64,000 bases of DNA from Hydrogenophaga sp. (GTDB taxonomy: Bacteria; Pseudomonadota; Gammaproteobacteria; Burkholderiales; Burkholderiaceae_C): NCBI RefSeq assembly GCF_030373225.1, contig NZ_JAUCZG010000005.1, positions 107,856-171,855 on the forward strand, read 5' to 3'. The stretch's first letter is position 1; each line of letters begins with the position of its first letter. Positions 1 to 64,000 of this stretch are shown piece by piece. The notes under the pieces are model-generated. The model searched no databases. It worked only from the letters and a program-made list of their open reading frames with translations, and was not told the origin of the DNA. Position numbers and translations under genes: made by a program.

Positions 1-393
1 GATCTGCACCAGCAACAGCTTTTGGGGCAAGGCCTCCAGCACGGTGGCGTGCATGCGCACCCGGTGCGCAATGCCTCCCTTGAGCTGCAGCACCTGCATC
101 TCGTTCGCTGACGACAGGTCGTTCAGGAACCGGTTGCGTGCGGCCATGTCCGGCCAGTGCCCGAGCTCCAGGGTGGTGCGGCCAACCGCCTCTTCGTGCG
201 ACAAGCCCGTGAGGCGCAGCCAGGCATCGTTGACCGCCAGCAGGCGACCGTCGTGCCAGCTCGAGACCGAAGCCGGCACCGGCGAAGCCATGAAAAGGGG
301 TTCGAAAGGAAGGGCCGGGACCTGGCCCCTGGCGCTCGCCGCGAGGTCGGGGTGGTGCCCGCTGGGCACGGAATCGGGGGCAGCTTCGGGCAT
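1..393 (-). CDS. PAS-domain protein, N-terminal part (runs off the left edge)
   Basis: Reading the complement from an ATG gives an uninterrupted frame of 131 codons to the window edge, beginning [12 protein letters not shown]. It is absent from the ORF track because no stop lies inside the window. After a Pro/Ala-rich N-terminus of about 45 residues comes a PAS-like core: [20 protein letters not shown], then [14 protein letters not shown] and RNRFLNDL. This is the classic opening of a PAS domain in sensor kinases and diguanylate cyclases. The output domain lies outside the window, so its role as a signalling protein is inferred. It is transcribed divergently from mutS, and its frame overlaps the spurious upstream extension of the mutS ORF. 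That overlap argues against the far-upstream mutS start. Confidence 0.75.
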
Positions 394-525
394 GCGTGCG
401 CTGAGGTTGAGGACAACAGGAACCAGGAAACCACTCGGTCTGCCCGAGCCGAAGGCGACCGGCTCACAGGGGCCGAACTGCTAAAGTCAACGGCTGTCTT
501 GAACATCCTTTCCAAGAGCCTCGCC

Positions 526-3177
526 TTGACCATTCCGCTGGACAAACACACCCCGATGATGCAGCAATATCTGGCCATCAAGGCCGGATTTCCGCACACA
601 TTGGTGTTTTACCGAATGGGCGATTTCTACGAGCTGTTCTTTGAAGACGCGGAAAAGGCCGCGCGCTTGCTCGATATCACGCTCACCCAGCGCGGCCAGT
701 CTGCCGGTCAGCCGGTGGTCATGGCGGGCGTGCCGTTTCACTCGGTCGACACCTATCTGGCGCGCCTGATCAAGCTGGGCGAATCGGTCGCGCTGTGCGA
801 GCAGGTGGGTGACGTGGCCACCGCCAAGGGGCCGGTGGAGCGCAAGGTGGTGCGCGTGGTCACACCGGGCACGCTGACCGACAGCGAACTGCTCTCCGAC
901 AAGTCCGAAGCCCTGCTGATGGCCGTGCATCCCGGCGCACGGACCGGTTGCGGCCTGGCCTGGATGTCGGTCACCCAGGGCATCGTGTTCCTGGCCCAGT
1001 GCGCCAGCGACGAGCTGGCCGACTGGGTGGCCCGGGTCGGCCCGGGTGAACTGCTCTACAGCGCCGATGCATCCCCCACGTTCGAGAAGACCGTGCAAGC
1101 CCTGTCCTCATCGAACGGGCAGCGGCTGGTGGCGGTGCTGCGCCCGGCCTGGGCCTTCGACGCCAGCCTGGGCCAGCGAAAGCTGCTGGAGCAGCTCCAG
1201 ACGGCCAGCCTCGCCCCCTGGGACGCCCAGGACCTGGGCGACGCCCACGCCGCCGCCTCTGCCCTGCTCAACTACGCCGAGCACACCCAGGGCCGCGCCC
1301 TCAGCCACGTCAAGAGCCTGCAGGTCGCGCGCAACGACGACCTGATCGACCTGCCCCTCAACACCCGTCGCAACCTCGAGCTCACGCTGACCCTGCGCGG
1401 CGAGACCAGCCCCACCCTGTTTTCATTGCTCGATGTGTGCTGCACCGGCATGGGCAGCCGTGCGCTGCGCAGCTGGCTGCTGGCGCCGCCGCGCGAACGT
1501 GCGCAGGCTCGGGCCCGGCTGGCCGCCATCGACACGCTGCGCGGCGGCCTCTGGCAAGGTCTGCGCGCCTCTCTCAAGGGCGCCAGCGACGTCGAGCGCA
1601 TCACCGCCCGCACCGCGCTGCGGCAGGTGAAGCCCCGCGAGCTGGTCGGTCTGGGCCAGACGCTGGAGCGGGCGCAGCAACTGGCCCGCCAGCTCGGGAG
1701 CCAGGAAACTGGCGGCTTGCTGCACGGCATCGGTCAACACCTCACGCCCCCGCCAGGCTGCCAGGCACTGCTCGGCCAGGCCCTGCTCGCTGAACCCGCA
1801 GCGCTGGTGCGCGATGGCGGCGTCATCGCCGACGGCTTCGACACCGAACTCGACGAGCTGCGCGCCATCCAGAACAACTGCGACGGTTTCCTGATCGAGC
1901 TGGAGCGGCGCGAGCGCGAGCGCACCGGCATCAGCAACCTGCGCGTGCAGTTCAACAAGGTGCACGGCTTCTACATCGAGGTCACGCAGGGCCAGGCCTC
2001 CAGGGTGCCCGAGGACTACCGCCGCCGGCAAACCTTGAAAAATGCCGAGCGTTTCATCACGCCCGAACTGAAGGCGTTTGAAGACAAGGCGCTGTCGGCG
2101 CAGGACCGGGCACTGGCGCGCGAGAAGTGGCTGTACGAACAACTGCTCGACCAGATGCAGGCCTTCGTGGCACCGCTCACGCAGCTGGCGCGTGCCATGG
2201 CCGCGCTCGATGCGCTGTGTGCACTGACTGAACGCTCGCTCACGCTGAACTGGACCGCACCGCAGTTCGTGCCCGAGCCCTGCATCGACATCCGTGGCGG
2301 GCGCCACCCGGTGGTGGAGGCTCGGCTGAACGAAACCTGGTCAACGAGCGCGGCCAGCGGCGGTGCCGGCGGCTTCATTGCCAACGACACGGTGCTCGGC
2401 CCCAAGCACCGCATGCAGGTGATCACCGGTCCCAACATGGGCGGCAAGAGCACCTACATGCGCCAGGTGGCCGTGATCGTGCTGCTGGCGAGCATGGGCA
2501 GCTTCGTGCCGGCGGCGTCATGCCGGCTGGGTCCGATCGACGCCATCCACACCCGCATCGGCGCGGCCGATGACCTGGCCAATGCGCAGTCCACCTTCAT
2601 GGTGGAGATGACCGAGGCGGCGCAGATCCTTCACGCCGCCACACCAGAGAGCCTGGTGCTGATGGACGAAATCGGCCGCGGCACCTCCACGTTCGACGGC
2701 CTGGCACTGGCCGGTGCCATCGCCACCCACCTGCACGACAAGTCGCGCGCCTTCACGCTGTTTGCCACGCACTACTTCGAGCTCACCGAGTTCCCGGCCA
2801 GCCACCATGCCGCGCTCAACGTGCACGTGAGCGCGGTGGAATCGGCGGGCAAGGGCGGCGGCAGGACCGGCGGCATCGTGTTCCTGCACCAGATCGAGCC
2901 CGGTCCGGCCAGCCGCAGCTACGGCATCCAGGTGGCACGGCTGGCCGGCGTGCCTGCCGCCGTGGTGCAGCAGGCGCGCCACGCGCTGGCCGCGCTGGAG
3001 GCGCAGAGCGAGGAAAGCCGCACGCAGGTCGACCTGTTTGCGCCGCCACCTGCCACACTGGAGGCCGACGCCCACCCGCTGCAGACCGCACTCGAGCGCA
3101 TCGACCCCGACACCCTGAGCCCGCGCGAAGCGCTGGAGCAGCTCTATTCATTGAAAAAACTGGCCTCCTCAACATGA
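526..3177 (+). CDS. mutS: DNA mismatch repair protein MutS
   Basis: Recognises base mismatches and small loops and starts methyl-independent or MutL-dependent repair in the cytoplasm. The mismatch-binding motif is visible as [11 protein letters not shown], with the Phe-x-Glu wedge near residues 35-40. The connector, lever and clamp regions follow in normal order. The ATPase has Walker [12 protein letters not shown] and Walker [13 protein letters not shown], with the FATHYFEL segment after it. The ORF track begins at 157, but residues before [11 protein letters not shown] have no MutS character and overlap the divergent PAS gene. I chose the TTG at 526, which gives about 883 residues, the normal family length. 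A TTG at 499 or ATG at 556 is also possible. An AAGAG about nine bases upstream could serve as ribosome binding site. The stop overlaps the next start as ATGA. Confidence 0.95.
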
Positions 3178-4001
3178 CTTACTGCGTCGCCGTCAAGCTC
3201 AACGCCGGCATGGTCTTCCTGTCCGACTCGCGCACCAACGCGGGCCTCGACCAGATCAGCACCTTCCGCAAGATGATCGTTTACGAAAAGCCGGGTGACC
3301 GCTTCATGTGCCTGCTGTCTGCCGGCAACCTGAGCGTTTCGCAGTCGGTGCGCGAGATCCTGCAGGTGGAACAACTCGAGGACATCGACGGTGGCGAACC
3401 CATCACCATCTGGAACGCAAAGAGCATGTTCGACGCCGCCCGCGTGCTCGGATCTGCGGTGCGCCATGTGTACGAGCGCGACGGCGATTCGCTGCAGCGC
3501 GCAGGCGTCGAGTTCAACGTGTCGATGATCTTCGGTGGACAGATCCAGGGCGAGGGCATGCGCCTGTTCCAGGTCTATTCGGCCGGCAACTTCATCGAAG
3601 CCACCTCCGAGACGGCGTTCTTCCAGATCGGCGAGTCCAAGTACGGCAAACCCGTTCTCGACCGCGTGATCACACCCGACACCCCGCTCAACGAAGCGGC
3701 CAAGTGCGTGCTGGTGTCGATGGACTCCACCCTCAAGTCCAACCTGTCGGTCGGACTGCCGCTGGACATGGCGGTGTACGAGGTCAACCAGCTGGCCTCC
3801 GACAAGATCACCTGCATCGACGACAACAACCCCTACTTCCGCATGGTGCACAACACCTGGGGGCAGAAGCTGCGCCAGGTGTTCGACAGCATCGAACACC
3901 CGACCTGGGACGGAGCGCACACCGAGGTGCCCTTGCTGAGCACGGGCCCGCGCTGCCAGCCGCTGAAGAAGATCACGAACGCCAGAGAGAAACTGATCTG
4001 A
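3174..4001 (+). CDS. Anbu-type proteasome-like peptidase (COG3484)
   Basis: An Ntn-hydrolase of the ancestral proteasome beta-subunit (Anbu) family, 275 residues. It starts [26 protein letters not shown], as Anbu proteins do. Met removal would expose Thr as the N-terminal nucleophile. The conserved SDSRTNAG supplies the Asp, and FRKM supplies the Lys that pairs with Thr in proteasome-fold enzymes. Later family blocks are visible: [34 protein letters not shown] and [13 protein letters not shown]. The start overlaps the mutS stop as ATGA, so translation is probably coupled. The usual Anbu partners (transglutaminase-like protease, ATP-grasp and alpha-E proteins) are not in this window. Its physiological substrate is unknown. 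Confidence 0.88.
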
Positions 4002-4073
4002 GCCTGTGGCCCCCATGCCGCACCGGCGCCGGGCGACCCGGCGGCGCACCCTTCCCGCTGTTTCGCTGAATCC

Positions 4074-4928
4074 ATGTCCCTGATCATCTTCTCGCACGCC
4101 AACAGCTTTCCCGCCAGCACCTACCGCGTCCTGTTCAAGTCGTTGCGAGCCCGCGGCCACGCGGTGCGGGCAGTCGAGAAATTCGGGCACGACCCGGCCT
4201 ACCCGGTCACCAGCAACTGGCCGCACCTGGTGCAGCAGCTCGCCGATTTCGCTGCCCCCGAAATCGAAGCGCACGGCAGCGGTGCCTGGCTGGTCGGCCA
4301 TTCGCTCGGTGGCTTTCTGAGCCTCATGTGCGCCGCTCGCCATCCCCGGCTCGGTGGTCACACGGTCAGGGGCGTGTTGCTGATCGATTCGCCCCTGCTC
4401 GGTGGCTGGCGCGCGCGCACGCTCGAGTTGATCAAACGCACCCAGCTGGTGGGCTCGATCTCGCCCGGCAAGGTCAGCCGCAAGCGGCGCAACAGCTGGC
4501 CCGATGCCCGGACCGCCATGGCCCACTTCGCCGGCAAGAAGGCCTTTGCCGCCTGGGAGCCGCAGGTGCTGCAGGACTACATCACCCACGGCACCCACGA
4601 CCAGATCGACGCCAGCGGCAAACGGCACCGCACGCTGGACTTCGACCGCGACGTGGAAACGGCGATCTACAACACCTTGCCGCACAACCTGGACCGCCTG
4701 CTGCGCCGCCATCCCCTGCCCTGCCCGGTTGCCTTCATCGGCGGCACGCGATCACTCGAAATGCAGCAAGTCGGCACGGCCATGACGCACCGGCTGGTGG
4801 GCGCCAGGCATCCCGAGCGCATGGCGATGATCGAGGGAAGTCACCTGTTTCCCATGGAGAAGCCGCTGGAAACCGCCGCCGCCATCGACGCCATGCTTGC
4901 CACGCTGGCGGCGTCACACCACCCATAA
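4074..4928 (+). CDS. alpha/beta hydrolase
   Basis: A 284-residue alpha/beta-fold hydrolase of unknown substrate. The N-terminus MSLIIFSHANSFPASTY carries the HxN-type oxyanion region. The nucleophile elbow GHSLGG supplies the Ser near residue 78. The late segment VAFIGGTRSLE fits the acid-bearing strand, and MIEGSHLFPMEKP near residue 260 supplies the catalytic His. No signal peptide is evident, so it is probably cytoplasmic. It lies 72 bp after the Anbu gene on the same strand and could be the last gene of a mutS-Anbu-hydrolase unit. A perfect short hairpin follows it. I cannot tell esterase from lipase or C-C hydrolase from sequence alone. Confidence 0.85.
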   Translation: MSLIIFSHANSFPASTYRVLFKSLRARGHAVRAVEKFGHDPAYPVTSNWPHLVQQLADFAAPEIEAHGSGAWLVGHSLGGFLSLMCAARHPRLGGHTVRGVLLIDSPLLGGWRARTLELIKRTQLVGSISPGKVSRKRRNSWPDARTAMAHFAGKKAFAAWEPQVLQDYITHGTHDQIDASGKRHRTLDFDRDVETAIYNTLPHNLDRLLRRHPLPCPVAFIGGTRSLEMQQVGTAMTHRLVGARHPERMAMIEGSHLFPMEKPLETAAAIDAMLATLAASHHP

Positions 4929-4936
4929 GGGAAAAC

Positions 4937-4956
4937 CCTCAGGGCAGACCCTGAGG
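4937..4956. terminator. perfect short hairpin after the hydrolase gene
   Basis: CCTCAGGG and CCCTGAGG form a perfect 8-bp stem with the 4-base loop CAGA, nine bases after the hydrolase stop. No T-run follows on the plus strand. On the minus strand the stem is followed by GTTTTC, which looks more terminator-like. It may slow or end transcription before the histidine kinase gene. Confidence 0.4.
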
Positions 4957-5023
4957 TGAGGGGGGCAGCGGCTCCGGTATAACCGCAGGGCACACTCCAC
5001 CCCCCACAAGAGGCCCTGCTGCC

Positions 5024-6952
5024 GTGCCCTTGACACCCCCGACACCCACTGACCCGCTGACCCAGCGGCTCTGGTCGCACTTGAAACTCTGGCAGCCCTC
5101 GCGGCACAGCATGGCCAGGCGCCTGGTGGTGGCTTTCGTGATCACCGTGCTGGCCGCCTGGATGCGCGTGGCGCTCGCACCCGCCGAATCGGGCGGGCGA
5201 TTCATCACCTTGTCCCTGGCCGCGGCTGTGGCGGCGCTCTACGGCGGCTTTCGGGTCGGCATGTTCAGCACCCTGGTGGGCATGCTGATCGTCAACTTCC
5301 TGCTGGTCAAACCCTATTTCAGCCTGGCGTTCGCCGACCCGGTGGAGGCGCTCTGGCTCAACAGCTGGCACCTGCTCACGCAGGTGGTGGTGGTGGGTGC
5401 CATTGCCCTGATGCAGCGGCAGAACCAGCGCTTGCGGGAGGCCACGGCCGACATCCAGCGCGGCGCCAAGCAGCTCGAGGACACCTTCGAACACAGCTCC
5501 ACCGGCATGGCGCACAGCCACATCGACGGGCGCTGGATCCGGGTGAACCAGACCTACTGCGACCTGATCGGCTACTCCCGTTCCGAGGTCATGGCGCTGA
5601 GCTTTCGGGACTTCACCCACCCTGACGACCTCAAGCTCGACGAGGAGCTGTTGCAGCGCGCGCTCAAGGGCGAGATCGCCAACTACAGCATCGAGAAGCG
5701 CTACATCCACCAGCGCGGCCATGTGGTCTGGGTGCACCTGACCCTCTCGCTGGTGCGCAAGGACAGCGGCGAGCCCGATTACCTGATCGCGGTGGTGCAG
5801 GACATCACGGCACGCAAGGCGACCGAAGAGGCGCTGCGCACCAGCGAACAGCTGCTGCGCCAGGCCCACCAGATCGCGGGGCTGGCCAGCTGGCACGCCG
5901 ATGTCGCCACCCGCCGCTTCGTGACGCTCTGGGGCTCGCACGAGGTGCTGGACCTGCCGACCGCTGAATTCAGCGACGACGAACTGCTGGCCATGACGCA
6001 CCCCGACGACCGCCCCGGTGTGCTGCAGCACTGGGCATTGGCGGTCAAGGGGCTGGTGGACTACGACATCGAATACCGCCTCAACATCCGCGGCGAGGAC
6101 CGCTGGTTCTCGGTGCGCGCCGAGTTCGACCGCGATGTCCAGGGCCGCGCGGTGCGGGCGGTGGGCGTCACGCAGGACGTGACCGAGCGCAGGCGCCACG
6201 CCATGCAGATCCAGCAGCTCAACGCCTCGCTGGAGCACCGCATCGACGAGCGCACGCGCGCCCTGAAGGCGGCTTACGACGAGCTGGAGAGTTATTCCTA
6301 CGCCGTGGCGCACGACCTGCGCTCGCCGCTGCGCATCATCAACGGATTCGCGCAGGCGCTGCAAGAAGACAACCCCGAACTCGACGGCGCGAGCCTGGCG
6401 CATCTGGAGCGCATCATGGGCGCGAGCAAGAAGATGGGCGAGCTGATCGACGGCCTGCTCACGCTCTCGCAGTTCTCACGCGGCGACCTGCAGCGCAAGC
6501 CGGTGAGCATCAGCTCCATGGCCAGTCGCCTGCTCGACGAATTCTCTGCCGCCGACCCGCAACGCGACGTGCGCTGGGTGGTCGAGCCCGGCCTCAACGC
6601 CATGGCCGATCCGCCGCTGATCGAGGCGCTCATGCAGAACCTGCTGAACAACGCCTGGAAGTACACCGCCCAGACGCAGAAGGCCGAGATCCGGGTGTAT
6701 GCACAGGAGGTCCACGGGCAGACGCGCTTCTGCGTGAGCGACAACGGAGCCGGTTTCGACATGGCCCGCGCGGGCAAGCTGTTCCAGCCGTTCCAGCGCC
6801 TGCACATGCCCAACGAATTCGCCGGTCTGGGCATCGGTCTGGCCACCTCGCTGCGCATCGTGCAGCGCCACGGCGGCAGCATGGCCGCCAACGGCGAGCC
6901 CGGCAAAGGCGCGACCTTCTGCTTCAACCTCTACGCGCCTCTGGCGGCGTAG
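5024..6952 (+). CDS. membrane PAS-domain sensor histidine kinase (DUF4118)
   Basis: A 642-residue hybrid-free sensor kinase starting at GTG, with AAGAGG about ten bases upstream. Residues about 35-130 form a DUF4118-like block of four membrane helices as in KdpD. Two PAS/PAC units follow: FEHSSTGMAHSHIDGRWIRVNQTYCDLIGYSRSEV, then one starting QIAGLASWHADVATRRF with a PAS_3-like fold. The dimerisation domain has the H-box SYAVAHDLRSPLRIINGF. The ATPase domain has the N-box NLLNNAWKYT, DNGAGFD and GLGIGLA, so catalysis should be intact. No receiver domain or cognate response regulator lies next to it. This looks like an orphan phytochrome-type or PAS kinase whose signal is unknown. The last codons lie in a duplicated 29-bp block. 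Confidence 0.92.
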   Translation: MPLTPPTPTDPLTQRLWSHLKLWQPSRHSMARRLVVAFVITVLAAWMRVALAPAESGGRFITLSLAAAVAALYGGFRVGMFSTLVGMLIVNFLLVKPYFSLAFADPVEALWLNSWHLLTQVVVVGAIALMQRQNQRLREATADIQRGAKQLEDTFEHSSTGMAHSHIDGRWIRVNQTYCDLIGYSRSEVMALSFRDFTHPDDLKLDEELLQRALKGEIANYSIEKRYIHQRGHVVWVHLTLSLVRKDSGEPDYLIAVVQDITARKATEEALRTSEQLLRQAHQIAGLASWHADVATRRFVTLWGSHEVLDLPTAEFSDDELLAMTHPDDRPGVLQHWALAVKGLVDYDIEYRLNIRGEDRWFSVRAEFDRDVQGRAVRAVGVTQDVTERRRHAMQIQQLNASLEHRIDERTRALKAAYDELESYSYAVAHDLRSPLRIINGFAQALQEDNPELDGASLAHLERIMGASKKMGELIDGLLTLSQFSRGDLQRKPVSISSMASRLLDEFSAADPQRDVRWVVEPGLNAMADPPLIEALMQNLLNNAWKYTAQTQKAEIRVYAQEVHGQTRFCVSDNGAGFDMARAGKLFQPFQRLHMPNEFAGLGIGLATSLRIVQRHGGSMAANGEPGKGATFCFNLYAPLAA

Positions 6953-6989
6953 ATCCGGGTCACGCGCCTCTGGCGGCGCAGATCCGGTT
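6932..6989. repeat. 29-bp imperfect tandem duplication at the kinase stop codon
   Basis: TACGCGCCTCTGGCGGCGTAGATCCGGGT is followed directly by CACGCGCCTCTGGCGGCGCAGATCCGGTT, differing at three positions. The first copy holds the kinase TAG stop. The second copy has CAG there and runs up to the uppP stop codon on the other strand. Confidence 0.9.
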
Positions 6990-7819
6990 CAAGCCGTCCA
7001 GTCGACCCACCCCAGTGCCGCGCTCACCAGAATGAGCGCCCCGAACGCGATGCGGTACCAGGCAAACGGCACAAAGGTGTGCGTGCCGACAAACCGCAGC
7101 AACCAGCGCACACAGACCCAGGCCGACAGCCAGGAAAAGAACAGGCCGACCGCAAACAGCGGAATGTCGGCGGTGCTCAGCAGCTCGCGGTTCTTGTAGA
7201 TGTCGTAGGCGGCGGCGCCGAACAGCATGGGAATGGCGAGGAAGAAGCTGAACTCGGTGGCGGCCTTGCGGTTGAAGCCGAGCAGCATGGCACCAATGAT
7301 GGTTGCGCCCGATCGGCTCACGCCGGGCACCAGGGCGGTGCACTGCACCAGCCCCACCTTGAGCGCATCGGTCCAGCGCACCTGGTCCACCGATTCAATG
7401 TGCACCCGGGCGCCTCGTTTCTGCAGCCATTCGGCCCACAGGATCACGAAGCCGCCCACGATGAAACCCAGCGCCACCACCACCGGCTGGAACAGCACGC
7501 CCTTGATGAAGTCGATGAAGAGAAACCCTGCCAGCGCCGCCGGAAAAAACCCGATCAGCACGTTGGCGGTGAAGCGCTGTGCCACCGCTTCGCGCGGCAG
7601 GCCGACCAGGGTGTCCCAGAGCTTGCCGGCGTACAGAGAGACGATCGCGAGGATGGCACCGGTCTGGATCACCACCTCGAACAGCTTGATCTTCTCGCCA
7701 GGCATGTCCAGCAGCGTCGCCGCCAGAATCAGGTGGCCGGTGGAGGACACCGGCAAGAACTCGGTGAGCCCCTCCACCACGCCCATGATGGCGGCCTTGA
7801 TCAACAACACGAAATCCAT
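6989..7819 (-). CDS. uppP: undecaprenyl-diphosphatase UppP (BacA)
   Basis: Removes one phosphate from undecaprenyl diphosphate on the periplasmic side of the inner membrane, recycling the lipid carrier for peptidoglycan and other cell wall polymers. Overexpression of such proteins gives bacitracin resistance. The 276 residues have the length and hydrophobic pattern of the family. The two signature motifs are intact: [15 protein letters not shown] near residues 15-30 and the PGVSRSGAT box near residue 170. Several membrane helices follow to the C-terminus. It is convergent with the histidine kinase gene and separated by only 36 bp. The start ATG is clear. It appears to be a single-gene unit. 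Confidence 0.97.
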
Positions 7820-7926
7820 GGAACGGGCACGCCGCCGGGGCGCTTCTCAGGTGGACCGCGGACCCGACACGGGCCCGACCGGCAGGCCGGTATCGTACCT
7901 GCAGCCCGAGGCGGTCCGGGGCATGT

Positions 7927-9896
<1,970 letters not shown>

Positions 9897-9898
9897 GG

Positions 9899-11245
9899 TC
9901 AGAACGGCATGCGCGGGCCGCTCGCACGGGCTGGCGTCGCCGCCGCGGCCCCGGAGACGCCGGTGACCACGGTGGCGCCTTCGACCAGTGCGTCCGCGTT
10001 CGGGGAGTCGGGCCGCAGCATCAACTCGGTGGCGGTGCCGTCGCTCACGCCCAAGCGCACGTCGAAGGCTTCGGGCTGCCCCTTGTCGTTCAGCAGGAAG
10101 ATGCGGCCGCGCTGCGCCGATCCCCGTCCCGCAGCGCCCGCGCGCGGCGCGGCGGCAGCGGCAGGCGCATCGGCCGGGCCCGCCGGCACGGCTGCTGGCT
10201 CCACGCCGGCGATGCGCACCCGCAGGGCGGCGTTGGGCACTTTCAGCACCGCCTGGCGCGATTCGGTCACCACACGCACATTGGCCGTCATGCCGGGCAA
10301 CAGGCGCCCCGTGGTGTTGGAGAAGCCCACCACCGCCACGTAGGTCACCACATTGGACACGTTGGTGGCGGCCTTGCGCACCTGGCGCACCTCGCCTTCG
10401 AAGGTCTGGCCCGGGAAGGCATCGACCGTGAAGCTGGCCTTCTGACCCGCCTGGATGCGGCCCACGTCGGCCTCGTCGATGCTGGCATCCACCTGCATGT
10501 CGGAGAGGTTCTGCGCGATCACGAACAGCTCGGGCGCCTGCAGGCTGGCGGCCACGGTCTGGCCTTTCTCGACCGTGCGCTTGATCACGATGCCGTCCAC
10601 CGGCGAGGTGATGCGGGTGCGCGAGAGGTCGACGCGGGCCTGCGCCAGCGCGGCTTCGCGCTGGGCCACGTTGGCCTGCGCGCTCTGGATCTGCGCCTGG
10701 CTCACGGCCACCAGCGCCTGCACCGCCTTGAGCGATTCGGCAGCCGAGCTCACGGCAGCCGCGGTGCGGTCGGCCTCGCTCTGGGCGATGAAGCCCTGCG
10801 CCACCAGGCTCAGGTTGCGCTCGTGGATGCGCCGGGCCTCGATCAGCTCGGTCTGGGCGCGCGACACGTTGGCCCGGCTTGACGCCGCATTGGCCAACGC
10901 GATCTGCACCGCAGCGCGCGCCGCGTCCACATCGGCCTGCGAGGAGCGCACGCGGTATTCGAAGGTCTGGGGGTCGATCTCGGCAATCAGCTGGCCGGCC
11001 TTGACCTCGGTGTTGAAGTCCACGTGCACCGCTCGCACCTGGCCCGAGACCTGCGTGCCCACCGACACCTGCGTCACCGGGTTGACCGTGCCGCTGGCCG
11101 ACACACTGGCCTGCAGCGAGCCGCGTTCGATCACGGCGGTGCGGTACTGCACGGCCGATTTCTCGCTGAGCTGGTTCCACCACCAGGCGCCGCCGCCCAT
11201 GAGCGCCAGCACCACCGCACTCGAAATCCACGTCGCTTTGTTCAT
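9899..11245 (-). CDS. MacA-like periplasmic membrane fusion protein
   Basis: The adaptor of a tripartite efflux or secretion system, anchored in the inner membrane by an N-terminal helix (WISSAVVLALMGGGAWWW). The 448 residues show the HlyD/MacA order. First comes a lipoyl-like half near SASGTVNPVTQVSVGTQVSGQV, then a long alpha-helical hairpin rich in Ala, Gln and Arg from about 95 to 190. The second lipoyl half SRTRITSPVDGIVIKRTVEKGQ follows, then beta-barrel and membrane-proximal domains. An Ala/Pro/Gly-rich insert lies around residues 345-375, probably a flexible loop. It is the first gene of the three-gene operon with the ATPase and permease. MacA-type proteins work with TolC-like factors, but none is adjacent. 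Confidence 0.93.
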   Translation of the reverse strand: MNKATWISSAVVLALMGGGAWWWNQLSEKSAVQYRTAVIERGSLQASVSASGTVNPVTQVSVGTQVSGQVRAVHVDFNTEVKAGQLIAEIDPQTFEYRVRSSQADVDAARAAVQIALANAASSRANVSRAQTELIEARRIHERNLSLVAQGFIAQSEADRTAAAVSSAAESLKAVQALVAVSQAQIQSAQANVAQREAALAQARVDLSRTRITSPVDGIVIKRTVEKGQTVAASLQAPELFVIAQNLSDMQVDASIDEADVGRIQAGQKASFTVDAFPGQTFEGEVRQVRKAATNVSNVVTYVAVVGFSNTTGRLLPGMTANVRVVTESRQAVLKVPNAALRVRIAGVEPAAVPAGPADAPAAAAAPRAGAAGRGSAQRGRIFLLNDKGQPEAFDVRLGVSDGTATELMLRPDSPNADALVEGATVVTGVSGAAAATPARASGPRMPF

Positions 11246-11446
11246 GCAGCCATTGTAGGAACGGGGTGGGCGCCAGCGCCGCTGCGGGGTATCGGCGCGG
11301 TAAGCCGCGGGTAAAGACGCTCGGGGCGCTGCATTTCACGCCGCCCGCCGGGGGTTTCGCGACAGCGAGAGGCGCTTCGTCGCAAACCGCTGGGCCCGCC
11401 GCTGGCGCGTGGGCACAGTGCGTGCACCCACCCACCGGAGAGCGCC

Positions 11447-11878
11447 ATGCAACTCACGCCCCTCATCGCCGTGCACCTCACCGCCGCACTGGCCGCCATC
11501 GCCATCGGGCCCATCGCCCTGTGGGCGCGGCGCGGTCACGCGAACCGCCAGAGCCTGAACCAGCGCCCCCGCCTGCACCGCGCCGCGGGCTACGCCTGGG
11601 TCACGCTGATGCTCATCACCGCCTTGTCAGCCGTCTTCATCCGCGACTTCAACCTGCCCAACATCGCCGGCTACACACCCATCCACCTGCTGGTGCCCGT
11701 GGTGCTGGCGAGCCTGTTCCTGGCGTTTCGCCAGCTGCTGAGCGGCAACGTGGGTGGGCACCGCAAGACCATGGTCACGCTCTACGTCGGCGCCTGCCTG
11801 ATCGCAGGCGCCTTCACCCTGCTGCCCGGGCGCTTTCTGGGCCAGCTGCTGTGGGACCAATGGCTTGGCCTGGTCTGA
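11447..11878 (+). CDS. DUF2306 family membrane protein
   Basis: A 143-residue integral membrane protein with about four hydrophobic segments. The first is LIAVHLTAALAAIAIGPIALWARRG, and the motif RPRLHRAAGYAWVTLMLITALSAVFI recalls the conserved HR..G.. segment of the DUF2306/YozB-like family. GHRKTMVTLYVGACLIAGAFTLLPGR follows. An alternative first Met is not needed, because the ATG follows GGAGAGCGCC, a reasonable ribosome binding site. The function is unknown, although heme-associated roles have been proposed for relatives. It precedes the 2TM-LytS-LytTR cluster on the same strand and could share its transcript. Confidence 0.8.
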   Translation: MQLTPLIAVHLTAALAAIAIGPIALWARRGHANRQSLNQRPRLHRAAGYAWVTLMLITALSAVFIRDFNLPNIAGYTPIHLLVPVVLASLFLAFRQLLSGNVGGHRKTMVTLYVGACLIAGAFTLLPGRFLGQLLWDQWLGLV

Positions 11879-11931
11879 CCCCTTTTTTTCCTGTCGTCCT
11901 TTTTCTTTCCCTTTTCACTGAAAGCCTGACC

Positions 11932-12234
11932 ATGAACATGCACCCACAACACCCTGCCTCTGAATCCGAACTCGACCGCATCGCCCGCCGCCGCGTGGGC
12001 GCCCGCATGGGCTGGTATGTCCACGCGCTGGTCTATCTCGCCGTCAACACCGCGCTCATGGGCATCTCCCTGGCCAGCGGGCGCCATTGGGCCATCTACC
12101 CGGCGCTGGGCTGGGGCCTGGGCCTGCTCATGCACGGCGTGGGGGTGTGGGTGGCGCTCGGCGGCGGTGGCCTGCAGGCTCGGCTGGTGGCGCAGGAACG
12201 CGAGCGCCTGGACCGGGAGCGCCAGGGCCTGTGA
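11932..12234 (+). CDS. 2TM domain-containing small membrane protein
   Basis: A 100-residue protein matching the small 2TM-domain family. A charged N-terminus (SESELDRIARRRVGARMGWY) leads into two hydrophobic helices, HALVYLAVNTALMGISLASG and LGWGLGLLMHGVGVWVAL, and a basic amphipathic tail RLVAQERERLDRERQGL. The track ORF starts far upstream at 11266, but the ATG at 11932 is the only start that gives the family architecture. Genes of this type often stand beside LytS/LytTR two-component genes, as here, so it may be part of that signalling unit. Its exact role is unknown. Confidence 0.82.
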   Translation: MNMHPQHPASESELDRIARRRVGARMGWYVHALVYLAVNTALMGISLASGRHWAIYPALGWGLGLLMHGVGVWVALGGGGLQARLVAQERERLDRERQGL

Positions 12235-12266
12235 GCCAGGCCCCGGCCTTGCGGGATACTGCGTCC

Positions 12267-13301
12267 ATGCCGCCGATCAACGCCGCCACCATCGCTCGCC
12301 GGGCCCTGGCCGCCGTGGTGTTCAACACGGTCATCGCACTGGCCATCACGGCGGTCAGCGGCGAGGCCTTTGCGGTGAACATGCTCTATTCCCAGTTCAT
12401 CGGCCTGTTCATCTGGGCACTGATCGACGGCGGGCGCTTCGTGCTGCACCCCGGCGGCGGACCCGGCGCGCCGGCCATGGCCGCACTGGTCGTGGGCTCG
12501 GTGCTGCTGGCCTATCCGCTGGGCAGCGCCTGCGCCAACCTGCTGCTGGGTCGCCCGTTGCTGATCGGCCTGAACAACTTTCCGCGCGCCACCCTGGGCT
12601 TCGTGCTCATGTCCTTGTCGGCCGGCGGCTTCGGCGCCTATTACTTCACCAGCCGCGAAACGCTGGCCCGCGCCCGGCTCGCTGGCGAAGAAGCCCAGCG
12701 CCAGGCCAGCGAGGCGCGCCTGAAGTTGCTCGAATCGCAGCTGGAGCCGCACATGCTGTTCAACACACTGGCCAACCTGCGCGCGCTGATCACCACCGAC
12801 CCCGAACGTGCCGTGGCGATGCTCGATCGCCTCAACGACTTTCTGCGCGCCACGCTCACGGCCTCGCGCACCGAGGCCGCCGCCGGCCGTCACACCCTGG
12901 CCGATGAATTTGCACGCTTGCGCGACTACCTCGAACTCATGGCCGTGCGCATGGGTCCGCGCCTGCGCTACACGCTGGACCTGCCCGATGCCCTGAGCCG
13001 CCAGGTCGTTCCACCCCTGCTGCTGCAGCCGCTGGTGGAAAACTGCATCCGCCACGGGCTCGAGCCCAGCCGCGAAGGCGGCGAGATTCGTGTGGCAGCG
13101 CGCCAGGGCAGCGCAGGCCTGGAGCTGGAGGTGAGCGACACCGGCGTGGGTTGCGAGGCCGAGCCGAAGGCCGGTTTCGGCCTGAGCCAGGTGCGCGAAC
13201 GCCTGGCCACCGCCTACCCCGGCCGTGCTGGCATCGAATGGCACAGCGCACCGGGCGCCGGCACCCGCACCCTGCTCACCCTGCCCCTGCAAACGCCATG
13301 A
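12267..13301 (+). CDS. LytS/AlgZ-type sensor histidine kinase
   Basis: A 344-residue membrane kinase of the His_kinase (PF06580) family. Four hydrophobic helices fill residues 10-130. The phosphoacceptor region reads LKLLESQLEPHMLFNTLANLRALI, with the PH[MF]LFN signature. The ATPase part includes VVPPLLLQPLVENCIRHGLEP (N-box), VSDTGVG and GFGLSQVRERL. I start at the ATG at 12267 rather than the track start at 12087, which lies inside the 2TM gene in another frame. The stop overlaps the start of the LytTR regulator as ATGA, so the two form a coupled two-component pair. The signal is unknown. Confidence 0.92.
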   Translation: MPPINAATIARRALAAVVFNTVIALAITAVSGEAFAVNMLYSQFIGLFIWALIDGGRFVLHPGGGPGAPAMAALVVGSVLLAYPLGSACANLLLGRPLLIGLNNFPRATLGFVLMSLSAGGFGAYYFTSRETLARARLAGEEAQRQASEARLKLLESQLEPHMLFNTLANLRALITTDPERAVAMLDRLNDFLRATLTASRTEAAAGRHTLADEFARLRDYLELMAVRMGPRLRYTLDLPDALSRQVVPPLLLQPLVENCIRHGLEPSREGGEIRVAARQGSAGLELEVSDTGVGCEAEPKAGFGLSQVRERLATAYPGRAGIEWHSAPGAGTRTLLTLPLQTP

Positions 13302-14092
13302 ACGCCACCGCCCTGATTGCCGAAGACGAACCCCTGCTGGCCCGTGCCCTGCAAGCCGAACTGGCGCACGCCTGGCCCGGGCTGAACGTGGTGGCGGTGG
13401 TCGGCGACGGCGAGGCCGCCGTGGCGCAGGCGCTGGCCCTCAGACCCGATGTGCTGTGGCTCGACATCCGCATGCCCGGCCAGAGCGGGCTCGAAGCCGC
13501 CGCCGAACTCGCCGAAGAATGGCCCGACGACCAGCCGTTTCCGGCGCTGGTGTTCGTCACCGCCTTTGATGCATACGCCGTGCAGGCCTTCGAAGCCCAG
13601 GCGGTCGACTACCTGCTCAAGCCGGTGCAGCCCGGGCGGCTGCGCCTCACGGTGCAGCGCGTGCAGGCGGTGCTGGAGCAACGGCGGCCCGCCAGCGGAG
13701 TGCTCGACGCCACGCTGGCACAACTGCGCAGCCTCCTGCAGGATCCCGGCGCACAGCCGGGCTCGGAGCGCCTTCAGGTGATCCCGGCCAGCGTGGGACA
13801 AAACGTTCGCATGGTGCCGGTGGCCGAGGTGCTGGCGTTCGAAGCGGCCGACAAATACGTGCGCGTGTTGTTGGCCCAGGACGAGGTGCTGATACGCACA
13901 CCCTTGAAAGAACTGATGCCCCGGCTGGACCCCGCCGTTTTCTGGCAGGTCCACCGGGGCACCGTGGTGCGGGCCGACGCCATCGAGAGCGTCTCGCGCA
14001 CCGAAGCCGGGCGCATGAACCTGCGACTGCGCGGCCGGCCCGAGGCCTTCGCCGTCAGCCGGCTTCACGCAGAGCGGTTTCGGGCCATGTGA
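13298..14092 (+). CDS. LytTR-family response regulator
   Basis: A 264-residue transcription regulator partnered with the upstream LytS-type kinase. The receiver domain (residues 1-120) has the acidic pair in IAEDEP, the phosphorylatable Asp in VLWLDIRMPG, and the KPVQ segment with the conserved Lys. The C-terminal LytTR DNA-binding domain spans about 165-264, including VAEVLAFEAADKYVRVLL and FWQVHRGTVVRADAIESVSR. LytTR proteins bind paired direct repeats in promoters. I did not find an obvious site locally. The start ATG overlaps the kinase stop. Confidence 0.93.
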   Translation: MNATALIAEDEPLLARALQAELAHAWPGLNVVAVVGDGEAAVAQALALRPDVLWLDIRMPGQSGLEAAAELAEEWPDDQPFPALVFVTAFDAYAVQAFEAQAVDYLLKPVQPGRLRLTVQRVQAVLEQRRPASGVLDATLAQLRSLLQDPGAQPGSERLQVIPASVGQNVRMVPVAEVLAFEAADKYVRVLLAQDEVLIRTPLKELMPRLDPAVFWQVHRGTVVRADAIESVSRTEAGRMNLRLRGRPEAFAVSRLHAERFRAM

Positions 14093-14098
14093 GACCGG

Positions 14099-14560
14099 TC
14101 AGCGGTGGCCGCGCCGGCCATCGTCGTCCCGGTCACGGCCACCGCGGAGGCCATGGTGGCGCTTGTGGTGGCCATGGCGGCGGTCATCCCAGCGCGGGCC
14201 ATGGCCCCAGCCGGCGCGGTAGTAGGGGCGCGGCTGCACATAGATGGGCTGCGGATACACCACCACCGGGCGCGGCTGCACCACGATGGGCCGCTGGTAG
14301 ACCGGGCGGCGTTCTCGGTAGACCGGGTAGCGCTCTTCGTACACCGGGTACTGGTTCACATACACCGGCGGTGCGTTGGACACCCCCACGGCGACACCGG
14401 GTGAGTTGACACCGATCGACCAGTACACGTCGCCGCGCGCATGGGCTTGCGTGGCCACGGTGGACATCGCCCAGGCGCTGGCGGCCAGCGCGGCCAGCGT
14501 GAGGCCACGGGCCAAGGCCGAGGTGCGGGCCCATTGGGCTTTGAGAGACAAGGTTTTCAT
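14099..14560 (-). CDS. secreted Tyr/Pro/Arg-rich protein
   Basis: A 153-residue protein with a clear Sec signal peptide (MKTLSLKAQ...GLTLAALAASAWAMSTVATQAHA). The mature part is strongly repetitive: short PVY units (QYPVYEERYPVYRERRPVYQRP) followed by VVQPRPVVVYPQPIYVQPRPYY, then a very basic His/Arg/Gly tail (DDRRHGHHKRHHGLRGGRDRDDDGRRGHR). Similar PXXVYV/Y-P-V proteins are common in Burkholderiales and are usually called hypothetical. Periplasmic or surface location is inferred from the signal. The His-rich tail could bind metal, but that is speculation. It is convergent with the LytTR gene, with a six-base gap. Confidence 0.8.
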   Translation of the reverse strand: MKTLSLKAQWARTSALARGLTLAALAASAWAMSTVATQAHARGDVYWSIGVNSPGVAVGVSNAPPVYVNQYPVYEERYPVYRERRPVYQRPIVVQPRPVVVYPQPIYVQPRPYYRAGWGHGPRWDDRRHGHHKRHHGLRGGRDRDDDGRRGHR

Positions 14561-14688
14561 GGCGGGCTCCTGAATTCACGAAGGGCTGTTGGCAGGGTTT
14601 TGTGGTTACCCTGTGGCTGCATTACAGAGAATCGCCGCCGGCCCTGTACCGCATGGCCCGTCAAAGTCGTTGCCAGACGTAACCCACC

Positions 14689-15306
14689 ATGAAACAGCCC
14701 ACACTCCCTGCCGCCCTGGACGTCCTCGATGTCTGGTTTGGCGACGGTCTTCAGCTCGACTGGCCCTCGCAGGAACGCAAGGACCTCTGGTTCGGCGGCA
14801 GCCCGGCGCAGGACGAGGCCATCCGGCAACGCTTCGGGCCGCTGGTGAACGAGGCGCTGGGTGGCGGCCTCACCGACTGGGAAACCGAGCCCGGAACGCG
14901 GCTGGCGCTCATCGTGCTGCTCGACCAGCTCTCCCGCAACGTGCACCGCGGCCAGCGCCGTGCCTTCGACGGCGACGCGCGCGCGCAGCGCCTGACCCAG
15001 CGCTCGCTCGACGAAGGCATGGACACCACGCTCACCCCGGCCGGCCGTGTGTTCCTCTACATGCCGCTGATGCACGCCGAACAACTGCCTTTGCAGGAGG
15101 AGTGTGTGGCGCGCTTCCAGCGGCTGGTGGACAGCAGCCCCGAAGCGCTGCGCGACACGCTCGCGGGCAACCTGCGCTTTGCCGTGGTGCACCGGGACAT
15201 CGTGGCCCGGTTCGGCCGCTTTCCGCACCGCAACGCCGTGCTCGGACGCACCACCACCCCGGATGAAGCCGCGTTTCTGAAAGACGGCCCGCGCTTCGGA
15301 CAGTAG
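14689..15306 (+). CDS. DUF924 family protein
   Basis: A 205-residue all-helical protein of the DUF924 family, often described as TPR-like. Family landmarks are VLDVWFGDG near the N-terminus, KDLWFGGSP, the block LALIVLLDQLSRNVHRGQRRAFDGDARA, and the C-terminal RFGRFPHRNAVLGR followed by AFLKDGPRFGQ. The length is normal for the family. No catalytic role is established. It is an isolated gene between the secreted Tyr-rich protein and the choice-of-anchor I lipoprotein. The stop TAG at 15304-15306 is followed by a 113-bp regulatory gap. Confidence 0.88.
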   Translation: MKQPTLPAALDVLDVWFGDGLQLDWPSQERKDLWFGGSPAQDEAIRQRFGPLVNEALGGGLTDWETEPGTRLALIVLLDQLSRNVHRGQRRAFDGDARAQRLTQRSLDEGMDTTLTPAGRVFLYMPLMHAEQLPLQEECVARFQRLVDSSPEALRDTLAGNLRFAVVHRDIVARFGRFPHRNAVLGRTTTPDEAAFLKDGPRFGQ

Positions 15307-15330
15307 TGTCCGCCGCTGTGCGGGCGGAGC

Positions 15331-15368
15331 GTCACACCAACGTCATCCAGACGTCACGGTCGTTTCAC
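15331..15368 (+). promoter_or_regulatory. Pho-box-like array of 11-bp repeats
   Basis: GTCAC at 15331, GTCAT at 15342, GTCAC at 15353 and TTCAC at 15364 lie at exactly 11-bp steps. This is the spacing of PhoB direct repeats (7-bp CTGTCAT units with 4-bp spacers). The array lies 52-89 bp before the chosen ATG of the choice-of-anchor I gene. PhoB control is inference; the periodic repeats are directly visible. Confidence 0.55.
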
Positions 15369-15419
15369 CGTCGGTCCCTACAACCGTGGTTTTCAACCCT
15401 GAACAACCACAAGACCATC

Positions 15420-17291
15420 ATGCGACTCCCAGCCCGCCGCTCCCGCGCCACCCTGTTCGCCACCACCCTCGTCGCAACGGCCGTGATCACCGCCTGCGGT
15501 GGCGGCAGCGACACCCCCGTGACGCCAGCGCCTGTGGTCGAAGCCACGCCCGCCAGCCTGACGCTGGAGAAGATCGGCGCCTACAGCACCGGCCAGTTCG
15601 AGGTGAGCGCGGCGGAGATTCCCGCCTACGACGCCGCCAGCCGGCGCCTCTTCGTGGTCAACGCCCAGCTGGGCGCGGTGGACGTGCTCAACCTCGCCGA
15701 CCCGGCCAACCCGGTGAAGATCGGCACGCTCGACGCCACCGCCGTGCTGGCCGGCGCCGAGATCAACAGCGTGGCGGTGTTCAACGGCACCGTGGCCGTG
15801 GCCATCCAGGCACCGGTGAAGACCGACAACGGTCGCATGGCGCTGTATCGCGCATCCGATCTGAGCCTGATCAGTTCGGTGGAAATCGGAGCCCAACCCG
15901 ACATGATCACCTTCACGCCCGACGGCACCCGCGTGCTCGTGGCCAACGAAGGTGAGCCGAGCGACAACTACCAGACCGACCCCGAAGGCAGCATCAGCAT
16001 CATCGACGTGCGCAACCTGGCGGCCCCCGTGGTGCGCAACGCCGGCTTCACCAGCTTCAATGGCCAGGCCGCCGCGTTGCGTGCCGCCGGCGTGCGCATC
16101 TACGGCCCGGGCGCCACCGTGGCGCAAGACCTCGAGCCCGAGTACATCGCCGTCTCTGCCGACGGCACCACCGCCTGGGTGACGCTGCAAGAGAACAACG
16201 CGCTGGCCAAGGTCGACATCGCCAGCGCGACCGTCACCAACGTGCTGCCGTTGGGCTACAAGGACTACGGCCTGGCGGGCAACGAAATCGACGCATCCGA
16301 CCGGGACAACGCGATCATCATCAAGACCTGGCCCGGTGTGCACGGCATGTACCTGCCCGACAGCATGGTGTCGTACAGCGCGGGCGGTCAGACCTACCTG
16401 GTCACGGCCAACGAAGGCGACGCCCGGGCCTGGGGCGAAGACAACCCCGACTACCTCGGCACGCAGAACCCGGCCCTGGGCTTCATCGAAGAGCTGCGCG
16501 TGTCGGCGCTCACACGGGCTGCCGGATGGCAAACCGTGCCGCCGCAACTGCGCACCGTCGCCACACCACCCGTGGCAGGCGCCCTGCTCGACCCCGCCGT
16601 GTTCGGCTACTGCGGTGCCACCGGCATCGGTCCGGGCACCTGCAACGCAGCCGCCGAGCTGGGCAGGCTCAACATCAGCTGGGTGCAGGGCTACAAGACG
16701 GACGCCATGGGCGCGCCCCTTCGCTTCAGCGCCACGACCGGTCTTGAGGACCCCGCCGGCGACCGCCTGATGTACGACAAGCTCTACAGCTACGGCGCCC
16801 GCTCGTTCAGCATCTGGGACGGCAACGGCACCCTGGTCTGGGATTCGGGCGCAGCGATCGAACAGTTCCTCGCCGGCCCCGACTGCAGGCTTGGAAAAGA
16901 CCGCACCATTCCTTGCGCAACCTACTTCAACTCCGGTCACAACGAGGGCGATGCCCTCGACAGCCGCAGCGACGCCAAGGGCCCCGAGCCCGAGGGCCTG
17001 GCGGTGGGCAAGATCGGCAACAAGACCTTCGCCTTCATCGGCCTGGAGCGCATGGGCGGCGTGCTGGTGTACGACATCACCAACCCGGCGGCGCCGACGC
17101 GCGTGGACTACCTGAACACCCGCGACGAGTGGGTGACCGACCCACCGAACCTCGCCACCGTGGGCGATCTCGGCCCCGAAGGCCTGGTGTTCATTCCCGC
17201 AGCCCAGTCGCCCAACGGCAAACCGCTGCTGGTGGTGGGCAATGAAGTGAGCGGCACCACGGCCGTGCTGCAGCTCAACCTGACGTACTGA
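15420..17291 (+). CDS. choice-of-anchor I family extracytoplasmic lipoprotein
   Basis: A 623-residue exported protein of the choice-of-anchor I (beta-propeller) family, sometimes annotated as alkaline phosphatase-like. The N-terminus MRLPARRSRATLFATTLVATAVITACGGGS is a signal peptide with a lipoprotein-like TAC box, so it is probably lipid-anchored. Propeller blade motifs recur: RRLFVVNAQLGAVDVLNLADPANPVKIGTL, MITFTPDGTRVLVANEGEPSDNY, GSISIIDVRN, and TYLVTANEGDARAWG. The C-terminal block DAKGPEPEGLAVGKIGNKTFAFIGLERMGGVLVYDITNP is characteristic. I chose ATG 15420 over the track start 15306 because it begins the signal peptide. A Pho-box-like array upstream suggests phosphate regulation. Its enzymatic activity is not established. 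Confidence 0.85.
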   Translation: MRLPARRSRATLFATTLVATAVITACGGGSDTPVTPAPVVEATPASLTLEKIGAYSTGQFEVSAAEIPAYDAASRRLFVVNAQLGAVDVLNLADPANPVKIGTLDATAVLAGAEINSVAVFNGTVAVAIQAPVKTDNGRMALYRASDLSLISSVEIGAQPDMITFTPDGTRVLVANEGEPSDNYQTDPEGSISIIDVRNLAAPVVRNAGFTSFNGQAAALRAAGVRIYGPGATVAQDLEPEYIAVSADGTTAWVTLQENNALAKVDIASATVTNVLPLGYKDYGLAGNEIDASDRDNAIIIKTWPGVHGMYLPDSMVSYSAGGQTYLVTANEGDARAWGEDNPDYLGTQNPALGFIEELRVSALTRAAGWQTVPPQLRTVATPPVAGALLDPAVFGYCGATGIGPGTCNAAAELGRLNISWVQGYKTDAMGAPLRFSATTGLEDPAGDRLMYDKLYSYGARSFSIWDGNGTLVWDSGAAIEQFLAGPDCRLGKDRTIPCATYFNSGHNEGDALDSRSDAKGPEPEGLAVGKIGNKTFAFIGLERMGGVLVYDITNPAAPTRVDYLNTRDEWVTDPPNLATVGDLGPEGLVFIPAAQSPNGKPLLVVGNEVSGTTAVLQLNLTY

Positions 17292-17294
17292 ACG

Positions 17295-18527
17295 TCAACC
17301 GGACGCCAGCGGCTTCAAGGCCGCTGGCAGCCAGCCGGCCAGCTTCGCGTGAATGGTGGCCTCGCGCCGCTGCCACCAGATGCCCAGTGCCACCACGGCC
17401 AGGCCGAGCAGCGTGAGCGCAAACGGAAACAGCAGGCTGTCGGCAAACACGCGGTGCGAGAGATAACCAAGGTAGCTCGCCACGCCGATGGCGCCGAGCA
17501 CGGTGAACACGCGACGGCCGATCGCGGCACCCAGAAACACCAGGCCCACGTTGATCAGTGCATAGAGGAACTTGTTGAGCTCCGAATCGCTGTCCCGCAG
17601 GCTCAGCCCGCACCAGAACATGATGGCGCCGAAGAGGTAGAGCCAGAAGGCAAAGTCCTGCCGGTTCAGCGGATGGCTGGCGCGGCGGCTGCGCAGGTCA
17701 ACCCACACGGCCATGGCGCAGGTGGCCAGGCCGAACACCAGCGACACGTCGCGCGTGAACTGCCAGTCGAAACCGTCCTTCTGCATGATCATGTGGGCCA
17801 CATCCATGCTGAGGTACCAGAGGGTCACCGCCACCGGCATCACCATGAACGGCAGCCGCAAGCTGCGCAGCAAAACCACCGCAGCGGCGAGCGTGGCCAG
17901 TTCCAGCGTGAGCCAGCGCCAGTCGATGAAGCGGTGGTAGTCGCGGTAGCTGTCGTTCGTGCCCTCGGGCCAGAAGCCCAGGGCGCTCTGCAGCGCCCAG
18001 GTGGCCAGCGGCACCAGACACACCGCCAGCGTGGCCAGCACGCCGGCCGGCGTTCGCATGCGCTGCGCCATGAGGTTGCGCGCCACCAGCAAGGCGCCCA
18101 CGAGGTAGGCCACCGCCAGGGCAAACACCCCCCAGGCGCCAAACAGCTCCCAGCCCAGCGTCATGAACAGCGTCATGGCGCCAATGGCCAGCATGCCGCC
18201 GAAGTAATACAGCGTGTTGGAGAACGAAAAGGCCGGGCCCGGCGCCACGCGCGGCATGGGCGACATGGGCACGCCGGCGGGCACAGGCTGGACGGCCGGC
18301 GGGGCCAGCTCGGCCGCGCTCACGCGCTGGTCGCTGCCGGGTGATGCCCAGGACGCCCAGAGCGCGTGCGCCTCGCTCGGCACGATGGCGCCGCGCTCCA
18401 CCGCAGCCTCGATGTCGGCCCAGCCCAGGCGCACCCGCACCGAAGGCAAAAACACGTCTTCGGCCTGCGTGACCTCCCACGGGGTGGGCTCTTCGTTCGG
18501 AATGGTTTCAGGGTTCTCGTTGTGCAT
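17295..18527 (-). CDS. DUF2157-like multi-pass membrane protein
   Basis: A 410-residue integral membrane protein. The first 95 residues are soluble and acidic, with a segment (VRVRLGWADIEAAVERGAIVPSEAHALWASW) resembling the DUF2157 N-terminal motif. About ten hydrophobic helices follow, from FSNTLYYFGGMLAIGAMTLFMTLGWELFG to the C-terminus. I moved the start to ATG 18527 (MHNENPETIPNEEP). The track's extra 28 residues (MVGERDLRAG...) look like translated leader. No enzymatic motif is visible and its function is unknown. It is convergent with the choice-of-anchor I gene, with three bases between stops. The last codons contain an 8-bp stem (CCAGCGGC/GCCGCTGG) that could act as a terminator for both. 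Confidence 0.75.
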   Translation of the reverse strand: MHNENPETIPNEEPTPWEVTQAEDVFLPSVRVRLGWADIEAAVERGAIVPSEAHALWASWASPGSDQRVSAAELAPPAVQPVPAGVPMSPMPRVAPGPAFSFSNTLYYFGGMLAIGAMTLFMTLGWELFGAWGVFALAVAYLVGALLVARNLMAQRMRTPAGVLATLAVCLVPLATWALQSALGFWPEGTNDSYRDYHRFIDWRWLTLELATLAAAVVLLRSLRLPFMVMPVAVTLWYLSMDVAHMIMQKDGFDWQFTRDVSLVFGLATCAMAVWVDLRSRRASHPLNRQDFAFWLYLFGAIMFWCGLSLRDSDSELNKFLYALINVGLVFLGAAIGRRVFTVLGAIGVASYLGYLSHRVFADSLLFPFALTLLGLAVVALGIWWQRREATIHAKLAGWLPAALKPLASG

Positions 18528-18836
18528 GTGGTGTGCGCCCCGGCGTGGTTGCTCGACTTCGCAGCAACGATAACGGAAAGCCCCCGCCCGCAAGTCGCGC
18601 TCCCCGACCACTCAGCCCGCGCCACAGACCGTTGGAACCGAGGCACCACCGTTCGGGCTGCGCCACCGCCGTTCAGGCTGAGCCGCCTCCGTTCGGGCTG
18701 CGCCACCGCCGTTCGGGCTGAGCCTGTCGAAGCCCTCGCCGGCACCTGGGTGAACCCTTCGACCAGCACAGGGTGAACGGGTGGCGAGGCTGGGACAAAA
18801 GCCAAACCGAGTGGGTGAGATCAATAGAATGCCCGG
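18528..18836. other. 309-bp gene-free region with REP-family repeats
   Basis: This divergent spacer between the DUF2157 gene and glnS should hold both promoters. Its centre (18651-18780) is filled by REP-type repeats. The track ORFs here, such as 18320..18805, translate the repeats (TGSARTAVAQPERRR) and are not real genes. The 50 bp before glnS has no obvious strong Shine-Dalgarno sequence. Confidence 0.7.
18651..18780. repeat. REP-type repeat cluster with exact 20-bp period
   Basis: GTTCNGGCTG occurs at 18651, 18671, 18691 and 18711, an exact 20-bp period. A 40-bp higher-order unit alternates CGCCACCGCC with AGCC-type spacers. The last unit reads GTTCGGGCTGAGCCTGTCGA and is followed by AGCC. 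An inverted relative (CCCTTCGACCAGCACAGGGTGAAC) lies at about 18755-18778. The same family occurs at 44301-44436. Confidence 0.85.
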
Positions 18837-20681
18837 ATGAGCTCCAACACCCCCACCAGCAAGCCATCCAGCCCCAACGGCAACGCCCCCGCAGAGGGCG
18901 AACACAAGGTCAGCAACTTCCTGCGCCAGATCATCGAGAACGATCTCGACAAAGGCACCTACGCCAGCCGCCGCTGGGCCGGCACCCCGGGCGACGCCGC
19001 GCACCACGCCGCCGGCCCGCTGGACCCGGCCAGAATCCGCACCCGCTTTCCGCCCGAGCCCAACGGGTACCTGCACGTGGGCCACGCCAAGAGCATCTGC
19101 CTCAACTTCGGCCTGGCGCGCGACTACGGCGGCGTGTGCCACATGCGCTTTGACGACACCAACCCCGAGAAGGAGGACACCGAGTACGTCAACAGCATCC
19201 TCGACTCGGTGACATGGCTGGGTTTCAACTGGGAAGCCAACGGCCAGAGCCACCTGTTTCAGGCGAGCGACTACTTCGACTTCATGTACCGCGCGGCCGA
19301 GTACCTGATTGAAGCCGGCCACGCGTATGTGGACGAACAGACCGCCGAGCAGATGCGCGCCGCGCGCGGCGACTTCGGCAAACCCGGTGTGGACAGCCCG
19401 TTTCGCAGCCGCACACCCGCCGACAACCTGGCGCGCTTTCGCGAAATGCGCGACGGCCGGCACGAAGACGGCAGCATGGTGCTGCGCGCGAAGATCGACA
19501 TGGCCTCGCCCAACATCAACCTGCGCGACCCCGCCATCTACCGCATTCGCCGCGCCACGCACCACAACACCGGCGACACCTGGTGCATCTACCCCATGTA
19601 CACCTTTGCGCACCCGATCGAGGACGCACTGGAGCAGATCACCCACAGCATCTGCACGCTGGAGTTTGAAGACCAGCGCCCGTTCTACGACTGGCTGATG
19701 GACCGCCTGTGCGAAGGCGGCCTGCTGGCCCACCCCGCGCCGCACCAGTACGAGTTTGCGCGGCTCAACCTCACCTATGTGATCACCAGCAAACGCAAGC
19801 TCGCGCAGCTGGTGTACGACCACAAGGTCAGCGGCTGGGACGACCCGCGCATGCCAACCATCGTCGGCCTGCGCCGGCGCGGCTACACGCCCGAAAGCAT
19901 CCAGCTGTTTGCCGAGCGCATCGGCGTGACCAAGAGCGACAGCTGGATCGACTACAGCACGCTCGAAGGCTGCCTGCGCGAAGACCTTGAGAACAAGGCC
20001 CACCGCGGCATGGCCGTGCTCGACCCCGTCAAGCTGGTGCTCACCAACTGGGCGGAGGCCTTTGGAAGCGACGATCACACCGAAGACTGCACCCAGCCCG
20101 CCCTGCCCCACCACGCCGTGCCCGAGGGCCAGACCCCGCCGCCCGAGCGTGTGTTCAAGATCGGCGGCCAGGTGTGGATCGAACGCGAAGACTTTGAAGA
20201 AGTGCCGCCCAAGGGCTACAAGCGTTTGTTCCCTGGCAACGTGGTGCGCCTCAAAGGCGGCTACGTGATCGAGTGCACCGGCTGCGAAAAAGACGCGGGC
20301 GGCACCGTGACCGCCGTGCACGCCAGGGTGATCCCCGGCACCAAGAGCGGCACCCCCGGCGCCGACAGCGTGAAAGCCAAAGCCGCCATCACCTGGGTGA
20401 GCGTGGCCGACGGCGTGAGCGCCGAAGTGCGCCTGTACGACCGCCTGTTCAGCGACCCCCAGCCCGACGCCGGCGGCAAGGACTTCATCGAAGCGCTGAA
20501 CCCGAACAGCTTGAAGGTGGTGACGGCGTATGTGGAGCCGTCACTGGCTGCGGCGAAACCGGATGAGAAATTCCAGTTCGAGCGGTTTGGGTACTTTGTG
20601 GCGGATCGGGTGGATCACTTGGCTGGAGTGAAGCCCGTGTTCAACCGGGTGACGGGGTTGAAGGACAGTTGGGGCAAGTGA
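18837..20681 (+). CDS. glnS: glutaminyl-tRNA synthetase
   Basis: Charges tRNA(Gln) with glutamine in the cytoplasm; class I synthetase, 614 residues. The HIGH motif appears as PPEPNGYLHVGHAKS near residue 72, and the KMSKS equivalent as VITSKRKL near residue 320. Family blocks include MRFDDTNPEKEDTEYVNSI and SICTLEFEDQRPFYDWL. The anticodon-binding beta-barrels follow, to DRVDHLAGVKPVFNRVTGLKDSWGK. An N-terminal extension and an insert (AGTPGDAAHHAAGPLDPA) before the HIGH region lengthen it relative to the 554-residue E. coli enzyme. The last 55 or so codons shift from C-ending to G/T-ending codons. It is a single gene behind a REP cluster. Confidence 0.97.
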   Translation: MSSNTPTSKPSSPNGNAPAEGEHKVSNFLRQIIENDLDKGTYASRRWAGTPGDAAHHAAGPLDPARIRTRFPPEPNGYLHVGHAKSICLNFGLARDYGGVCHMRFDDTNPEKEDTEYVNSILDSVTWLGFNWEANGQSHLFQASDYFDFMYRAAEYLIEAGHAYVDEQTAEQMRAARGDFGKPGVDSPFRSRTPADNLARFREMRDGRHEDGSMVLRAKIDMASPNINLRDPAIYRIRRATHHNTGDTWCIYPMYTFAHPIEDALEQITHSICTLEFEDQRPFYDWLMDRLCEGGLLAHPAPHQYEFARLNLTYVITSKRKLAQLVYDHKVSGWDDPRMPTIVGLRRRGYTPESIQLFAERIGVTKSDSWIDYSTLEGCLREDLENKAHRGMAVLDPVKLVLTNWAEAFGSDDHTEDCTQPALPHHAVPEGQTPPPERVFKIGGQVWIEREDFEEVPPKGYKRLFPGNVVRLKGGYVIECTGCEKDAGGTVTAVHARVIPGTKSGTPGADSVKAKAAITWVSVADGVSAEVRLYDRLFSDPQPDAGGKDFIEALNPNSLKVVTAYVEPSLAAAKPDEKFQFERFGYFVADRVDHLAGVKPVFNRVTGLKDSWGK

Positions 20682-20851
20682 CTCTTCCACTTTTCAAACA
20701 TCAACGAAGTCCGGTCTTGCAATCAAATGACCTGGCCGGGACCTGACCGTGCGGGGCCAATTCCCGCGGCCATGCATTGAAGAACAGCGGTCAACCCGCC
20801 CCACCGACACGGTTCACCCGCTGTGTTGGTCCCCTACCTGAGATCCGTCAC

Positions 20852-21259
20852 ATGCTCGCCAACCTGACCCCCTTCCTCCTCCACTGGGCCATCACCGCCC
20901 TCGCCCTGTGGGTGGCGAGCCACTTGTTCAAGGGCATCCGGTTCGGCAGCACCTCGGCGCTGGTGGTCTCGGCCTTGCTGCTGGGGTTGGCCAATGCGGT
21001 GGTGAGGCCGCTGCTGGTGGTGCTCACGCTGCCCTTGACGCTGCTGAGCTTTGGCTTCTTCCTGCTGGTCATCAACGCGCTGATGCTGTTGCTGGTGTCC
21101 AAGCTGGTGAGCGGCTTCAAGGTCGACGGGTTCTGGACGGCGTTCTGGGCCAGCCTGTTCATCTCGGTGCTGAGCCTGGTGCTCGGCGCCTTCGTGCTGG
21201 GCGGGACGCCCGACTTCACCATCGAGACCAGCCCGGCCCCGGGATCGGTGTGGCTGTGA
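20852..21259 (+). CDS. phage holin family 4 (PF04020-type) membrane protein
   Basis: A 135-residue, four-helix membrane protein. It starts MLANLTPFLLHWAITALALWVASHLFKGIRF. The family signature SALLLGLANAVVRPLLVVLTLPLTLLSFGFFLLVINALMLLLVSKLVSGFKVDGFWTAF is very clear. The family is widespread in chromosomes (YvlD-like) and the 'holin' name does not imply phage origin. The function is unknown. The ATG at 20852 is preferred over the track start at 20777, which adds a non-conserved 25-residue leader. The stop codon lies in the first unit of an 8-bp tandem repeat. Confidence 0.88.
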   Translation: MLANLTPFLLHWAITALALWVASHLFKGIRFGSTSALVVSALLLGLANAVVRPLLVVLTLPLTLLSFGFFLLVINALMLLLVSKLVSGFKVDGFWTAFWASLFISVLSLVLGAFVLGGTPDFTIETSPAPGSVWL

Positions 21260-21286
21260 GGCTTTGAGGCTTTGAGGCTTTGAGGC
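21257..21286. repeat. 8-bp tandem repeat TGAGGCTT x3.75
   Basis: TGAGGCTT repeats at 21257, 21265 and 21273, followed by TGAGGC. The first unit contains the stop codon of the holin-family gene. Unit number could vary by slippage, but this would not alter that protein because the stop is in the first copy. Confidence 0.9.
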
Positions 21287-21475
21287 GCACCAGCCTGACA
21301 GACACGGCCGCTGCTCAGCGAGGCGGCTGGTATCTGGCAGAAGACTTTGCATCTGTGCCGGGCACGGCGCTTGTGACCTGCACGCCGGCCATGGTCATGA
21401 CACGACGCAAAGAAGTGCTCTCGAAACGCTTCGCGCCATGTGCGGGGTGTTGAAACCCCGCACCTCGCGTCGCGC

Positions 21476-21904
21476 TCAGTGCAGCGTCTTCGACATGATC
21501 TGGTGCATCTCCTGCTCCAGACCACTCGACGGTATGACCACCATCTGTTTGCCGCCGATTTCAGCCGAGTAGCGCGGTGATTCGCTGGCGTGCTGGTAGG
21601 CCTGCCCCAGCCGGGCAACCAGTTCACCGACTTCAACCTGCGAGAGGTGGTGCTCCTTGGCAATGTCCTTGAGGCTCGCCACCTTGCCGTCATGAATCCA
21701 GGCCAGGCCGAAGCTCTCGGGTGGCCTGCCTAGGAAGACGAAGGCCTCATGTTCTGCCGGCACCACTTGCAGGTGGTCGGAGACCTTGTGCGCCAGCTCT
21801 TCGAGCGGTGCCTTGAGCTCATCGAGTTTGCCCATCGCATCGCTGCCCGCCGGCAGCGGCGGATACTTGGGTTTGGATCCAAAAAACTTGTCGAGCAGTC
21901 CCAT
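21476..21904 (-). CDS. hypothetical protein, 142 aa
   Basis: A soluble protein I do not recognise. It begins MGLLDKFFGSKPKYPPLPAGSDAMGKLDELKAPLEELAHKVSDHLQVVPAEHEAFVFLG. The middle (VASLKDIAKEHHLSQVEVGELVARLGQAY) looks helix-turn-helix-like, and the end is SSGLEQEMHQIMSKTLH. A strong Shine-Dalgarno sequence (AAAGGAGAACAAC) precedes the ATG, and codon use matches neighbours, so it is likely real. There is no signal peptide or membrane helix. No operon partner is visible. The 216-bp gap downstream toward the holin-family gene holds the octamer repeat and nothing else I can name. Confidence 0.72.
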   Translation of the reverse strand: MGLLDKFFGSKPKYPPLPAGSDAMGKLDELKAPLEELAHKVSDHLQVVPAEHEAFVFLGRPPESFGLAWIHDGKVASLKDIAKEHHLSQVEVGELVARLGQAYQHASESPRYSAEIGGKQMVVIPSSGLEQEMHQIMSKTLH

Positions 21905-22054
21905 GTTGTTCTCCTTTCAGAAGAAAAATAAGAGAGCCTGACAACGGCCCATCCGCTGGCAGAGACCGGGCGACCGGGTCGCCAGGCCACTTGACCTTAG
22001 ACCATCACGGCCTTGAGTTCAAATCGGATCGATGAACAGCGCCTGCAAGATCAC

Positions 22055-22534
22055 ATGAACGAATCGGAATCCACTGCCTTGATGTCGCTGCTGCGCACGC
22101 AGCCCGTGGCCTCGCTGGCCACGCTGCACAAGGGCGCGCCGGCCGTGTCGATGGTGCCCTTTGCCCTGCTGCCCGAGGGTGCGGGCTTCGCCATTCACGT
22201 GAGCCGTCTGGCCACGCACACGCAAGACATGCTGGCGAACCCGGCCGTGGCGCTGCTGGTGACCGCGCCGCTGGCGGCCGCAGACTCACCCCTGGCCCTG
22301 CCCCGCGCCAGCGTGCAAGGCCGGGCGCGGCAATGCGCGACCGACTCGCCCGGCTACGAGCAGGCGCGCCAGGCCTACCTGGCCAGGTTGCCCGACGCAG
22401 AGCCTCTGTTTTCGTTCGGCGACTTCTCGCTGTTCGTCATCGAGCCCGAATCGCTGCGCCACGTGGCGGGCTTCGGGCGGGCGATGTCGCTGGCGGGTGA
22501 GCAGATGCGGGCCGTGTTGCGGCAAGCGGACTGA
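22055..22534 (+). CDS. pyridoxamine 5'-phosphate oxidase-like (HugZ-type) protein
   Basis: A 159-residue flavin/heme-binding split-barrel protein. Blocks are LMSLLRTQPVASLATLHKGAPAVSMVPFAL (first strands), GFAIHVSRLATHTQDMLANPAVALLVTAP, and a late FSFGDFSLFVIEPESLRHVAGFGRAMSL. The last resembles the LxxVxGFGRA segment of HugZ-like heme-associated proteins. This suggests a heme or FMN-linked function rather than vitamin B6 synthesis, but the substrate is unknown. I use ATG 22055; the track starts at TTG 22013. The gene is divergent from the 142-aa hypothetical gene. Confidence 0.8.
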   Translation: MNESESTALMSLLRTQPVASLATLHKGAPAVSMVPFALLPEGAGFAIHVSRLATHTQDMLANPAVALLVTAPLAAADSPLALPRASVQGRARQCATDSPGYEQARQAYLARLPDAEPLFSFGDFSLFVIEPESLRHVAGFGRAMSLAGEQMRAVLRQAD

Positions 22535-22561
22535 GCCGGCGCGACCAGATGCACACAAGCC

Positions 22562-22870
22562 ATGCTGACTTTCAAGAAGCCCACTCCCCACATCCAGGTT
22601 TCGCCTGAACCCGTCTCGGTGGAAAACATGAGGTCGGGTGCCTCCGTTACCGAAGTACCCGGCATCGCCAACGGCCTTGGCAACAAGCAGACGGCTCTGG
22701 CGGTCGGCAGCCAGGCGCAGCTGGCGACTGCAACTCAAGGCGCCCGAGTGGTCCTGTGCCACCACAAGCGCAAGCTCGGCGAATACGAGGGCTTGATGGA
22801 CGTGGACGAGCGCCTCGTGACCGATTCGATCACGGCGACGGACCGGGTTGCACAGGCCTTGAGTGCATAG
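22562..22870 (+). CDS. hypothetical protein, 102 aa
   Basis: An unrecognised small soluble protein, starting MLTFKKPTPHIQVSPEPVSVENMRSGASVTEVPG and ending VDERLVTDSITATDRVAQALSA. Codons end in A or T more often than in neighbouring genes (ACT, GTT, GTA, GCA), which could mean horizontal origin or that it is not coding. Its TAG stop abuts the ATG of the next gene directly, so the two may be co-expressed. The antisense frame (22286..23032) is open too but shows only Arg/His/Val-rich shadow composition. Evidence for expression is weak. Confidence 0.45.
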   Translation: MLTFKKPTPHIQVSPEPVSVENMRSGASVTEVPGIANGLGNKQTALAVGSQAQLATATQGARVVLCHHKRKLGEYEGLMDVDERLVTDSITATDRVAQALSA

Positions 22871-23197
22871 ATGGCCCGCCGCCCCCACCACCACGTCTAC
22901 GTGATCGAGCTGCACAAAGACGTGCTGCTCGAGCCCCGGTTTCGCAAGAACAACCCGGGCTACGTGGAGGGCAAGCCGTGTGTGTACGTGGGCATGACCG
23001 GGCTCGACCCGGACGTGCGGTTCGACAAGCACAAGGCGGGCATCCAGTCGAACGCGTATGTGATGAAGTACGGACTGCGCCTGCTGCCGGACCTGTACGA
23101 AGGCTTCAACCCGATGAAGTATGCGAATGCGGTGGACAAGGAGATCGAGGTCGGCATCGACCTGCGCTCGGCCGGCTTCGGTGTGTGGCAGGCCTGA
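22871..23197 (+). CDS. GIY-YIG-like small protein
   Basis: A 108-residue protein that resembles a stand-alone GIY-YIG nuclease fold. HVYVIEL near residue 9 and PCVYVGMTGLDPDVRFDKHKAG near residues 36-58 stand for the GIY and YIG strands and the following Arg helix. KEIEVGIDLRSAGFGVWQA at the C-terminus carries the Glu expected at the metal site. The spacing between the two Tyr motifs is longer (about 27 residues) than the usual 10-20, so catalytic ability is uncertain. It follows a 102-aa ORF with no gap and is convergent with pcp, whose stop is the next base. Confidence 0.65.
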   Translation: MARRPHHHVYVIELHKDVLLEPRFRKNNPGYVEGKPCVYVGMTGLDPDVRFDKHKAGIQSNAYVMKYGLRLLPDLYEGFNPMKYANAVDKEIEVGIDLRSAGFGVWQA

Positions 23198-23839
23198 TCA
23201 GTGGGTGGCCCCGCCACCGAGCACGGTGTCGCGCTGCACCTGCAGCGCGCAGCGCACGGCCAGCCGCAGGCCGCGCACGATCTCGTCCAGCGGCATGTCC
23301 GGCGTGCCCTGCTCCGGCAACCAGGGCACATGGATGAAGCCACCGCGGGTGTGCTGCAACGCCCGCCGCGTGGCCAGCGCGTGCATCAACCCGAAGAACA
23401 CGTGGTTGCAGACGAAGGTGCCGGCGGTCTGCGAGACCTCGGCGGCAATGCCTTCGGCCTGCAACGCGGCCCGCATGGCCTTGATGGGCAGGCGCGTGAA
23501 GTAGGCGGCGGGTGCGCCCGGCATCACCGGCGTGTCCACCGGCTGGTCACCCGCGTTGTCGGCCAGGGGCGCGTCGTTCACGTTGATGGCCACGCGCTCG
23601 AGCGACAAGGCGCTGCGACCACCGGCCTGGCCCACGCACACCACCAGCGCGGGCCGGTGCTGCTTGAGCAGCGCGTTGAGCGTTTGCAGCGATGCATCGA
23701 ACACGGTGGGCAGCTGCGCGGCCACCACTGTGTGGCCGAGGATCTGACGGCCGTGAAGCGACTTCACGGCCAGCCAGCTGGGGTTGAGGGTGGCGCCGCC
23801 GAAGGCGTCAAAACCGGTGAGCAGGATCTTGTGGGGCAT
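23198..23839 (-). CDS. pcp: pyroglutamyl-peptidase I
   Basis: Removes N-terminal pyroglutamate from peptides in the cytoplasm; peptidase family C15. At 213 residues it is of family length. It begins MPHKILLTGFDAFGGATLNPSW, the typical TGF.PFGG start. The catalytic triad is visible: Glu in SLERVAINVNDA (about residue 80), Cys in SQTAGTFVCNHVFFGL (about 144), and His in GGFIHVPWLPEQ (about 168). Its stop is adjacent to the stop of the GIY-YIG-like gene. It is followed upstream on the same strand by the RluE-like gene after an 18-bp gap, but in this orientation RluE comes first. Confidence 0.95.
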   Translation of the reverse strand: MPHKILLTGFDAFGGATLNPSWLAVKSLHGRQILGHTVVAAQLPTVFDASLQTLNALLKQHRPALVVCVGQAGGRSALSLERVAINVNDAPLADNAGDQPVDTPVMPGAPAAYFTRLPIKAMRAALQAEGIAAEVSQTAGTFVCNHVFFGLMHALATRRALQHTRGGFIHVPWLPEQGTPDMPLDEIVRGLRLAVRCALQVQRDTVLGGGATH

Positions 23840-23857
23840 GGGTGGAGACGAATGCGT

Positions 23858-24406
23858 TCAGCCGCGCAGCGCACCGGGCGCCAGGCCCTGCAGCGTGTGC
23901 GGCCCGATGGCCGCACGGATCAGGCGCAGCGTGGGGTGGCCCACGGCGGCGGTCATGCGGCGCACCTGGCGGTTGCGCCCTTCGGTGATCACCAGCTCCA
24001 GCCAGTGGGTGGGAATGGACTGGCGAACGCGCACCGGCGGGTCGCGCTCCCACAGGTCGGCGGGCGACGGCATCAGGCGGGCGCGCGCCTCCCGCGTGGG
24101 GCCGTCGTTGAGCGCAACGCCCTGGCGAAGCGCCGAGAGCGCGGCTTCATCAGGCACGCCCTCCACCTGCACCCAGTAGGTCTTTTCCATCTTGTGGCGC
24201 GGGTCGCTGATGCGGGCCTGCAGCTGGCCGTCGTTGGTCAGCAGCAGCAGGCCCTCGCTGTCGGCGTCCAGCCGGCCGGCCACGTACACGCCCGGAATGT
24301 CGATGAAGTCCTTGAGTCCGCGCCAGCGGCCTTCGGGCGTGAACTGGCTCAGCACGCCATAGGGCTTGTTGAAGCAGATCAGGCGGGCAACAGGTGCAGC
24401 GGGCAT
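23858..24406 (-). CDS. rluE: RluE-type 23S rRNA pseudouridine synthase
   Basis: An RsuA-family pseudouridine synthase of 182 residues, lacking the N-terminal S4 domain like RluE. It begins [26 protein letters not shown]. The catalytic Asp sits in [19 protein letters not shown]. The C-terminal [32 protein letters not shown] is diagnostic of the RsuA/RluB/E/F group. RluE modifies 23S rRNA position 2457 in E. coli; the same target here is inferred. I begin at ATG 24406; the track's longer form adds an Arg/Ser-rich shadow from the DUF3014 gene. It lies 10 bp after the DUF3014 gene and upstream of pcp on the minus strand, a likely operon. Confidence 0.9.
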
Positions 24407-24416
24407 GGGCAAGACG

Positions 24417-25331
24417 TCAGCGGCGTTGGGGTCGGGCGATGCGCTGGCGGATGTCGCGCAGCTTGGCCTGCAGGCGCTGCTGGTTCGCCGGTCCGGTGCG
24501 CAGCAGCATCTTGCGCCCGGCCGAGAGGGACTCCAGCGCAGGGTCGGCAAACTCGTAACGCACCCAGGGCCGGGTGGACGGAACCTCGCCTTTGACCTCC
24601 ACCAGGGTCACGGACGGTGGCGCGCCAGGCACCGGCGTGGCGATCAGGTGGTCGAGCACCTGCACCAGCCGGTCGTTGAAGTAGCGACCTGGAAAGCCGA
24701 GCTCTTCATAGGCCTGCTGAAACAGCGGGTAGAGCCGGCGGTACAGCGCAACAGCCTGTGCGGTGTCGACCGCGTCGATCATTTCCACCAGCGGCGTGTA
24801 GCGGCGCTGGTTGTCGGGGTGGATGGTCTGCACCCCGTCGCTGCCGCGCAGCACGGTGAAGCGCTCGGGCGTGGGGTTGACGGGCCAGACGCGCGAGGGC
24901 GCCTGCTCCCGCGCCAGGTTGTCCACCGTGGCCACCGCACGGCGCACGAAACCGTCGAGCTGCAGGAAGGTCAGCACGTTGCTGCGCGTGAGCAGGTCGT
25001 TCAGCAGTTCGCCCACCAGCCGATCGGCCTCGTCCAGCGCGGGCAAGGCCGCCACGGTTCCAGCAGCGTCGTCCGGCGGCGGTTCGATGGGGTGCTCGAT
25101 GGCGGGCGGCGTGGGCGCCAGCGGAACCGCCGGCACCAGCGGCGCCGACGCCACCGGTTCGGTCGCGGGCTCGGGGGCCGGCACCGGTTTGAACCGTTGC
25201 CAGCCGACATAGCCTGCCGCCAGCACCGCCACCAGCACGATCACCGTGATGATGAGCGCAGGCACGCGCGAGGTGCGGGGGCCGCGAGGCGCCAGGGGCG
25301 TGTGGGGATTGCTGGAGGGAGTGTCGGTCAT
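24417..25331 (-). CDS. DUF3014 membrane-anchored protein
   Basis: A 304-residue protein with one N-terminal membrane helix ([22 protein letters not shown], residues 23-44), then a Pro/Ala-rich linker to about residue 90, then a folded domain. The folded part has the DUF3014 character: [47 protein letters not shown], then [54 protein letters not shown]. The domain should face the periplasm, judging by the single helix. Function is unknown. It is the first gene of the DUF3014-rluE-pcp run on the minus strand. Confidence 0.87.
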
Positions 25332-25394
25332 GCCTCGTCACCTGGGTTGGTTTTGGAGGCTTCCCATGCTACACCGCTGCGTTTTTTCATCCCC

Positions 25395-26168
25395 TCAAGC
25401 CTCCTGAGCGGCGAGGGTGAGCAGCCGCAGGTGCGCCTCGCTGTCGAGGTCGAGCCGCACGCTGCGTTTGGCGCTGAGGTAGTGCTCGGTGAACACGTCG
25501 AGCCAGGCGGCCAGGCTTTGTGCGGCGTGGGTTTCTCCGGCCAGGGCCAGGCACAGCGCCGCCACCTCCGAGGTGCAGAAATGGCTCTCGCGCGCAGAGC
25601 GGCGCAGCCGGTAGTTGGACACCACATCGGGGTGCAGGCTGAGCACAGGCAGCGCATCGAGCCAGGGGCTCTTGCGAAACATCTTTCGGGCTTCGGACCA
25701 GGTGCCATCGAGCAGCACAAACAAGGGCTTGCGTCCGGGTGCGCTCCCCGGCGCGTCCGGGGGCAGGTCGGTCACCACCCGCCCGGGCGGCACGAACTCA
25801 CCCGGGAACACCAGCCAGGGCTGCCATGACGGGTCGGCCAGCAAGGTCAGCAGGCCGGCATCGACCGCGGTGCGGGACCAGCCAAACGCCCAGGTGTCGG
25901 TGACCACGTCGGCCACCAGCCAGCCGGTGTTGCTGGGTTTGAGCGCTTCGATGTCGCCCATGATCAGGCACACCCCGGCGCGCGTGGACAGCTGGGGGCG
26001 CAAGGCGCAGACGCAGTGGCTGGCCACCAGGCGGCACCCCGCGCAGCGACCTGTGCCGGAGCCCCGCGCAAGAAACGGCTTGGCGCTGGCCGCCAGGCGC
26101 GTCAGGCGCAGGCGCGCGACGGCGTGCAGAAGGCCCGCCGCTGGCGGTGGCGTTTTTTCAAGAGGCAT
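25395..26168 (-). CDS. DTW domain protein, probable tRNA-uridine aminocarboxypropyltransferase
   Basis: A 257-residue member of the TDD/DTW family, which includes E. coli TapT (YfiP), the enzyme adding a 3-amino-3-carboxypropyl group from SAM to tRNA uridine-47. The Cys cluster CAGCRLVASHCVCAL near residue 40 and the DxTW box FVLLDGTWSEARKMFRKSPW near residue 150 are the family marks. SNYRLRRS and STSEVAA-like blocks follow. I use ATG 26168 (MPLEKTPPPAAG); the track's start at 26477 runs into the divergent GGDEF gene. The position specificity (acp3U47) is inferred by homology. Confidence 0.87.
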   Translation of the reverse strand: MPLEKTPPPAAGLLHAVARLRLTRLAASAKPFLARGSGTGRCAGCRLVASHCVCALRPQLSTRAGVCLIMGDIEALKPSNTGWLVADVVTDTWAFGWSRTAVDAGLLTLLADPSWQPWLVFPGEFVPPGRVVTDLPPDAPGSAPGRKPLFVLLDGTWSEARKMFRKSPWLDALPVLSLHPDVVSNYRLRRSARESHFCTSEVAALCLALAGETHAAQSLAAWLDVFTEHYLSAKRSVRLDLDSEAHLRLLTLAAQEA

Positions 26169-26253
26169 GGGGTGGACTGTAGGTGCATCGTGCCGGCCGC
26201 GCGGGTGGCAGGCGTGACAAATGTCGCGGGGCTCCGGCCGCACTGCCGCCACA

Positions 26254-27483
26254 ATGCGCCGCATGCCCGTCGCTGAAACAGCAGTCTGGTCGGCCATGCT
26301 GGGAGGCGTGCTGACCTTGTTGGCCGTCGCCATCGGCGACGCGCTGGCCAGCCGCTCCATGGCCTCGGTGCGCAACGCCCTTTTCCTGCTGATCGCCGGT
26401 GGCAGCTGCGTGCTGATGTCGGGCCTGCCGGAGGTCTTCTTTCCCGACCTGCCCGAGCGGCTGGTGATGGTGCTCAAGGCGGGCCTGGGGCCGCTGGCGG
26501 GTGCGATGGGCCTGTATTACCTGGGCAACTGGCTGGGCGGCGTGCGCGAGGACTCGCAGGTGCACCAGTTCACGGTGATCGGTGGCACGGTGCTGCTGAT
26601 GGCGGCACTCGCCCTGGCGGCGCTGGCCACCCAGGTGGAGCGGGCCGACTTTCGCGCCCTGCTCGCCCTGGCGGCGGCGGTGAACATGGTGCCGGTGCTG
26701 CTGGCCCTGTTGGCGGTTCGCCGTGCCATCCAGCTCGGCGACCCGCTGGCCCGCTGGATGTCGTTGGGCATCGTCTGCCTGGCGGCCAGCACCGCAGGAC
26801 TGTATGCGCGCGGCCTCAACGTCGCCGGGCCGGGGCTGGGCACCTGGCTGGCCACCGCCGCCTGCGTGGTGTCCTATTTCCTCATCGCCTCGGTGCTGGG
26901 TTTGCTGCGCAACCGCCACAACCGCGAGCTCGCGCGCCTGTCCCGCCTGGACCAGGGCACCGAACCGGCCACCGGCCTGCCCACGGGCGCCGCGCTGCTG
27001 ACCGAGGTGGAACACGCTTTCTGGCGCACGGCGCGCCGTGGCGGCGTCTGCACGGTGGTGTGCCTGCATGTGGGCAACCTGTACGAACTCAGCGACACAC
27101 CCGCGCAGGGCTCGGAGCACCAGATCCTCAGCACGCTGGCGGCGCGCGTGCGCCGCGCGGCGGGCTTTCGATGCGTGGTCGGCCTCTACCACCCGCGCTG
27201 TTTCGTGGTGGTGATGTCCAGCGACAAGCTCACCGAAGCCACCCTGGAAGTCATCACCCGCCTGCGATCGACCGTGCCCCTGCCACTGTCGGTGATGGAC
27301 GCGCAGCAGGTCTGTCAGCCCTTCACGCCCGAGGTGGGCGTGGGGGTGGTCACGCTCGAGCCCGACAGCGCCACGCCGATGGAGGTGATCAACCAGGCCG
27401 AGCGCCGCGCGCTGGGGGCGGTTGGTGAACAGCATCGGGTGTCCGAACACGACATCGTCACCACGCCCGCCGCACTCAACTGA
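26254..27483 (+). CDS. membrane protein with degenerate GGDEF domain
   Basis: About 409 residues. The first 240 form six or seven membrane helices (VWSAMLGGVLTLLAVAIGDALA... ACVVSYFLIASVLGLLRNRHNREL). The C-terminal 170 residues resemble a GGDEF domain: RLDQGTEPATGLPTGAALLTEVEHAFW is like DxLTGLxNRR. But the signature loop is GLYHPRCFVVVM instead of GGDEFxxL, so diguanylate cyclase activity is very unlikely. The late strand GVGVVTLEPDSATPMEVINQAERRAL keeps the fold. It could be a c-di-GMP- or protein-interaction receptor. The start is uncertain: ATG 26254 is favoured, and ATG 26221 (track) or 26263 are alternatives, none with a clear Shine-Dalgarno sequence. Confidence 0.75.
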   Translation: MRRMPVAETAVWSAMLGGVLTLLAVAIGDALASRSMASVRNALFLLIAGGSCVLMSGLPEVFFPDLPERLVMVLKAGLGPLAGAMGLYYLGNWLGGVREDSQVHQFTVIGGTVLLMAALALAALATQVERADFRALLALAAAVNMVPVLLALLAVRRAIQLGDPLARWMSLGIVCLAASTAGLYARGLNVAGPGLGTWLATAACVVSYFLIASVLGLLRNRHNRELARLSRLDQGTEPATGLPTGAALLTEVEHAFWRTARRGGVCTVVCLHVGNLYELSDTPAQGSEHQILSTLAARVRRAAGFRCVVGLYHPRCFVVVMSSDKLTEATLEVITRLRSTVPLPLSVMDAQQVCQPFTPEVGVGVVTLEPDSATPMEVINQAERRALGAVGEQHRVSEHDIVTTPAALN

Positions 27484-27647
27484 GTGCTGGCGCACAGACG
27501 CCTTTCACCCATAAGTCATCATGCGCGCAGGCCGGTTAAACCTAACCGCCTCGTCAGCGCACCGGGCCCGCACGGCCAGCCGCCCAGTCGTCGGTTTCGT
27601 CGGTCTGCAACACCGCCAGTCCTTCCTTCAAGGCACCATACGCAGGC

Positions 27648-28040
27648 ATGTCAAAAGAACAGGATTCCCTGCGCAAGGCAAAACGCCCTTCGCGCAAACC
27701 CGGTCGCCGCCGACACGATCCGTTGCTCATCAACGGAGTGAGCGCCTTGCTGGCGGGTGGCGGGTTGTGGGTGCTGTCGCTGGTGCTCGACCACCAGGCC
27801 ATGTTCAAGGTGGCGGCCCGGGCGCTGCTCGCGCCGGCCTGGATGGCGCTGGCGGTGGGTGCGGCGCTGCTGTTGCTGCACCTGATCATCAAGCGGCGCA
27901 CGCGGTACGAAGCCGCCATGTTGCTGCGCGAACACTCCACCTTTCACGAGCCGATGCCGCCCTTGGTGGTCACGCCCAAGCGTGATGCGCGCCAGGCCGC
28001 CGCGTCAAGCAAGCGCCGACAGACCGTCAGCGCCGACTGA
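27648..28040 (+). CDS. small two-helix membrane protein
   Basis: A 130-residue basic protein with a Lys/Arg-rich N-terminus (MSKEQDSLRKAKRPSRKPGRRRHDP) and two hydrophobic helices, LLINGVSALLAGGGLWVLSLVLD and LLAPAWMALAVGAALLLLHLII, then a basic cytoplasmic tail. Positive charges on both ends suggest both termini stay in the cytoplasm. I do not recognise the family. The 164-bp gap upstream shows no clear regulatory element. The antisense frame is open over part of the gene but is Arg/Ser-rich shadow. Confidence 0.68.
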   Translation: MSKEQDSLRKAKRPSRKPGRRRHDPLLINGVSALLAGGGLWVLSLVLDHQAMFKVAARALLAPAWMALAVGAALLLLHLIIKRRTRYEAAMLLREHSTFHEPMPPLVVTPKRDARQAAASSKRRQTVSAD

Positions 28041-28073
28041 GCGGCCCCCGCGGGGCGCTTCGCGTCCCTCGCT

Positions 28074-28751
28074 TCACTTCTGCACCGGGTTCGCTGTGAG
28101 CAGGGCGGCCGAGAAGGCGCGCATGAACTCGCGTGCCTTCTCCGGGTGGGGCGCGGTCAACCAGGCGCTGTAGGCGCCCTCGTTGAGGATCACCGGCATG
28201 CGCTTTTCGCTGCCGGGCTGACCGTAGCGGTGCATGAGCGCATGGCTGTTGGCGTTCACCGTGAGCAGGCAGAAGCTCACGATCGTCTCGTCGCCAGCGC
28301 CTTTCCAGCATTCCCACAAACCCGCCACACCCATGGGTTTTCCGTCCACCCGGGTGATGCGCGTGGGCACGGCCTTGCCGCTGCGAAAGTCGTCCTCCTG
28401 GAACGACATCATGGGCACGATGCAGCGGCGCGCGCCGAGCCAGCTGTCGCGAAAGTTGTTCGAGGTGGTCACGATCTCGCAGCGCGCATTGACCAGTTTG
28501 GTCGAGCGCAACTTGGCGTCCGATGCCGACTTGACCCAGGTGGGCACAAGGCCGAACTGGCCCGTGGCGAGCTCGACAGCCGGCGCGTCGGCAACGGCAC
28601 CTTCGGCAACCGGCCCGCTGGCCTCCAGGCGGACGAACACGCCAGGCTTGCGCGGCCAGACATCGCGCCCGGCTGGTGTGGGGGGCGCGGCCACATGAAA
28701 CGCATCGGGGTAGTGGCTGGCGAGCTGGAGGCTCTCGTATTGGGTACTCAT
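28074..28751 (-). CDS. SRAP (YedK/HMCES-like) family protein, catalytic Cys2 replaced by Ser
   Basis: A 225-residue protein of the SOS response-associated peptidase family, which protects abasic sites in single-stranded DNA through a crosslink to Cys2. Family blocks are present: FGLVPTWVKSAS, TKLVNARCEIV (active-site Asn and Arg), RRCIVPMMSFQEDDF (Glu region) and VNANSHALMHR..EKRMPVIL (His region). The N-terminus is MSTQYESLQLASHY instead of MCGR, with Ser at position 2. No alternative in-frame start with Cys is available: an upstream ATG runs into TGA after two codons. If the start is right, thiazolidine crosslinking should be lost. It follows the Stealth gene by four bases on the same strand. 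Confidence 0.82.
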   Translation of the reverse strand: MSTQYESLQLASHYPDAFHVAAPPTPAGRDVWPRKPGVFVRLEASGPVAEGAVADAPAVELATGQFGLVPTWVKSASDAKLRSTKLVNARCEIVTTSNNFRDSWLGARRCIVPMMSFQEDDFRSGKAVPTRITRVDGKPMGVAGLWECWKGAGDETIVSFCLLTVNANSHALMHRYGQPGSEKRMPVILNEGAYSAWLTAPHPEKAREFMRAFSAALLTANPVQK

Positions 28752-28755
28752 CGGC

Positions 28756-29814
28756 TCATGCTAGCTGATGGGCCGCGCGAAGCCGGCCAGGGTGGCGGTG
28801 GGGCGCGTGCGCTGCGGCCGGTGGCAGGCCGGTGGCGTCGTTCTCGAAACGCGATGCGAGCGGAAACAGCGTCTGCAGCGCAGCACGCACCTTGGCCAGC
28901 CGCGGGTCCTGGCCATGCGCGTCGTCGGTGGTGTCGTTGATGCAGAAAAAGTCCAGCTGGCCAGCCGCCTCGATCAAGGCGTCGAGCTGCTGCGCCTGGT
29001 CATCGCAGCCGGTGGTCACGTGCAGGTGCGGACACTCGCGCATGCGCAACTCCCCCGAGGCCAGCGCCCGGCGCAGCACGAAGTCGGACACCAGCGTGGG
29101 ACTCGCCCAGGTGCGGAAGGTGGTGGACCGAACACGCTCGAACAGCTCGGGCGCTTCCTGCTCTGCCGCCAGCAGCATCGAGCGCAGCAGGGGTCGTGGC
29201 GAGTGGGCAAAGGTGCGCGGCGTGTGCCGGTAGCCAGGCCGTCGGCTGAGCCACCGCGCCGAGAGCCGGCTGGCGTTCTCCAGCGCGTTCTCGTCGGCGC
29301 GCAGCGCGGTGCCCTGCACGACGGGGTCGTCGGACCAGGTCGCGTACACCCCGCCGGGCCAGAACCACCGATCCAGCTGGACCGGCGCACCAAAGAACAC
29401 GTCGTCGTTGAAATAGAAAAAACGCTCGGACAGGCCAGGGATGCGGTGCACATACGACTCGATGTGTGCGGAGTCGAAGGTGGGCAGCTGGCGCGCCGGG
29501 ATCAGCTCGCGGTGGTCCACCAGCGTGAGGTGCGGCGACGGACGCAGCCACGAAGGGGTTTGCCCGTCGGTGACGACATGCACATGACCGTGCTCGGGAA
29601 AGTGGCGCTCCAGCGCCCGCAGGCTGTAGCGCAACTCGTCGTTGTCCCGAAAGCGCCCTTCCACATTGGCGTAGAGCGCCATGGCGCTGTGTTCGATCGC
29701 ACCGTGCGCCTGTGCGGCGCGGTGGCGTCGGGCACGCCACGAAGGGTCGTTGCCGTCGACCCAGAGGTAAACGATGTCGATGCGGGGATCGGGGGCGGCG
29801 AAGGCTGCTGGCAT
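28756..29814 (-). CDS. Stealth-family sugar-phosphate transferase
   Basis: A 352-residue protein with the conserved regions of Stealth proteins, hexose-1-phosphoryl transferases related to bacterial capsule polymerases and to eukaryotic GlcNAc-1-phosphotransferase. CR1 is RIDIVYLWVDGNDPSW near residue 12, and CR2 begins RFRDNDELRYSLRALERHFP near 54. ERFFYFNDDVFFG near 133 carries an acidic metal-binding cluster. The rest (CR3/CR4-like) includes LVSDFVLRRAL and FFCINDTTDDA. The C-terminal 30 residues are low-complexity Ala/His/Arg. No capsule, sugar-transfer or export genes stand nearby, which is unusual. The SRAP-like gene follows after four bases. Confidence 0.87.
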   Translation of the reverse strand: MPAAFAAPDPRIDIVYLWVDGNDPSWRARRHRAAQAHGAIEHSAMALYANVEGRFRDNDELRYSLRALERHFPEHGHVHVVTDGQTPSWLRPSPHLTLVDHRELIPARQLPTFDSAHIESYVHRIPGLSERFFYFNDDVFFGAPVQLDRWFWPGGVYATWSDDPVVQGTALRADENALENASRLSARWLSRRPGYRHTPRTFAHSPRPLLRSMLLAAEQEAPELFERVRSTTFRTWASPTLVSDFVLRRALASGELRMRECPHLHVTTGCDDQAQQLDALIEAAGQLDFFCINDTTDDAHGQDPRLAKVRAALQTLFPLASRFENDATGLPPAAAHAPHRHPGRLRAAHQLA

Positions 29815-29955
29815 GAAAGACGGGGTGCGTGAATGAGACGCACGGAGAAGCCCACGCGAAAATGAGGCCGGACTCTAGCACGCACCCCATGCATCGCGGG
29901 CAGGCCCGGGCGATGGCCGCAAAGCCCCCACGAGCGGCTGCTCCACAATGCACCC

Positions 29956-30600
29956 ATGACCGCCCTGCCCACCAGTCCCGCCGCCGACCGCAACAAACAG
30001 GCCATCCTGGAAACCCTGCAGCGGGTCTTGCCCGAGCGCGGCATGGCGCTCGAGATCGCATCGGGCACCGGCCAGCACGCCACCTGGTTCGCCCGCGGAC
30101 TGCCCGGCTGGCAGTGGCAGCCCACCGACCTGCAGGCCAGCGCCATGGCCACGATCGCTGCCTGGACCGAACAGTCGGGCGTTCGCAACGTGCTGCCCCC
30201 GATGCGACTGGACGTCACATCCGGTCAATGGCCCGAAGAAGCCGACCTGTTCGGTGAGGCCTTTGGCGAGACCTTCGACGCGGTGTACTGCGCCAACCTG
30301 CTGCACATCGCGCCCTGGGCCGCCTGCACCGGCCTCATGCAGGGTGCAGCGCGGGTGCTCGCCCCGCGCGGCGTGCTCATCACCTACGGCCCCTATCTCG
30401 AGCACGATGTGCCCACGTCCCCGGGCAACCTCGCCTTCGACGAAAGCCTGCGCAACACCCACCCCGAGTGGGGCATCCGGGCGTTGCCGGCGGTGATCGC
30501 CGAGGGGCAACGAGCCGGACTGCACCTGCGCGAACGCCACGCCATGCCGGCGAACAACCTGTTGCTGGTGTGGGCCCGGGAACCATCACAGCCGGGCTGA
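29956..30600 (+). CDS. DUF938 family SAM-dependent methyltransferase
   Basis: A 214-residue class I methyltransferase fold of the DUF938 group. It starts SPAADRNKQAILETLQRVLP. The SAM-binding glycine motif is MALEIASGTGQHATWFA near residue 31, followed by WQPTDLQASAM (acidic ribose-binding strand). FDAVYCANLLHIAPWAACTGLMQGAARVLAPRGVLITYGPY is the catalytic-face region typical of the family, and EWGIRALPAVIAEGQRAGL follows. The substrate is unknown. The gene is divergent from the Stealth gene across a 141-bp spacer, so both promoters should be there. Confidence 0.87.
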   Translation: MTALPTSPAADRNKQAILETLQRVLPERGMALEIASGTGQHATWFARGLPGWQWQPTDLQASAMATIAAWTEQSGVRNVLPPMRLDVTSGQWPEEADLFGEAFGETFDAVYCANLLHIAPWAACTGLMQGAARVLAPRGVLITYGPYLEHDVPTSPGNLAFDESLRNTHPEWGIRALPAVIAEGQRAGLHLRERHAMPANNLLLVWAREPSQPG

Positions 30601-30640
30601 GCTCCATCCCGACCTCTCCACTTTTCCCGACGAACCATCC

Positions 30641-31117
30641 ATGCTCAGAAGCCTCAAAGACCTCTTCGACAACCTGGCAGCCAGCCTCAACGCCCCGGCC
30701 GGTGCCCAGCTGCCCCATGAACAGGAACACACCCTGCAGCTGTCCACCGCGGTGCTGCTGGTGGAGGTGATGCGGGCCGAGCCCGACATGAGCGATGTCG
30801 AGCGCGAGGCGGTCATCAGTGCCTTGCGGCGCAAGTTCGACTTGAGCGACGACGAGATCGACCGGTTGATGGAACTCGCCCACGAGACCGCTCGCACCGC
30901 CTATGACTACCAGCGCTTCACCGGCCTGATGAACGAACGTTTCACACAGCCACAGAAGATCGCGGTGATCGAGGCGATGTGGGACGTGGCCTTTGCCGAC
31001 AACCAGCTCGACGCGAACGAGCACCACGTCATCAGCAAGGTGGCCGGCCTGCTGCACGTGACCCATGGCGAGTACATCGCCGCCAAGCTGCACGCCCAGG
31101 CCGCGGCCGGGGGCTGA
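30641..31117 (+). CDS. TerB/DjlA-like domain protein
   Basis: A 158-residue all-helical acidic protein with a TerB-like fold. Motifs are LQLSTAVLLVEVMRAEPDMSDVEREAVISALRRKFDLSDDEIDRLMELA and EAMWDVAFADNQLDANEHHVISKVAGLLHVTHGEYIAAKLHA, with the paired acidic D-x-x-x-x-x-E loops seen in TerB and in the DjlA N-terminal region. The role may be metal-dependent or membrane stress related, but the name 'tellurite resistance' should not be read as function. It follows the methyltransferase gene by 40 bp on the same strand. Confidence 0.82.
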   Translation: MLRSLKDLFDNLAASLNAPAGAQLPHEQEHTLQLSTAVLLVEVMRAEPDMSDVEREAVISALRRKFDLSDDEIDRLMELAHETARTAYDYQRFTGLMNERFTQPQKIAVIEAMWDVAFADNQLDANEHHVISKVAGLLHVTHGEYIAAKLHAQAAAGG

Positions 31118-31236
31118 GGCCGGCACACAGCACACATGCGGCTACCGGACTTTGCCTGCGCGTCGGGGCGCGTTCACCGGGCAGATACATGGGGGGCACA
31201 CGATGGAGGCTCACCAACCCCCAAGGAGTCCACTCC

Positions 31237-31719
31237 ATGAAACCCCGACATCTTGTTGCGATCGCGATCGCCGCTTCCACGCTGGGCATCAGTTCCCTGT
31301 CTTTCGCCCAGGGCAACAGCCACGGCCACGGCCAGCGCTTCGACGCCCCCTCCATGCACCGGGTGGACGACCGCCGCGATGACCGTCGTGATTTCCGCGC
31401 CGAGCGCCGGGACGATCGCCGCGACTTCCGCCAGGAGCGTCGCGAAGACCGCCGCGACTACCGCCACGACCGTCGCGCCGACCGCCATGAATACCGCCAC
31501 GGACCGCAGGTGCGCCACTACCAGGCCCGCGGCCCGCAGTTCCAGCGCGGACGCTACATCCCCAGCGAATACCGCAGCCGCCAGTACGTGGTGGTGAACC
31601 ACCAGCAGCACCGCCTGTATGCGCCGCCACGCGGCCAGCAGTGGGTGCAGGTGGGCAGCGACTACGTGCTGGTGGCCATCGCCACCGGCCTGATCATCAA
31701 CCTGATGTTGAGCAACTGA
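31237..31719 (+). CDS. RcnB-family periplasmic protein
   Basis: A 160-residue exported protein. A Sec signal (MKPRHLVAIAIAASTLGISSLSFAQ) is followed by a strongly charged repeat region, HRVDDRRDDRRDFRAERRDDRRDF and so on, to about residue 85. The C-terminal RcnB fold follows (RGRYIPSEYRSRQYVVVNHQQHRLYAPPRGQQWVQVGSDYVLVAIATGLIINLML). In E. coli RcnB modulates Ni/Co efflux; homologues with long Arg/Asp repeats are common in Burkholderiales with unknown role. The ATG has a fitting Shine-Dalgarno sequence, AAGGAG. A strong terminator follows the gene. Confidence 0.85.
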   Translation: MKPRHLVAIAIAASTLGISSLSFAQGNSHGHGQRFDAPSMHRVDDRRDDRRDFRAERRDDRRDFRQERREDRRDYRHDRRADRHEYRHGPQVRHYQARGPQFQRGRYIPSEYRSRQYVVVNHQQHRLYAPPRGQQWVQVGSDYVLVAIATGLIINLMLSN

Positions 31720-31743
31720 CCTCCTGCCGGCAGGCCGCCAACC

Positions 31744-31785
31744 AAGGCGCAGCGCACCCCTTGAAGCCGGGCGCTGCGCCTTTTC
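31744..31785 (+). terminator. Rho-independent terminator after the RcnB-like gene
   Basis: A perfect 12-bp inverted repeat AAGGCGCAGCGC / GCGCTGCGCCTT with a 15-base loop ends in TTTT and lies 25 bp after the stop. This is the clearest intrinsic terminator in the window. Confidence 0.85.
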
Positions 31786-31841
31786 GTTGGCCCGGACCGT
31801 CTGCGATGATCCGGGCCTTGGCACCACCCTCGACGACCACC

Positions 31842-32444
31842 ATGAACCTTCGACACTTCGCCCTGCCCCTGCTCGCATCGCTGTCCCTGCTGGCGGCCTG
31901 CTCGAAGCAGGAGACCGCTGCGCCAACGACCAGCGTCGCCGCTGCCGACACCGCCCCGATCGCCGCCAGCCAGGCGCTGGACGTGCTGGCCAGCCAGGCC
32001 AGGGGTTTTGCCGCCGGCAAGATCCTCAGCACGAATGCCGTCTATGTGCTGTTCGACCCGCAATGCCCGCACTGCGCCCGCCTCTGGGAAGCCTCGGTGC
32101 CGCTGCACGACCGCGCGAAGTTCGTCTGGCTGCCGGTGGCGATCATGAACGCCAAAAGTGCTCCCCAGGGTGCGGCCATCATGACCGCCGCCAACCCGGT
32201 GCAGGCCATGGCCGACCACGAAAAGTCGCTGCTGGCCGGCACCGGCGGCACCTCGGCGTCGGCCGATGTTGCGCCCGACGTGCTGGCCGCCATCAAGAGC
32301 AACACCGTTCTGCTGGAGCGGCTGGGGGCCACCTCGGTGCCCTACATCGTCGCGCGCCACCAGGGCAGCAACCAGGTCGTCATGCAGGCCGGTGCCAACG
32401 ACACCCGGGCACTCGCCGCTTTCCTCGGCATCGGGCAGCCTTGA
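31842..32444 (+). CDS. DsbG-like periplasmic thiol-disulfide lipoprotein
   Basis: A 200-residue exported thioredoxin-fold protein. The N-terminus MNLRHFALPLLASLSLLAACSKQE has a good lipoprotein box (LAAC), so it is probably lipid-anchored. The active-site motif is VLFDPQCPHCARLWEAS (CPHC) near residue 75. GATSVPYIVARHQGS, with the cis-Pro, lies near residue 165. It lacks the long dimerisation domain of full DsbC/DsbG, and the track's extra upstream residues are not real. Role: oxidant or isomerase of exported proteins; the partner reductase (DsbD) is not in the window. It lies right after a strong terminator, so it has its own promoter. Confidence 0.85.
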   Translation: MNLRHFALPLLASLSLLAACSKQETAAPTTSVAAADTAPIAASQALDVLASQARGFAAGKILSTNAVYVLFDPQCPHCARLWEASVPLHDRAKFVWLPVAIMNAKSAPQGAAIMTAANPVQAMADHEKSLLAGTGGTSASADVAPDVLAAIKSNTVLLERLGATSVPYIVARHQGSNQVVMQAGANDTRALAAFLGIGQP

Positions 32445-32510
32445 AGCGCTGTTTTGTGGCTTACCATCGCGCAGTCAAGCCGCCTTCGCGGCTGTTCAAC
32501 GGAGGCCCCC

Positions 32511-32651
32511 ATGGGCAAAGAGCAACGCAACGAAAAACTCTCCAAGAAGCCGAAGAAGGACACCTCGGCGCCCAAGGGCCCGGTCACGTCCGACCGCCCC
32601 ATGCCACCGGTGACCTCGGTGCTCCCGCGCGGCAAGGAAAAGAACAAGTGA
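32511..32651 (+). CDS. 46-residue basic protein
   Basis: A very small Lys/Pro-rich protein, MGKEQRNEKLSKKPKKDTSAPKGPVTSDRPMPPVTSVLPRGKEKNK. A strong Shine-Dalgarno sequence (GGAGG, 10 bases upstream) supports the ATG at 32511. The track's extension to 32454 is unlikely. The sequence is probably disordered. Similar short KKPKKDTS proteins occur in Burkholderiales as conserved hypotheticals, so I believe it is real. The function is unknown. It is followed by the DUF427 gene after seven bases, likely on the same transcript. Confidence 0.65.
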   Translation: MGKEQRNEKLSKKPKKDTSAPKGPVTSDRPMPPVTSVLPRGKEKNK

Positions 32652-32658
32652 GCCTGGC

Positions 32659-32940
32659 ATGAAGGCCACCTGGAACGGCGCCGTGATCGCGCAGAGCGAC
32701 GACACCGTGGTGCTGGAAGGCAACCACTACTTTCCCGAGAGCTCGCTCAACCGCGATTTCGTCACCTTCAGCAACCACCGCACCAGCTGCCCCTGGAAGG
32801 GCCAGGCGAGCTACTACTCGCTGCTGGTCGACGGTGAGCTCAATACCGATGCGGCCTGGTACTACCCGGACCCCAAGCCCGAAGCCGAAGAGATCCGCGG
32901 GCGCGTCGCCTTCTGGAAAGGCGTGAAGGTCGCGCCCTGA
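32659..32940 (+). CDS. DUF427 family protein
   Basis: A 93-residue single-domain DUF427 protein. The family core is complete: MKATWNGAVIAQSDDTVVLEGNHYFPESSLNRDFVTFSNHRTSCPWKGQASYYSLLVDGE, then AAWYYPDPKPEAEEIRGRVAFWKGVKV. CPWKGQASYYSL and WYYPDP are the most conserved motifs. No enzymatic reaction is established. It follows the 46-residue protein gene with a short gap, and the two are probably co-transcribed. Confidence 0.92.
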   Translation: MKATWNGAVIAQSDDTVVLEGNHYFPESSLNRDFVTFSNHRTSCPWKGQASYYSLLVDGELNTDAAWYYPDPKPEAEEIRGRVAFWKGVKVAP

Positions 32941-33052
32941 TCCCGCCGGCGCGACGGGGTCGCAATGACCCCGGCAGGCGCCGGGCAAAGCCCTCCATCC
33001 AGCGCCTGCGGGCGTATCCTGAGCGGCACAACAACCCCTCCAGGAGACAGCC

Positions 33053-33610
33053 ATGACCATTTCCCTGCGCGCTGCGCAACTCGGTCTCGTTGCCGCCGCC
33101 ATGCTCGTGCTCACCGGCTGCGCCCGCCACAACCATGCGGCCATGCACGCGATGCACCATGGCGGCATGCACCACGGTGCCATGATGGCCAAGGCAGCAC
33201 CCACCGCCCCGGTCAGCATCACCGCGAGCACGCCCACGCTGGCATCGGGCTACCAGAAAGTGGCTGCAGCGCCCGAGGCCCGGGTCTACTTTGCCAACCT
33301 GCGCAACGGCGCCACCGTCACCAGCCCGGTGAAGGTGGTGTTCGGGCTCGCCGGCATGGGTGTTGCACCTGCGGGCGTGGAGAAAGCCGGCACCGGTCAC
33401 CACCACCTGCTGATCGACGTGGCCGCCGTGGATGCCAATGCGCCGCTGCCCGCCAACGACCAGTTCCGCCACTTCGGCCTGGGCCAGACCGAAACCAGCG
33501 TCGAGCTCAAGCCCGGCACCCACACGCTGCAGCTCATCGTGGCCGACCAGAACCACATCCCGCACCACCCGGTGGTGATCAGCGAACGCATCACCATCAC
33601 GGTGAAGTGA
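33053..33610 (+). CDS. DUF4399 lipoprotein with His/Met-rich N-terminus
   Basis: A 185-residue exported lipoprotein with signal peptide MTISLRAAQLGLVAAAMLVLTGC and a clean LTGC lipobox. The segment after it, ARHNHAAMHAMHHGGMHHGAMMA, is rich in His and Met and looks metal-binding. The DUF4399 domain (residues 70-185) contains ARVYFANLRNGATVTSPVKVVFGLAGMGVAPAG, GTGHHHLLIDV and THTLQLIVADQNHIPH. Periplasmic copper or other metal binding is plausible but inferred. RBS CCAGGAGAC precedes the ATG. The next gene starts 13 bp after the stop. Confidence 0.87.
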   Translation: MTISLRAAQLGLVAAAMLVLTGCARHNHAAMHAMHHGGMHHGAMMAKAAPTAPVSITASTPTLASGYQKVAAAPEARVYFANLRNGATVTSPVKVVFGLAGMGVAPAGVEKAGTGHHHLLIDVAAVDANAPLPANDQFRHFGLGQTETSVELKPGTHTLQLIVADQNHIPHHPVVISERITITVK

Positions 33611-33622
33611 CCGGGCCGACCA

Positions 33623-34528
33623 GTGCGTGCCTGGATCGGGCTGCTGAGCAGCCTTTGTTCCGGCTGGGCCGTGGCCATGGGGCTGTCGGTCGAGCCCGCC
33701 GACGGCGCCTGCGCACCCCCTGCGGCCCGGACACCGGCACCGGACGTGGCAGCCGGTCGCCTGCCCGACAGCCAGGCGGTGGAAGGATCCAGGGACATCG
33801 CATGGGTCTGGCTGGGCTCTCCCACCCGCCGCTATCCCCACGGTGCCCTGGGTTCGCCGGTGCATGCGGGCAGCGTCCATGTGTGGCCCCGGTCAACGGC
33901 AGGCCCCCAGGTGGTGAGCCTGAGCCTGCCGGTTCACCGCGTGTTCGAGGACCGCGTGCCCCGGCTGGTGGACCTGGACGGCGACGGTCGCGACGAGATC
34001 GTGCTGGTTGAAGCCGATGCCCTTCGGGGTGCTGCGCTGGTGGTGCTGGGTCTGGAACAGCGCAACGGACAGACCACCCTGGTGGAGCGCGCCCGCGGGC
34101 CTCACGCCGGTTCCACCTTTCGCTGGCTGAACCCGGTGGGCTTTGCCGACTTCGATGGCGACGGCCGCCTGGATGTGGCCAGCGTGACCACGCCCCACAT
34201 CGGCGGCGTGCTCACGCTGCACCACTTGCAACCACCGGCACTCGTGCCGTTCGCCCGCGCACTCGATGTGTCGAACCACCGCATGGGTGCGCTCGAGCAG
34301 CAGTTGGCGGTGATCGTGCAAACCCCGGGCGTGCGGCCCACCATCGTCGTTCCCGACATGGCGCGCCAGGCGCTGCACGCGCTGCGCTGGGAGGCGCCGG
34401 GCCAGTGGCACGAACTCGCCGATCTCAAACCCCTGCCGGGAACCGTCGAGCGGCTCGCGCCCGCACCGAACGGCGCGTGCGCCTGGCTGGCCGACGGCCG
34501 CGTGCTGCGCATCACCCTGCTGCCCTGA
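33623..34528 (+). CDS. exported FG-GAP/VCBS repeat protein
   Basis: A 301-residue protein starting at GTG, with an N-terminal hydrophobic signal (MRAWIGLLSSLCSGWAVAMG). Two calcium-binding-type FG-GAP loops are visible: PRLVDLDGDGRDEIVLVEADA and VGFADFDGDGRLDVASVTTPH. These are beta-propeller blades. The remainder keeps propeller-like strands with no enzymatic motif. It lies 13 bp after the DUF4399 lipoprotein gene, so both exported proteins probably share a transcript. The function is unknown. Confidence 0.78.
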   Translation: MRAWIGLLSSLCSGWAVAMGLSVEPADGACAPPAARTPAPDVAAGRLPDSQAVEGSRDIAWVWLGSPTRRYPHGALGSPVHAGSVHVWPRSTAGPQVVSLSLPVHRVFEDRVPRLVDLDGDGRDEIVLVEADALRGAALVVLGLEQRNGQTTLVERARGPHAGSTFRWLNPVGFADFDGDGRLDVASVTTPHIGGVLTLHHLQPPALVPFARALDVSNHRMGALEQQLAVIVQTPGVRPTIVVPDMARQALHALRWEAPGQWHELADLKPLPGTVERLAPAPNGACAWLADGRVLRITLLP

Positions 34529-34545
34529 CGCGGGCCTGGGCCCCC

Positions 34546-35139
34546 TCAGGCGGCCTGTTCGCCGAGCGTGTGCATTTTCTTGCGCCAGCGCCCCACCCCG
34601 GCGGTCCCGAGACCGTCCACCGAACCGATCAGCGTTTCGTGGATGGGCGCAAAGCCCACGAACCCCAGGATGTTGCGCTCCAGCGCCTTGACGCTGTGCG
34701 CGCGGAAGTACCAGCGGTAGGCCAGTGCCGGCATGCCCATGGTGACCACCACGCGGGCCGAGCGTCCGCTCAACGGCTTTCGACCGAAGGGCTTCGGGCC
34801 TTCCGGACCAACGGCAAAACCGGGGCGTGCCACCTGTTCAAGAAACGCCTTGAGCAGCGCCGGCATGTCGCCCAGCCACAGCGGGAAAAAGATCACCACA
34901 TGCTCGGCCCAGGCCATGCCGTCCTGCGCCACCTGCAGGCCCGGCGGCAGCGCGCCGTGGTGCCAGGCCTCGGCGGTCCTGAGCACGGGGAAGTCCAGCG
35001 TGCCCACGGCGATGCGACGCACCTCGTGGCCCGCAGCGGCCGCACCGGCGGCATAGGCCTCGACCAGGGCGTGGTTGAGGCGCTCGGCCCCGGGGTCGGG
35101 ATGGCCTTCGATCAGCAGGATGCGACGCGTGTCGTTCAT
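34546..35139 (-). CDS. flavodoxin-fold NAD(P)H dehydrogenase (quinone) family protein
   Basis: A 197-residue protein of the Flavodoxin_2 family (MdaB/KefF-like). It begins MNDTRRILLIEGHPDPGAERLNHALVEAYAAGAAAAGHEV, with the FMN-binding GHPDP loop. WAEHVVIFFPLWLGDMPALLKAFLEQVARPGFAV is the conserved second block, and VVVTMGMPALAYRWYF follows. FMN-dependent two-electron quinone or azo reduction is the family activity; the substrate here is not known. The start ATG at 35139 replaces the track start at 35292, which lies in the neighbouring GTPase gene. Convergent with the FG-GAP gene; stops are 17 bp apart. Confidence 0.88.
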   Translation of the reverse strand: MNDTRRILLIEGHPDPGAERLNHALVEAYAAGAAAAGHEVRRIAVGTLDFPVLRTAEAWHHGALPPGLQVAQDGMAWAEHVVIFFPLWLGDMPALLKAFLEQVARPGFAVGPEGPKPFGRKPLSGRSARVVVTMGMPALAYRWYFRAHSVKALERNILGFVGFAPIHETLIGSVDGLGTAGVGRWRKKMHTLGEQAA

Positions 35140-35227
35140 GGCGAACTCCTTCGAATGCGGGGAATGCCATGGTGGTGTGCCTGCGCAGGGCCCACCTTGA
35201 CGCGGATCAATGCCGCGGGCCGCAACG

Positions 35228-36169
35228 TCAGCGCCGGTCGGTTTTCCGGGGCTTGTTGGCGCGCTCTTTCTTCTTGCTCTGGCGCTCTGCATCGGCCTGC
35301 TGGCCGGCCGCGAGCCACTGCAGGAACTGCCCGGGTGTCTCCAGCGTGATGCGCCCGAGCACGCCGCTGCGGAAGTCGGCGATCAACAGCTCGGCCGCCT
35401 TCTGCCAGTTGATGCTGCCGCCCGCACCGATGGCGCCGCGCTTGCGGGCAATGGCCGCCATCAGGTCTTCGTCGGGCAGGCTGGCCACGGTGTCCAGCGG
35501 CAGGCCAAGCTTGTACCGCGCCTCGAGCTGCGCGCCGTAGCTGGCCTTCAGTTTGGCGAGCAGTTCCAGTGCGACTTCCTGGTCGTCGTAGGCGTTGCGG
35601 CCCACGGCGCCGCTGGCCGCGAGGTTGTAGCCGCTCTCGGGCACCACGATGCGTGGCCACAGCATGCCGGGCGTGTCGAACAGGTAGAAATCGTCGGCCA
35701 GCGCGATGCGCTGTTCGGTCCGGGTGATGCCGGCCTCGTCACCGGTCTTGGCCGCGCGCTTGCCCATGAAGGTGTTGATCAGCGTGCTCTTGCCGACGTT
35801 GGGAATGCCGCAGATCAGCACCCGCATGGGCTTGACCATGCCACCGCGCAAGGGAGCGAGCTCGAAACACGAGGCGATGATGGCGCGCGCAGGCGCGGTG
35901 ACGCTGGCGTCCAGCGCAATGGCACGGGTGTTCGGCTGGGCGTTGTAGTGCGCCAGCCAGAGCGCGGTGCGTTCGGGGTCGGCCATGTCCTGTTTGTTGA
36001 CCACCTTGAGTGCAGGCCGCCCGGCCGTGAGTTCGGCCAGCAGCGGGTTGGCGCTCGACCCCGGCAGGCGCGCATCGAGCATCTCGATCACGACGTCGAT
36101 GTCCTTCACCCGTTCGGTGATGGCCTTGCGCGTGAGGTGCATGTGCCCGGGGAACCACTGGATGCTCAT
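35228..36169 (-). CDS. YlqF/RbgA-like ribosome biogenesis GTPase
   Basis: A circularly permuted GTPase of 313 residues. It begins MSIQWFPGHMHLTRKAI (the WFPGHM start of the family). The permuted order is visible: G4 KVVNKQDM near residue 57, then G1 ICGIPNVGKSTLIN near 120, and G3 LFDTPGMLWP near 165. EMLDARLPGSSANPLL is another family block. A basic Lys/Arg-rich tail (RQSKKKERANKPRKTDRR) suits rRNA binding. RbgA promotes 50S subunit assembly in Bacillus; the same role here is inferred. It is likely a single gene; a 133-bp spacer separates it from the divergent SRPBCC gene. Confidence 0.93.
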   Translation of the reverse strand: MSIQWFPGHMHLTRKAITERVKDIDVVIEMLDARLPGSSANPLLAELTAGRPALKVVNKQDMADPERTALWLAHYNAQPNTRAIALDASVTAPARAIIASCFELAPLRGGMVKPMRVLICGIPNVGKSTLINTFMGKRAAKTGDEAGITRTEQRIALADDFYLFDTPGMLWPRIVVPESGYNLAASGAVGRNAYDDQEVALELLAKLKASYGAQLEARYKLGLPLDTVASLPDEDLMAAIARKRGAIGAGGSINWQKAAELLIADFRSGVLGRITLETPGQFLQWLAAGQQADAERQSKKKERANKPRKTDRR

Positions 36170-36303
36170 GGGAGAAAGGACCGGAAAAGGGGGCCGAAAG
36201 AAGAAGGGGAACCGGGGATTGTGCCCGGGGTATTTCCCGGGGTGCGCGCCCGGGGGCCCTGCCTACAATGATTCGCCAACACAACCACCGCCCGAGGAGC
36301 CCC

Positions 36304-36774
36304 ATGGCCATCACCGTGAAAATCGATCTGGGATACGAATTCGACGTCAAGGCCAAGGCGGCCGAGGTGTTCGATGTGCTCTCCAACGTGCCCGAATCGG
36401 TCAGCCATTTCCCCAAGGTCGACAAGCTCACCGACCTGGGCGGCGGCGTTTACCAGTGGGAAATGGCGAAGGTCGGCACGGCGCAGGTGAACATCCAGAC
36501 CGTCTACGCCAGCAAATACACCAGCGACAAGGCGAAGGGCACGGTGAAATGGACACCGGTCAAGGGCATCGGCAACGCGCAGGTGGGCGGAAACTGGAAG
36601 ATCGTGGACAACAAGAAGTCCACCAACGTGACGCTGGGGATTCAGGGCGAGATCGAGGTGCCGCTGCCCGGCCTCATGAAGATGGTGGTGGCGCCGGTGG
36701 TCGAGGGCGAGTTCGAGAAACTCGTCGAAAAATACATCGACAACCTGGTCAAGCGCTTCGGCGGCGAGGCCTGA
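36304..36774 (+). CDS. SRPBCC family protein
   Basis: A 156-residue protein with the START/polyketide-cyclase-like fold. MAITVKIDLGYEFDVKAKAAEVFDVLSNVPESVSHFPKVDKLTDLGGGVYQWEMAKV is the first half of the SRPBCC domain, and GIQGEIEVPLPGLMKMVVAPVVEGEFEKLVEKYIDNLVKRFGGEA the C-terminal helix. GAGGAGCCC precedes the ATG at 36304, which I prefer to the track start at 36268. The cavity is hydrophobic by family expectation; no substrate can be named. It is convergent with gshA, 19 bp apart. Confidence 0.85.
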   Translation: MAITVKIDLGYEFDVKAKAAEVFDVLSNVPESVSHFPKVDKLTDLGGGVYQWEMAKVGTAQVNIQTVYASKYTSDKAKGTVKWTPVKGIGNAQVGGNWKIVDNKKSTNVTLGIQGEIEVPLPGLMKMVVAPVVEGEFEKLVEKYIDNLVKRFGGEA

Positions 36775-36793
36775 AGATCGCCTGCGAGCGCGC

Positions 36794-38353
36794 TCAGGCC
36801 GCGACCGCCGTCGACTGCAGCTGCGGGCGGCCGAGCCGGGCCGGCGACACATATTCCTGCCGGTAGATCTCGAACGGCATCGTGTCGGCCGCCTCGATGG
36901 CGCGCTGGTCTTCGATCGATTTCGCCGCCATGGCCTCAAAACGGGCCTGCTGCTTGCTGCTCCAGTCCAGCGAGAGCAGATGCTGGTGCGTGACCATTGA
37001 CTGGGCCCGCGCAAAACCCACAAACGAATCGCCATGGTGGTCGTGCATGGCCTGCAGCACGCGTGCCGATGGCAGCAAGCCGGGCAACTTGAGCTGGGCC
37101 GTGGCCTGCTGCACCGCGCTGGTGTGCTCGGTGCCGCCCTGCGCCTCGTCGAGCGATGCGGCGATCGGCAGCAGTTCGGCCAGTATCTCGTCGGCCCATT
37201 GCACCAGCGGCACGGCCTGACCGCCGCGCATGAGGTTCAGGCCCGGCTCGCGGCCGCGAGCGGCCGTGAGGTGCTGGTTGTGGGCGAGTTCGCGGATCTC
37301 GGCCGGCGTGTCGGGCGGGCTGTCTGAGAGCAGGCAATGCAACAGGAACACATCGAGAAAACGCAGCGTGGCCGCGCCGATGCCGATGGGCTCGAACGGG
37401 TTGAGGTCGAGCAGGCGCACCTCGATGTACTCCACGCCGCGCTCGCGCAGCGCGTGCAGCGGGCGCTCGCCGGGGTAGATCACGCGCTTGGGCCGGATGG
37501 TGCCGTAGAACTCGTTCTCGATCTGCAGCAGCGTGGTGGCGAGCTGGTTGTAGTCACCGCCCGGATTGCGGATGCCCAGGGCCTCGTAGGCCGGCCACGG
37601 CCGGGTCAGCGCGTCGTGCAGCGAGGCGGCGTAGCCCTCCAGGCCGTTGTAGCTCACGGCGAGCGTGGCCTGGGCCTCGCTCTGGTAACCCAGGCGCCCC
37701 ATGCGCAGCGAGGTGCCGTGCGGCATGTACAGCGTGCCGGTGCTGCCCAGCTTCTGCAGTTCGTGTTCGCGGCCTTCGACGAAGGTCGAGCACACCGCCG
37801 GCGACGCACCGAACAGCGTGAGCAGCAGGAAGGCGTGGCGGCGGAAGTTGCGGATGGTGGCGAAGTACTCGTCGCTGGTCACGCCCGGCAGCGACCAGTT
37901 GTAGTGGATGCCCGAGATGGTCTGCATGCGACGGCCGTAGCGGTGACCCAGGCCCATGCGGTAGACGCTCTTGGCGCGACCGACATTGGACGAGCCGTAG
38001 CGGCCCAGCGGAATGGTCTCGTCGGTGGGCAGGCCGCACGGCATGCTCGAGGCCCACATCATTTCGTTGCCCAGGGCGCGCAGGCTGCGCACCGTGTACT
38101 GGTGCACCTCGGTCAGCTCGGCCAGGCAGGACTCCACCGATGGGTGCACGCCGGTGATGAGCTCGAGCTGCGACTCGCTGTAGTCGGTGGTGATGTTCGG
38201 ATGGGTCAGCGCACTGCCCAGGGCGGCGGGGTGCGGCGTGAGGGCCAGCTTGCCATCGGGCTGGGAGCGCAGGCTCTCTTTTTCAAGGCCGCGGCGCATG
38301 CCGCGCATGCGCTCACCCGAAAGAGCGTCCAGCCGGTGATTGAGAGAGGTCAT
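36794..38353 (-). CDS. gshA: glutamate-cysteine ligase GshA
   Basis: Catalyses the first step of glutathione synthesis, joining L-glutamate and L-cysteine with ATP in the cytoplasm. At 519 residues it is the proteobacterial GshA type. Motifs include MRRGLEKESLRSQPDG (with the catalytic Glu), TDYSESQLELITGVH, HYNWSLP, and LRMGRLGYQSEAQ. The block YPGERPLHALRERGVEYIEVRLLDLNPFEPIGI is a very conserved substrate-binding region. It stands alone; gshB is not in the window. The long antisense frame through it (37337..40240) is a shadow. Confidence 0.96.
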   Translation of the reverse strand: MTSLNHRLDALSGERMRGMRRGLEKESLRSQPDGKLALTPHPAALGSALTHPNITTDYSESQLELITGVHPSVESCLAELTEVHQYTVRSLRALGNEMMWASSMPCGLPTDETIPLGRYGSSNVGRAKSVYRMGLGHRYGRRMQTISGIHYNWSLPGVTSDEYFATIRNFRRHAFLLLTLFGASPAVCSTFVEGREHELQKLGSTGTLYMPHGTSLRMGRLGYQSEAQATLAVSYNGLEGYAASLHDALTRPWPAYEALGIRNPGGDYNQLATTLLQIENEFYGTIRPKRVIYPGERPLHALRERGVEYIEVRLLDLNPFEPIGIGAATLRFLDVFLLHCLLSDSPPDTPAEIRELAHNQHLTAARGREPGLNLMRGGQAVPLVQWADEILAELLPIAASLDEAQGGTEHTSAVQQATAQLKLPGLLPSARVLQAMHDHHGDSFVGFARAQSMVTHQHLLSLDWSSKQQARFEAMAAKSIEDQRAIEAADTMPFEIYRQEYVSPARLGRPQLQSTAVAA

Positions 38354-38386
38354 ACAGGGGTCGTGTTGCAGGTCCGGGGGCGGAAG

Positions 38387-39388
38387 TTAACACGCCTGCG
38401 TCATTTCTGCTGGCGCCACCGGGTTGGGCTCTGTGGTAGGCGGGCACGGGCCTTGCGCCCGGCGCAGCCAGGCGTCGATGTGCGCAGGCTCGTTGAACAC
38501 ACGCAGCTCGTCGCAGGCCTGCTGCGCCTCGGGATACCGTTTTCGCAGGTAATTGAGCCACTGCTTGAGCCGTCCCGCGCGGTGGCGCCGCTCCACCCGC
38601 GCGCTGACCTGTTGCCAGAACAGCTGCAGCAGCGGCGGCAATGCCGCCCACGGCACGTCACCCAGCCCCTTGATGGCCAGCGCCAGGCCGGGGTCGGTCA
38701 CCATGCCGCGACCGATCATGAGGTGTTCGCAGCCGGTCACCTCGCGGCAGCGCCGCGCATCGGCCACGGTCCAGATCTCGCCATTGGCAATCACCGGCAG
38801 GCGCAGGTGTGCTGGCAGCGACTGGCGCACCTCGGCGAGCCGGTCCCAGTAGGCCGGGGGCCGGTAGCCGTGGGCCTTGGTGCGGGCGTGGATCACCAGT
38901 TCGTCGGCACCGGCTTCTGCGATCGCATGGGCGCAGTCTTCGGCGCGCGCGTCGTCGTTGAAGCCCAGGCGCATCTTGGCCGACACGGGCACGTGCGCCG
39001 GCACGGCGCGGCGCACCGCCGCCACGATGCGGCCGATGAGTTCGGGCTCGTCGAGCAGCACGGCGCCGCCGCGGCTCTGGTTGACGGTTTTGGCGGGACA
39101 GCCGAAGTTCAGGTCGATGCCGTGCGGGCCCAGCCCGGCCAGGCGCGCGGCATTCTCGGCCAGGCAGCCCGGGTCGGAGCCGAGCAGCTGGGCACGCACC
39201 GGCACACCCGCGCGGGTGCGACCGCCGTTGAGCAGTTCAGGCACCACGCGCACAAACACACGCTCGGGCAGCAGCATGTCGGTGACGCGGATGAACTCGC
39301 TCACGCAGCGGTCGATGCCACCGGTGCGGGTAAGCACATCACGCAGGGTGGCATCGAGCAGACCTTCCATGGGGGCGAGCAACAGCAT
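38387..39388 (-). CDS. dusC: tRNA-dihydrouridine(16) synthase DusC
   Basis: An FMN enzyme reducing uridine-16 in the tRNA D-loop. From ATG 39388 it has 333 residues, starting MLLLAPMEGLLDATLRDVLTRTGG, which aligns to the E. coli DusC start. An ATG 36 bases upstream (39424, MKPIVQAKDNTP) is also possible; the track ORF extends far further into shadow. FGCPAKTVNQSRGGAVLL holds the catalytic Cys, and AKMRLGFNDD and VIHARTKAHGYRPPAYWD are FMN/tRNA-binding blocks. MIGRGMVTDPGLA contacts the FMN phosphate. The C-terminal QWLNYLRKRYPEA helix matches DusC. It follows gshA's start region on the same strand but upstream of it. Confidence 0.93.
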   Translation of the reverse strand: MLLLAPMEGLLDATLRDVLTRTGGIDRCVSEFIRVTDMLLPERVFVRVVPELLNGGRTRAGVPVRAQLLGSDPGCLAENAARLAGLGPHGIDLNFGCPAKTVNQSRGGAVLLDEPELIGRIVAAVRRAVPAHVPVSAKMRLGFNDDARAEDCAHAIAEAGADELVIHARTKAHGYRPPAYWDRLAEVRQSLPAHLRLPVIANGEIWTVADARRCREVTGCEHLMIGRGMVTDPGLALAIKGLGDVPWAALPPLLQLFWQQVSARVERRHRAGRLKQWLNYLRKRYPEAQQACDELRVFNEPAHIDAWLRRAQGPCPPTTEPNPVAPAEMTQAC

Positions 39389-39592
39389 GGGGGTATTGTC
39401 CTTTGCCTGGACAATCGGTTTCATGGCTTGCTTGCTTTCTCCGGCTGGTCCGGTCATCGGCGACCGGGCGGAACGCCTCCGCGAATGTCCCCCGGGTCGG
39501 CTGCGCCGCTCCTCCTCCTTTATTTCGCTGCGGCGTTCCACCCGATCACCGATGACCTCGTTGGCGTGCGTCCGCGAGCCCGCGAGGTCGGC

Positions 39593-40240
39593 GTGAGCAA
39601 TGTCTCCCTCATCCACGAGGACGAACAACTCATCGTCCTCAACAAACCTGAAGGCTTGCTGGCGGTACCCGGCAAAGGCCCCGACAAACAGGATTGCCTG
39701 AGCGCCAGGGTTCAGGCCAGATGGCCCGACGCCCTCGTGGTGCACCGGCTCGACATGGCCACCTCCGGCCTTGTGGTCATGGCACGCGGCCTCGAAGCGC
39801 AACGCGCGCTGAGCCTGGCGTTCGAAGAGCGCCGCGTGCACAAGCGCTACACCGCCGTGGTGGCCGGTCAACTGACCAACCCCCAGGCCGACAACGGCTG
39901 GAACAGCATCGACCTGCCGCTCATGGCCGACTGGCCCAGGCGACCCCTGCAAAAAGTGGATCGTGTGCAAGGCAAGCCCAGCCTCACCCGCTGGCGCATC
40001 TCGGCCCAACCATCGACCGCCGGCACCACCCGCCTCGAGCTCGAACCGGTGACGGGCCGCACCCACCAGTTGCGCGTGCACCTGCAAGCCCTTGGGCACC
40101 CGGTGGTGGGCGATGCGTTGTACGCTGCGCCCGACACACCGGCCACGGCTGCCCGCCTGCTGCTGCACGCGCACTGGCTCTTGTTTCCCCATCCGCTCCA
40201 TGGCCAGGCCATGGAATTCCACAGCCCCTGCCCGTTCTGA
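39593..40240 (+). CDS. RluA-family pseudouridine synthase
   Basis: A 215-residue synthase of the RluA family without an S4 domain. It begins at GTG 39593 (MSNVSLIHEDEQLIVLNKPEGLLAVPGKG) with GAGG upstream. The catalytic Asp is in LVVHRLDMATSGLVVMAR near residue 54. VTGRTHQLRVHLQALGHPVVGDALYA is the conserved RTHQLR block. The length and LAVPGKG suit RluA-like enzymes that act on tRNA or 23S rRNA, but the site cannot be told. The track ORF (37337..40240) adds 752 shadow residues antisense to gshA and dusC. The next gene (SDR) starts eight bases after the stop. Confidence 0.92.
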   Translation: MSNVSLIHEDEQLIVLNKPEGLLAVPGKGPDKQDCLSARVQARWPDALVVHRLDMATSGLVVMARGLEAQRALSLAFEERRVHKRYTAVVAGQLTNPQADNGWNSIDLPLMADWPRRPLQKVDRVQGKPSLTRWRISAQPSTAGTTRLELEPVTGRTHQLRVHLQALGHPVVGDALYAAPDTPATAARLLLHAHWLLFPHPLHGQAMEFHSPCPF

Positions 40241-40247
40241 AACCACC

Positions 40248-41021
40248 ATGACGCAACAACACCTCACCATCCTCACCGGCGCCTCGCGGGGCATGGGCCT
40301 GGCCATGGCGCGCCAGCTGCTCGGTCCTGATCGGCACCTGCTGTGCATCTCGCGCCAGGTGAACGGCGAACTGACCACCGAAGCGCAAGCGCTCGGGGCC
40401 CCGCTCACGCAGTGGTCGCAAGACCTCGCCGACAGCACCGGTGCGGCGAACCGGCTGCAGGCCTTTCTGCAGAGCCAGCCCGCCAGCCACTGGAGCGGCG
40501 CCACGCTGATCAACAACGCCGGCGTGATCCCGCGCATCGGACCGCTGGACCAGTGCCCGCCCGAGGACCTGGCGAACGCCCTTCGCGTGGGTCTGGAAGC
40601 CCCCATGCAGCTCACCGCCGCCTTCCTGCGCGCCACCAACGGCTGGGTGCAAGCGGGCTGGCGCGGGCCGCGCAAGGTGCTGAACATCTCTTCGGGCCTG
40701 GGCCGCAGCGCCATGGCGGCGCAGGCACCGTATTGCGCCGCCAAAGCCGGCATGGACCATTTCACCCGCTGCAGCGCGCTCGACGAAGCGCAACGCGAGC
40801 ACGGCGCGCGCCTGGTCTCGCTGGCGCCCGGCGTGATCGACACCGACATGCAGGTGCAGTTGCGCGCGGGTGATCCGGCCGCGTTTCCCGACCGGGGCCG
40901 CTTCGTGGAACTCCAGCGCCAGGGTCAGCTCACACCGCCTGGCGAGGCCGCAGCCCGTGTGCTCGCCTGGCTTGAACGCGCCGATTTCGGCGACCAACCC
41001 GTGGCCGACGTGCGCGGCTGA
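40248..41021 (+). CDS. short-chain dehydrogenase/reductase
   Basis: A 257-residue SDR. Cofactor motif TILTGASRGMGLAMARQL is near residue 7, NNAGV near 90, and the active-site Ser-Tyr-Lys lie in VLNISSGLGRSAMAAQAPYCAAKAGMDHF near 140-160. SLAPGVIDTDMQ is the usual C-terminal PG motif. NADP preference is suggested by the basic residue after TGAS (SRG, ISRQ). It may act on a small carbonyl compound, perhaps a pteridine or sugar; the substrate is unknown. It is tightly spaced with the RluA-family gene, and the histidine phosphatase follows, so the three may be one unit. Confidence 0.9.
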   Translation: MTQQHLTILTGASRGMGLAMARQLLGPDRHLLCISRQVNGELTTEAQALGAPLTQWSQDLADSTGAANRLQAFLQSQPASHWSGATLINNAGVIPRIGPLDQCPPEDLANALRVGLEAPMQLTAAFLRATNGWVQAGWRGPRKVLNISSGLGRSAMAAQAPYCAAKAGMDHFTRCSALDEAQREHGARLVSLAPGVIDTDMQVQLRAGDPAAFPDRGRFVELQRQGQLTPPGEAAARVLAWLERADFGDQPVADVRG

Positions 41022-41036
41022 AACCCCTTGAACGCC

Positions 41037-41633
41037 ATGCAGAAACCCTTCTGGAACCGACGCGAATTCACCATCGCCGGCGCTGCGGCCATCGGCACCG
41101 CCGCCCTGCCCGCGCGCGCCCAGGCCCCGGGCTTCTGGACCCTGCTGCGCGAAGGCGGCTGTGTGGTGCTGATGCGCCATGCGCTGACCGAGCCCGGCAT
41201 CGGCGATCCGCCGAACTTCAAGCTGGGTGAATGCGGCACACAGCGCAACCTGAGCGAGGCCGGACGCCAACAGGCACGGCGCGTGGGTGCTGCATTCACG
41301 CGAGAGCGCGTGAAGCTCGACGAGGTGCGCTCCAGCGCCTGGTGCCGTTGTGTCGACACCGCCATGCTCGCCTTTGGCCAGAACACCGTGTGGACGCCAC
41401 TCAACTCCTTTTTCGGCAGCAGCGGTGGGCCTGACCAGAGCAACGATGTGCTGCGCAGCGTGCAGGGCTGGATGGCACCGCGCAACCTGATGCTGGTGAC
41501 CCACCAGGTGAACGTGACCGCGCTGACCGGCGAGTACCTGAGCATGGGCGAGATCCTCGTCACGCGTGCGGCGCCTGCGTCCGGCGGCAGCGTTCCGGCC
41601 CGCCTGCGCGTGCTTTCCCGCCAGACCTTCTGA
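41037..41633 (+). CDS. exported histidine phosphatase family protein, Tat-like signal
   Basis: A 198-residue histidine phosphatase (phosphoglycerate mutase-like) with a twin-arginine signal: MQKPFWNRREFTIAGAAAIGTAALPARAQA. The nucleophilic His is in VVLMRHALTEPG (RHG box variant RHA), the second Arg lies in EVRSSAWCRCVDTAMLAF, and the C-terminal His in LVTHQVNVTALTG. So it is a probable periplasmic phosphatase. ATG 41037 is preferred; TTG 41028 (track) adds three residues. It follows the SDR gene after 15 bp. Confidence 0.85.
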   Translation: MQKPFWNRREFTIAGAAAIGTAALPARAQAPGFWTLLREGGCVVLMRHALTEPGIGDPPNFKLGECGTQRNLSEAGRQQARRVGAAFTRERVKLDEVRSSAWCRCVDTAMLAFGQNTVWTPLNSFFGSSGGPDQSNDVLRSVQGWMAPRNLMLVTHQVNVTALTGEYLSMGEILVTRAAPASGGSVPARLRVLSRQTF

Positions 41634-41700
41634 CGCAGATCAAGTTGGGTGTGGGTGCCGGGGCTACGATATCGGCTGCCCAAAACACCAGGAGACCCCC

Positions 41701-42885
41701 ATGAGCAGAGAAGTCGTCATCGTCAGCGCCGTGCGCACCGCCATTGGCACCTTCGGCGGAAGCCTGAAGGATCAGCCACCGATCGAACTCGGCGCACTGG
41801 TCGTGCGCGAATCCCTCGCCCGCGCCGGCGTGGACGGCAAGGATGTGGGTCATGTGGTGTTCGGCCACGTGGTGAACACCGAACCCAAAGACATGTACCT
41901 CTCGCGGGTGGCTGCCATCAACGGCGGCTGCGCCGAGGGCACGCCCGCCTTCAACGTCAACCGCCTGTGCGGCTCGGGCCTGCAGGCCATCGTCTCGGCC
42001 TCGCAGAGCATCCTGCTGGGCGACACCGACGTGGCCATCGGCGGCGGCGCGGAGAACATGAGCCGTGCCCCGTTTGCCAGCCTGAACATGCGCTGGGGCG
42101 CCCGCATGGGTGACACCAAGATGGTCGACATGATGGTCGGCGCGCTGCACGACCCCTTCCACACCATCCACATGGGCGTGACGGCGGAGAACATCGCCGC
42201 CAAGTGGGGCATCAGCCGCGACGACCAGGACCGGCTCGCGGTGGAAAGCCACAACCGCGCACAGCGCGCCACCGAAGAAGGCCGCTTCAAGGACCAGATC
42301 GTGCCGGTGGTGCTCAAGAGCCGCAAGGGCGACGTGTCGTGGGCGACCGATGAACACTTCCGCCCCGACTGCACGCTGGAAGACCTCGCCAAACTCAAGC
42401 CGGTGTTCCTGAAAGAAAACGGGACCGTGACCGCCGGCAACGCCTCGGGCCTCAACGATGCCGCCGCGGCCGTGGTCCTGATGGAAGCGGGTGCAGCGAA
42501 GGCGCGTGGCGCAAAGCCGCTGGCGCGCCTGGTGGCCTACGCACATGCCGGCGTGGACCCGAAATACATGGGCATCGGCCCGGTGCCGGCCACGAAGATC
42601 GCGCTGGAGAAAGCCGGACTGACGGTGAACGACCTCGACGTGATCGAGGCCAACGAGGCCTTCGCTGCCCAGGCCTGCGCCGTCACGCGCGACCTCGGCC
42701 TGGACCCGGCCAAGGTCAACCCCAACGGTTCGGGCATCTCGCTGGGCCACCCCATCGGCGCCACCGGCGCACTGATCACGGTGAAAGCCATTCACGAACT
42801 GCACCGGGTTCAGGGTCGCTACGCGCTGGTGACGATGTGCATTGGTGGTGGCCAGGGGATTGCCGCGATCTTCGAGCGGATCTGA
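41701..42885 (+). CDS. acetyl-CoA C-acyltransferase (thiolase, BktB-like)
   Basis: A 394-residue type II thiolase, condensing or cleaving acyl-CoA in beta-oxidation or polyhydroxyalkanoate synthesis. Catalytic residues are visible: Cys in NRLCGSGLQAIVSASQ near 90, His in SGISLGHPIGATGALI near 350, and Cys in VTMCIGGGQGIAAIFE near 380. EVVIVSAVRTAIGTFGGSL is the standard N-terminus. The sequence resembles the BktB/PhaA betaproteobacterial group, but the exact chain-length preference cannot be told. CCAGGAGACCCCC precedes the ATG. It stands alone, as neither phaB nor fadB is nearby. Confidence 0.94.
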   Translation: MSREVVIVSAVRTAIGTFGGSLKDQPPIELGALVVRESLARAGVDGKDVGHVVFGHVVNTEPKDMYLSRVAAINGGCAEGTPAFNVNRLCGSGLQAIVSASQSILLGDTDVAIGGGAENMSRAPFASLNMRWGARMGDTKMVDMMVGALHDPFHTIHMGVTAENIAAKWGISRDDQDRLAVESHNRAQRATEEGRFKDQIVPVVLKSRKGDVSWATDEHFRPDCTLEDLAKLKPVFLKENGTVTAGNASGLNDAAAAVVLMEAGAAKARGAKPLARLVAYAHAGVDPKYMGIGPVPATKIALEKAGLTVNDLDVIEANEAFAAQACAVTRDLGLDPAKVNPNGSGISLGHPIGATGALITVKAIHELHRVQGRYALVTMCIGGGQGIAAIFERI

Positions 42886-42900
42886 AGACCGGGCGGCAGA

Positions 42901-44298
42901 ATGACTGCCATGCCCGAACACGCCCCTGCTCGACACAGCCCTTGGGCGCCCGCCCTCGCCGAGCTCGAACGCGGCCTGCTGCAGCGCGACGTGGCCGCAC
43001 GCGCCCTGTTGCTGGCCGCGCTGGCCGGTGAACACGTGCTGCTGCTCGGCCCGCCGGGCACGGCCAAGAGCGAGCTGGCGCGCCGGCTGCAGCGGCTGCT
43101 GCCCGGCGCGCACTACTTCGAGCGCCTGCTCACGCGCTTCACCGTGCCCGAGGAACTGTTCGGCCCGCTCTCGCTGCGCGCCCTCGAAGACGACCGCTAC
43201 GAGCGTCTGACCGAAGGCTACCTGCCCGGCGCCGAAGTGGCTTTTCTCGACGAGGTGTTCAAGGCCAACTCGGCCATCCTCAACACCTTGCTCGGTCTGC
43301 TGCACGAGCGCCAGTTCGACAACGGCAGCCAGCGCCTGCCGGTGCCGCTGGTGTGCCTGGTGGGTGCCAGCAACGAACAGCCGCAGGACGACAGCCTGCT
43401 CGCCTTTCACGACCGCTTCCTGCTGCGCGTGCCGGTGCAGCCCGTCGACGACGCCCACTTTGCGGCGCTGCTGCAAACCAGCGTGACAGCCCCCGCCGCC
43501 GCACCGCCCGAGGCGCTGATCGATCGCGCGCGGCTTGATGCACTGCGCGCCCAGGCGCCCCGCACCGTGGTCGGCGAGACCGTGCTGGCGCTGCTGCTGC
43601 AGGCGCGCCAGCACGCCCGGCAAACCGGGCAGACCGTGTCCGACCGGCGCTGGCGCCAGTGGGTGGCCTTGCTGCAACTGCAGGCCGCCAGCCGGGGCGC
43701 CTGCGAGGTGGACGGGTGGGACCTGTGGTTGCTCCCCTTTGTGCTCGCCAGCGACACGTCGCACGTGACGGGCTGGACCGACTTCTTCTTGCACCGTGTC
43801 GCGCTCACCGGACCGCTGCCCCTGGACGGCCTGGAGCGCGCGGTGACGGCGTTCGAGCAGCAGCTCGACATCGAGCGGCGAGCGCCGGCCGACGCGCAGG
43901 ACGACAGCGCGGGCAAGGTCGCGCTGGCCCGGTCGATCGCCGGACCCGGTGCCGGTGAGAGCGAGATGGTGCGCATCACCAGCGAGCGCGCGCAGCGGCG
44001 CTACAGCCCGGTGCACATCGAGGCCCGCGTGGCGCAGACCGACGAATTGCTCGCGCGCCTGGTCGAACTTCACAACGAACTGACCACCACCGCGGCGAGC
44101 GTGTTGGGCGCCGCACGCGCACACGACTGGCTGCCTGCGTCGTGGCTGGCACAGATCGAGGCGGTGCACCTGGGCCGCTGCGCCGGTGTCGCGTCGCTGC
44201 TGACACAGCTCCAGACCACGCGCAACGGCTTTGCATGCCTGCCGGTGGATGCAACGAAGGTGGATCGCCCTGCGCCGGTGTCGTGGGAAACCCCGTGA
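42901..44298 (+). CDS. MoxR-family AAA+ ATPase (RavA-like)
   Basis: A 465-residue AAA+ ATPase. Walker A is LLLGPPGTAKSELAR near residue 46, Walker B VAFLDEVFKANSAILNTLL near 110, sensor 1 in LVGASNEQPQ, and Arg finger region near DRFLLRV. Its C-terminal extension of about 200 residues is like that of RavA. In E. coli RavA works with the VWA protein ViaA on respiratory chain and envelope stress functions; the same pairing here is inferred from the following VWA gene. The TGA stop overlaps a GTG start as GTGA, and the REP cluster begins right after. ATG 42901 follows the thiolase stop by 15 bp. Confidence 0.92.
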   Translation: MTAMPEHAPARHSPWAPALAELERGLLQRDVAARALLLAALAGEHVLLLGPPGTAKSELARRLQRLLPGAHYFERLLTRFTVPEELFGPLSLRALEDDRYERLTEGYLPGAEVAFLDEVFKANSAILNTLLGLLHERQFDNGSQRLPVPLVCLVGASNEQPQDDSLLAFHDRFLLRVPVQPVDDAHFAALLQTSVTAPAAAPPEALIDRARLDALRAQAPRTVVGETVLALLLQARQHARQTGQTVSDRRWRQWVALLQLQAASRGACEVDGWDLWLLPFVLASDTSHVTGWTDFFLHRVALTGPLPLDGLERAVTAFEQQLDIERRAPADAQDDSAGKVALARSIAGPGAGESEMVRITSERAQRRYSPVHIEARVAQTDELLARLVELHNELTTTAASVLGAARAHDWLPASWLAQIEAVHLGRCAGVASLLTQLQTTRNGFACLPVDATKVDRPAPVSWETP

Positions 44299-45884
44299 GG
44301 GCTTCGACAGGCTCAGCCCGAACGGGGGTGGGCTCAGCCCGGGCGGTTGGATCGGTCGATCGCACGACAACAAACCCCGTTCAACCTGAGCCTGTCGAAG
44401 GGCCTCATTCCGATCACCCTGAGCTTGTCGAAGGGCCCGGCCAGCCGGCCACGCCCTACCACCACCTCGACGCCCTGCCCCGCGAGCTTTGGCGATGGGC
44501 GGTGGTGTGCAGCAGTGGCCAGCCTGCCGAGCGCCTGCCCCACCTGACGCGCTGGATGGAAGCCCTCCTGGCCGGCGCCCTGCCCGACGCCGCCCACGAC
44601 TTTGGCGACGCCGCCGCCACGCAGGCGCTGCGCCCGCTGCTGGTCGAGCTTGAACTGCTGACCCTCACGCAAGGCAGCGCACCCCTCACGCGGCAGGTGA
44701 TGCAGAGCCTGCTGTGGCACCTCGACAGCCTCATCGACCGCCCGGGCGGCGAGCCGCGCGAGCAGGCCATCGCGCGCATGCGCAGCGACTTCCGCGACAG
44801 CTGGGACCTGCAGCGCCAGGGCTGGGACGAGGTGCTCTCGCTGCTGCAGTCGCTGGGCGATCTGGCGCACCTGCGCTGGGACGATCTGCAGGGTCACCTG
44901 AACCGGCGCGAATGGGGTGAAGCGCGTCGCATCGGCGAACTGCTGCAGCGCCTGCCACAGCTCGCACGCTTCATCGACGGTGTGGGCCGGCGTGAGCAGG
45001 CGCCCCACCCACCTGCGCTCACCACCCGACCCGATGCCCGCGAACCGATGCCCGCGGTGCGCCATCCGGCCGATGAAGAAGAACGGCGGCCCGAACCCAC
45101 CGCCGTGGATGGTGTGCGCCGCTCGCGCACCCTCGCCCGCATGACCGGCGGCGAAAGCCTCCACCTCACCCACCCGGTGCTGCGCCGCCTGTGGCGCGCG
45201 CGTTTTGCCGAAGCACAGCTGCTCACCTACGACGACCGGGCCCGCGAGCAGTCGCAGCGCCCGCTGCCGCAACCCGAACCCCAGCCCCGGCGACGCAGCC
45301 CCGGCCATGCTGGACGCGGCCCGCTCATCGTGTGCCTGGACACCTCGGGATCGATGCGTGGCGCGCCGGAAAACGTGGCCAAGGCCTGCGTGCTGCAGGC
45401 CCTGCGCAGCGCGCATGCGCTGCGCAGGGCCTGCCGGCTGCTGGCCTTTGGCGGCCCCGACGAGCTGCTGGAGCGCGACCTGGCGCTGGACGCCGAGGGC
45501 CTGTCGCACCTGCTCGATCTCATGGGCCAGAGTTTCGATGGCGGCACCGACGTGCAGACGCCCATGGAGCGTGCCATCGAACTGGTGCAGACCACCGACT
45601 GGCACGACGCCGACCTGCTGATCGTGAGCGATGGCGAGTTCGGCGTGACGCACCACACCCTGGCGCAGCTGCGCGATGCCCGGCAACGGCTGGCGCTGCG
45701 GGTGCACGGCATCCTGATCGGCGACCGGGAGACCGTCGGTCTGGCCGAGGTGTGCGACCAGCTGCACTGGGTGCGCGAATGGCGCCGCTACGGCAGCGGA
45801 ACCACGGTGGTCGCCGACGGTTTTTCGCCGGTGCACAGCCGCAGCCTCACCGCGATGTACTTCCCCAACGCGATCCGTCGCTGA
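44295..45884 (+). CDS. VWA domain protein (ViaA-like) with REP-encoded N-terminus
   Basis: A von Willebrand factor A protein partnering the upstream MoxR ATPase. The MIDAS metal site is complete: LIVCLDTSGSMRGA near residue 355, SFDGGTDVQTP near 420, and LLIVSDGEF near 445. The conserved N-terminal helical part begins about HHLDALPRELWRWAVVCSSG. The start is uncertain. GTG 44295 overlaps the MoxR stop and gives 529 residues, but its first 55 residues (VRASTGSARTGVGSARAV..PEPVEGPHSDHPELVEGP) are direct translation of the REP repeats and have no VWA character. Later GTG codons inside the repeats or after them are alternatives. REP insertion has probably replaced the original start. Confidence 0.87.
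   Translation: MRASTGSARTGVGSARAVGSVDRTTTNPVQPEPVEGPHSDHPELVEGPGQPATPYHHLDALPRELWRWAVVCSSGQPAERLPHLTRWMEALLAGALPDAAHDFGDAAATQALRPLLVELELLTLTQGSAPLTRQVMQSLLWHLDSLIDRPGGEPREQAIARMRSDFRDSWDLQRQGWDEVLSLLQSLGDLAHLRWDDLQGHLNRREWGEARRIGELLQRLPQLARFIDGVGRREQAPHPPALTTRPDAREPMPAVRHPADEEERRPEPTAVDGVRRSRTLARMTGGESLHLTHPVLRRLWRARFAEAQLLTYDDRAREQSQRPLPQPEPQPRRRSPGHAGRGPLIVCLDTSGSMRGAPENVAKACVLQALRSAHALRRACRLLAFGGPDELLERDLALDAEGLSHLLDLMGQSFDGGTDVQTPMERAIELVQTTDWHDADLLIVSDGEFGVTHHTLAQLRDARQRLALRVHGILIGDRETVGLAEVCDQLHWVREWRRYGSGTTVVADGFSPVHSRSLTAMYFPNAIRR
44301..44436. repeat. REP cluster at the MoxR/VWA gene junction
   Basis: An inverted copy GCTTCGACAGGCTCAGCCCGAACG lies at 44301-44324. Direct relatives follow: CGTTCAACCTGAGCCTGTCGAAG at 44378-44400 and CCTGAGCTTGTCGAAGGG at about 44418-44435. 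A short GGCTCAGCCCGGGCGG half-copy is at 44331. Together they form a BIME-like unit of the same family as 18651-18780. It is read through in frame by the VWA coding sequence. Confidence 0.88.
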
Positions 45885-45900
45885 GCCCGGCGGCCCCGGT

Positions 45901-46641
45901 TCAGTCGCCCTGAAAACCGCCCGCCCGGCAGGTCACCACCAGCGTGTCGCGCCAGCCCAGCGCGTCGCCTTCCAGCGGCTGGATGGGTGTGCTCTCGTGG
46001 ATCACGCGCGCATCGTCGAGCAGCAGCAGCGACCACGGCTCGCGCAGCGTGAAGCGCTGCCCGCCCGGCCCGTTGGCCTCGAACACGCGGCTCTCGCCGC
46101 CCTTGATGCCCTGGCGACCCACCATGAACACGGCCACCAGATCCACGCCGTCGCGGTGCGCGCCCTCGGGTGTGGGCCGCCCGATGCCGTCGGTGGTGTC
46201 GATGCGAAACGGGTGGGCTTCCACAAACCAGGGCTGCTCACCGCGCAACGCGCTGGCCGCTTCGCCCAGACGGGTCAGCAGCCGGCCCCAGACCGGCAAG
46301 GCCACGACGGCGGGCTCCATGGGTTCGAACCAGCGCTGCATGCCGCCGTGCAGCGCGTTGTATTCGAGCGGCTGCCAATGCGCCCGGTGGGGCGCCTGCT
46401 GCACGCGCCCGCCCTGCACCACAAAGCAGCTGTGGCGCCGGCTGCGGTAGCGCCCGCCGTCCTTCAGGTAGGCATCGGCCGGCAGGTGGTCCCAGCCCCC
46501 GTGCAGCGAGCGCAGTTCGTCGGCGCTGGCGTCCAGCCAGGCGGCCACGCTGGCGGCGCCGAGCAGGGCGAACCCGGTGGACTTGAGGCTTGCATCGAGC
46601 TGCTGCAGGGGAACGTAGGGGGGCTGGAATTCGCTGGTCAT
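45901..46641 (-). CDS. 2OG-Fe(II) dioxygenase family protein
   Basis: A 246-residue protein of the 2OG-Fe_Oxy_2 (BsmA-like) group. The iron ligands are visible as HxD in TPEGAHRDGVDLVAVFMVGRQG near residue 160 and the distal His in LLLLDDARVIHESTPIQP near residue 215; the co-substrate Arg is probably GWRDTLV near the end. Amino acid hydroxylation is the known activity of some relatives; the substrate here is unknown. ATG 46641 replaces the track's longer start, which is antisense to the hemerythrin gene. It is convergent with the VWA gene. Confidence 0.86.
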   Translation of the reverse strand: MTSEFQPPYVPLQQLDASLKSTGFALLGAASVAAWLDASADELRSLHGGWDHLPADAYLKDGGRYRSRRHSCFVVQGGRVQQAPHRAHWQPLEYNALHGGMQRWFEPMEPAVVALPVWGRLLTRLGEAASALRGEQPWFVEAHPFRIDTTDGIGRPTPEGAHRDGVDLVAVFMVGRQGIKGGESRVFEANGPGGQRFTLREPWSLLLLDDARVIHESTPIQPLEGDALGWRDTLVVTCRAGGFQGD

Positions 46642-46764
46642 GGTGGGGCAGTTTACTGGCCGCCTCCGGGTCATCTGAACCGCTTTCATGCGCTGGATCA
46701 AAACACCGGCGCCAGCCCGCAGGCATGCTGCGCACAGGCCAGGTGGATGGCCGCAGGAGCAAAC

Positions 46765-47172
46765 ATGCAGGTATTGAAATGGACGCCGGCCTTGTGGCTG
46801 GGCTTTGAGCCCATGGACGAGATGAACCGCGAGTTCATGGAACTGCTGGGACGCGCCCAGGCGGCGCCAGACGACCAGGTGGTGCCGGCCTGGCAGGAAC
46901 TGGTGCAGCACGCCGCAGCGCATTTCGGCACCGAAGACGACTGGATGCGCCGCGAGGCGTTCGCCACGGCCGGGCAGCACACCATGGAACACCGCGTGGT
47001 GCTCAACCTCCTGCGCGAAGGCCTGGGCCAGGCGCAGCGCGGTGACCTCGCACCGGTGCGCCAGATGGCGTCCGAGCTCGGGGCCTGGTTCAGCCGGCAC
47101 ACGCAGACGCTGGACGCGGCGCTGGCGCTGCACATGCGCCGGGTCGGCACGCCTGAAGCGGCCGCGGCCTGA
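46765..47172 (+). CDS. bacteriohemerythrin
   Basis: A 135-residue single-domain hemerythrin binding O2 or sensing redox state via a di-iron site. The ligand pattern is intact: H near residue 20 is replaced by NREFMELLGR region, followed by HAAAHFGTEDDWMRREAF (HxxxHFxxED) and GQHTMEHRVVLN, then WFSRHTQTLDAALA with the last His. The N-terminus MQVLKWTPALWLGFEPMDEMNREF is typical of bacterial hemerythrins, although the first helix has Glu/Asn where a His ligand is often found. Cytoplasmic oxygen delivery or sensing is inferred. The ATG has GCAGGAGC upstream. Confidence 0.85.
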   Translation: MQVLKWTPALWLGFEPMDEMNREFMELLGRAQAAPDDQVVPAWQELVQHAAAHFGTEDDWMRREAFATAGQHTMEHRVVLNLLREGLGQAQRGDLAPVRQMASELGAWFSRHTQTLDAALALHMRRVGTPEAAAA

Positions 47173-47217
47173 GGCCACCGGTTGGTGGTTCAATCGGTGG
47201 GCAAAGAGGAGACAGAC

Positions 47218-48018
47218 ATGAACGAAGCCACACCCGCGACCGACCAGCCCGGCGAACCCCCGCGCCCGCCCTCGGTGTTCGACCTGCGCATCACCGAGCT
47301 GAACGCGGGCGACCCGCTGCGCTGGCTGCGAATGGGATGGGCCGACTTCCTGCGCTGTCCGCGCACAGGACTCTTCTACGGCCTGTGTTTTTTCCTCATG
47401 GGACATGCGCTGCTGGCGGTGTTTCGCGCCGCGCCGGCATATGTGCTGGCACTGAGCGCGGGCTTTCTGCTGATGGGCCCCTTCCTCTGCCTGGGCCTGT
47501 ACGACACCAGCCGTGCCTTGCAGAACGGGCAGCAGCCTTCGCTGCGCGCCTCGCTGCTGGCGTGGCGCCCCACCCAGGGCACGATGGCCATCTTTGCCGG
47601 CGTGTTGCTGATCCTGGAGATGCTGTGGGGCCGGGCATCGCTGGTGGTGTTTGCCGTCACCTTCAACACCATGCCATCCACCGCGAACCTGCTGGCCCAG
47701 CTGTTCAATCCCGACAACCTGTCGTTCCTGATCACCTACACCGTGGTCGGCGGCGTGTTCGCGGGCCTGATCTTCGTCACCAGCGTGATCTCGATCCCGA
47801 TGATCCTGGACCGCCGGGTCGATGCGATTTCAGCCGGTCTCACCAGCATGCGGGCCTGCGTGCAGAACCCCGGCGTCATGCTGCAGTGGGGTGCACTGAT
47901 CACGCTGCTCATGATTCTTGCGATGCTGCCGCTGTTTCTGGGCTTGCTGGTGCTGGGGCCGGTGGTGGGTCACGCCACCTGGCACGCCTACCAGGGCACG
48001 GTCAGCGACCCGGCCTGA
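47218..48018 (+). CDS. DUF2189 multi-pass membrane protein
   Basis: A 266-residue inner-membrane protein of the DUF2189 family. It starts with a soluble Pro-rich N-terminus, then RITELNAGDPLRWLRMGWADFLRCPRTGLFYGLCFFLMGHALLA, which is the family signature. About six helices follow, including LLMGPFLCLGLYDTSRALQNGQ and SVISIPMILDRRVDAISAG. Its function is unknown; relatives are sometimes next to cytochrome genes, which are not seen here. AAAGAGGAGACAG precedes the ATG. The gene follows the hemerythrin by 45 bp on the same strand. Confidence 0.9.
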   Translation: MNEATPATDQPGEPPRPPSVFDLRITELNAGDPLRWLRMGWADFLRCPRTGLFYGLCFFLMGHALLAVFRAAPAYVLALSAGFLLMGPFLCLGLYDTSRALQNGQQPSLRASLLAWRPTQGTMAIFAGVLLILEMLWGRASLVVFAVTFNTMPSTANLLAQLFNPDNLSFLITYTVVGGVFAGLIFVTSVISIPMILDRRVDAISAGLTSMRACVQNPGVMLQWGALITLLMILAMLPLFLGLLVLGPVVGHATWHAYQGTVSDPA

Positions 48019-48024
48019 GGCGCT

Positions 48025-48390
48025 TCAGCGGGCGCGGGGTGCGTCACCGCGGCGGGTACTGCCGCGGCGGCCCGGGCGCTTGCCCAGCAAGGCCGGCTCG
48101 ATGCTGTCCTCGAACAGCGGCCACAGGGCCTGCACGCTCTCGAGCGCGGCCTCTTCACCCATGGAGCGGCACAGACGCTGGTGCAGCTCCACCCGCAGGA
48201 ACCACAGGCTTTTCGGGTCCACCGCCACCAGCAACCGGTGCCGCAGCCGCTCGTCTTCCCAGCCGGCGTCGGGTGGCAGCAGGTCGACCATGGCACGGCG
48301 GATGCGGGAGAGGGTGGCGGGATCGTGACGGGCGGGAGTGCTCGTCAGGCGTTGTGTGACGGTGTCCAGAATGGTGGTGAAGATGCTCAC
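48025..48390 (-). CDS. hypothetical protein, 121 aa
   Basis: Starts at GTG with MSIFTTILDTVTQRLTSTPARHDPATLSRIRRAMVDLLPPDAGWEDERLRHRLLVAVDPKSLWFLRVELHQRLCRSMGEEAALESVQALWPLFEDSIEPALLGKRPGRRG. It has a mainly helical, soluble, charged composition and a basic tail. I do not recognise a family; the conserved look of the middle (LWFLRVELHQRLCRSMGEEAA) and good codon bias make it likely real. It is convergent with the DUF2189 gene, six bases apart. No operon partner. Confidence 0.62.
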   Translation of the reverse strand: MSIFTTILDTVTQRLTSTPARHDPATLSRIRRAMVDLLPPDAGWEDERLRHRLLVAVDPKSLWFLRVELHQRLCRSMGEEAALESVQALWPLFEDSIEPALLGKRPGRRGSTRRGDAPRAR

Positions 48391-48499
48391 TGGTCAGCGA
48401 TCTGTTTTGTTGTTTGGGCCATGAACCAACACAACGCATTCAAGGGATGCGTATTCCCACCTCTGCCCCCGCGTTTGTAACACGCCGTGCGGGAGCCCT

Positions 48500-49498
48500 T
48501 CAACGATTCACATCCACCACCAGCCGCCCGCGCACCCTGCCGGCCAGCAATTCGGTGGCTGCGGCGATGGCCTCGGCCAGACCGATCTCCTGTGTGATGG
48601 CCGCGAGTTGCCCGCGGTTCAGGGTGCTGGCCAGGGCGTCCCAGGCGGCCACGCGCCGGGCCATCGGCGCCATCACGCTGTCGATGCCGTGCAGCGTGAT
48701 GCCGCGCAGGATGAAGGGCGCCACGCTGGCCGGCAGGTCCATGCCCTGGGCCAGGCCGCAGGCGGCCACGGCGCCCCCGTAACGCGTGCTGGCGCAGGCG
48801 TTGGCCAGGGTGTGGCTGCCCACCGAATCGACCACACCGATCCAGCGTTCCTTCTGCAGGGGCTTGCCGGGCGCGCCCAGCGTGTTGCGGTCGATCACTG
48901 CCGAAGCGCCGAGCGACTTCAGGTGCTCCGCGTCCTGCAGACGGCCGGTGGATGCGACCACCGTGTGGCCCAGACCCGCCAGCAAGGAAACGGCCACGCT
49001 GCCCACCCCGCCGTTGGCACCGGTCACCAGCACCTCGCCGCTGCCGGGCGCAACACCCGCCTCCATCCAGTGCCGCTGCAGCGCCATCACGCACAGCATG
49101 GCGGTGTAGCCCGCGGTGCCGATGGCCATGGCGTCGCGCGCGCTCAGGCCCTGCGGCAGGGCCACCAGCCAGTCGCCCTTGACGCGGGCCAGCTGGGCCA
49201 GCCCGCCCCAGTGGTTCTCGCCCACGCCGAAGCCGTTGAGCAGCACGCGGTCGCCGCTCTTCCAGGCCGGGTGGTCGCTGTGCGTGACCGTGCCGGCCAG
49301 ATCGATGCCCGGCACCATGGGAAAACTGCGCACCACCGGCGACTTGCCGGTGATGGCCAGGCCATCCTTGTAATTGAGGGTGGACCAGTCCACGCGCACC
49401 GTCACATCGCCGGCGGCGGGCAACTGCGCTTCGTCGAGGCGGGTCAGGTCACAGCGGTAGCCGCTCTCGGGCTGGGTGATCACGAGTGCGTTGAACAT
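48500..49498 (-). CDS. AcuI-like acrylyl-CoA reductase / MDR oxidoreductase
   Basis: A 332-residue medium-chain zinc-independent dehydrogenase. It starts MFNALVITQPESGYRCDLTRLDEAQLPAAGDVTVRVDWSTLNYKDGLAITG, the YhdH/AcuI N-terminus. GIDLAGTV, GWGVGENHWGG-like GFGVGENHWGGLAQ, and the NADPH-binding VTGANGGVGSVAVSLL are characteristic. AcuI relatives reduce acryloyl-CoA to propionyl-CoA; the actual substrate is inferred. It stands last in a minus-strand run after the acyl-CoA ligase and a small membrane protein, which suggests acid/CoA-ester metabolism. The start ATG at 49498 replaces the track's longer start. Confidence 0.87.
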   Translation of the reverse strand: MFNALVITQPESGYRCDLTRLDEAQLPAAGDVTVRVDWSTLNYKDGLAITGKSPVVRSFPMVPGIDLAGTVTHSDHPAWKSGDRVLLNGFGVGENHWGGLAQLARVKGDWLVALPQGLSARDAMAIGTAGYTAMLCVMALQRHWMEAGVAPGSGEVLVTGANGGVGSVAVSLLAGLGHTVVASTGRLQDAEHLKSLGASAVIDRNTLGAPGKPLQKERWIGVVDSVGSHTLANACASTRYGGAVAACGLAQGMDLPASVAPFILRGITLHGIDSVMAPMARRVAAWDALASTLNRGQLAAITQEIGLAEAIAAATELLAGRVRGRLVVDVNR

Positions 49499-49506
49499 GG
49501 CGTCTC

Positions 49507-49758
49507 CTAAGGGGAAGTGGATGGGTCTGCGGGCCGGTCCGGATCGGTCTCGCGCCACAGGCGCACCGTCAGCCACCAGCCGATCAGGGAATTGGTGAGC
49601 GCGAACACGCTGACCACCAGGCGGATGCCCATGGGCGGATCGGTCAACTGCAGGAAGCCGATCATGAAACTGGACAGCGCATTGAAGCCCAGCATGAGCC
49701 AGAACAGGCTGCGCCGGGGCTGCCAGAGGCGGTGAAAGATGTGCTCGATCGAAGGCAT
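49507..49758 (-). CDS. small two-helix membrane protein
   Basis: An 83-residue protein, MPSIEHIFHRLWQPRRSLFWLMLGFNALSSFMIGFLQLTDPPMGIRLVVSVFALTNSLIGWWLTVRLW, with two hydrophobic helices. It begins four bases after the stop of the acyl-CoA ligase and ends eight bases before the AcuI-like start, so translational coupling is likely. The track start at 49848 would overlap the ligase gene. I do not recognise the family; it may help the membrane association of its neighbours. Confidence 0.68.
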   Translation of the reverse strand: MPSIEHIFHRLWQPRRSLFWLMLGFNALSSFMIGFLQLTDPPMGIRLVVSVFALTNSLIGWWLTVRLWRETDPDRPADPSTSP

Positions 49759-49762
49759 GCCG

Positions 49763-51493
49763 TCATTGTGCCGGCGCGGCGCGCGCGGCTTCCTGCTCCT
49801 GAAGCAGCCGCCACATGACCTTGCCGCTGCCACTCTTGGGCAAGGCACTGACGAACTCGACGCTGCGGGGACACTTGTAGATCGCCATGTGCTCGCGGCA
49901 CCAGTCCAGGATCTCCTGTTCGGTGGTGCTGCCCCGGTGCGACTCGCGCAGCACCACCACCGCCTTCACGCTCTCGCCACGGTAGGCGTCGGTGGTGGCG
50001 ATGACGCAGGCCTCGGCGATGGCGGGGTGTTTGAACATCAGCAGCTCGACCTCGGCCGGCCAGACCTTGAATCCGCTGGCGTTGATCATGCGTTTGAGCC
50101 GGTCGGTGATGAAGTAGTAACCATCCTCGTCCACCCGGCCCAGGTCGCCCGAGCGGAAGAAGCGCTTGCCCTCGAAGCTGATGAAGGCGGCCTCGGTGGC
50201 CTCGGGCCGTTTCCAGTAGCCGTCGAACACCTCGGGTCCGTGGATGATGATCTCGCCGGCTTCGCCTTGCGGCATCTCCTGCAGGGTGAGCGGGTCCACC
50301 ACCCGGGCCTCGGTGCTCAGGAACGGCACGCCCAGGCACTGCTGCTTGGGCGCATCGGGCGGGTTGCTGTGCGAGGGTGCGGCGGTTTCGGTCAGGCCAT
50401 AACCTTCCGCGTACCGCAGCCCGAAGAGCTCGAGCAGTCGCTGTGCCACCGCCTGCGGCATGGCCGCACCGCCACCGCCGATGTAGACCAGGCTGGAGAG
50501 GTCGTACTCCTCGAAGCTCGGGCTGGCGAGCAGGTCGATCACCATGGTGGGTATGTTGGTCCAGTGGGTCACACGCCAGCGCGAGATGAGCCGCCCGGCG
50601 AGTTCACGGTCCCAGCGCGGCATCATGACGATGGTGGCGCCGGTGTACACCCCGGCGTGCATGCCGGTGACCATGCCGGTGATGTGGAACAGCGGCACCA
50701 CCAGCAGCATCACGTTCTCGGCGGCGCCGTTGCCCCACACGCTGCAGGCCACCGCGTTGTGCATGAGCGTGCTGTGCGGGTGCATGCAGCCCTTGGGCAG
50801 ACCGGTGGTGCCGCTGGTGTAGGGCAGAACGGCCAGATCCGTCGGCACGCGGTTGTGCTCGGGCGCCGGCGCCGTGCAGGCCAGTGCGCCGGCCCAGTCG
50901 CACACCGAGCCACCGGGCAGATCGGGCGTGGCATGGTGCGTGCCCAGCCAGTCGCGCCACGCGGCAGGCACATCGGCCTGGGGACCGATGGCTTCGCTGT
51001 AGTGGGACACCACCAGGTGGCGCAGGCGCCCGGCCGCCGGCACGGCCGCGTTCGCCTTGAGCAGCTCACCGGCGAGGTCGGCGGCGACCACCGCCACGCG
51101 CGCATCGGGGTCGGTGATGTAGTGCTGAAGTTCGTCCGACCGGTTCATCGGATTGACCGGCACCACCACCGCATTGGCGCGCAGGATCGCGAAGTGGGCC
51201 ACGACCCACTGCGGGCAGTTCTGCATCAGCAGGATCACGCGGTCGCCGTCCTCCACACCCTGCGAGCGCAGGTGGGCCGCGAGCCGTTGCGCCTGGTCGA
51301 ACAGCTGGCGGTAGGTGATCACCTGGTCAAAAAAGACCAGCGCGGGCTTGTCGGGGTAGCGCAAGGCGCTCACCGCCAGGTTGTGCCACAGCGAGGTGGC
51401 TGGCGGGGAGAGCCGCAGCGGCAGCCGCCTGGGCCAGAACCGGTGGTGCGCCTGGGCCGAAGGCCTTTCGCCCTCAGGGGTGATTCGGGTCAT
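49763..51493 (-). CDS. AMP-dependent acyl-CoA ligase (long-chain-fatty-acid--CoA ligase family)
   Basis: A 576-residue acyl-adenylate-forming ligase, activating a carboxylic acid with ATP and CoA. The P-loop-like motif is AVLPYTSGTTGLPKGCMHPH near residue 205. YAEGYGLTETAAPSHS and GEIIIHGPEVFDGYWKRPEATEAAF are the A5/A7 blocks, and FRSGDLGRVDEDGYYFITDRLKRMINASGFKVWPAEVE is the hinge and A8 region. The catalytic Lys is in PKSGSGKVMWRLL at the end. The substrate is unknown; long-chain or aromatic acids are possible. I start at ATG 51493; the longer track form runs through the divergent regulatory region. First of a three-gene minus-strand run. Confidence 0.93.
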   Translation of the reverse strand: MTRITPEGERPSAQAHHRFWPRRLPLRLSPPATSLWHNLAVSALRYPDKPALVFFDQVITYRQLFDQAQRLAAHLRSQGVEDGDRVILLMQNCPQWVVAHFAILRANAVVVPVNPMNRSDELQHYITDPDARVAVVAADLAGELLKANAAVPAAGRLRHLVVSHYSEAIGPQADVPAAWRDWLGTHHATPDLPGGSVCDWAGALACTAPAPEHNRVPTDLAVLPYTSGTTGLPKGCMHPHSTLMHNAVACSVWGNGAAENVMLLVVPLFHITGMVTGMHAGVYTGATIVMMPRWDRELAGRLISRWRVTHWTNIPTMVIDLLASPSFEEYDLSSLVYIGGGGAAMPQAVAQRLLELFGLRYAEGYGLTETAAPSHSNPPDAPKQQCLGVPFLSTEARVVDPLTLQEMPQGEAGEIIIHGPEVFDGYWKRPEATEAAFISFEGKRFFRSGDLGRVDEDGYYFITDRLKRMINASGFKVWPAEVELLMFKHPAIAEACVIATTDAYRGESVKAVVVLRESHRGSTTEQEILDWCREHMAIYKCPRSVEFVSALPKSGSGKVMWRLLQEQEAARAAPAQ

Positions 51494-51804
51494 GTGCCTG
51501 TCTCCATGTTTTTGGTCTGCCACCGAAGGATACGGGTCGACCCGCCGATGTGAAAACCGGCCTGTCGCGACTGGGACCTCGGCGTTGCCGGTGTTTGGCA
51601 CGGAAGCTGCATGCCGACACCGGTAGGGGTACCACCGTGGGTGGCTCGACGTGTCGGCATGTGTTTTTTGCATGGCTTTCCCACGTAAACCCCGATCCAG
51701 GGTCCAAAAGGCCAGGGATACATTCGGTTGCGGTCGTCTGGTGCACCCAACAGGTGCGCCGGTAACGCCGACAGACATCCTTTCAAACACAACGGAGAGA
51801 CCCG
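51494..51804 (+). promoter_or_regulatory. 311-bp divergent spacer with structured leader before aapJ
   Basis: No convincing gene lies here; the 71-aa ORF at 51550..51765 is Arg/Cys-rich and probably spurious. It should hold promoters for the ligase run and for the aap operon. A long hairpin with an inner hairpin and T-run spans 51610-51667. A second hairpin of eight pairs lies at about 51742-51762. The ribosome binding site GGAGAG precedes the aapJ ATG. Confidence 0.6.
51610..51667 (+). terminator. nested hairpin plus T-run (possible attenuator)
   Basis: CATGCCGACAC (51610-51620) pairs perfectly with GTGTCGGCATG (51651-51661). The 30-base loop holds an inner stem CCACC/GGTGG. The outer stem is followed by TGTTTTTT. 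It resembles an intrinsic terminator or attenuator, about 140 bp before aapJ. I cannot assign it to a known riboswitch class. Confidence 0.55.
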
Positions 51805-52833
51805 ATGAAGACAACGACCCTGAAACTCGCGGCCCTGGGCCTGGGCGCAGCCGCCACCCTGGCCAGCCTGCCGGCACATGCAGGCAAGGACCTGGATGCC
51901 ATCAAGAAACGCGGTGAGCTGATCTGCGGCGTCAGCACCGGCCTGGCCGGCTTCTCTGCCGCTGACAGCCAGGGCAAGTGGAGTGGTCTGGACGTGGACG
52001 TGTGCCGCTCTGTCGCCGCGGCCGTGCTCAACGACCCCAACAAGGTGCGCTACGTGCCCTTGAATGCAGCGCAGCGTTTCACGGCCCTGCAGTCCGGCGA
52101 AGTCGACCTGCTGCCGCGCAACACCACCTGGACGCTCACCCGCGACGCATCGCTGGGTCTGCACTTCACCGGCGTCAATTTTTACGACGGTCAGGGCTTC
52201 ATGGTTCCCAAGGCCCTGAATGTGAAGAGCGCCAAAGACCTCAAGGGCGCCACCGTTTGCGTGCAGTCCGGCACCACCACCGAGCTCAACCTGAGCGACT
52301 ACTCGCGCGCCAACAACCTCAACCTGCGCCCCATCGTGTTCGCCGAACTGGCCGCCACCAACGCCGCCTACTTCGCCGGCCGTTGCCAGGCCTACACCAC
52401 CGACGCTTCGGGCCTGGCCTCGATCCGCTCGAAGGAAGCCGCCAAGCCCGACGACCACATGATCCTGCCCGAGCTGATCTCCAAGGAACCCCTCGGCCCG
52501 GCCGTTCGCCGTGGTGACGACGAGTTCTTTGCGATCGTGAAATGGGTCGGCTACGCGCTGCTGGAAGCCGAAGAACTCGGCATCACCGCTGCCAACGTGG
52601 ACGCCATGAAGCGCGACAGCAAAAACCCGAACGTGCTGCGCCTGCTGGGCGGCGGCACCGAAGACACGGGCAAGCTGCTGGGTCTGGACAAGGACTGGGC
52701 CGTGCGCGCCGTCAAGGCCGTGGGCAACTACGGTGAAGCCTACGAACGCAACATCACCCCGATCGGCCTGCCGCGCGGCGTCAACGCGCTGTGGAACAAG
52801 GGCGGCCTGATGTACCCCATGCCCGTTCGCTGA
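51805..52833 (+). CDS. aapJ: general amino acid ABC transporter substrate-binding protein AapJ-like
   Basis: A periplasmic binding protein of 342 residues for polar L-amino acids. The signal peptide is MKTTTLKLAALGLGAAATLASLPAHAGKD. The AapJ/BztA family marks are KKRGELICGVSTGLAGFSAADSQGKWSGLDVDVCRSVAAAVL, RFTALQSGEVDLLPRNTTWTLTRDASLGLHFTGVNFYDGQGFMV, and a C-terminal GLMYPMPVR. The Bacterial SBP3 fold binds the ligand through the conserved acidic residue and Arg in these blocks. It is the first gene of the aapJQMP-type operon. A perfect hairpin after the gene probably gives higher expression of this subunit. Confidence 0.93.
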   Translation: MKTTTLKLAALGLGAAATLASLPAHAGKDLDAIKKRGELICGVSTGLAGFSAADSQGKWSGLDVDVCRSVAAAVLNDPNKVRYVPLNAAQRFTALQSGEVDLLPRNTTWTLTRDASLGLHFTGVNFYDGQGFMVPKALNVKSAKDLKGATVCVQSGTTTELNLSDYSRANNLNLRPIVFAELAATNAAYFAGRCQAYTTDASGLASIRSKEAAKPDDHMILPELISKEPLGPAVRRGDDEFFAIVKWVGYALLEAEELGITAANVDAMKRDSKNPNVLRLLGGGTEDTGKLLGLDKDWAVRAVKAVGNYGEAYERNITPIGLPRGVNALWNKGGLMYPMPVR

Positions 52834-52849
52834 TCGCGCGATCCGGGTT

Positions 52850-52884
52850 GACAACGCCGGCCTGGTTTTCCTGCCGGCGTTGTC
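52850..52884 (+). terminator. aapJ-aapQ intergenic stem-loop
   Basis: GACAACGCCGGC and GCCGGCGTTGTC form a perfect 12-bp stem with an 11-base loop (CTGGTTTTCCT). No T-run follows. In binding-protein operons such stems protect the upstream mRNA and raise binding-protein yield, so partial termination or mRNA stabilisation is likely. Confidence 0.75.
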
Positions 52885-52928
52885 GCATCTGGGGCCTGCG
52901 GGCACCCATCCTCCACCAGGAGATTCTC

Positions 52929-54107
52929 TTGACTTCCGTCACCAAACCCCCGAGACCGGCCTGGTCCTGGCGCAGCCGCGCCGCGCGCGGCCTGATCTAC
53001 CAGGCGATTGCCCTGGTGCTGATTGGCCTGGGCGTGTGGTTCCTTGCGTACAACACGCAGGAGAACATGCGCATCCGCGGCATTCAGAGCGGCTTTGATT
53101 TTCTGGGCGCCTCCGCCGGCTTCGACATCGGCGAGACGCTCATCAACTATGACCCGAGCGAGACCTATGGCAAGGCCATCTGGGTCGGTGTGCTCAACAC
53201 GCTGCGCGTGGCCGTGATCGGCATCGTGCTCACCACCATCCTCGGTGTGCTGCTTGGCGTGGGGCGCTTCTCGCGCAACGGCCTGGTGCGCGGCATCTGC
53301 TACGGCTACGTGGAGCTGTTCCGCAATGTGCCCATCCTGCTGCAGATGCTGATGTGGTACCTGTTCTTCGTGGAGGTGCTTCCCCCACCGGGCGAGGCCT
53401 GGAACCTGGGCGACCTGTTCTACCTCAGCAAGGACGGCTTCGCCTTTCCCCGCCCCATGCAGGGCGAGGGCTGGCTGCTCGTGCTGGCCGGCCTGGTCGC
53501 CGGCGTCCTGCTGTCCTGGGTGTGGCGGCGCTGGGCGCTGCGCGAGTTCGAGAAGACCGGCCGGCTTCGCAAGCCCCTGTGGCCCACGCTGGCCATCGTC
53601 GTCGCCGGCACCATCGCAGGCTGGCTGGCCGGTGGCATGCCCACCCAGTGGGCGGTGCCCGAAGCGGGTCGCTTCATGATCGAAGGCGGTGGCAGCGTCT
53701 CGCCCGAATTCATGGCCGTGCTCATCAGCCTGACCTTCTACACCTCGGCGTTCGTGGCCGAGGTCGTGCGAGGCGGCATCCAGTCGGTGAGCCTGGGGCA
53801 GAAGGAAGCCGCTGCTGCGCTGGGCCTGGCACCCAGGCAGACCATGAACCTGGTGGTGCTGCCGCAGGCCATGCGCGTGATCATTCCACCGCTCACCAAC
53901 CAGTACCTGAACCTCACCAAGAACTCGTCGCTGGCAGTGGCCGTGGGTTATCCCGACGTGGTCTCGATCGCCAACACCACGCTCAACCAGTCGGGTCGGG
54001 CGGTGGAGTGCATCGCCATCATCATGCTGGTCTACCTGACCACCTCCCTGTCCACCTCGTTGTTCATGAATTGGTACAACGACCGCATGGCCATCAAGGA
54101 GAGGTAA
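52929..54107 (+). CDS. aapQ: general amino acid ABC transporter permease AapQ-like
   Basis: A 392-residue HisM-type permease, longer than typical because of an insert as in AapQ/BztB. The start is TTG 52929 with AGGAG about eight bases upstream; the track start at 52791 lies in the aapJ gene. An N-terminal helix (LIYQAIALVLIGLGVWFLAYNTQENM) is followed by FDFLGASAGFDIGETLINYDPSETYGKAIWVGVLNTLRVAVIGIVLTTILG, the classic AapQ block. The EAA loop is QKEAAAALGLAPRQTMNLVVLPQAMRVIIPPL near residue 300. It forms the channel with AapM in the inner membrane. Three bases separate its stop from the next start. Confidence 0.94.
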   Translation: MTSVTKPPRPAWSWRSRAARGLIYQAIALVLIGLGVWFLAYNTQENMRIRGIQSGFDFLGASAGFDIGETLINYDPSETYGKAIWVGVLNTLRVAVIGIVLTTILGVLLGVGRFSRNGLVRGICYGYVELFRNVPILLQMLMWYLFFVEVLPPPGEAWNLGDLFYLSKDGFAFPRPMQGEGWLLVLAGLVAGVLLSWVWRRWALREFEKTGRLRKPLWPTLAIVVAGTIAGWLAGGMPTQWAVPEAGRFMIEGGGSVSPEFMAVLISLTFYTSAFVAEVVRGGIQSVSLGQKEAAAALGLAPRQTMNLVVLPQAMRVIIPPLTNQYLNLTKNSSLAVAVGYPDVVSIANTTLNQSGRAVECIAIIMLVYLTTSLSTSLFMNWYNDRMAIKER

Positions 54108-54110
54108 CCC

Positions 54111-55214
54111 ATGCCAGACACCTACGTTCCGATTGCCGCGCGCCCGTCCCCGGTGCGCACCAGCGGCCTGGCCCCCTGGGTTCGCACCAACATGTTCGGC
54201 GACGTGCGCAGCAGCATCACCTCGCTGTTCCTGCTGGCGCTGGTCGTCTACCTCCTGCCCAAGCTCTACAGCTGGGGTCTGGGCAACGCTGTCTTCAGCG
54301 CCAACGCGGAGGCCTGCCAGAGCGTGCGCGGCATCGGCGCCTGCTGGGGCGTGGTGACCGAAAAGTACCGGCTGATCCTGCTCGGCCGGTTCCCCTTCGA
54401 CGAGCACTGGCGCCCGGTGCTGGCCACCAGCCTCATGCTGGCAGCGCTGGTGGTGAGCTGCATCCGCGTGTTCTGGAAACCCTGGCTGGCGCTGATGTGG
54501 GTGGCGGTGATGGCCATCTTCTTCATCCTCATGGGTGGTGGCGTGTTCGGCCTGTCCGACGTGCGCACCGACCTGTGGGGCGGCCTGCCGCTGACGGTGC
54601 TGCTGGCCACGGTGTCCATCTTCCTGGCGTTCCCGCTGTCGATCGCAGTGGCCCTGGGGCGGCGCAGCCACTTGCCGGCCATCCGGTCGGCCTGCATCGT
54701 CTACATCGAACTCATCCGCGGCGTTCCGCTGATCTCGGTGCTGTTCATGGCCTCGTTCATGTTCCCGCTGTTCATGCCGCAAGGTGTGACCATCGATGTG
54801 CTGGTGCGTGTGGTGGTGGGCATCACCCTGTTCGCCGCAGCCTACATGGCCGAGATCATTCGCGGGGGCTTGCAGGCCATCCCCAAGGGGCAGCTGGAAG
54901 CGGCCGACACGCTGGGTCTGAGCTACTGGCAGACGCAACGCAAGATCGTGCTGCCGCAGGCGCTGGCCATGGTGGTGCCCAGCATCATGAACAACTTCAT
55001 CTCGATCTTCAAGGACACCTCGCTGGTGACCATCGTCTCGATGTACGAACTCACCGGCGCGCTGTCGCTGGCACTGAACTCCGACGTGAACTGGCGCCCG
55101 TTCAAGATCGAGGCCTACCTGTTCATCACGCTCGTCTATTTCATCTTCTGTTTCGCCATGTCCCGCTACAGCCTGTGGGTCGAGAAGCAACTCTCCGCCA
55201 GCAAGGCGCGCTGA
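54111..55214 (+). CDS. aapM: general amino acid ABC transporter permease AapM-like
   Basis: A 367-residue permease, partner of AapQ. The N-terminus is RTSGLAPWVRTNMFGDVRSSITSLFLLALVVYLLPKLYSW, typical of AapM. Helices follow, with GGLPLTVLLATVSIFLAFPLSIAVALGRRSHLPAIRSACIVYIELIRGVPLISVLFMA and the EAA loop QLEAADTLGLSYWQTQRKIVLPQALAMVVPS. The EAA motif binds the AapP ATPase. Start ATG lies three bases after the aapQ stop, with AAGGAGAGGTAACC as ribosome binding site. Ten bases separate its stop from aapP. Confidence 0.94.
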   Translation: MPDTYVPIAARPSPVRTSGLAPWVRTNMFGDVRSSITSLFLLALVVYLLPKLYSWGLGNAVFSANAEACQSVRGIGACWGVVTEKYRLILLGRFPFDEHWRPVLATSLMLAALVVSCIRVFWKPWLALMWVAVMAIFFILMGGGVFGLSDVRTDLWGGLPLTVLLATVSIFLAFPLSIAVALGRRSHLPAIRSACIVYIELIRGVPLISVLFMASFMFPLFMPQGVTIDVLVRVVVGITLFAAAYMAEIIRGGLQAIPKGQLEAADTLGLSYWQTQRKIVLPQALAMVVPSIMNNFISIFKDTSLVTIVSMYELTGALSLALNSDVNWRPFKIEAYLFITLVYFIFCFAMSRYSLWVEKQLSASKAR

Positions 55215-55223
55215 AAGAACAAC

Positions 55224-55967
55224 ATGACTGAATCCATCATCCGTTTCGACAAGGTCAACAAGTGGTACGGCAACGACTTCCACGTGCTGCGCGACATCGA
55301 CCTCGACGTGGCCAAGGGCGAGCGCATCGTGGTGTGCGGGCCGTCCGGCTCCGGCAAGTCCACCCTGATCCGCTGCATCAACCGTCTCGAAGAGCACCAG
55401 CAGGGCCATCTCACCGTTGACGGCATCGAGCTCACCGACGACATCAAGGCCATCGACCAGGTGCGCAAGAACGTCGGCATGGTGTTCCAGCAGTTCAACC
55501 TGTTCCCGCACCTCACCGTGCTGGAGAACCTCACGCTCTCACCCATGTGGGTGGGCAAGATGCCCAAAAAGGAGGCCGAGGAAAAGGCCATGATCCAGCT
55601 GCAGCGTGTGCGGATCGCCGAGCAGGCCGGCAAATACCCGTTGCAACTCTCGGGTGGCCAGCAGCAGCGCGTGGCGATCGCGCGCGCGTTGTGCCTCACG
55701 CCCAAGATCATGTTGTTCGACGAGCCCACCTCCGCGCTCGACCCGGAGATGATCAAGGAGGTGCTCGACGTGATGGTGGAGCTGGCCAACCTGGGCATCA
55801 CCATGATCTGCGTGACGCACGAGATGGGCTTTGCCAAGGCCGTGGCCGACCGCGTGATCTTCATGGACCAGGGCCAGATCGTCGAACAGAACACGCCCGA
55901 GGAATTCTTCAACAACCCGCAGAACGAACGCAGCCGCGACTTCCTCTCGAAGATCCTGGGGCATTGA
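55224..55967 (+). CDS. aapP: general amino acid ABC transporter ATP-binding protein AapP-like
   Basis: A 247-residue ATPase energising AapQM. Walker [19 protein letters not shown] is near residue 40, Q-loop [26 protein letters not shown], signature [35 protein letters not shown] (with Walker B), and switch H in [27 protein letters not shown]. The end ([20 protein letters not shown]) matches AapP/GlnQ length. It is the last gene of the operon; codon use and spacing fit one transcript. The next gene, a periplasmic phosphodiesterase, lies 55 bp on and may or may not be read through. Confidence 0.96.
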
Positions 55968-56022
55968 CTTGTCACTGCCTTGATGCACTGGGACAATCCC
56001 CCGGTTTTCAAGGAGGCAAATC

Positions 56023-57105
56023 ATGAACTGCAACCCACCGCTTCCACCGCAACGGCTCACCTGGTTGCGATGGGGCTGCACCACGGCTCTGGGCCTGTCG
56101 ATGTGGTGCGCTGGCGCGGCCCTCGCATTTGATGTGCAAGGTCATCGAGGCGCACGCGGGCTGGCGCCGGAGAACACATTGGCCGGCATCGAACGGGCGC
56201 TGACCATCGGAGTCTCCACGATCGAGATCGACATCCTGCTGAGCGCCGACGGCGTGCCGGTGGTCTACCACGACACCACGCTCAACCCCGACCTCACGCG
56301 CGACTCCAGCGGGCGCTGGTTGCAGGCGCGCGGGCCGGCCCTCAACACCCTCACGGCGGCCCAACTGGCCGGGTTCGACGTGGGGCGCATCAACCCGGCC
56401 AGCCAGCTCGCGCGCGATTTCGCCTTGCAGCAGGCCAGCGATGGCGAGCGCATTCCGACGCTGGCCGCGGTGTTTGAACACGTGAAGCGTCTCAAAGCCG
56501 ATCACGTGCGGTTCAACATTGAACTCAAGCGCAACCCCTCGCGACCACAAGAGTCCACCGAGCCCGAAGCATTCGTGCGCGCCGTGCTGGACGTGGTCAA
56601 CGCGCACGGCATGGCGCGGCGCTCGAACCTGCAGAGTTTTGACTGGAGCCTGAATGCGGCCACCCGACGGCAAGCGCCCGACATGGCACTGGCATTTCTC
56701 ACCATCCAGCGACCCCGCTCGAACAACCTGGAAAGTGGCGAATGGACCGCTGGCCTGCGCATCTCCCAGCACAGGGACGCGCCCGCCATGGTGGCGGCTG
56801 CCGGTGGCAAGGTCTGGTCACCCAACTTCAACGACTTGAGCCAGACCGTGGTGCAACGAGCCCGCGAAGAGAGCCTGCGCGTGATTCCCTGGACCGTCAA
56901 CGAAACGCCCGACATGGCCCGCCTGATCGACTGGGGCGTGGACGGCATCATCACAGACTACCCCGACCGTCTGCGCGCGGTCATGCAGGAGCGTGGCATG
57001 GCCCTGCCACCTGCGTTGGCCGCGGCACCGGCCAAGGCGCGCCTGACCCAGCCGGCGCCCACAGCGGAGCCGGTGCGCTTCGGCGTGGCACCCGACGTTC
57101 GCTGA
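56023..57105 (+). CDS. periplasmic glycerophosphodiester phosphodiesterase
   Basis: Hydrolyses glycerophosphodiesters to glycerol-3-phosphate and an alcohol. The 360 residues begin with a signal peptide (WLRWGCTTALGLSMWCAGAALAFD). GDPD motifs are clear: QGHRGARGLAPENTLAGIERAL (catalytic His-Arg), STIEIDILLSADGVPVVYHDTTLNPDL (Glu-Asp metal site), FNIELKRNPS, and VIPWTVNETPDMARLIDWGVDGIITDYPDRL. A Pro/Ala-rich tail of about 30 residues follows. CAAGGAGGCAAATC precedes the ATG. It could be a polyamine- or phosphate-scavenging enzyme of GlpQ/UgpQ type; the location suggests scavenging. Confidence 0.93.
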   Translation: MNCNPPLPPQRLTWLRWGCTTALGLSMWCAGAALAFDVQGHRGARGLAPENTLAGIERALTIGVSTIEIDILLSADGVPVVYHDTTLNPDLTRDSSGRWLQARGPALNTLTAAQLAGFDVGRINPASQLARDFALQQASDGERIPTLAAVFEHVKRLKADHVRFNIELKRNPSRPQESTEPEAFVRAVLDVVNAHGMARRSNLQSFDWSLNAATRRQAPDMALAFLTIQRPRSNNLESGEWTAGLRISQHRDAPAMVAAAGGKVWSPNFNDLSQTVVQRAREESLRVIPWTVNETPDMARLIDWGVDGIITDYPDRLRAVMQERGMALPPALAAAPAKARLTQPAPTAEPVRFGVAPDVR

Positions 57106-57177
57106 AGCCACCGCCGATCGGCCCGGCTGTAAGCCCGGGACCCCGAGGCCGACTCACAGCCATTCCCACCCACGGAG

Positions 57178-57912
57178 ATGGCCATGCCGAACACGTTGCC
57201 CCGCCTTGTTGCCCTCACCAGCGTGTTTCTGGCGGCCGGCTCGCTTGCCGCCCCAACTTGCGAGGTGCGCTCTGGCCCTCATCCGCCGGCCGTGGTGGAG
57301 CTCTACACCTCGGAGGGCTGCAGTTCGTGCCCTCCCGCTGATCGCTGGCTGTCCACCCTGAAGACCGCCGACAACGTGCTGGCGCTCTCGTTCCACGTGA
57401 ACTACTGGAATCACCTGGGCTGGCGCGATCCGTTCGCCACCACCGAAACGACGGCCCGGCAGTACCGGCTGAAAGAAGCGTTGGGCGGCAAGCACGTCTA
57501 CACCCCCCAGGTGGTGCTCAACGGGCGCGATCACCGCAACTGGAGCGGCCAGCGCGCCAGCAACCTGGGTGGGCTGCCCCCGGCCTCGGCGCCTGCCCTG
57601 CACTTGCGCCGGGACGGCCAGGTGGTCACCGCAACGATCGCAGCTGTCCCCGGCACCGATGCCGCTGGTTACTGGGCAGTGCTGCAGGATGGACTGGTGA
57701 GCAAGGTCACGCGGGGCGAGAACGCGGGTGAAGATCTGCGTCACGATCACGTGGTGAGTCTGTACCAGCCCGTCGCGCCCTGGGCTGCCAGCCAGGGAGG
57801 CAGCGCCCGGCTCATCTTGCCCGCCGGTTCGGTGCAACGGGTGGCGTTTGTGGTGACCAACGCGGCGCTGACGCAACCGCTGCAGGCGCTGGTGCTGCAA
57901 TGCCCCGCCTGA
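57178..57912 (+). CDS. DUF1223 exported thioredoxin-like protein
   Basis: A 244-residue secreted protein. A signal peptide (MAMPNTLPRLVALTSVFLAAGSLAA) is followed by VVELYTSEGCSSCPPADRWLSTL, the DUF1223 block with a CSSC redox motif. ALSFHVNYWNHLGWRDPFA and GKHVYTPQVVLNGRDHRNW are further landmarks. The fold is thioredoxin-like, so a periplasmic redox role is suspected but not known. It begins 72 bp after the phosphodiesterase gene on the same strand. A downstream cluster of copper proteins starts 62 bp after it. Confidence 0.88.
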   Translation: MAMPNTLPRLVALTSVFLAAGSLAAPTCEVRSGPHPPAVVELYTSEGCSSCPPADRWLSTLKTADNVLALSFHVNYWNHLGWRDPFATTETTARQYRLKEALGGKHVYTPQVVLNGRDHRNWSGQRASNLGGLPPASAPALHLRRDGQVVTATIAAVPGTDAAGYWAVLQDGLVSKVTRGENAGEDLRHDHVVSLYQPVAPWAASQGGSARLILPAGSVQRVAFVVTNAALTQPLQALVLQCPA

Positions 57913-57973
57913 AAGGTCGCCATCCATGGCCCTGAATGGAACCCATGCCATGCCGCCCGTATCATCCACACCC

Positions 57974-58327
57974 ATGCGCCATTGGTTCCTCGTCCTCATG
58001 ATCGCCTTGCTGCCCCTGCGCGGCTGGGTGGGCGATGCCATGGCGATGGACATGCTGGGCGCGCCGGCGCACAACATGGCCGCCCTGTCCGCAGACAGTG
58101 GCCACCCCTGTCCCGACCACACCGTGGGTGCCACCACCGACCACGCCGCGCAGGACAGCCACGGCGAGCACTCGCACGCCGCGTGTGATGTCTGCAACGG
58201 GCCTGCGCTGGCCATGGCCACCACTCCCCTGCAAGTCCTGCCGCCCGCGCACAGCGTACGGGCCAGGCCCGCCGAGCATTTCGCCAGCAGCGAGGCCCGG
58301 CGCGGCGTCAAGCCACCCATTTCCTGA
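57974..58327 (+). CDS. small exported Cys/His-rich protein (DUF2946-like)
   Basis: A 117-residue protein with signal peptide MRHWFLVLMIALLPLRGWVGDAMAMDM. The mature part has His/Cys-rich patches (ALSADSGHPCPDHTVGATTDHAAQDSHGEHSHAACDVCNGPAL) consistent with metal binding. The C-terminal GVKPPIS resembles the ending of DUF2946-like proteins found beside metal-efflux genes. The start is uncertain; ATG 57974 begins the signal peptide, and the track starts at 57926. It leads the copper cluster. Function: metal binding in the periplasm is inferred. Confidence 0.72.
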   Translation: MRHWFLVLMIALLPLRGWVGDAMAMDMLGAPAHNMAALSADSGHPCPDHTVGATTDHAAQDSHGEHSHAACDVCNGPALAMATTPLQVLPPAHSVRARPAEHFASSEARRGVKPPIS

Positions 58328-58407
58328 CTTCACACGCCCGAGGTGCGTCCGCCACGGCCCGAAACGGGTCGCAAGCGGGCGTCGGTTTGTGATGTCAGGA
58401 GATCCCC

Positions 58408-59805
58408 ATGATGGTTTTTCGGCGGAACCCACCGCCTTTGTCCCGTACCCGCCTGCGCACGGCCTTGCTGAGTCTCGCCTGTTGCGCCTGGTGGCCGGCG
58501 CAGGCACAGATGCCCGGTGCCCTGCAGGCCGCCAACCCCGACACCTCGAGCAGCGCCGTCCCCCTGGTACTGCCCGCCACTGGCTCGGCCGATCCACAGG
58601 AACGCCCCGCCGATCTGGCCCGGGCGCGCGAGATCTGGCAGCGCGCCAACCAGCGCGTGGCCGAATTCCCGCGCGGCCACATCGATCTGCTGCGCTGGGA
58701 AGCAAAGAACCCGGGGCAGACCGCGCCGGCCCCCGCCCAGGGCAGCGCAGCCGGTGCCCCGCTGGACCTCGCGCAGGCCTTGCGGCTTTCGCTCAGACAG
58801 CGCCCCGACCTGTTCACCCGCGCCGGCATGAACGCGCCGGAACAGGCCGCCGTGCAGGTCGCCTATGCCGACCACGTGCGTGAGCTCCAGCGCGCCTGGA
58901 TCGACGCCGTGGCCGCGCAGCAAAGCTGGCGCCATACCGCCGAAATGTGGGAGGCCACCCGCACCGGCAGCGAACTCGGTCGGCGCATGGTGGGAGCGGG
59001 CAACTGGAGCCAGGCCCGCTTGCTGCGTGAGCAGCTGCTGGAAGCCGGCGCCTGGCAGACGAGCGTGGCTGCGCAGGGTTCTGCGCTGATGGCGCAGGAA
59101 CGGCTGGCGCAACAGATCGGGTTGTGGGACGCCGAGGCGGTGGCGCAGCTGGGTGCGCGGCTGCCGACCAGCCTGCCCGCCGTACCGGCGCGCCTGGCGC
59201 CGGGCGAAGGCCTCAGCGAGAAAACGCTGGAGGCCGCGGTGCTGCGCGCCGATCCCCTGCTGGCGCAGCAGCGCACCCTGGCCGAGCGCGATCTCATCGC
59301 CCTGAGTTCGGGCCGGCGACAAGCCTGGAACGACGCGGTCGACGCCGCCCTGTCCGCCCTGCCCGACCCCGGCACCGCAGCGACGCCACCGCACATCGAC
59401 AACCTGTCTTTGCTGCGTGACCACCCGCTCGAACGTGCGGTCGAAGCCGAGGCGAAGCTGCTGCGCGCAGCGGGCGAGCGGCGCTCGATGGCCCGTCAGG
59501 CCTGGGCCCAGCTGCAGATGAGCCACGCCCGCGCGGTGCACGCGCAGGACGTGGTGGCGAAACTGCAGGCCGCGCTGGAGCAGGAAACCCTGCTGCGCTA
59601 CAACGGCATGCTGCAGAGCAGCTGGGAGCTGCTGGCCAGCGCGCGCGAACGCATGCAGTCGCTTGATTCGGCCTTGCAGGCCCGCCGCGATTTCTGGCGT
59701 GCCCAGGCCGACTGGCAGGCCCTGCTTGCCGGCGCCCGCTACGCCGGTCCCGACAACGATTCCAGCCCCGGCGCAGGTGCCGGCGCCACCCCGGCAGGAC
59801 ACTGA
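58408..59805 (+). CDS. TolC-family outer-membrane protein of a copper cluster
   Basis: A 465-residue exported protein with the coiled-coil character of TolC/OprM-type factors. The signal peptide is RLRTALLSLACCAWWPAQAQ. Two long helical halves rich in Ala, Arg, Leu and Gln follow, including DLAQALRLSLRQRPDLF (the typical DLxxALxLALxxNPxL start of an OEP repeat), HVRELQRAWIDAVAAQQSW, and LLRYNGMLQSSWELLASARERMQSLDSALQARRDFWRAQADWQALL. No beta-barrel can be seen in sequence. Adjacent to the multicopper oxidase (one base apart), it is part of the copper-handling unit. No RND pump or adaptor gene accompanies it here. Confidence 0.82.
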   Translation: MMVFRRNPPPLSRTRLRTALLSLACCAWWPAQAQMPGALQAANPDTSSSAVPLVLPATGSADPQERPADLARAREIWQRANQRVAEFPRGHIDLLRWEAKNPGQTAPAPAQGSAAGAPLDLAQALRLSLRQRPDLFTRAGMNAPEQAAVQVAYADHVRELQRAWIDAVAAQQSWRHTAEMWEATRTGSELGRRMVGAGNWSQARLLREQLLEAGAWQTSVAAQGSALMAQERLAQQIGLWDAEAVAQLGARLPTSLPAVPARLAPGEGLSEKTLEAAVLRADPLLAQQRTLAERDLIALSSGRRQAWNDAVDAALSALPDPGTAATPPHIDNLSLLRDHPLERAVEAEAKLLRAAGERRSMARQAWAQLQMSHARAVHAQDVVAKLQAALEQETLLRYNGMLQSSWELLASARERMQSLDSALQARRDFWRAQADWQALLAGARYAGPDNDSSPGAGAGATPAGH

Positions 59806-59806
59806 C

Positions 59807-61225
59807 ATGAACAACAGCATGAACCGCAGAAACTGGCTCGCCGGCGCCGCCGTGGGCGCCGTCGCGGCCACCAGCGTGAGCCGTGTGGCCCTGGCCGCCA
59901 TTCCCGAGCCGATGCAGCAGACCTCGGCCGACACCGCTCCTCCCTGGACACCTGCCGGCGTGACCGGAGCCGGCCGTCCCTACAACCCGGTGGTCACACT
60001 CAACGGCTGGACCGCGCCCTGGCGCATGAACGCGGGTGTGAAGGAGTTCCACCTCGTGGCCGAGCCGGTGGTGCGCGAGATGGCGCCGGGCTTCATGGTC
60101 AACATGTGGGGCTACAACGGACAGAGCCCGGGCCCGACCATCGAGGTGGTCGAGGGCGACCGGGTGCGCATCTACGTGACCAACCGCCTGCCCGAGCACA
60201 CCACCATCCACTGGCATGGCCAGCGTCTGCCCAACGGCATGGACGGCGTGGGCGGCATGAACCAGCCGCAGATCAAGCCGGGCCAGACCTTCGTCTACGA
60301 GTTCGTGGCGCGCCGCCCCGGCACCTTCATGTACCACCCGCACGCCGATGAAATGACACAGATGGCGATGGGCATGATGGGTTTCTGGGTCACCCACCCG
60401 AGGCAGAAACACCCGCTGATCGAAGACGTGCAACGCGACTACTGCTTCCTGCTCAACGCCTTTGACGTCGAGCCCGGCAGCATGACGCCGCAGGTCAACA
60501 CCATGCTGGAGCAGAACATCTGGAGCTGGAACAGCCGCGTGTTCCCCGGCATCACGCCGCTGGTGGCGCGCCTGGGCGAGCGGGTGCGGGTGCGCGTGGG
60601 CAACCTCACCATGACCAACCACCCGATCCACATCCATGGCATCGAATTCGAGGTCAGCGGCACCGACGGCGGTCCCACGCCCAAGGGCTCGCGCTGGCCC
60701 GAAGTCACCACCGACGTGGCCGTGGGCCAGATGCGCCAGCTCGAGTTCATCGCCGACGAACCGGGCGACTGGGCCATGCACTGCCACAAGAGCCACCACA
60801 CCATGGGCGCCATGGGCCATGGTGTGCCCACCATGATCGGGGTGGACCACCGCGGCCTGGTGGCGCCCCTGCAGCGCGCCGTGCCCGACTACATGGTGAT
60901 GGGCGAGCGGGGCATGGCCGACATGGGTGAGATGGAGATGGAGCTGCCGGCCAACACCTTCCCCATGATGACCGGCACCGGCCCGTACGGCCCGATCGAG
61001 ATGGGCGGCATGTTCACCACGCTCAAGGTGCGTGCCGACCAGAAACCCGGCGACTACTCCGACCCCGGCGTCTACAAAATGCCGCCCGGCACCCAGGCGC
61101 GGCTGGTGGAGACCGGCGCCGCACCCACGGCCGCCCGTCCCGCCGCACCCGTCCCGACCAGCACGACCACCACACCCACCGCCACCGTGCGCAAGCCCGC
61201 CGGCGGGCATGGCGGCCACCACTGA
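59807..61225 (+). CDS. Tat-exported multicopper oxidase
   Basis: A 472-residue periplasmic copper oxidase (probably Cu(I) to Cu(II) detoxification). The Tat signal is MNNSMNRRNWLAGAAVGAVAATSVSRVALA. Copper ligand motifs are in order: TIHWHGQRLPNGMDGV, FMYHPHADEM, NHPIHIHGIEF, and WAMHCHKSHHTMGAMGHGV with the type-1 site and axial Met. A Met-rich stretch (MVMGERGMADMGEMEMELPANTFPMM) should bind extra Cu(I), and a Pro/Thr tail ends GGHGGHH. ATG 59807 starts one base after the TolC stop. Homology is to CopA/PcoA-like or NirK-like oxidases; exact class uncertain. Confidence 0.92.
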   Translation: MNNSMNRRNWLAGAAVGAVAATSVSRVALAAIPEPMQQTSADTAPPWTPAGVTGAGRPYNPVVTLNGWTAPWRMNAGVKEFHLVAEPVVREMAPGFMVNMWGYNGQSPGPTIEVVEGDRVRIYVTNRLPEHTTIHWHGQRLPNGMDGVGGMNQPQIKPGQTFVYEFVARRPGTFMYHPHADEMTQMAMGMMGFWVTHPRQKHPLIEDVQRDYCFLLNAFDVEPGSMTPQVNTMLEQNIWSWNSRVFPGITPLVARLGERVRVRVGNLTMTNHPIHIHGIEFEVSGTDGGPTPKGSRWPEVTTDVAVGQMRQLEFIADEPGDWAMHCHKSHHTMGAMGHGVPTMIGVDHRGLVAPLQRAVPDYMVMGERGMADMGEMEMELPANTFPMMTGTGPYGPIEMGGMFTTLKVRADQKPGDYSDPGVYKMPPGTQARLVETGAAPTAARPAAPVPTSTTTTPTATVRKPAGGHGGHH

Positions 61226-61245
61226 ACCTCGCAAGGAGAAGCCAC

Positions 61246-61743
61246 ATGACTTTCAAGACCCGACGCAGCCTGCTCGCCCTTCCCCTGGTGCTGGCCTTGC
61301 CGCGCGCCTTTGCCCACGGCGAACAGCACGGCAAACCGGCCGGCCCGGTGGTGAAGGAGCAAAAGCCCTGGGGCATCGCGGGCGAGCCCGCGCAGGCCAG
61401 ACGCACCGTCGAGATCCGCATGACCGACGACATGAAGCTCACGCCCAACCACATCGAGGTGCGCGCCGGTGAGACCTTGCGCATCCGCGCGTCCAACGCG
61501 GGCAAGGTGATGCACGAGATCGTGATCGGCACCGCCGACGAGCTCAAGGCGCACGCCGAGATGATGAAGAAGTTTCCCAACATGGAGCACGACGAGCCCT
61601 ACATGGCGCACGTGGCGCCGGGCAAGCGCGGCGACATCGTCTGGACCTTCAACCGCCCGGGCGACTTCGAATTCGCCTGCCTGATCGCCGGCCACTTCGA
61701 GGCCGGCATGCGCGGCACCATCCGCGTCACCCCCAAAGCTTGA
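61246..61743 (+). CDS. periplasmic cupredoxin
   Basis: A 165-residue exported blue-copper-like protein. The signal peptide is MTFKTRRSLLALPLVLALPRAFAHG. The copper ligands appear as His in KVMHEIVIGTADE and Cys-His-Met in FEFACLIAGHFEAGMRGTIRV. A second His/Met-rich N-terminal patch (HGEQHGKPAG) is present. It likely shuttles electrons or copper for the multicopper oxidase. It lies 20 bp after that gene; AAGGAGAAGCC is the ribosome binding site. Confidence 0.92.
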   Translation: MTFKTRRSLLALPLVLALPRAFAHGEQHGKPAGPVVKEQKPWGIAGEPAQARRTVEIRMTDDMKLTPNHIEVRAGETLRIRASNAGKVMHEIVIGTADELKAHAEMMKKFPNMEHDEPYMAHVAPGKRGDIVWTFNRPGDFEFACLIAGHFEAGMRGTIRVTPKA

Positions 61744-61759
61744 CCCCCAGGAGACCACC

Positions 61760-62491
61760 ATGCAAAGACGTACCCTCTTCAGCGCAGCCGCAGCCCTCGT
61801 TGCCGGTGCCGCCCTGCCCGCCTGGGCACAAACGGCGCCCGCGCTGCCGGTGCTGCAGGTCTGGAAAGACCCCAACTGCGGTTGCTGCCAGGACTGGGTG
61901 GCCTACCTGCAGGCCGACGGTTTCCAGGTGCAGGTGTTCGACACCGGCAACACCGCAGTGCGCAAGCGCCTGGGCCTGCCCGACAAGTTCGGCTCCTGCC
62001 ACACCGGCCTGATCGGTGGCTACGTGATCGAAGGCCACGTGAACGCGCGCGAGATCCGCCGCCTGCTGGCTGAAAAGCCCAAGGCCATCGGCCTGGCCGT
62101 GCCCGGCATGCCCGTTGGCAGTCCGGGCATGGATGGCGCGGTGTACGGCGCGCGCCGCGACGCCTACGACGTGGTGCTGGTGCAGCCCGACGGAACGGGA
62201 CGTGTCTACCAGCACTACAGCGGCAACAGCAGCGGCTTCAAGCGCACCGGTACCGCGGACCAGGCGCTGCCGATGGCCGAGGCCGAGGTGCGCCGGGTGG
62301 ACACCGCCGCCGGCAAGATCTCGCTCAAGCACGGCGAGATCAAGAACCTGGACATGCCGCCCATGACCATGGTGTTCCAGGTCAGCGACCCGGCGCTGCT
62401 GGGCAAGGTCAAGGCCGGCGACAAGGTGCGCTTCACCGCCCTGCAGGTCAACGGCGCCTACACCGTCATGAGCCTGGAGCCGGCGCCCTGA
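61760..62491 (+). CDS. DUF411-CusF fusion copper-binding protein
   Basis: A 243-residue exported protein joining two copper-related domains. After a signal (MQRRTLFSAAAALVAGAALPAWAQ), residues 30-145 form a DUF411 domain: VWKDPNCGCCQDWVAYLQADGF (CxCC), GSCHTGLIGGYVIEGHV, and GLAVPGMPVGSPGMD. Residues 165-243 form a CusF-like OB domain: EVRRVDTAAGKISLKHGEIKNLDMPPMTMVFQVSDPALL (Met-Met copper site), then VKAGDKVRFTALQVNGAYTVMSLEP. In most genomes these occur as separate proteins. It closes the copper cluster, 17 bp after the cupredoxin gene. Confidence 0.92.
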   Translation: MQRRTLFSAAAALVAGAALPAWAQTAPALPVLQVWKDPNCGCCQDWVAYLQADGFQVQVFDTGNTAVRKRLGLPDKFGSCHTGLIGGYVIEGHVNAREIRRLLAEKPKAIGLAVPGMPVGSPGMDGAVYGARRDAYDVVLVQPDGTGRVYQHYSGNSSGFKRTGTADQALPMAEAEVRRVDTAAGKISLKHGEIKNLDMPPMTMVFQVSDPALLGKVKAGDKVRFTALQVNGAYTVMSLEPAP

Positions 62492-62526
62492 GTCCCGGGT
62501 ACCGGGGCCCGTGCTAAGGTCACGGA

Positions 62527-63852
62527 ATGCCCAAAACGCTTCGCTACACGCTCATCTCGCTGCGCGAAATGCTGGCGTCGTTCGGACCCTTCGCCGTGCT
62601 GACCATCGCGCTGCTGGTGGCGGCCTACTGGTGGCTCGACCCCAACCCGCCCAAGCGGGTGGTGCTGGCCACCGGGCCGGACCAGAGTGCCTACGCCGAG
62701 TTCGGCAAACGGTATGCCGAGTCGCTGGCGCGCGACGGCATCACGGTCGAACTGCTGTCATCCGAAGGCTCCTCGGCCAACCTCGAACTGCTGCGCAGCG
62801 GCCGGGCCGACCTCGGGTTCGTGCAGGGCGGCACGGCCGACGTCGGTTATGACGAGGAAGACAGCCTCACCTCGCTGGGCAGCCTGTTCGTGGAGCCGCT
62901 GTGGCTGTTCTACCGCGAGGATTCGGCCCGGCGCCTGCGCAAGTCCCCCACGGTGAACCACCTCGCCGAGCTGGCCGGCTGGCGGGTGAACGTGGGCACC
63001 GCCGGCAGCGGAGTGCCGCGCCTGTTCGCCACCCTGCTCGAGGTGAACCGGCTCGACCCGACACAGATGAGCCTGAGCGAACTCGAACAGACACCGGCCA
63101 CCGTCGCCTTTCTCGGCGGCGAGATCGACGCCCTGGTGTTCGCTTCGGCCCCCGAGTCGCTGATGGTGCAGATGCTGCTGCAGACCCCGGGCGTGAAGCT
63201 GCTGGACTTCGCACAGAGCGAGGCTTATTCCCGGCGCTTCGGTTACCTCACGCCGGTCGTGATGCCCCAGGGCGTGGTGGACCTGGCGCGCAACATCCCG
63301 ACCCGCGACGTGCGGCTGGTGGCCTCCACCACCAGCCTGCTGGCCCAAAGCCGCACCCACCCCGCCATCCTGCAGCTGTTTGCACAAACGGCCACCGGGC
63401 TGCACGGTGGCTCCGGCTGGTTCAGCAAGGCGGGCGAGTACCCCAGCCTCGAGCACAGCGAAGTGCCTGTGTCGCCGGAGGCCTCGCGCGCCATCAAGAG
63501 CGGCGCGCCCTTCCTGCAGCGCTACCTGCCGTTCTGGCTGGCGAACCTGATCGAACGCATGTGGCTGGCCATGGGCCTGATCCTCGCGCTGGCCCTGCCG
63601 CTCTCGCGCATCGTGCCACCGCTCTACACCTTCCGCATCCGCAAGCGGGTGTTCCGCTGGTATGCCGAGTTGCGCGACGTGGAGCAGCGCTTCGAGACCT
63701 CACCCGAGAAGGCACCCGACCTGGTCGAACAGCTCGATGCGATGGAATCGAAAGTGGAGAAGGTGGTGGTGCCGCTGTCGTACACCGACGAGCTTTACGC
63801 CTTGAGGAACAACATCCACCTGGTGAGAAAGAAGCTGCTGAGAAAGGTCTGA
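62527..63852 (+). CDS. TAXI-family TRAP/NMT1-like membrane-anchored protein
   Basis: A 441-residue protein with an N-terminal helix (ASFGPFAVLTIALLVAAYWWL), a TAXI-type solute-binding domain (VVLATGPDQSAYAEFGKRYAESLARDGITVELLSSEGSSANLELLRSGRADLGFVQGG and WRVNVGTAGSGVPRLFATLLEVNRLD), and a second helix near residue 345 (MWLAMGLILALALPLSRIVPPLYTF). A charged coiled tail follows (YAELRDVEQRFETSPEKAPDLVEQLDAMESKVEK). A classical TRAP SBP is soluble, whereas this has a C-terminal cytoplasmic tail, so it may sense rather than transport. No TRAP permease is adjacent. Start ATG 62527 has no clear Shine-Dalgarno sequence. Confidence 0.83.
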   Translation: MPKTLRYTLISLREMLASFGPFAVLTIALLVAAYWWLDPNPPKRVVLATGPDQSAYAEFGKRYAESLARDGITVELLSSEGSSANLELLRSGRADLGFVQGGTADVGYDEEDSLTSLGSLFVEPLWLFYREDSARRLRKSPTVNHLAELAGWRVNVGTAGSGVPRLFATLLEVNRLDPTQMSLSELEQTPATVAFLGGEIDALVFASAPESLMVQMLLQTPGVKLLDFAQSEAYSRRFGYLTPVVMPQGVVDLARNIPTRDVRLVASTTSLLAQSRTHPAILQLFAQTATGLHGGSGWFSKAGEYPSLEHSEVPVSPEASRAIKSGAPFLQRYLPFWLANLIERMWLAMGLILALALPLSRIVPPLYTFRIRKRVFRWYAELRDVEQRFETSPEKAPDLVEQLDAMESKVEKVVVPLSYTDELYALRNNIHLVRKKLLRKV

Positions 63853-63867
63853 TCGCGACCCTCGCTG

Positions 63868-64000
63868 CGGGGTAGCGTGGCGGCAAACAGATCCGGCGCC
63901 GGGCCGCCCCAAGCCGGATCAGCCCCCTCGGGGGGCAGCGGACCTCGCGCAGCGGGGGAGCGTGGGGGCAAGGCCAGGGCCAGCCGCCGGGCCGCCCCAA
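63868..64000. repeat. intergenic GC-rich repeat block at the right edge
   Basis: Two imperfect units end in the same 15 bases, GCCGGGCCGCCCCAA (63899-63913 and 63986-64000). Both begin with GACC(C)TCGC-G-CGGGG-AGCGTGG-GGCAA. A palindromic CCCCCTCGGGGGG core lies between them. It looks like a family of dispersed intergenic repeats of the Comamonadaceae and runs off the window. Confidence 0.7.

Follow-up and report, generated by a model that had tools for sequence, protein, structure and literature searches.

The closest described systems are the intragenic REP sequences of the GTAG and CGTC superfamilies, which were catalogued by Di Nocera et al. in 2013, with N-terminal cases included (PMC3733652), and the Rickettsia palindromic elements (RPEs). 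Many of the N-terminal REP cases were regarded as possibly non-coding, since translation may begin downstream of the repeats. Clusters of repeats in Thauera and R. conorii account for 43-82 residues, and the RPE-decorated N-termini in R. conorii were reported as expressed (PMC3733652). Here we describe a REP cluster at the junction of two genes in Hydrogenophaga sp. that very probably encodes the N-terminus of the downstream protein. A literature search found no paper in which this repeat or its peptides are quoted as strings.

The window (the whole stretch of 64,000 nucleotides that was analysed) contains a MoxR-family AAA+ ATPase gene (positions 42901-44298, plus strand; bpMoxR, PF20030) that is followed by the gene for a VWA-domain protein (44295-45884, plus strand), which is predicted to have 529 amino acids including the REP-derived tail. 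This arrangement resembles the RavA-ViaA type operons, in which a AAA+ MoxR gene is also followed by the gene for a VWA partner. However, the MoxR protein scored 227.7 bits with the RavA equivalog profile (NCBIfam cut-off of 681) and the VWA protein scored 132.1 bits with the ViaA profile (cut-off of 500), and because these scores are far under the equivalog cut-offs the two proteins are merely distant relatives of RavA and ViaA. The VWA protein is likely to be a chaperone-partner protein. Its GTG codon (44295-44297) overlaps the MoxR stop codon TGA (44296-44298), and the resulting 4-nucleotide overlap (GTGA, 44295-44298, plus strand) makes translational coupling from MoxR to VWA plausible. 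The open VWA frame begins well upstream (it is listed from a GTG at 44142) and extends to the TGA at 45882-45884, which bears out the preliminary description of a frame that runs from the overlapping GTG through the entire REP cluster.

The junction contains four REP units, three of them full and one partial, all of which lie within the open VWA frame. The forward unit (44300-44325, plus strand) is read as ASTGSARTG and is followed by a partial copy (44331-44346, plus strand; read as GSARA), a 21-nucleotide (7-codon) tandem duplicate of 44310-44325 that is missing from the aligned relatives. Next is a locus-specific spacer with the GGATCGGTCGA core (44347-44376, plus strand), which is common to the window and the clade B relatives. 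An inverted unit (44377-44404, minus strand), read as PEPVEG, pairs with 44302-44327, and a second inverted unit, read as PELVEG, is located 33 nucleotides (11 codons) further (44410-44437, minus strand) and occurs only in this genome among those compared. Exact CTTCGACARGCTCAG units are present at 44302 (plus), 44386 (minus) and 44419 (minus), and the inverted arms 44302-44327 and 44375-44400 are 88% complementary. Within the window, six REP matches with two or fewer mismatches were observed versus 0.27 expected, and another REP copy with a degenerate partner is found at 18718-18771. The conserved protein begins at 44454-44501 (PYHHLDALPRELWRWA, plus strand), a segment that has no in-frame ATG, GTG or TTG, and P54 is its first invariant residue. 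The stretch that precedes it thus has 53 residues rather than the 55 that had been ascribed to REP translation; the repeats are in frame as described, but REP units make up only about 60% of the nucleotides of this stretch and the remainder is spacer.

The 15-base core CTTCGACARGCTCAG has 108 exact copies in the 4.02-Mb genome while the reversed control pattern has none, which shows that the repeats are real. They have the properties of REPs in that they are short, dispersed in many copies, and frequently arranged as inverted pairs, with many pairs of opposite orientation about 33-48 nucleotides apart throughout the genome. A transposase gene of the RAYT type flanked by REPs is typical of GTAG REPs, and CGTC REPs are without one. 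No REP-flanked RAYT gene was found in this genome, as the sole Y1_Tnp gene (47.3 bits; L060, G000:C1:107274-107603) has no REP core in its 3.3-kb locus. The present repeats are similar to the GTAG and CGTC REPs in being short palindromes, often in dimers or clusters, that occur in frame within genes, including DNA-repair genes, and in some cases at N-termini (PMC3733652), but the CTTCGACARGCTCAG core is assigned to neither superfamily, the units of which carry a GTAG or CGTC tag, left unpaired, at one end. The likeness to RPEs consists of in-frame insertion into protein-coding genes, with N-terminal examples (PMC3733652); the repeat and the host group are different, and about three quarters of the copies surveyed here are located outside predicted genes.

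That survey included 60 regions (L061-L120) with 102 of the 108 exact copies and used a simple codon-model gene prediction. Approximately 25 of the 102 copies were inside predicted genes, excluding the three in the VWA gene, which the predictor placed outside. Besides RecG, the proteins with in-frame REP peptides included a DnaE-like polymerase (L066), a molybdopterin oxidoreductase (L072), an acetyl-CoA synthetase (L087), Tex (L108) and an ArsA-type ATPase (L069), and a CrtC/lipocalin-type protein (L071:1494-2687, plus strand) has a predicted N-terminus that begins in a REP pair (VDPSTSSGRT...RAEPVEA). The RecG gene (L093:1564-3837, minus strand) carries, between the sequences for its DEAD and Helicase_C domains, an in-frame REP-derived insert of about 60 residues. 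Because several relatives lack this insert, in-frame acceptance of REPs occurs in this genome without ambiguity of the start site; two relatives have other insertions at the same place, and one (L151) has a shorter REP-derived version. The inverted units within genes were read as PEPVEG/AEPVEA in 13 cases and as LSLSK in two, both within 15 residues of the predicted start, and the forward units were read as STGSARTG/STSSGRT in six cases, as LRQAQ in four and as FDRLR in none; these counts are non-independent, since many units are paired. The REP units of the VWA gene use both of the commonest phases.

The ordinary start codons in the VWA frame are the GTGs at 44283 (inside the MoxR gene), 44295 and 44328, and the next one is the GTG at 44502; there is no in-frame ATG, GTG or TTG between 44328 and 44502. 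The GTG at 44502 corresponds to residue 70, and starting there would remove P54-A69, a segment that includes LPRELWRW, the predicted helix 54-60, and residues P54, L58, L65 and W66, which are invariant in the alignment with 31 relatives. A start downstream of the repeats was rejected on these grounds, since the first conserved helix would be lost by initiation at 44502, and such a start is not credible unless a non-canonical codon is used. Near-cognate codons are present after the repeats (ACG 44451 and CTG 44475), and the sequence would permit initiation at either of them. The gene finder with the simple codon model placed the VWA start at 44502 because the REP codons score poorly. Among the four candidate starts, the GTG at 44295 ranks first in Shine-Dalgarno pairing, although this pairing is modest (-7.4 versus a background mean of -4.0). 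The GTG at 44283, 13 nucleotides before the MoxR stop, was also rejected as the start, since this codon is not kept among the carriers of the repeats (it is CTG in L002, L006 and L008) while the NTG at position -1 is always kept. In five other relatives (L011, L012, L049, L056 and L057), the VWA protein apparently starts from an ATG 13 nucleotides before the MoxR stop, with a 14-nucleotide overlap. The start codons, together with the frame kept in relatives, uphold the proposal that the REP repeats encode the VWA N-terminus.

A genus-wide search of 67 genomes identified the VWA gene in 37, and 32 junctions were compared; according to its named relatives, the genus is Hydrogenophaga or one close to it. 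Thirteen genomes, including that of the window, carry a recognisable or decayed cassette (L001, L002, L004, L006-L009, L046-L048, L050, L052 and L054), and all 13 have an in-frame GTG or ATG as the -1 codon; no repeat-bearing relative was found in which the start lies beyond the repeats, the observation that would have spoken against a REP-encoded terminus. The same 4-nucleotide NTGA overlap is present in three genomes that lack REPs (L051, L053 and L055), and the alignment of these homologues extends over both flanks of the insert, as expected for a REP- or RPE-decorated protein. In the REP-less close relatives L003 and L005, a free-standing ATG is preceded by a purine-rich ribosome-binding sequence and lies 19 nucleotides past the MoxR stop. 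L010, which has no cassette, starts with a free-standing GTG, and in the most distant genus members compared (L013-L016, L020, L058 and L059) the start is likewise free-standing and located past the end of the MoxR gene. The distance between the MoxR stop and the RxLWRW motif ranges from 50 to 185 nucleotides, L002 and L008 retain only short remnants of the cassette, and the cassette of L006 (Hydrogenophaga taeniospiralis) derives from REPs but has decayed in part.

This comparison largely settles the question of whether the mobile repeats created a new extension or displaced the ancestral start. Because 13 REP-bearing and three REP-less genomes share the NTGA overlap, the start appears to have been kept and the cassette to have become an extension behind it. 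An insertion that displaced a free-standing ancestral start and itself made the GTGA overlap would agree with the free-standing starts of the most distant genus members, which indicate that the overlap is the derived state, and the short N-termini of L051 (NIGAAAP) and L053 (NTGAAAP) may be eroded remnants of STGSAP. However, the overlapping NTG is the codon ahead of the repeat core, and L051, L053 and L055 carry the -1 overlap without recognisable REP sequence. Displacement was for this reason rejected as the leading reading, and we consider it unlikely.

Of the 109 REP units of this genome that were examined, only one is followed by the GGATCGGTCGA spacer, which is nevertheless present at the junction in clade B (for example, L046). 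Because this spacer is shared, the cassettes of clades A and B are orthologous and derive from one old insertion, and a recent insertion confined to this genome was rejected. Among the genomes compared, only the 21-nucleotide duplication and the additional unit of 33 nucleotides are confined to this one. A single clade of carriers was also rejected (p-AU 3e-77 with the MoxR+VWA tree), and the presence and absence of the cassette on this tree, in which support for the order of the main clades is weak, requires a minimum of four changes. Losses must be assumed because the carriers do not form one clade and because carrier clades enclose the cassette-less L003/L005, L010 and L049. The changes, at least four in number, are best read as one gain followed by several losses.

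Length differences among the cassettes are 21, 33, 24, 18, 27 and 57 nucleotides, in addition to the large loss in L002, and all are multiples of three; for at least seven such changes the probability by chance is about 3^-7 if every length is equally likely. In the relatives with free-standing starts, the lengths from the stop to RxLWRW are 0 or 1 modulo 3. The 13 linkers contain no stop codon in the VWA frame, versus 13 in the remaining forward frames (2 in one and 11 in the other), so that the repeat is in frame and stop-free in a conserved gene, as in REP- or RPE-decorated proteins. Differences at codon positions 1, 2 and 3 numbered 44, 43 and 74 in six roughly independent sister pairs summed by hand (chi-square about 11.6, 2 df, p about 0.003). 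In most pairs the linker dN is well above the body dN, which indicates weak constraint on the sequence of the tail, and dN/dS is below 1 in most linker pairs. The hairpin in the start region gave z scores of -5.3 (window), -3.4, -2.4 and -1.7 for intact copies and -0.5, +0.2 and +0.7 for decayed copies, in which the frame persists. Because the hairpin is gone from the decayed copies while the frame is kept, selection appears to have retained not the hairpin but an uninterrupted reading frame that leads from the overlapping start codon into the protein. The cassette must stay in frame because there is no other ordinary start before the conserved first helix.

Taken together, our data indicate, with a probability of approximately 0.85, that one ancestral in-frame insertion gave the VWA protein a tolerated and translated N-terminal tail. 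The anatomy of the junction, the homology of the cassettes, the retention of frame, the conserved overlap and the missing ordinary alternative start are read directly from the sequences. A REP cassette consisting of a forward unit, a spacer and an inverted unit would have been inserted once, in an ancestor of both carrier clades, immediately downstream of the VWA start codon, which overlaps the stop codon of MoxR. The phase of insertion would have been stop-free, and the VWA protein would thus have gained a flexible N-terminal tail. We infer that VWA translation starts from the overlap, where ribosomes that finish MoxR would re-initiate at NTGA and read through the cassette into VWA, and that the tail is neutral, being tolerated rather than required, so that its length and sequence may drift while the frame must hold. 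The tail would later have been shortened in some lineages and lost in others in which a separate start is used, and in this genome the cassette would have been enlarged by the 7-codon duplication and the 11-codon extra REP unit.

The 53-residue tail is predicted to be floppy and without a fold. In the AlphaFold2 model, which is of moderate quality overall (mean pLDDT of 58.5), residues 1-51 have a pLDDT below 50 and the first helix comprises residues 54-60. The tail looks dispensable because three lineages nested among the carriers lack the cassette and use other starts. A function for the tail, which could serve in the MoxR-VWA complex as a linker or for docking, or could form an mRNA hairpin that sets the ratio of both proteins, would be in keeping with its long in-frame persistence in 13 genomes and with the dN/dS values, but is doubtful in view of the widely varying length, the short remnants in L002 and L008, the nested relatives without any tail, the low pLDDT and the unconserved hairpin. 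It is improbable that the REP-derived tail has been recruited for a role, for example with the hairpin and the stop-start overlap setting the MoxR:VWA ratio or as a flexible linker in the complex; if it has, a selfish repeat would have been turned into a working protein terminus that has outlived its own palindrome. That the repeats form an untranslated or regulatory RNA hairpin between the genes, with VWA translation beginning after it, is very unlikely despite the strong folding of intact copies (the RNA of 44270-44460 has a z of -3.9), the preference of the gene finder for 44502, and the argument that most REPs at the 5' ends of ORFs may be non-coding in P. putida, C. koseri and S. maltophilia (PMC3733652), as the stretch from the repeats to the conserved helix offers no ordinary start codon, and the frame and the in-frame NTG are kept even in genomes that have lost the hairpin.

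In terms of the translated, tolerated tail, the VWA protein may be regarded as a clear example of a known phenomenon, that of REP- or RPE-decorated proteins, and the evidence for coding repeats appears to be unusually good, judging from the sequences compared. The coding status of N-terminal REPs has been hard to decide, as translation may start downstream, and many such cases were suspected to be non-coding (PMC3733652). Here the comparison excludes an ordinary downstream start and largely decides the matter, because the ordinary in-frame starts lie only before or within the repeats and the frame is kept in 13 genomes despite decay of the palindrome. About one quarter of the surveyed REP copies in this genome are probably translated, for the most part in a small number of phases, which yield peptides that are polar and flexible. 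For studies of translational coupling at a stop-start overlap with a hairpin behind it, the MoxR-VWA junction offers natural variants, which include a full tail, a short remnant, a decayed tail, and no tail with a separate start.
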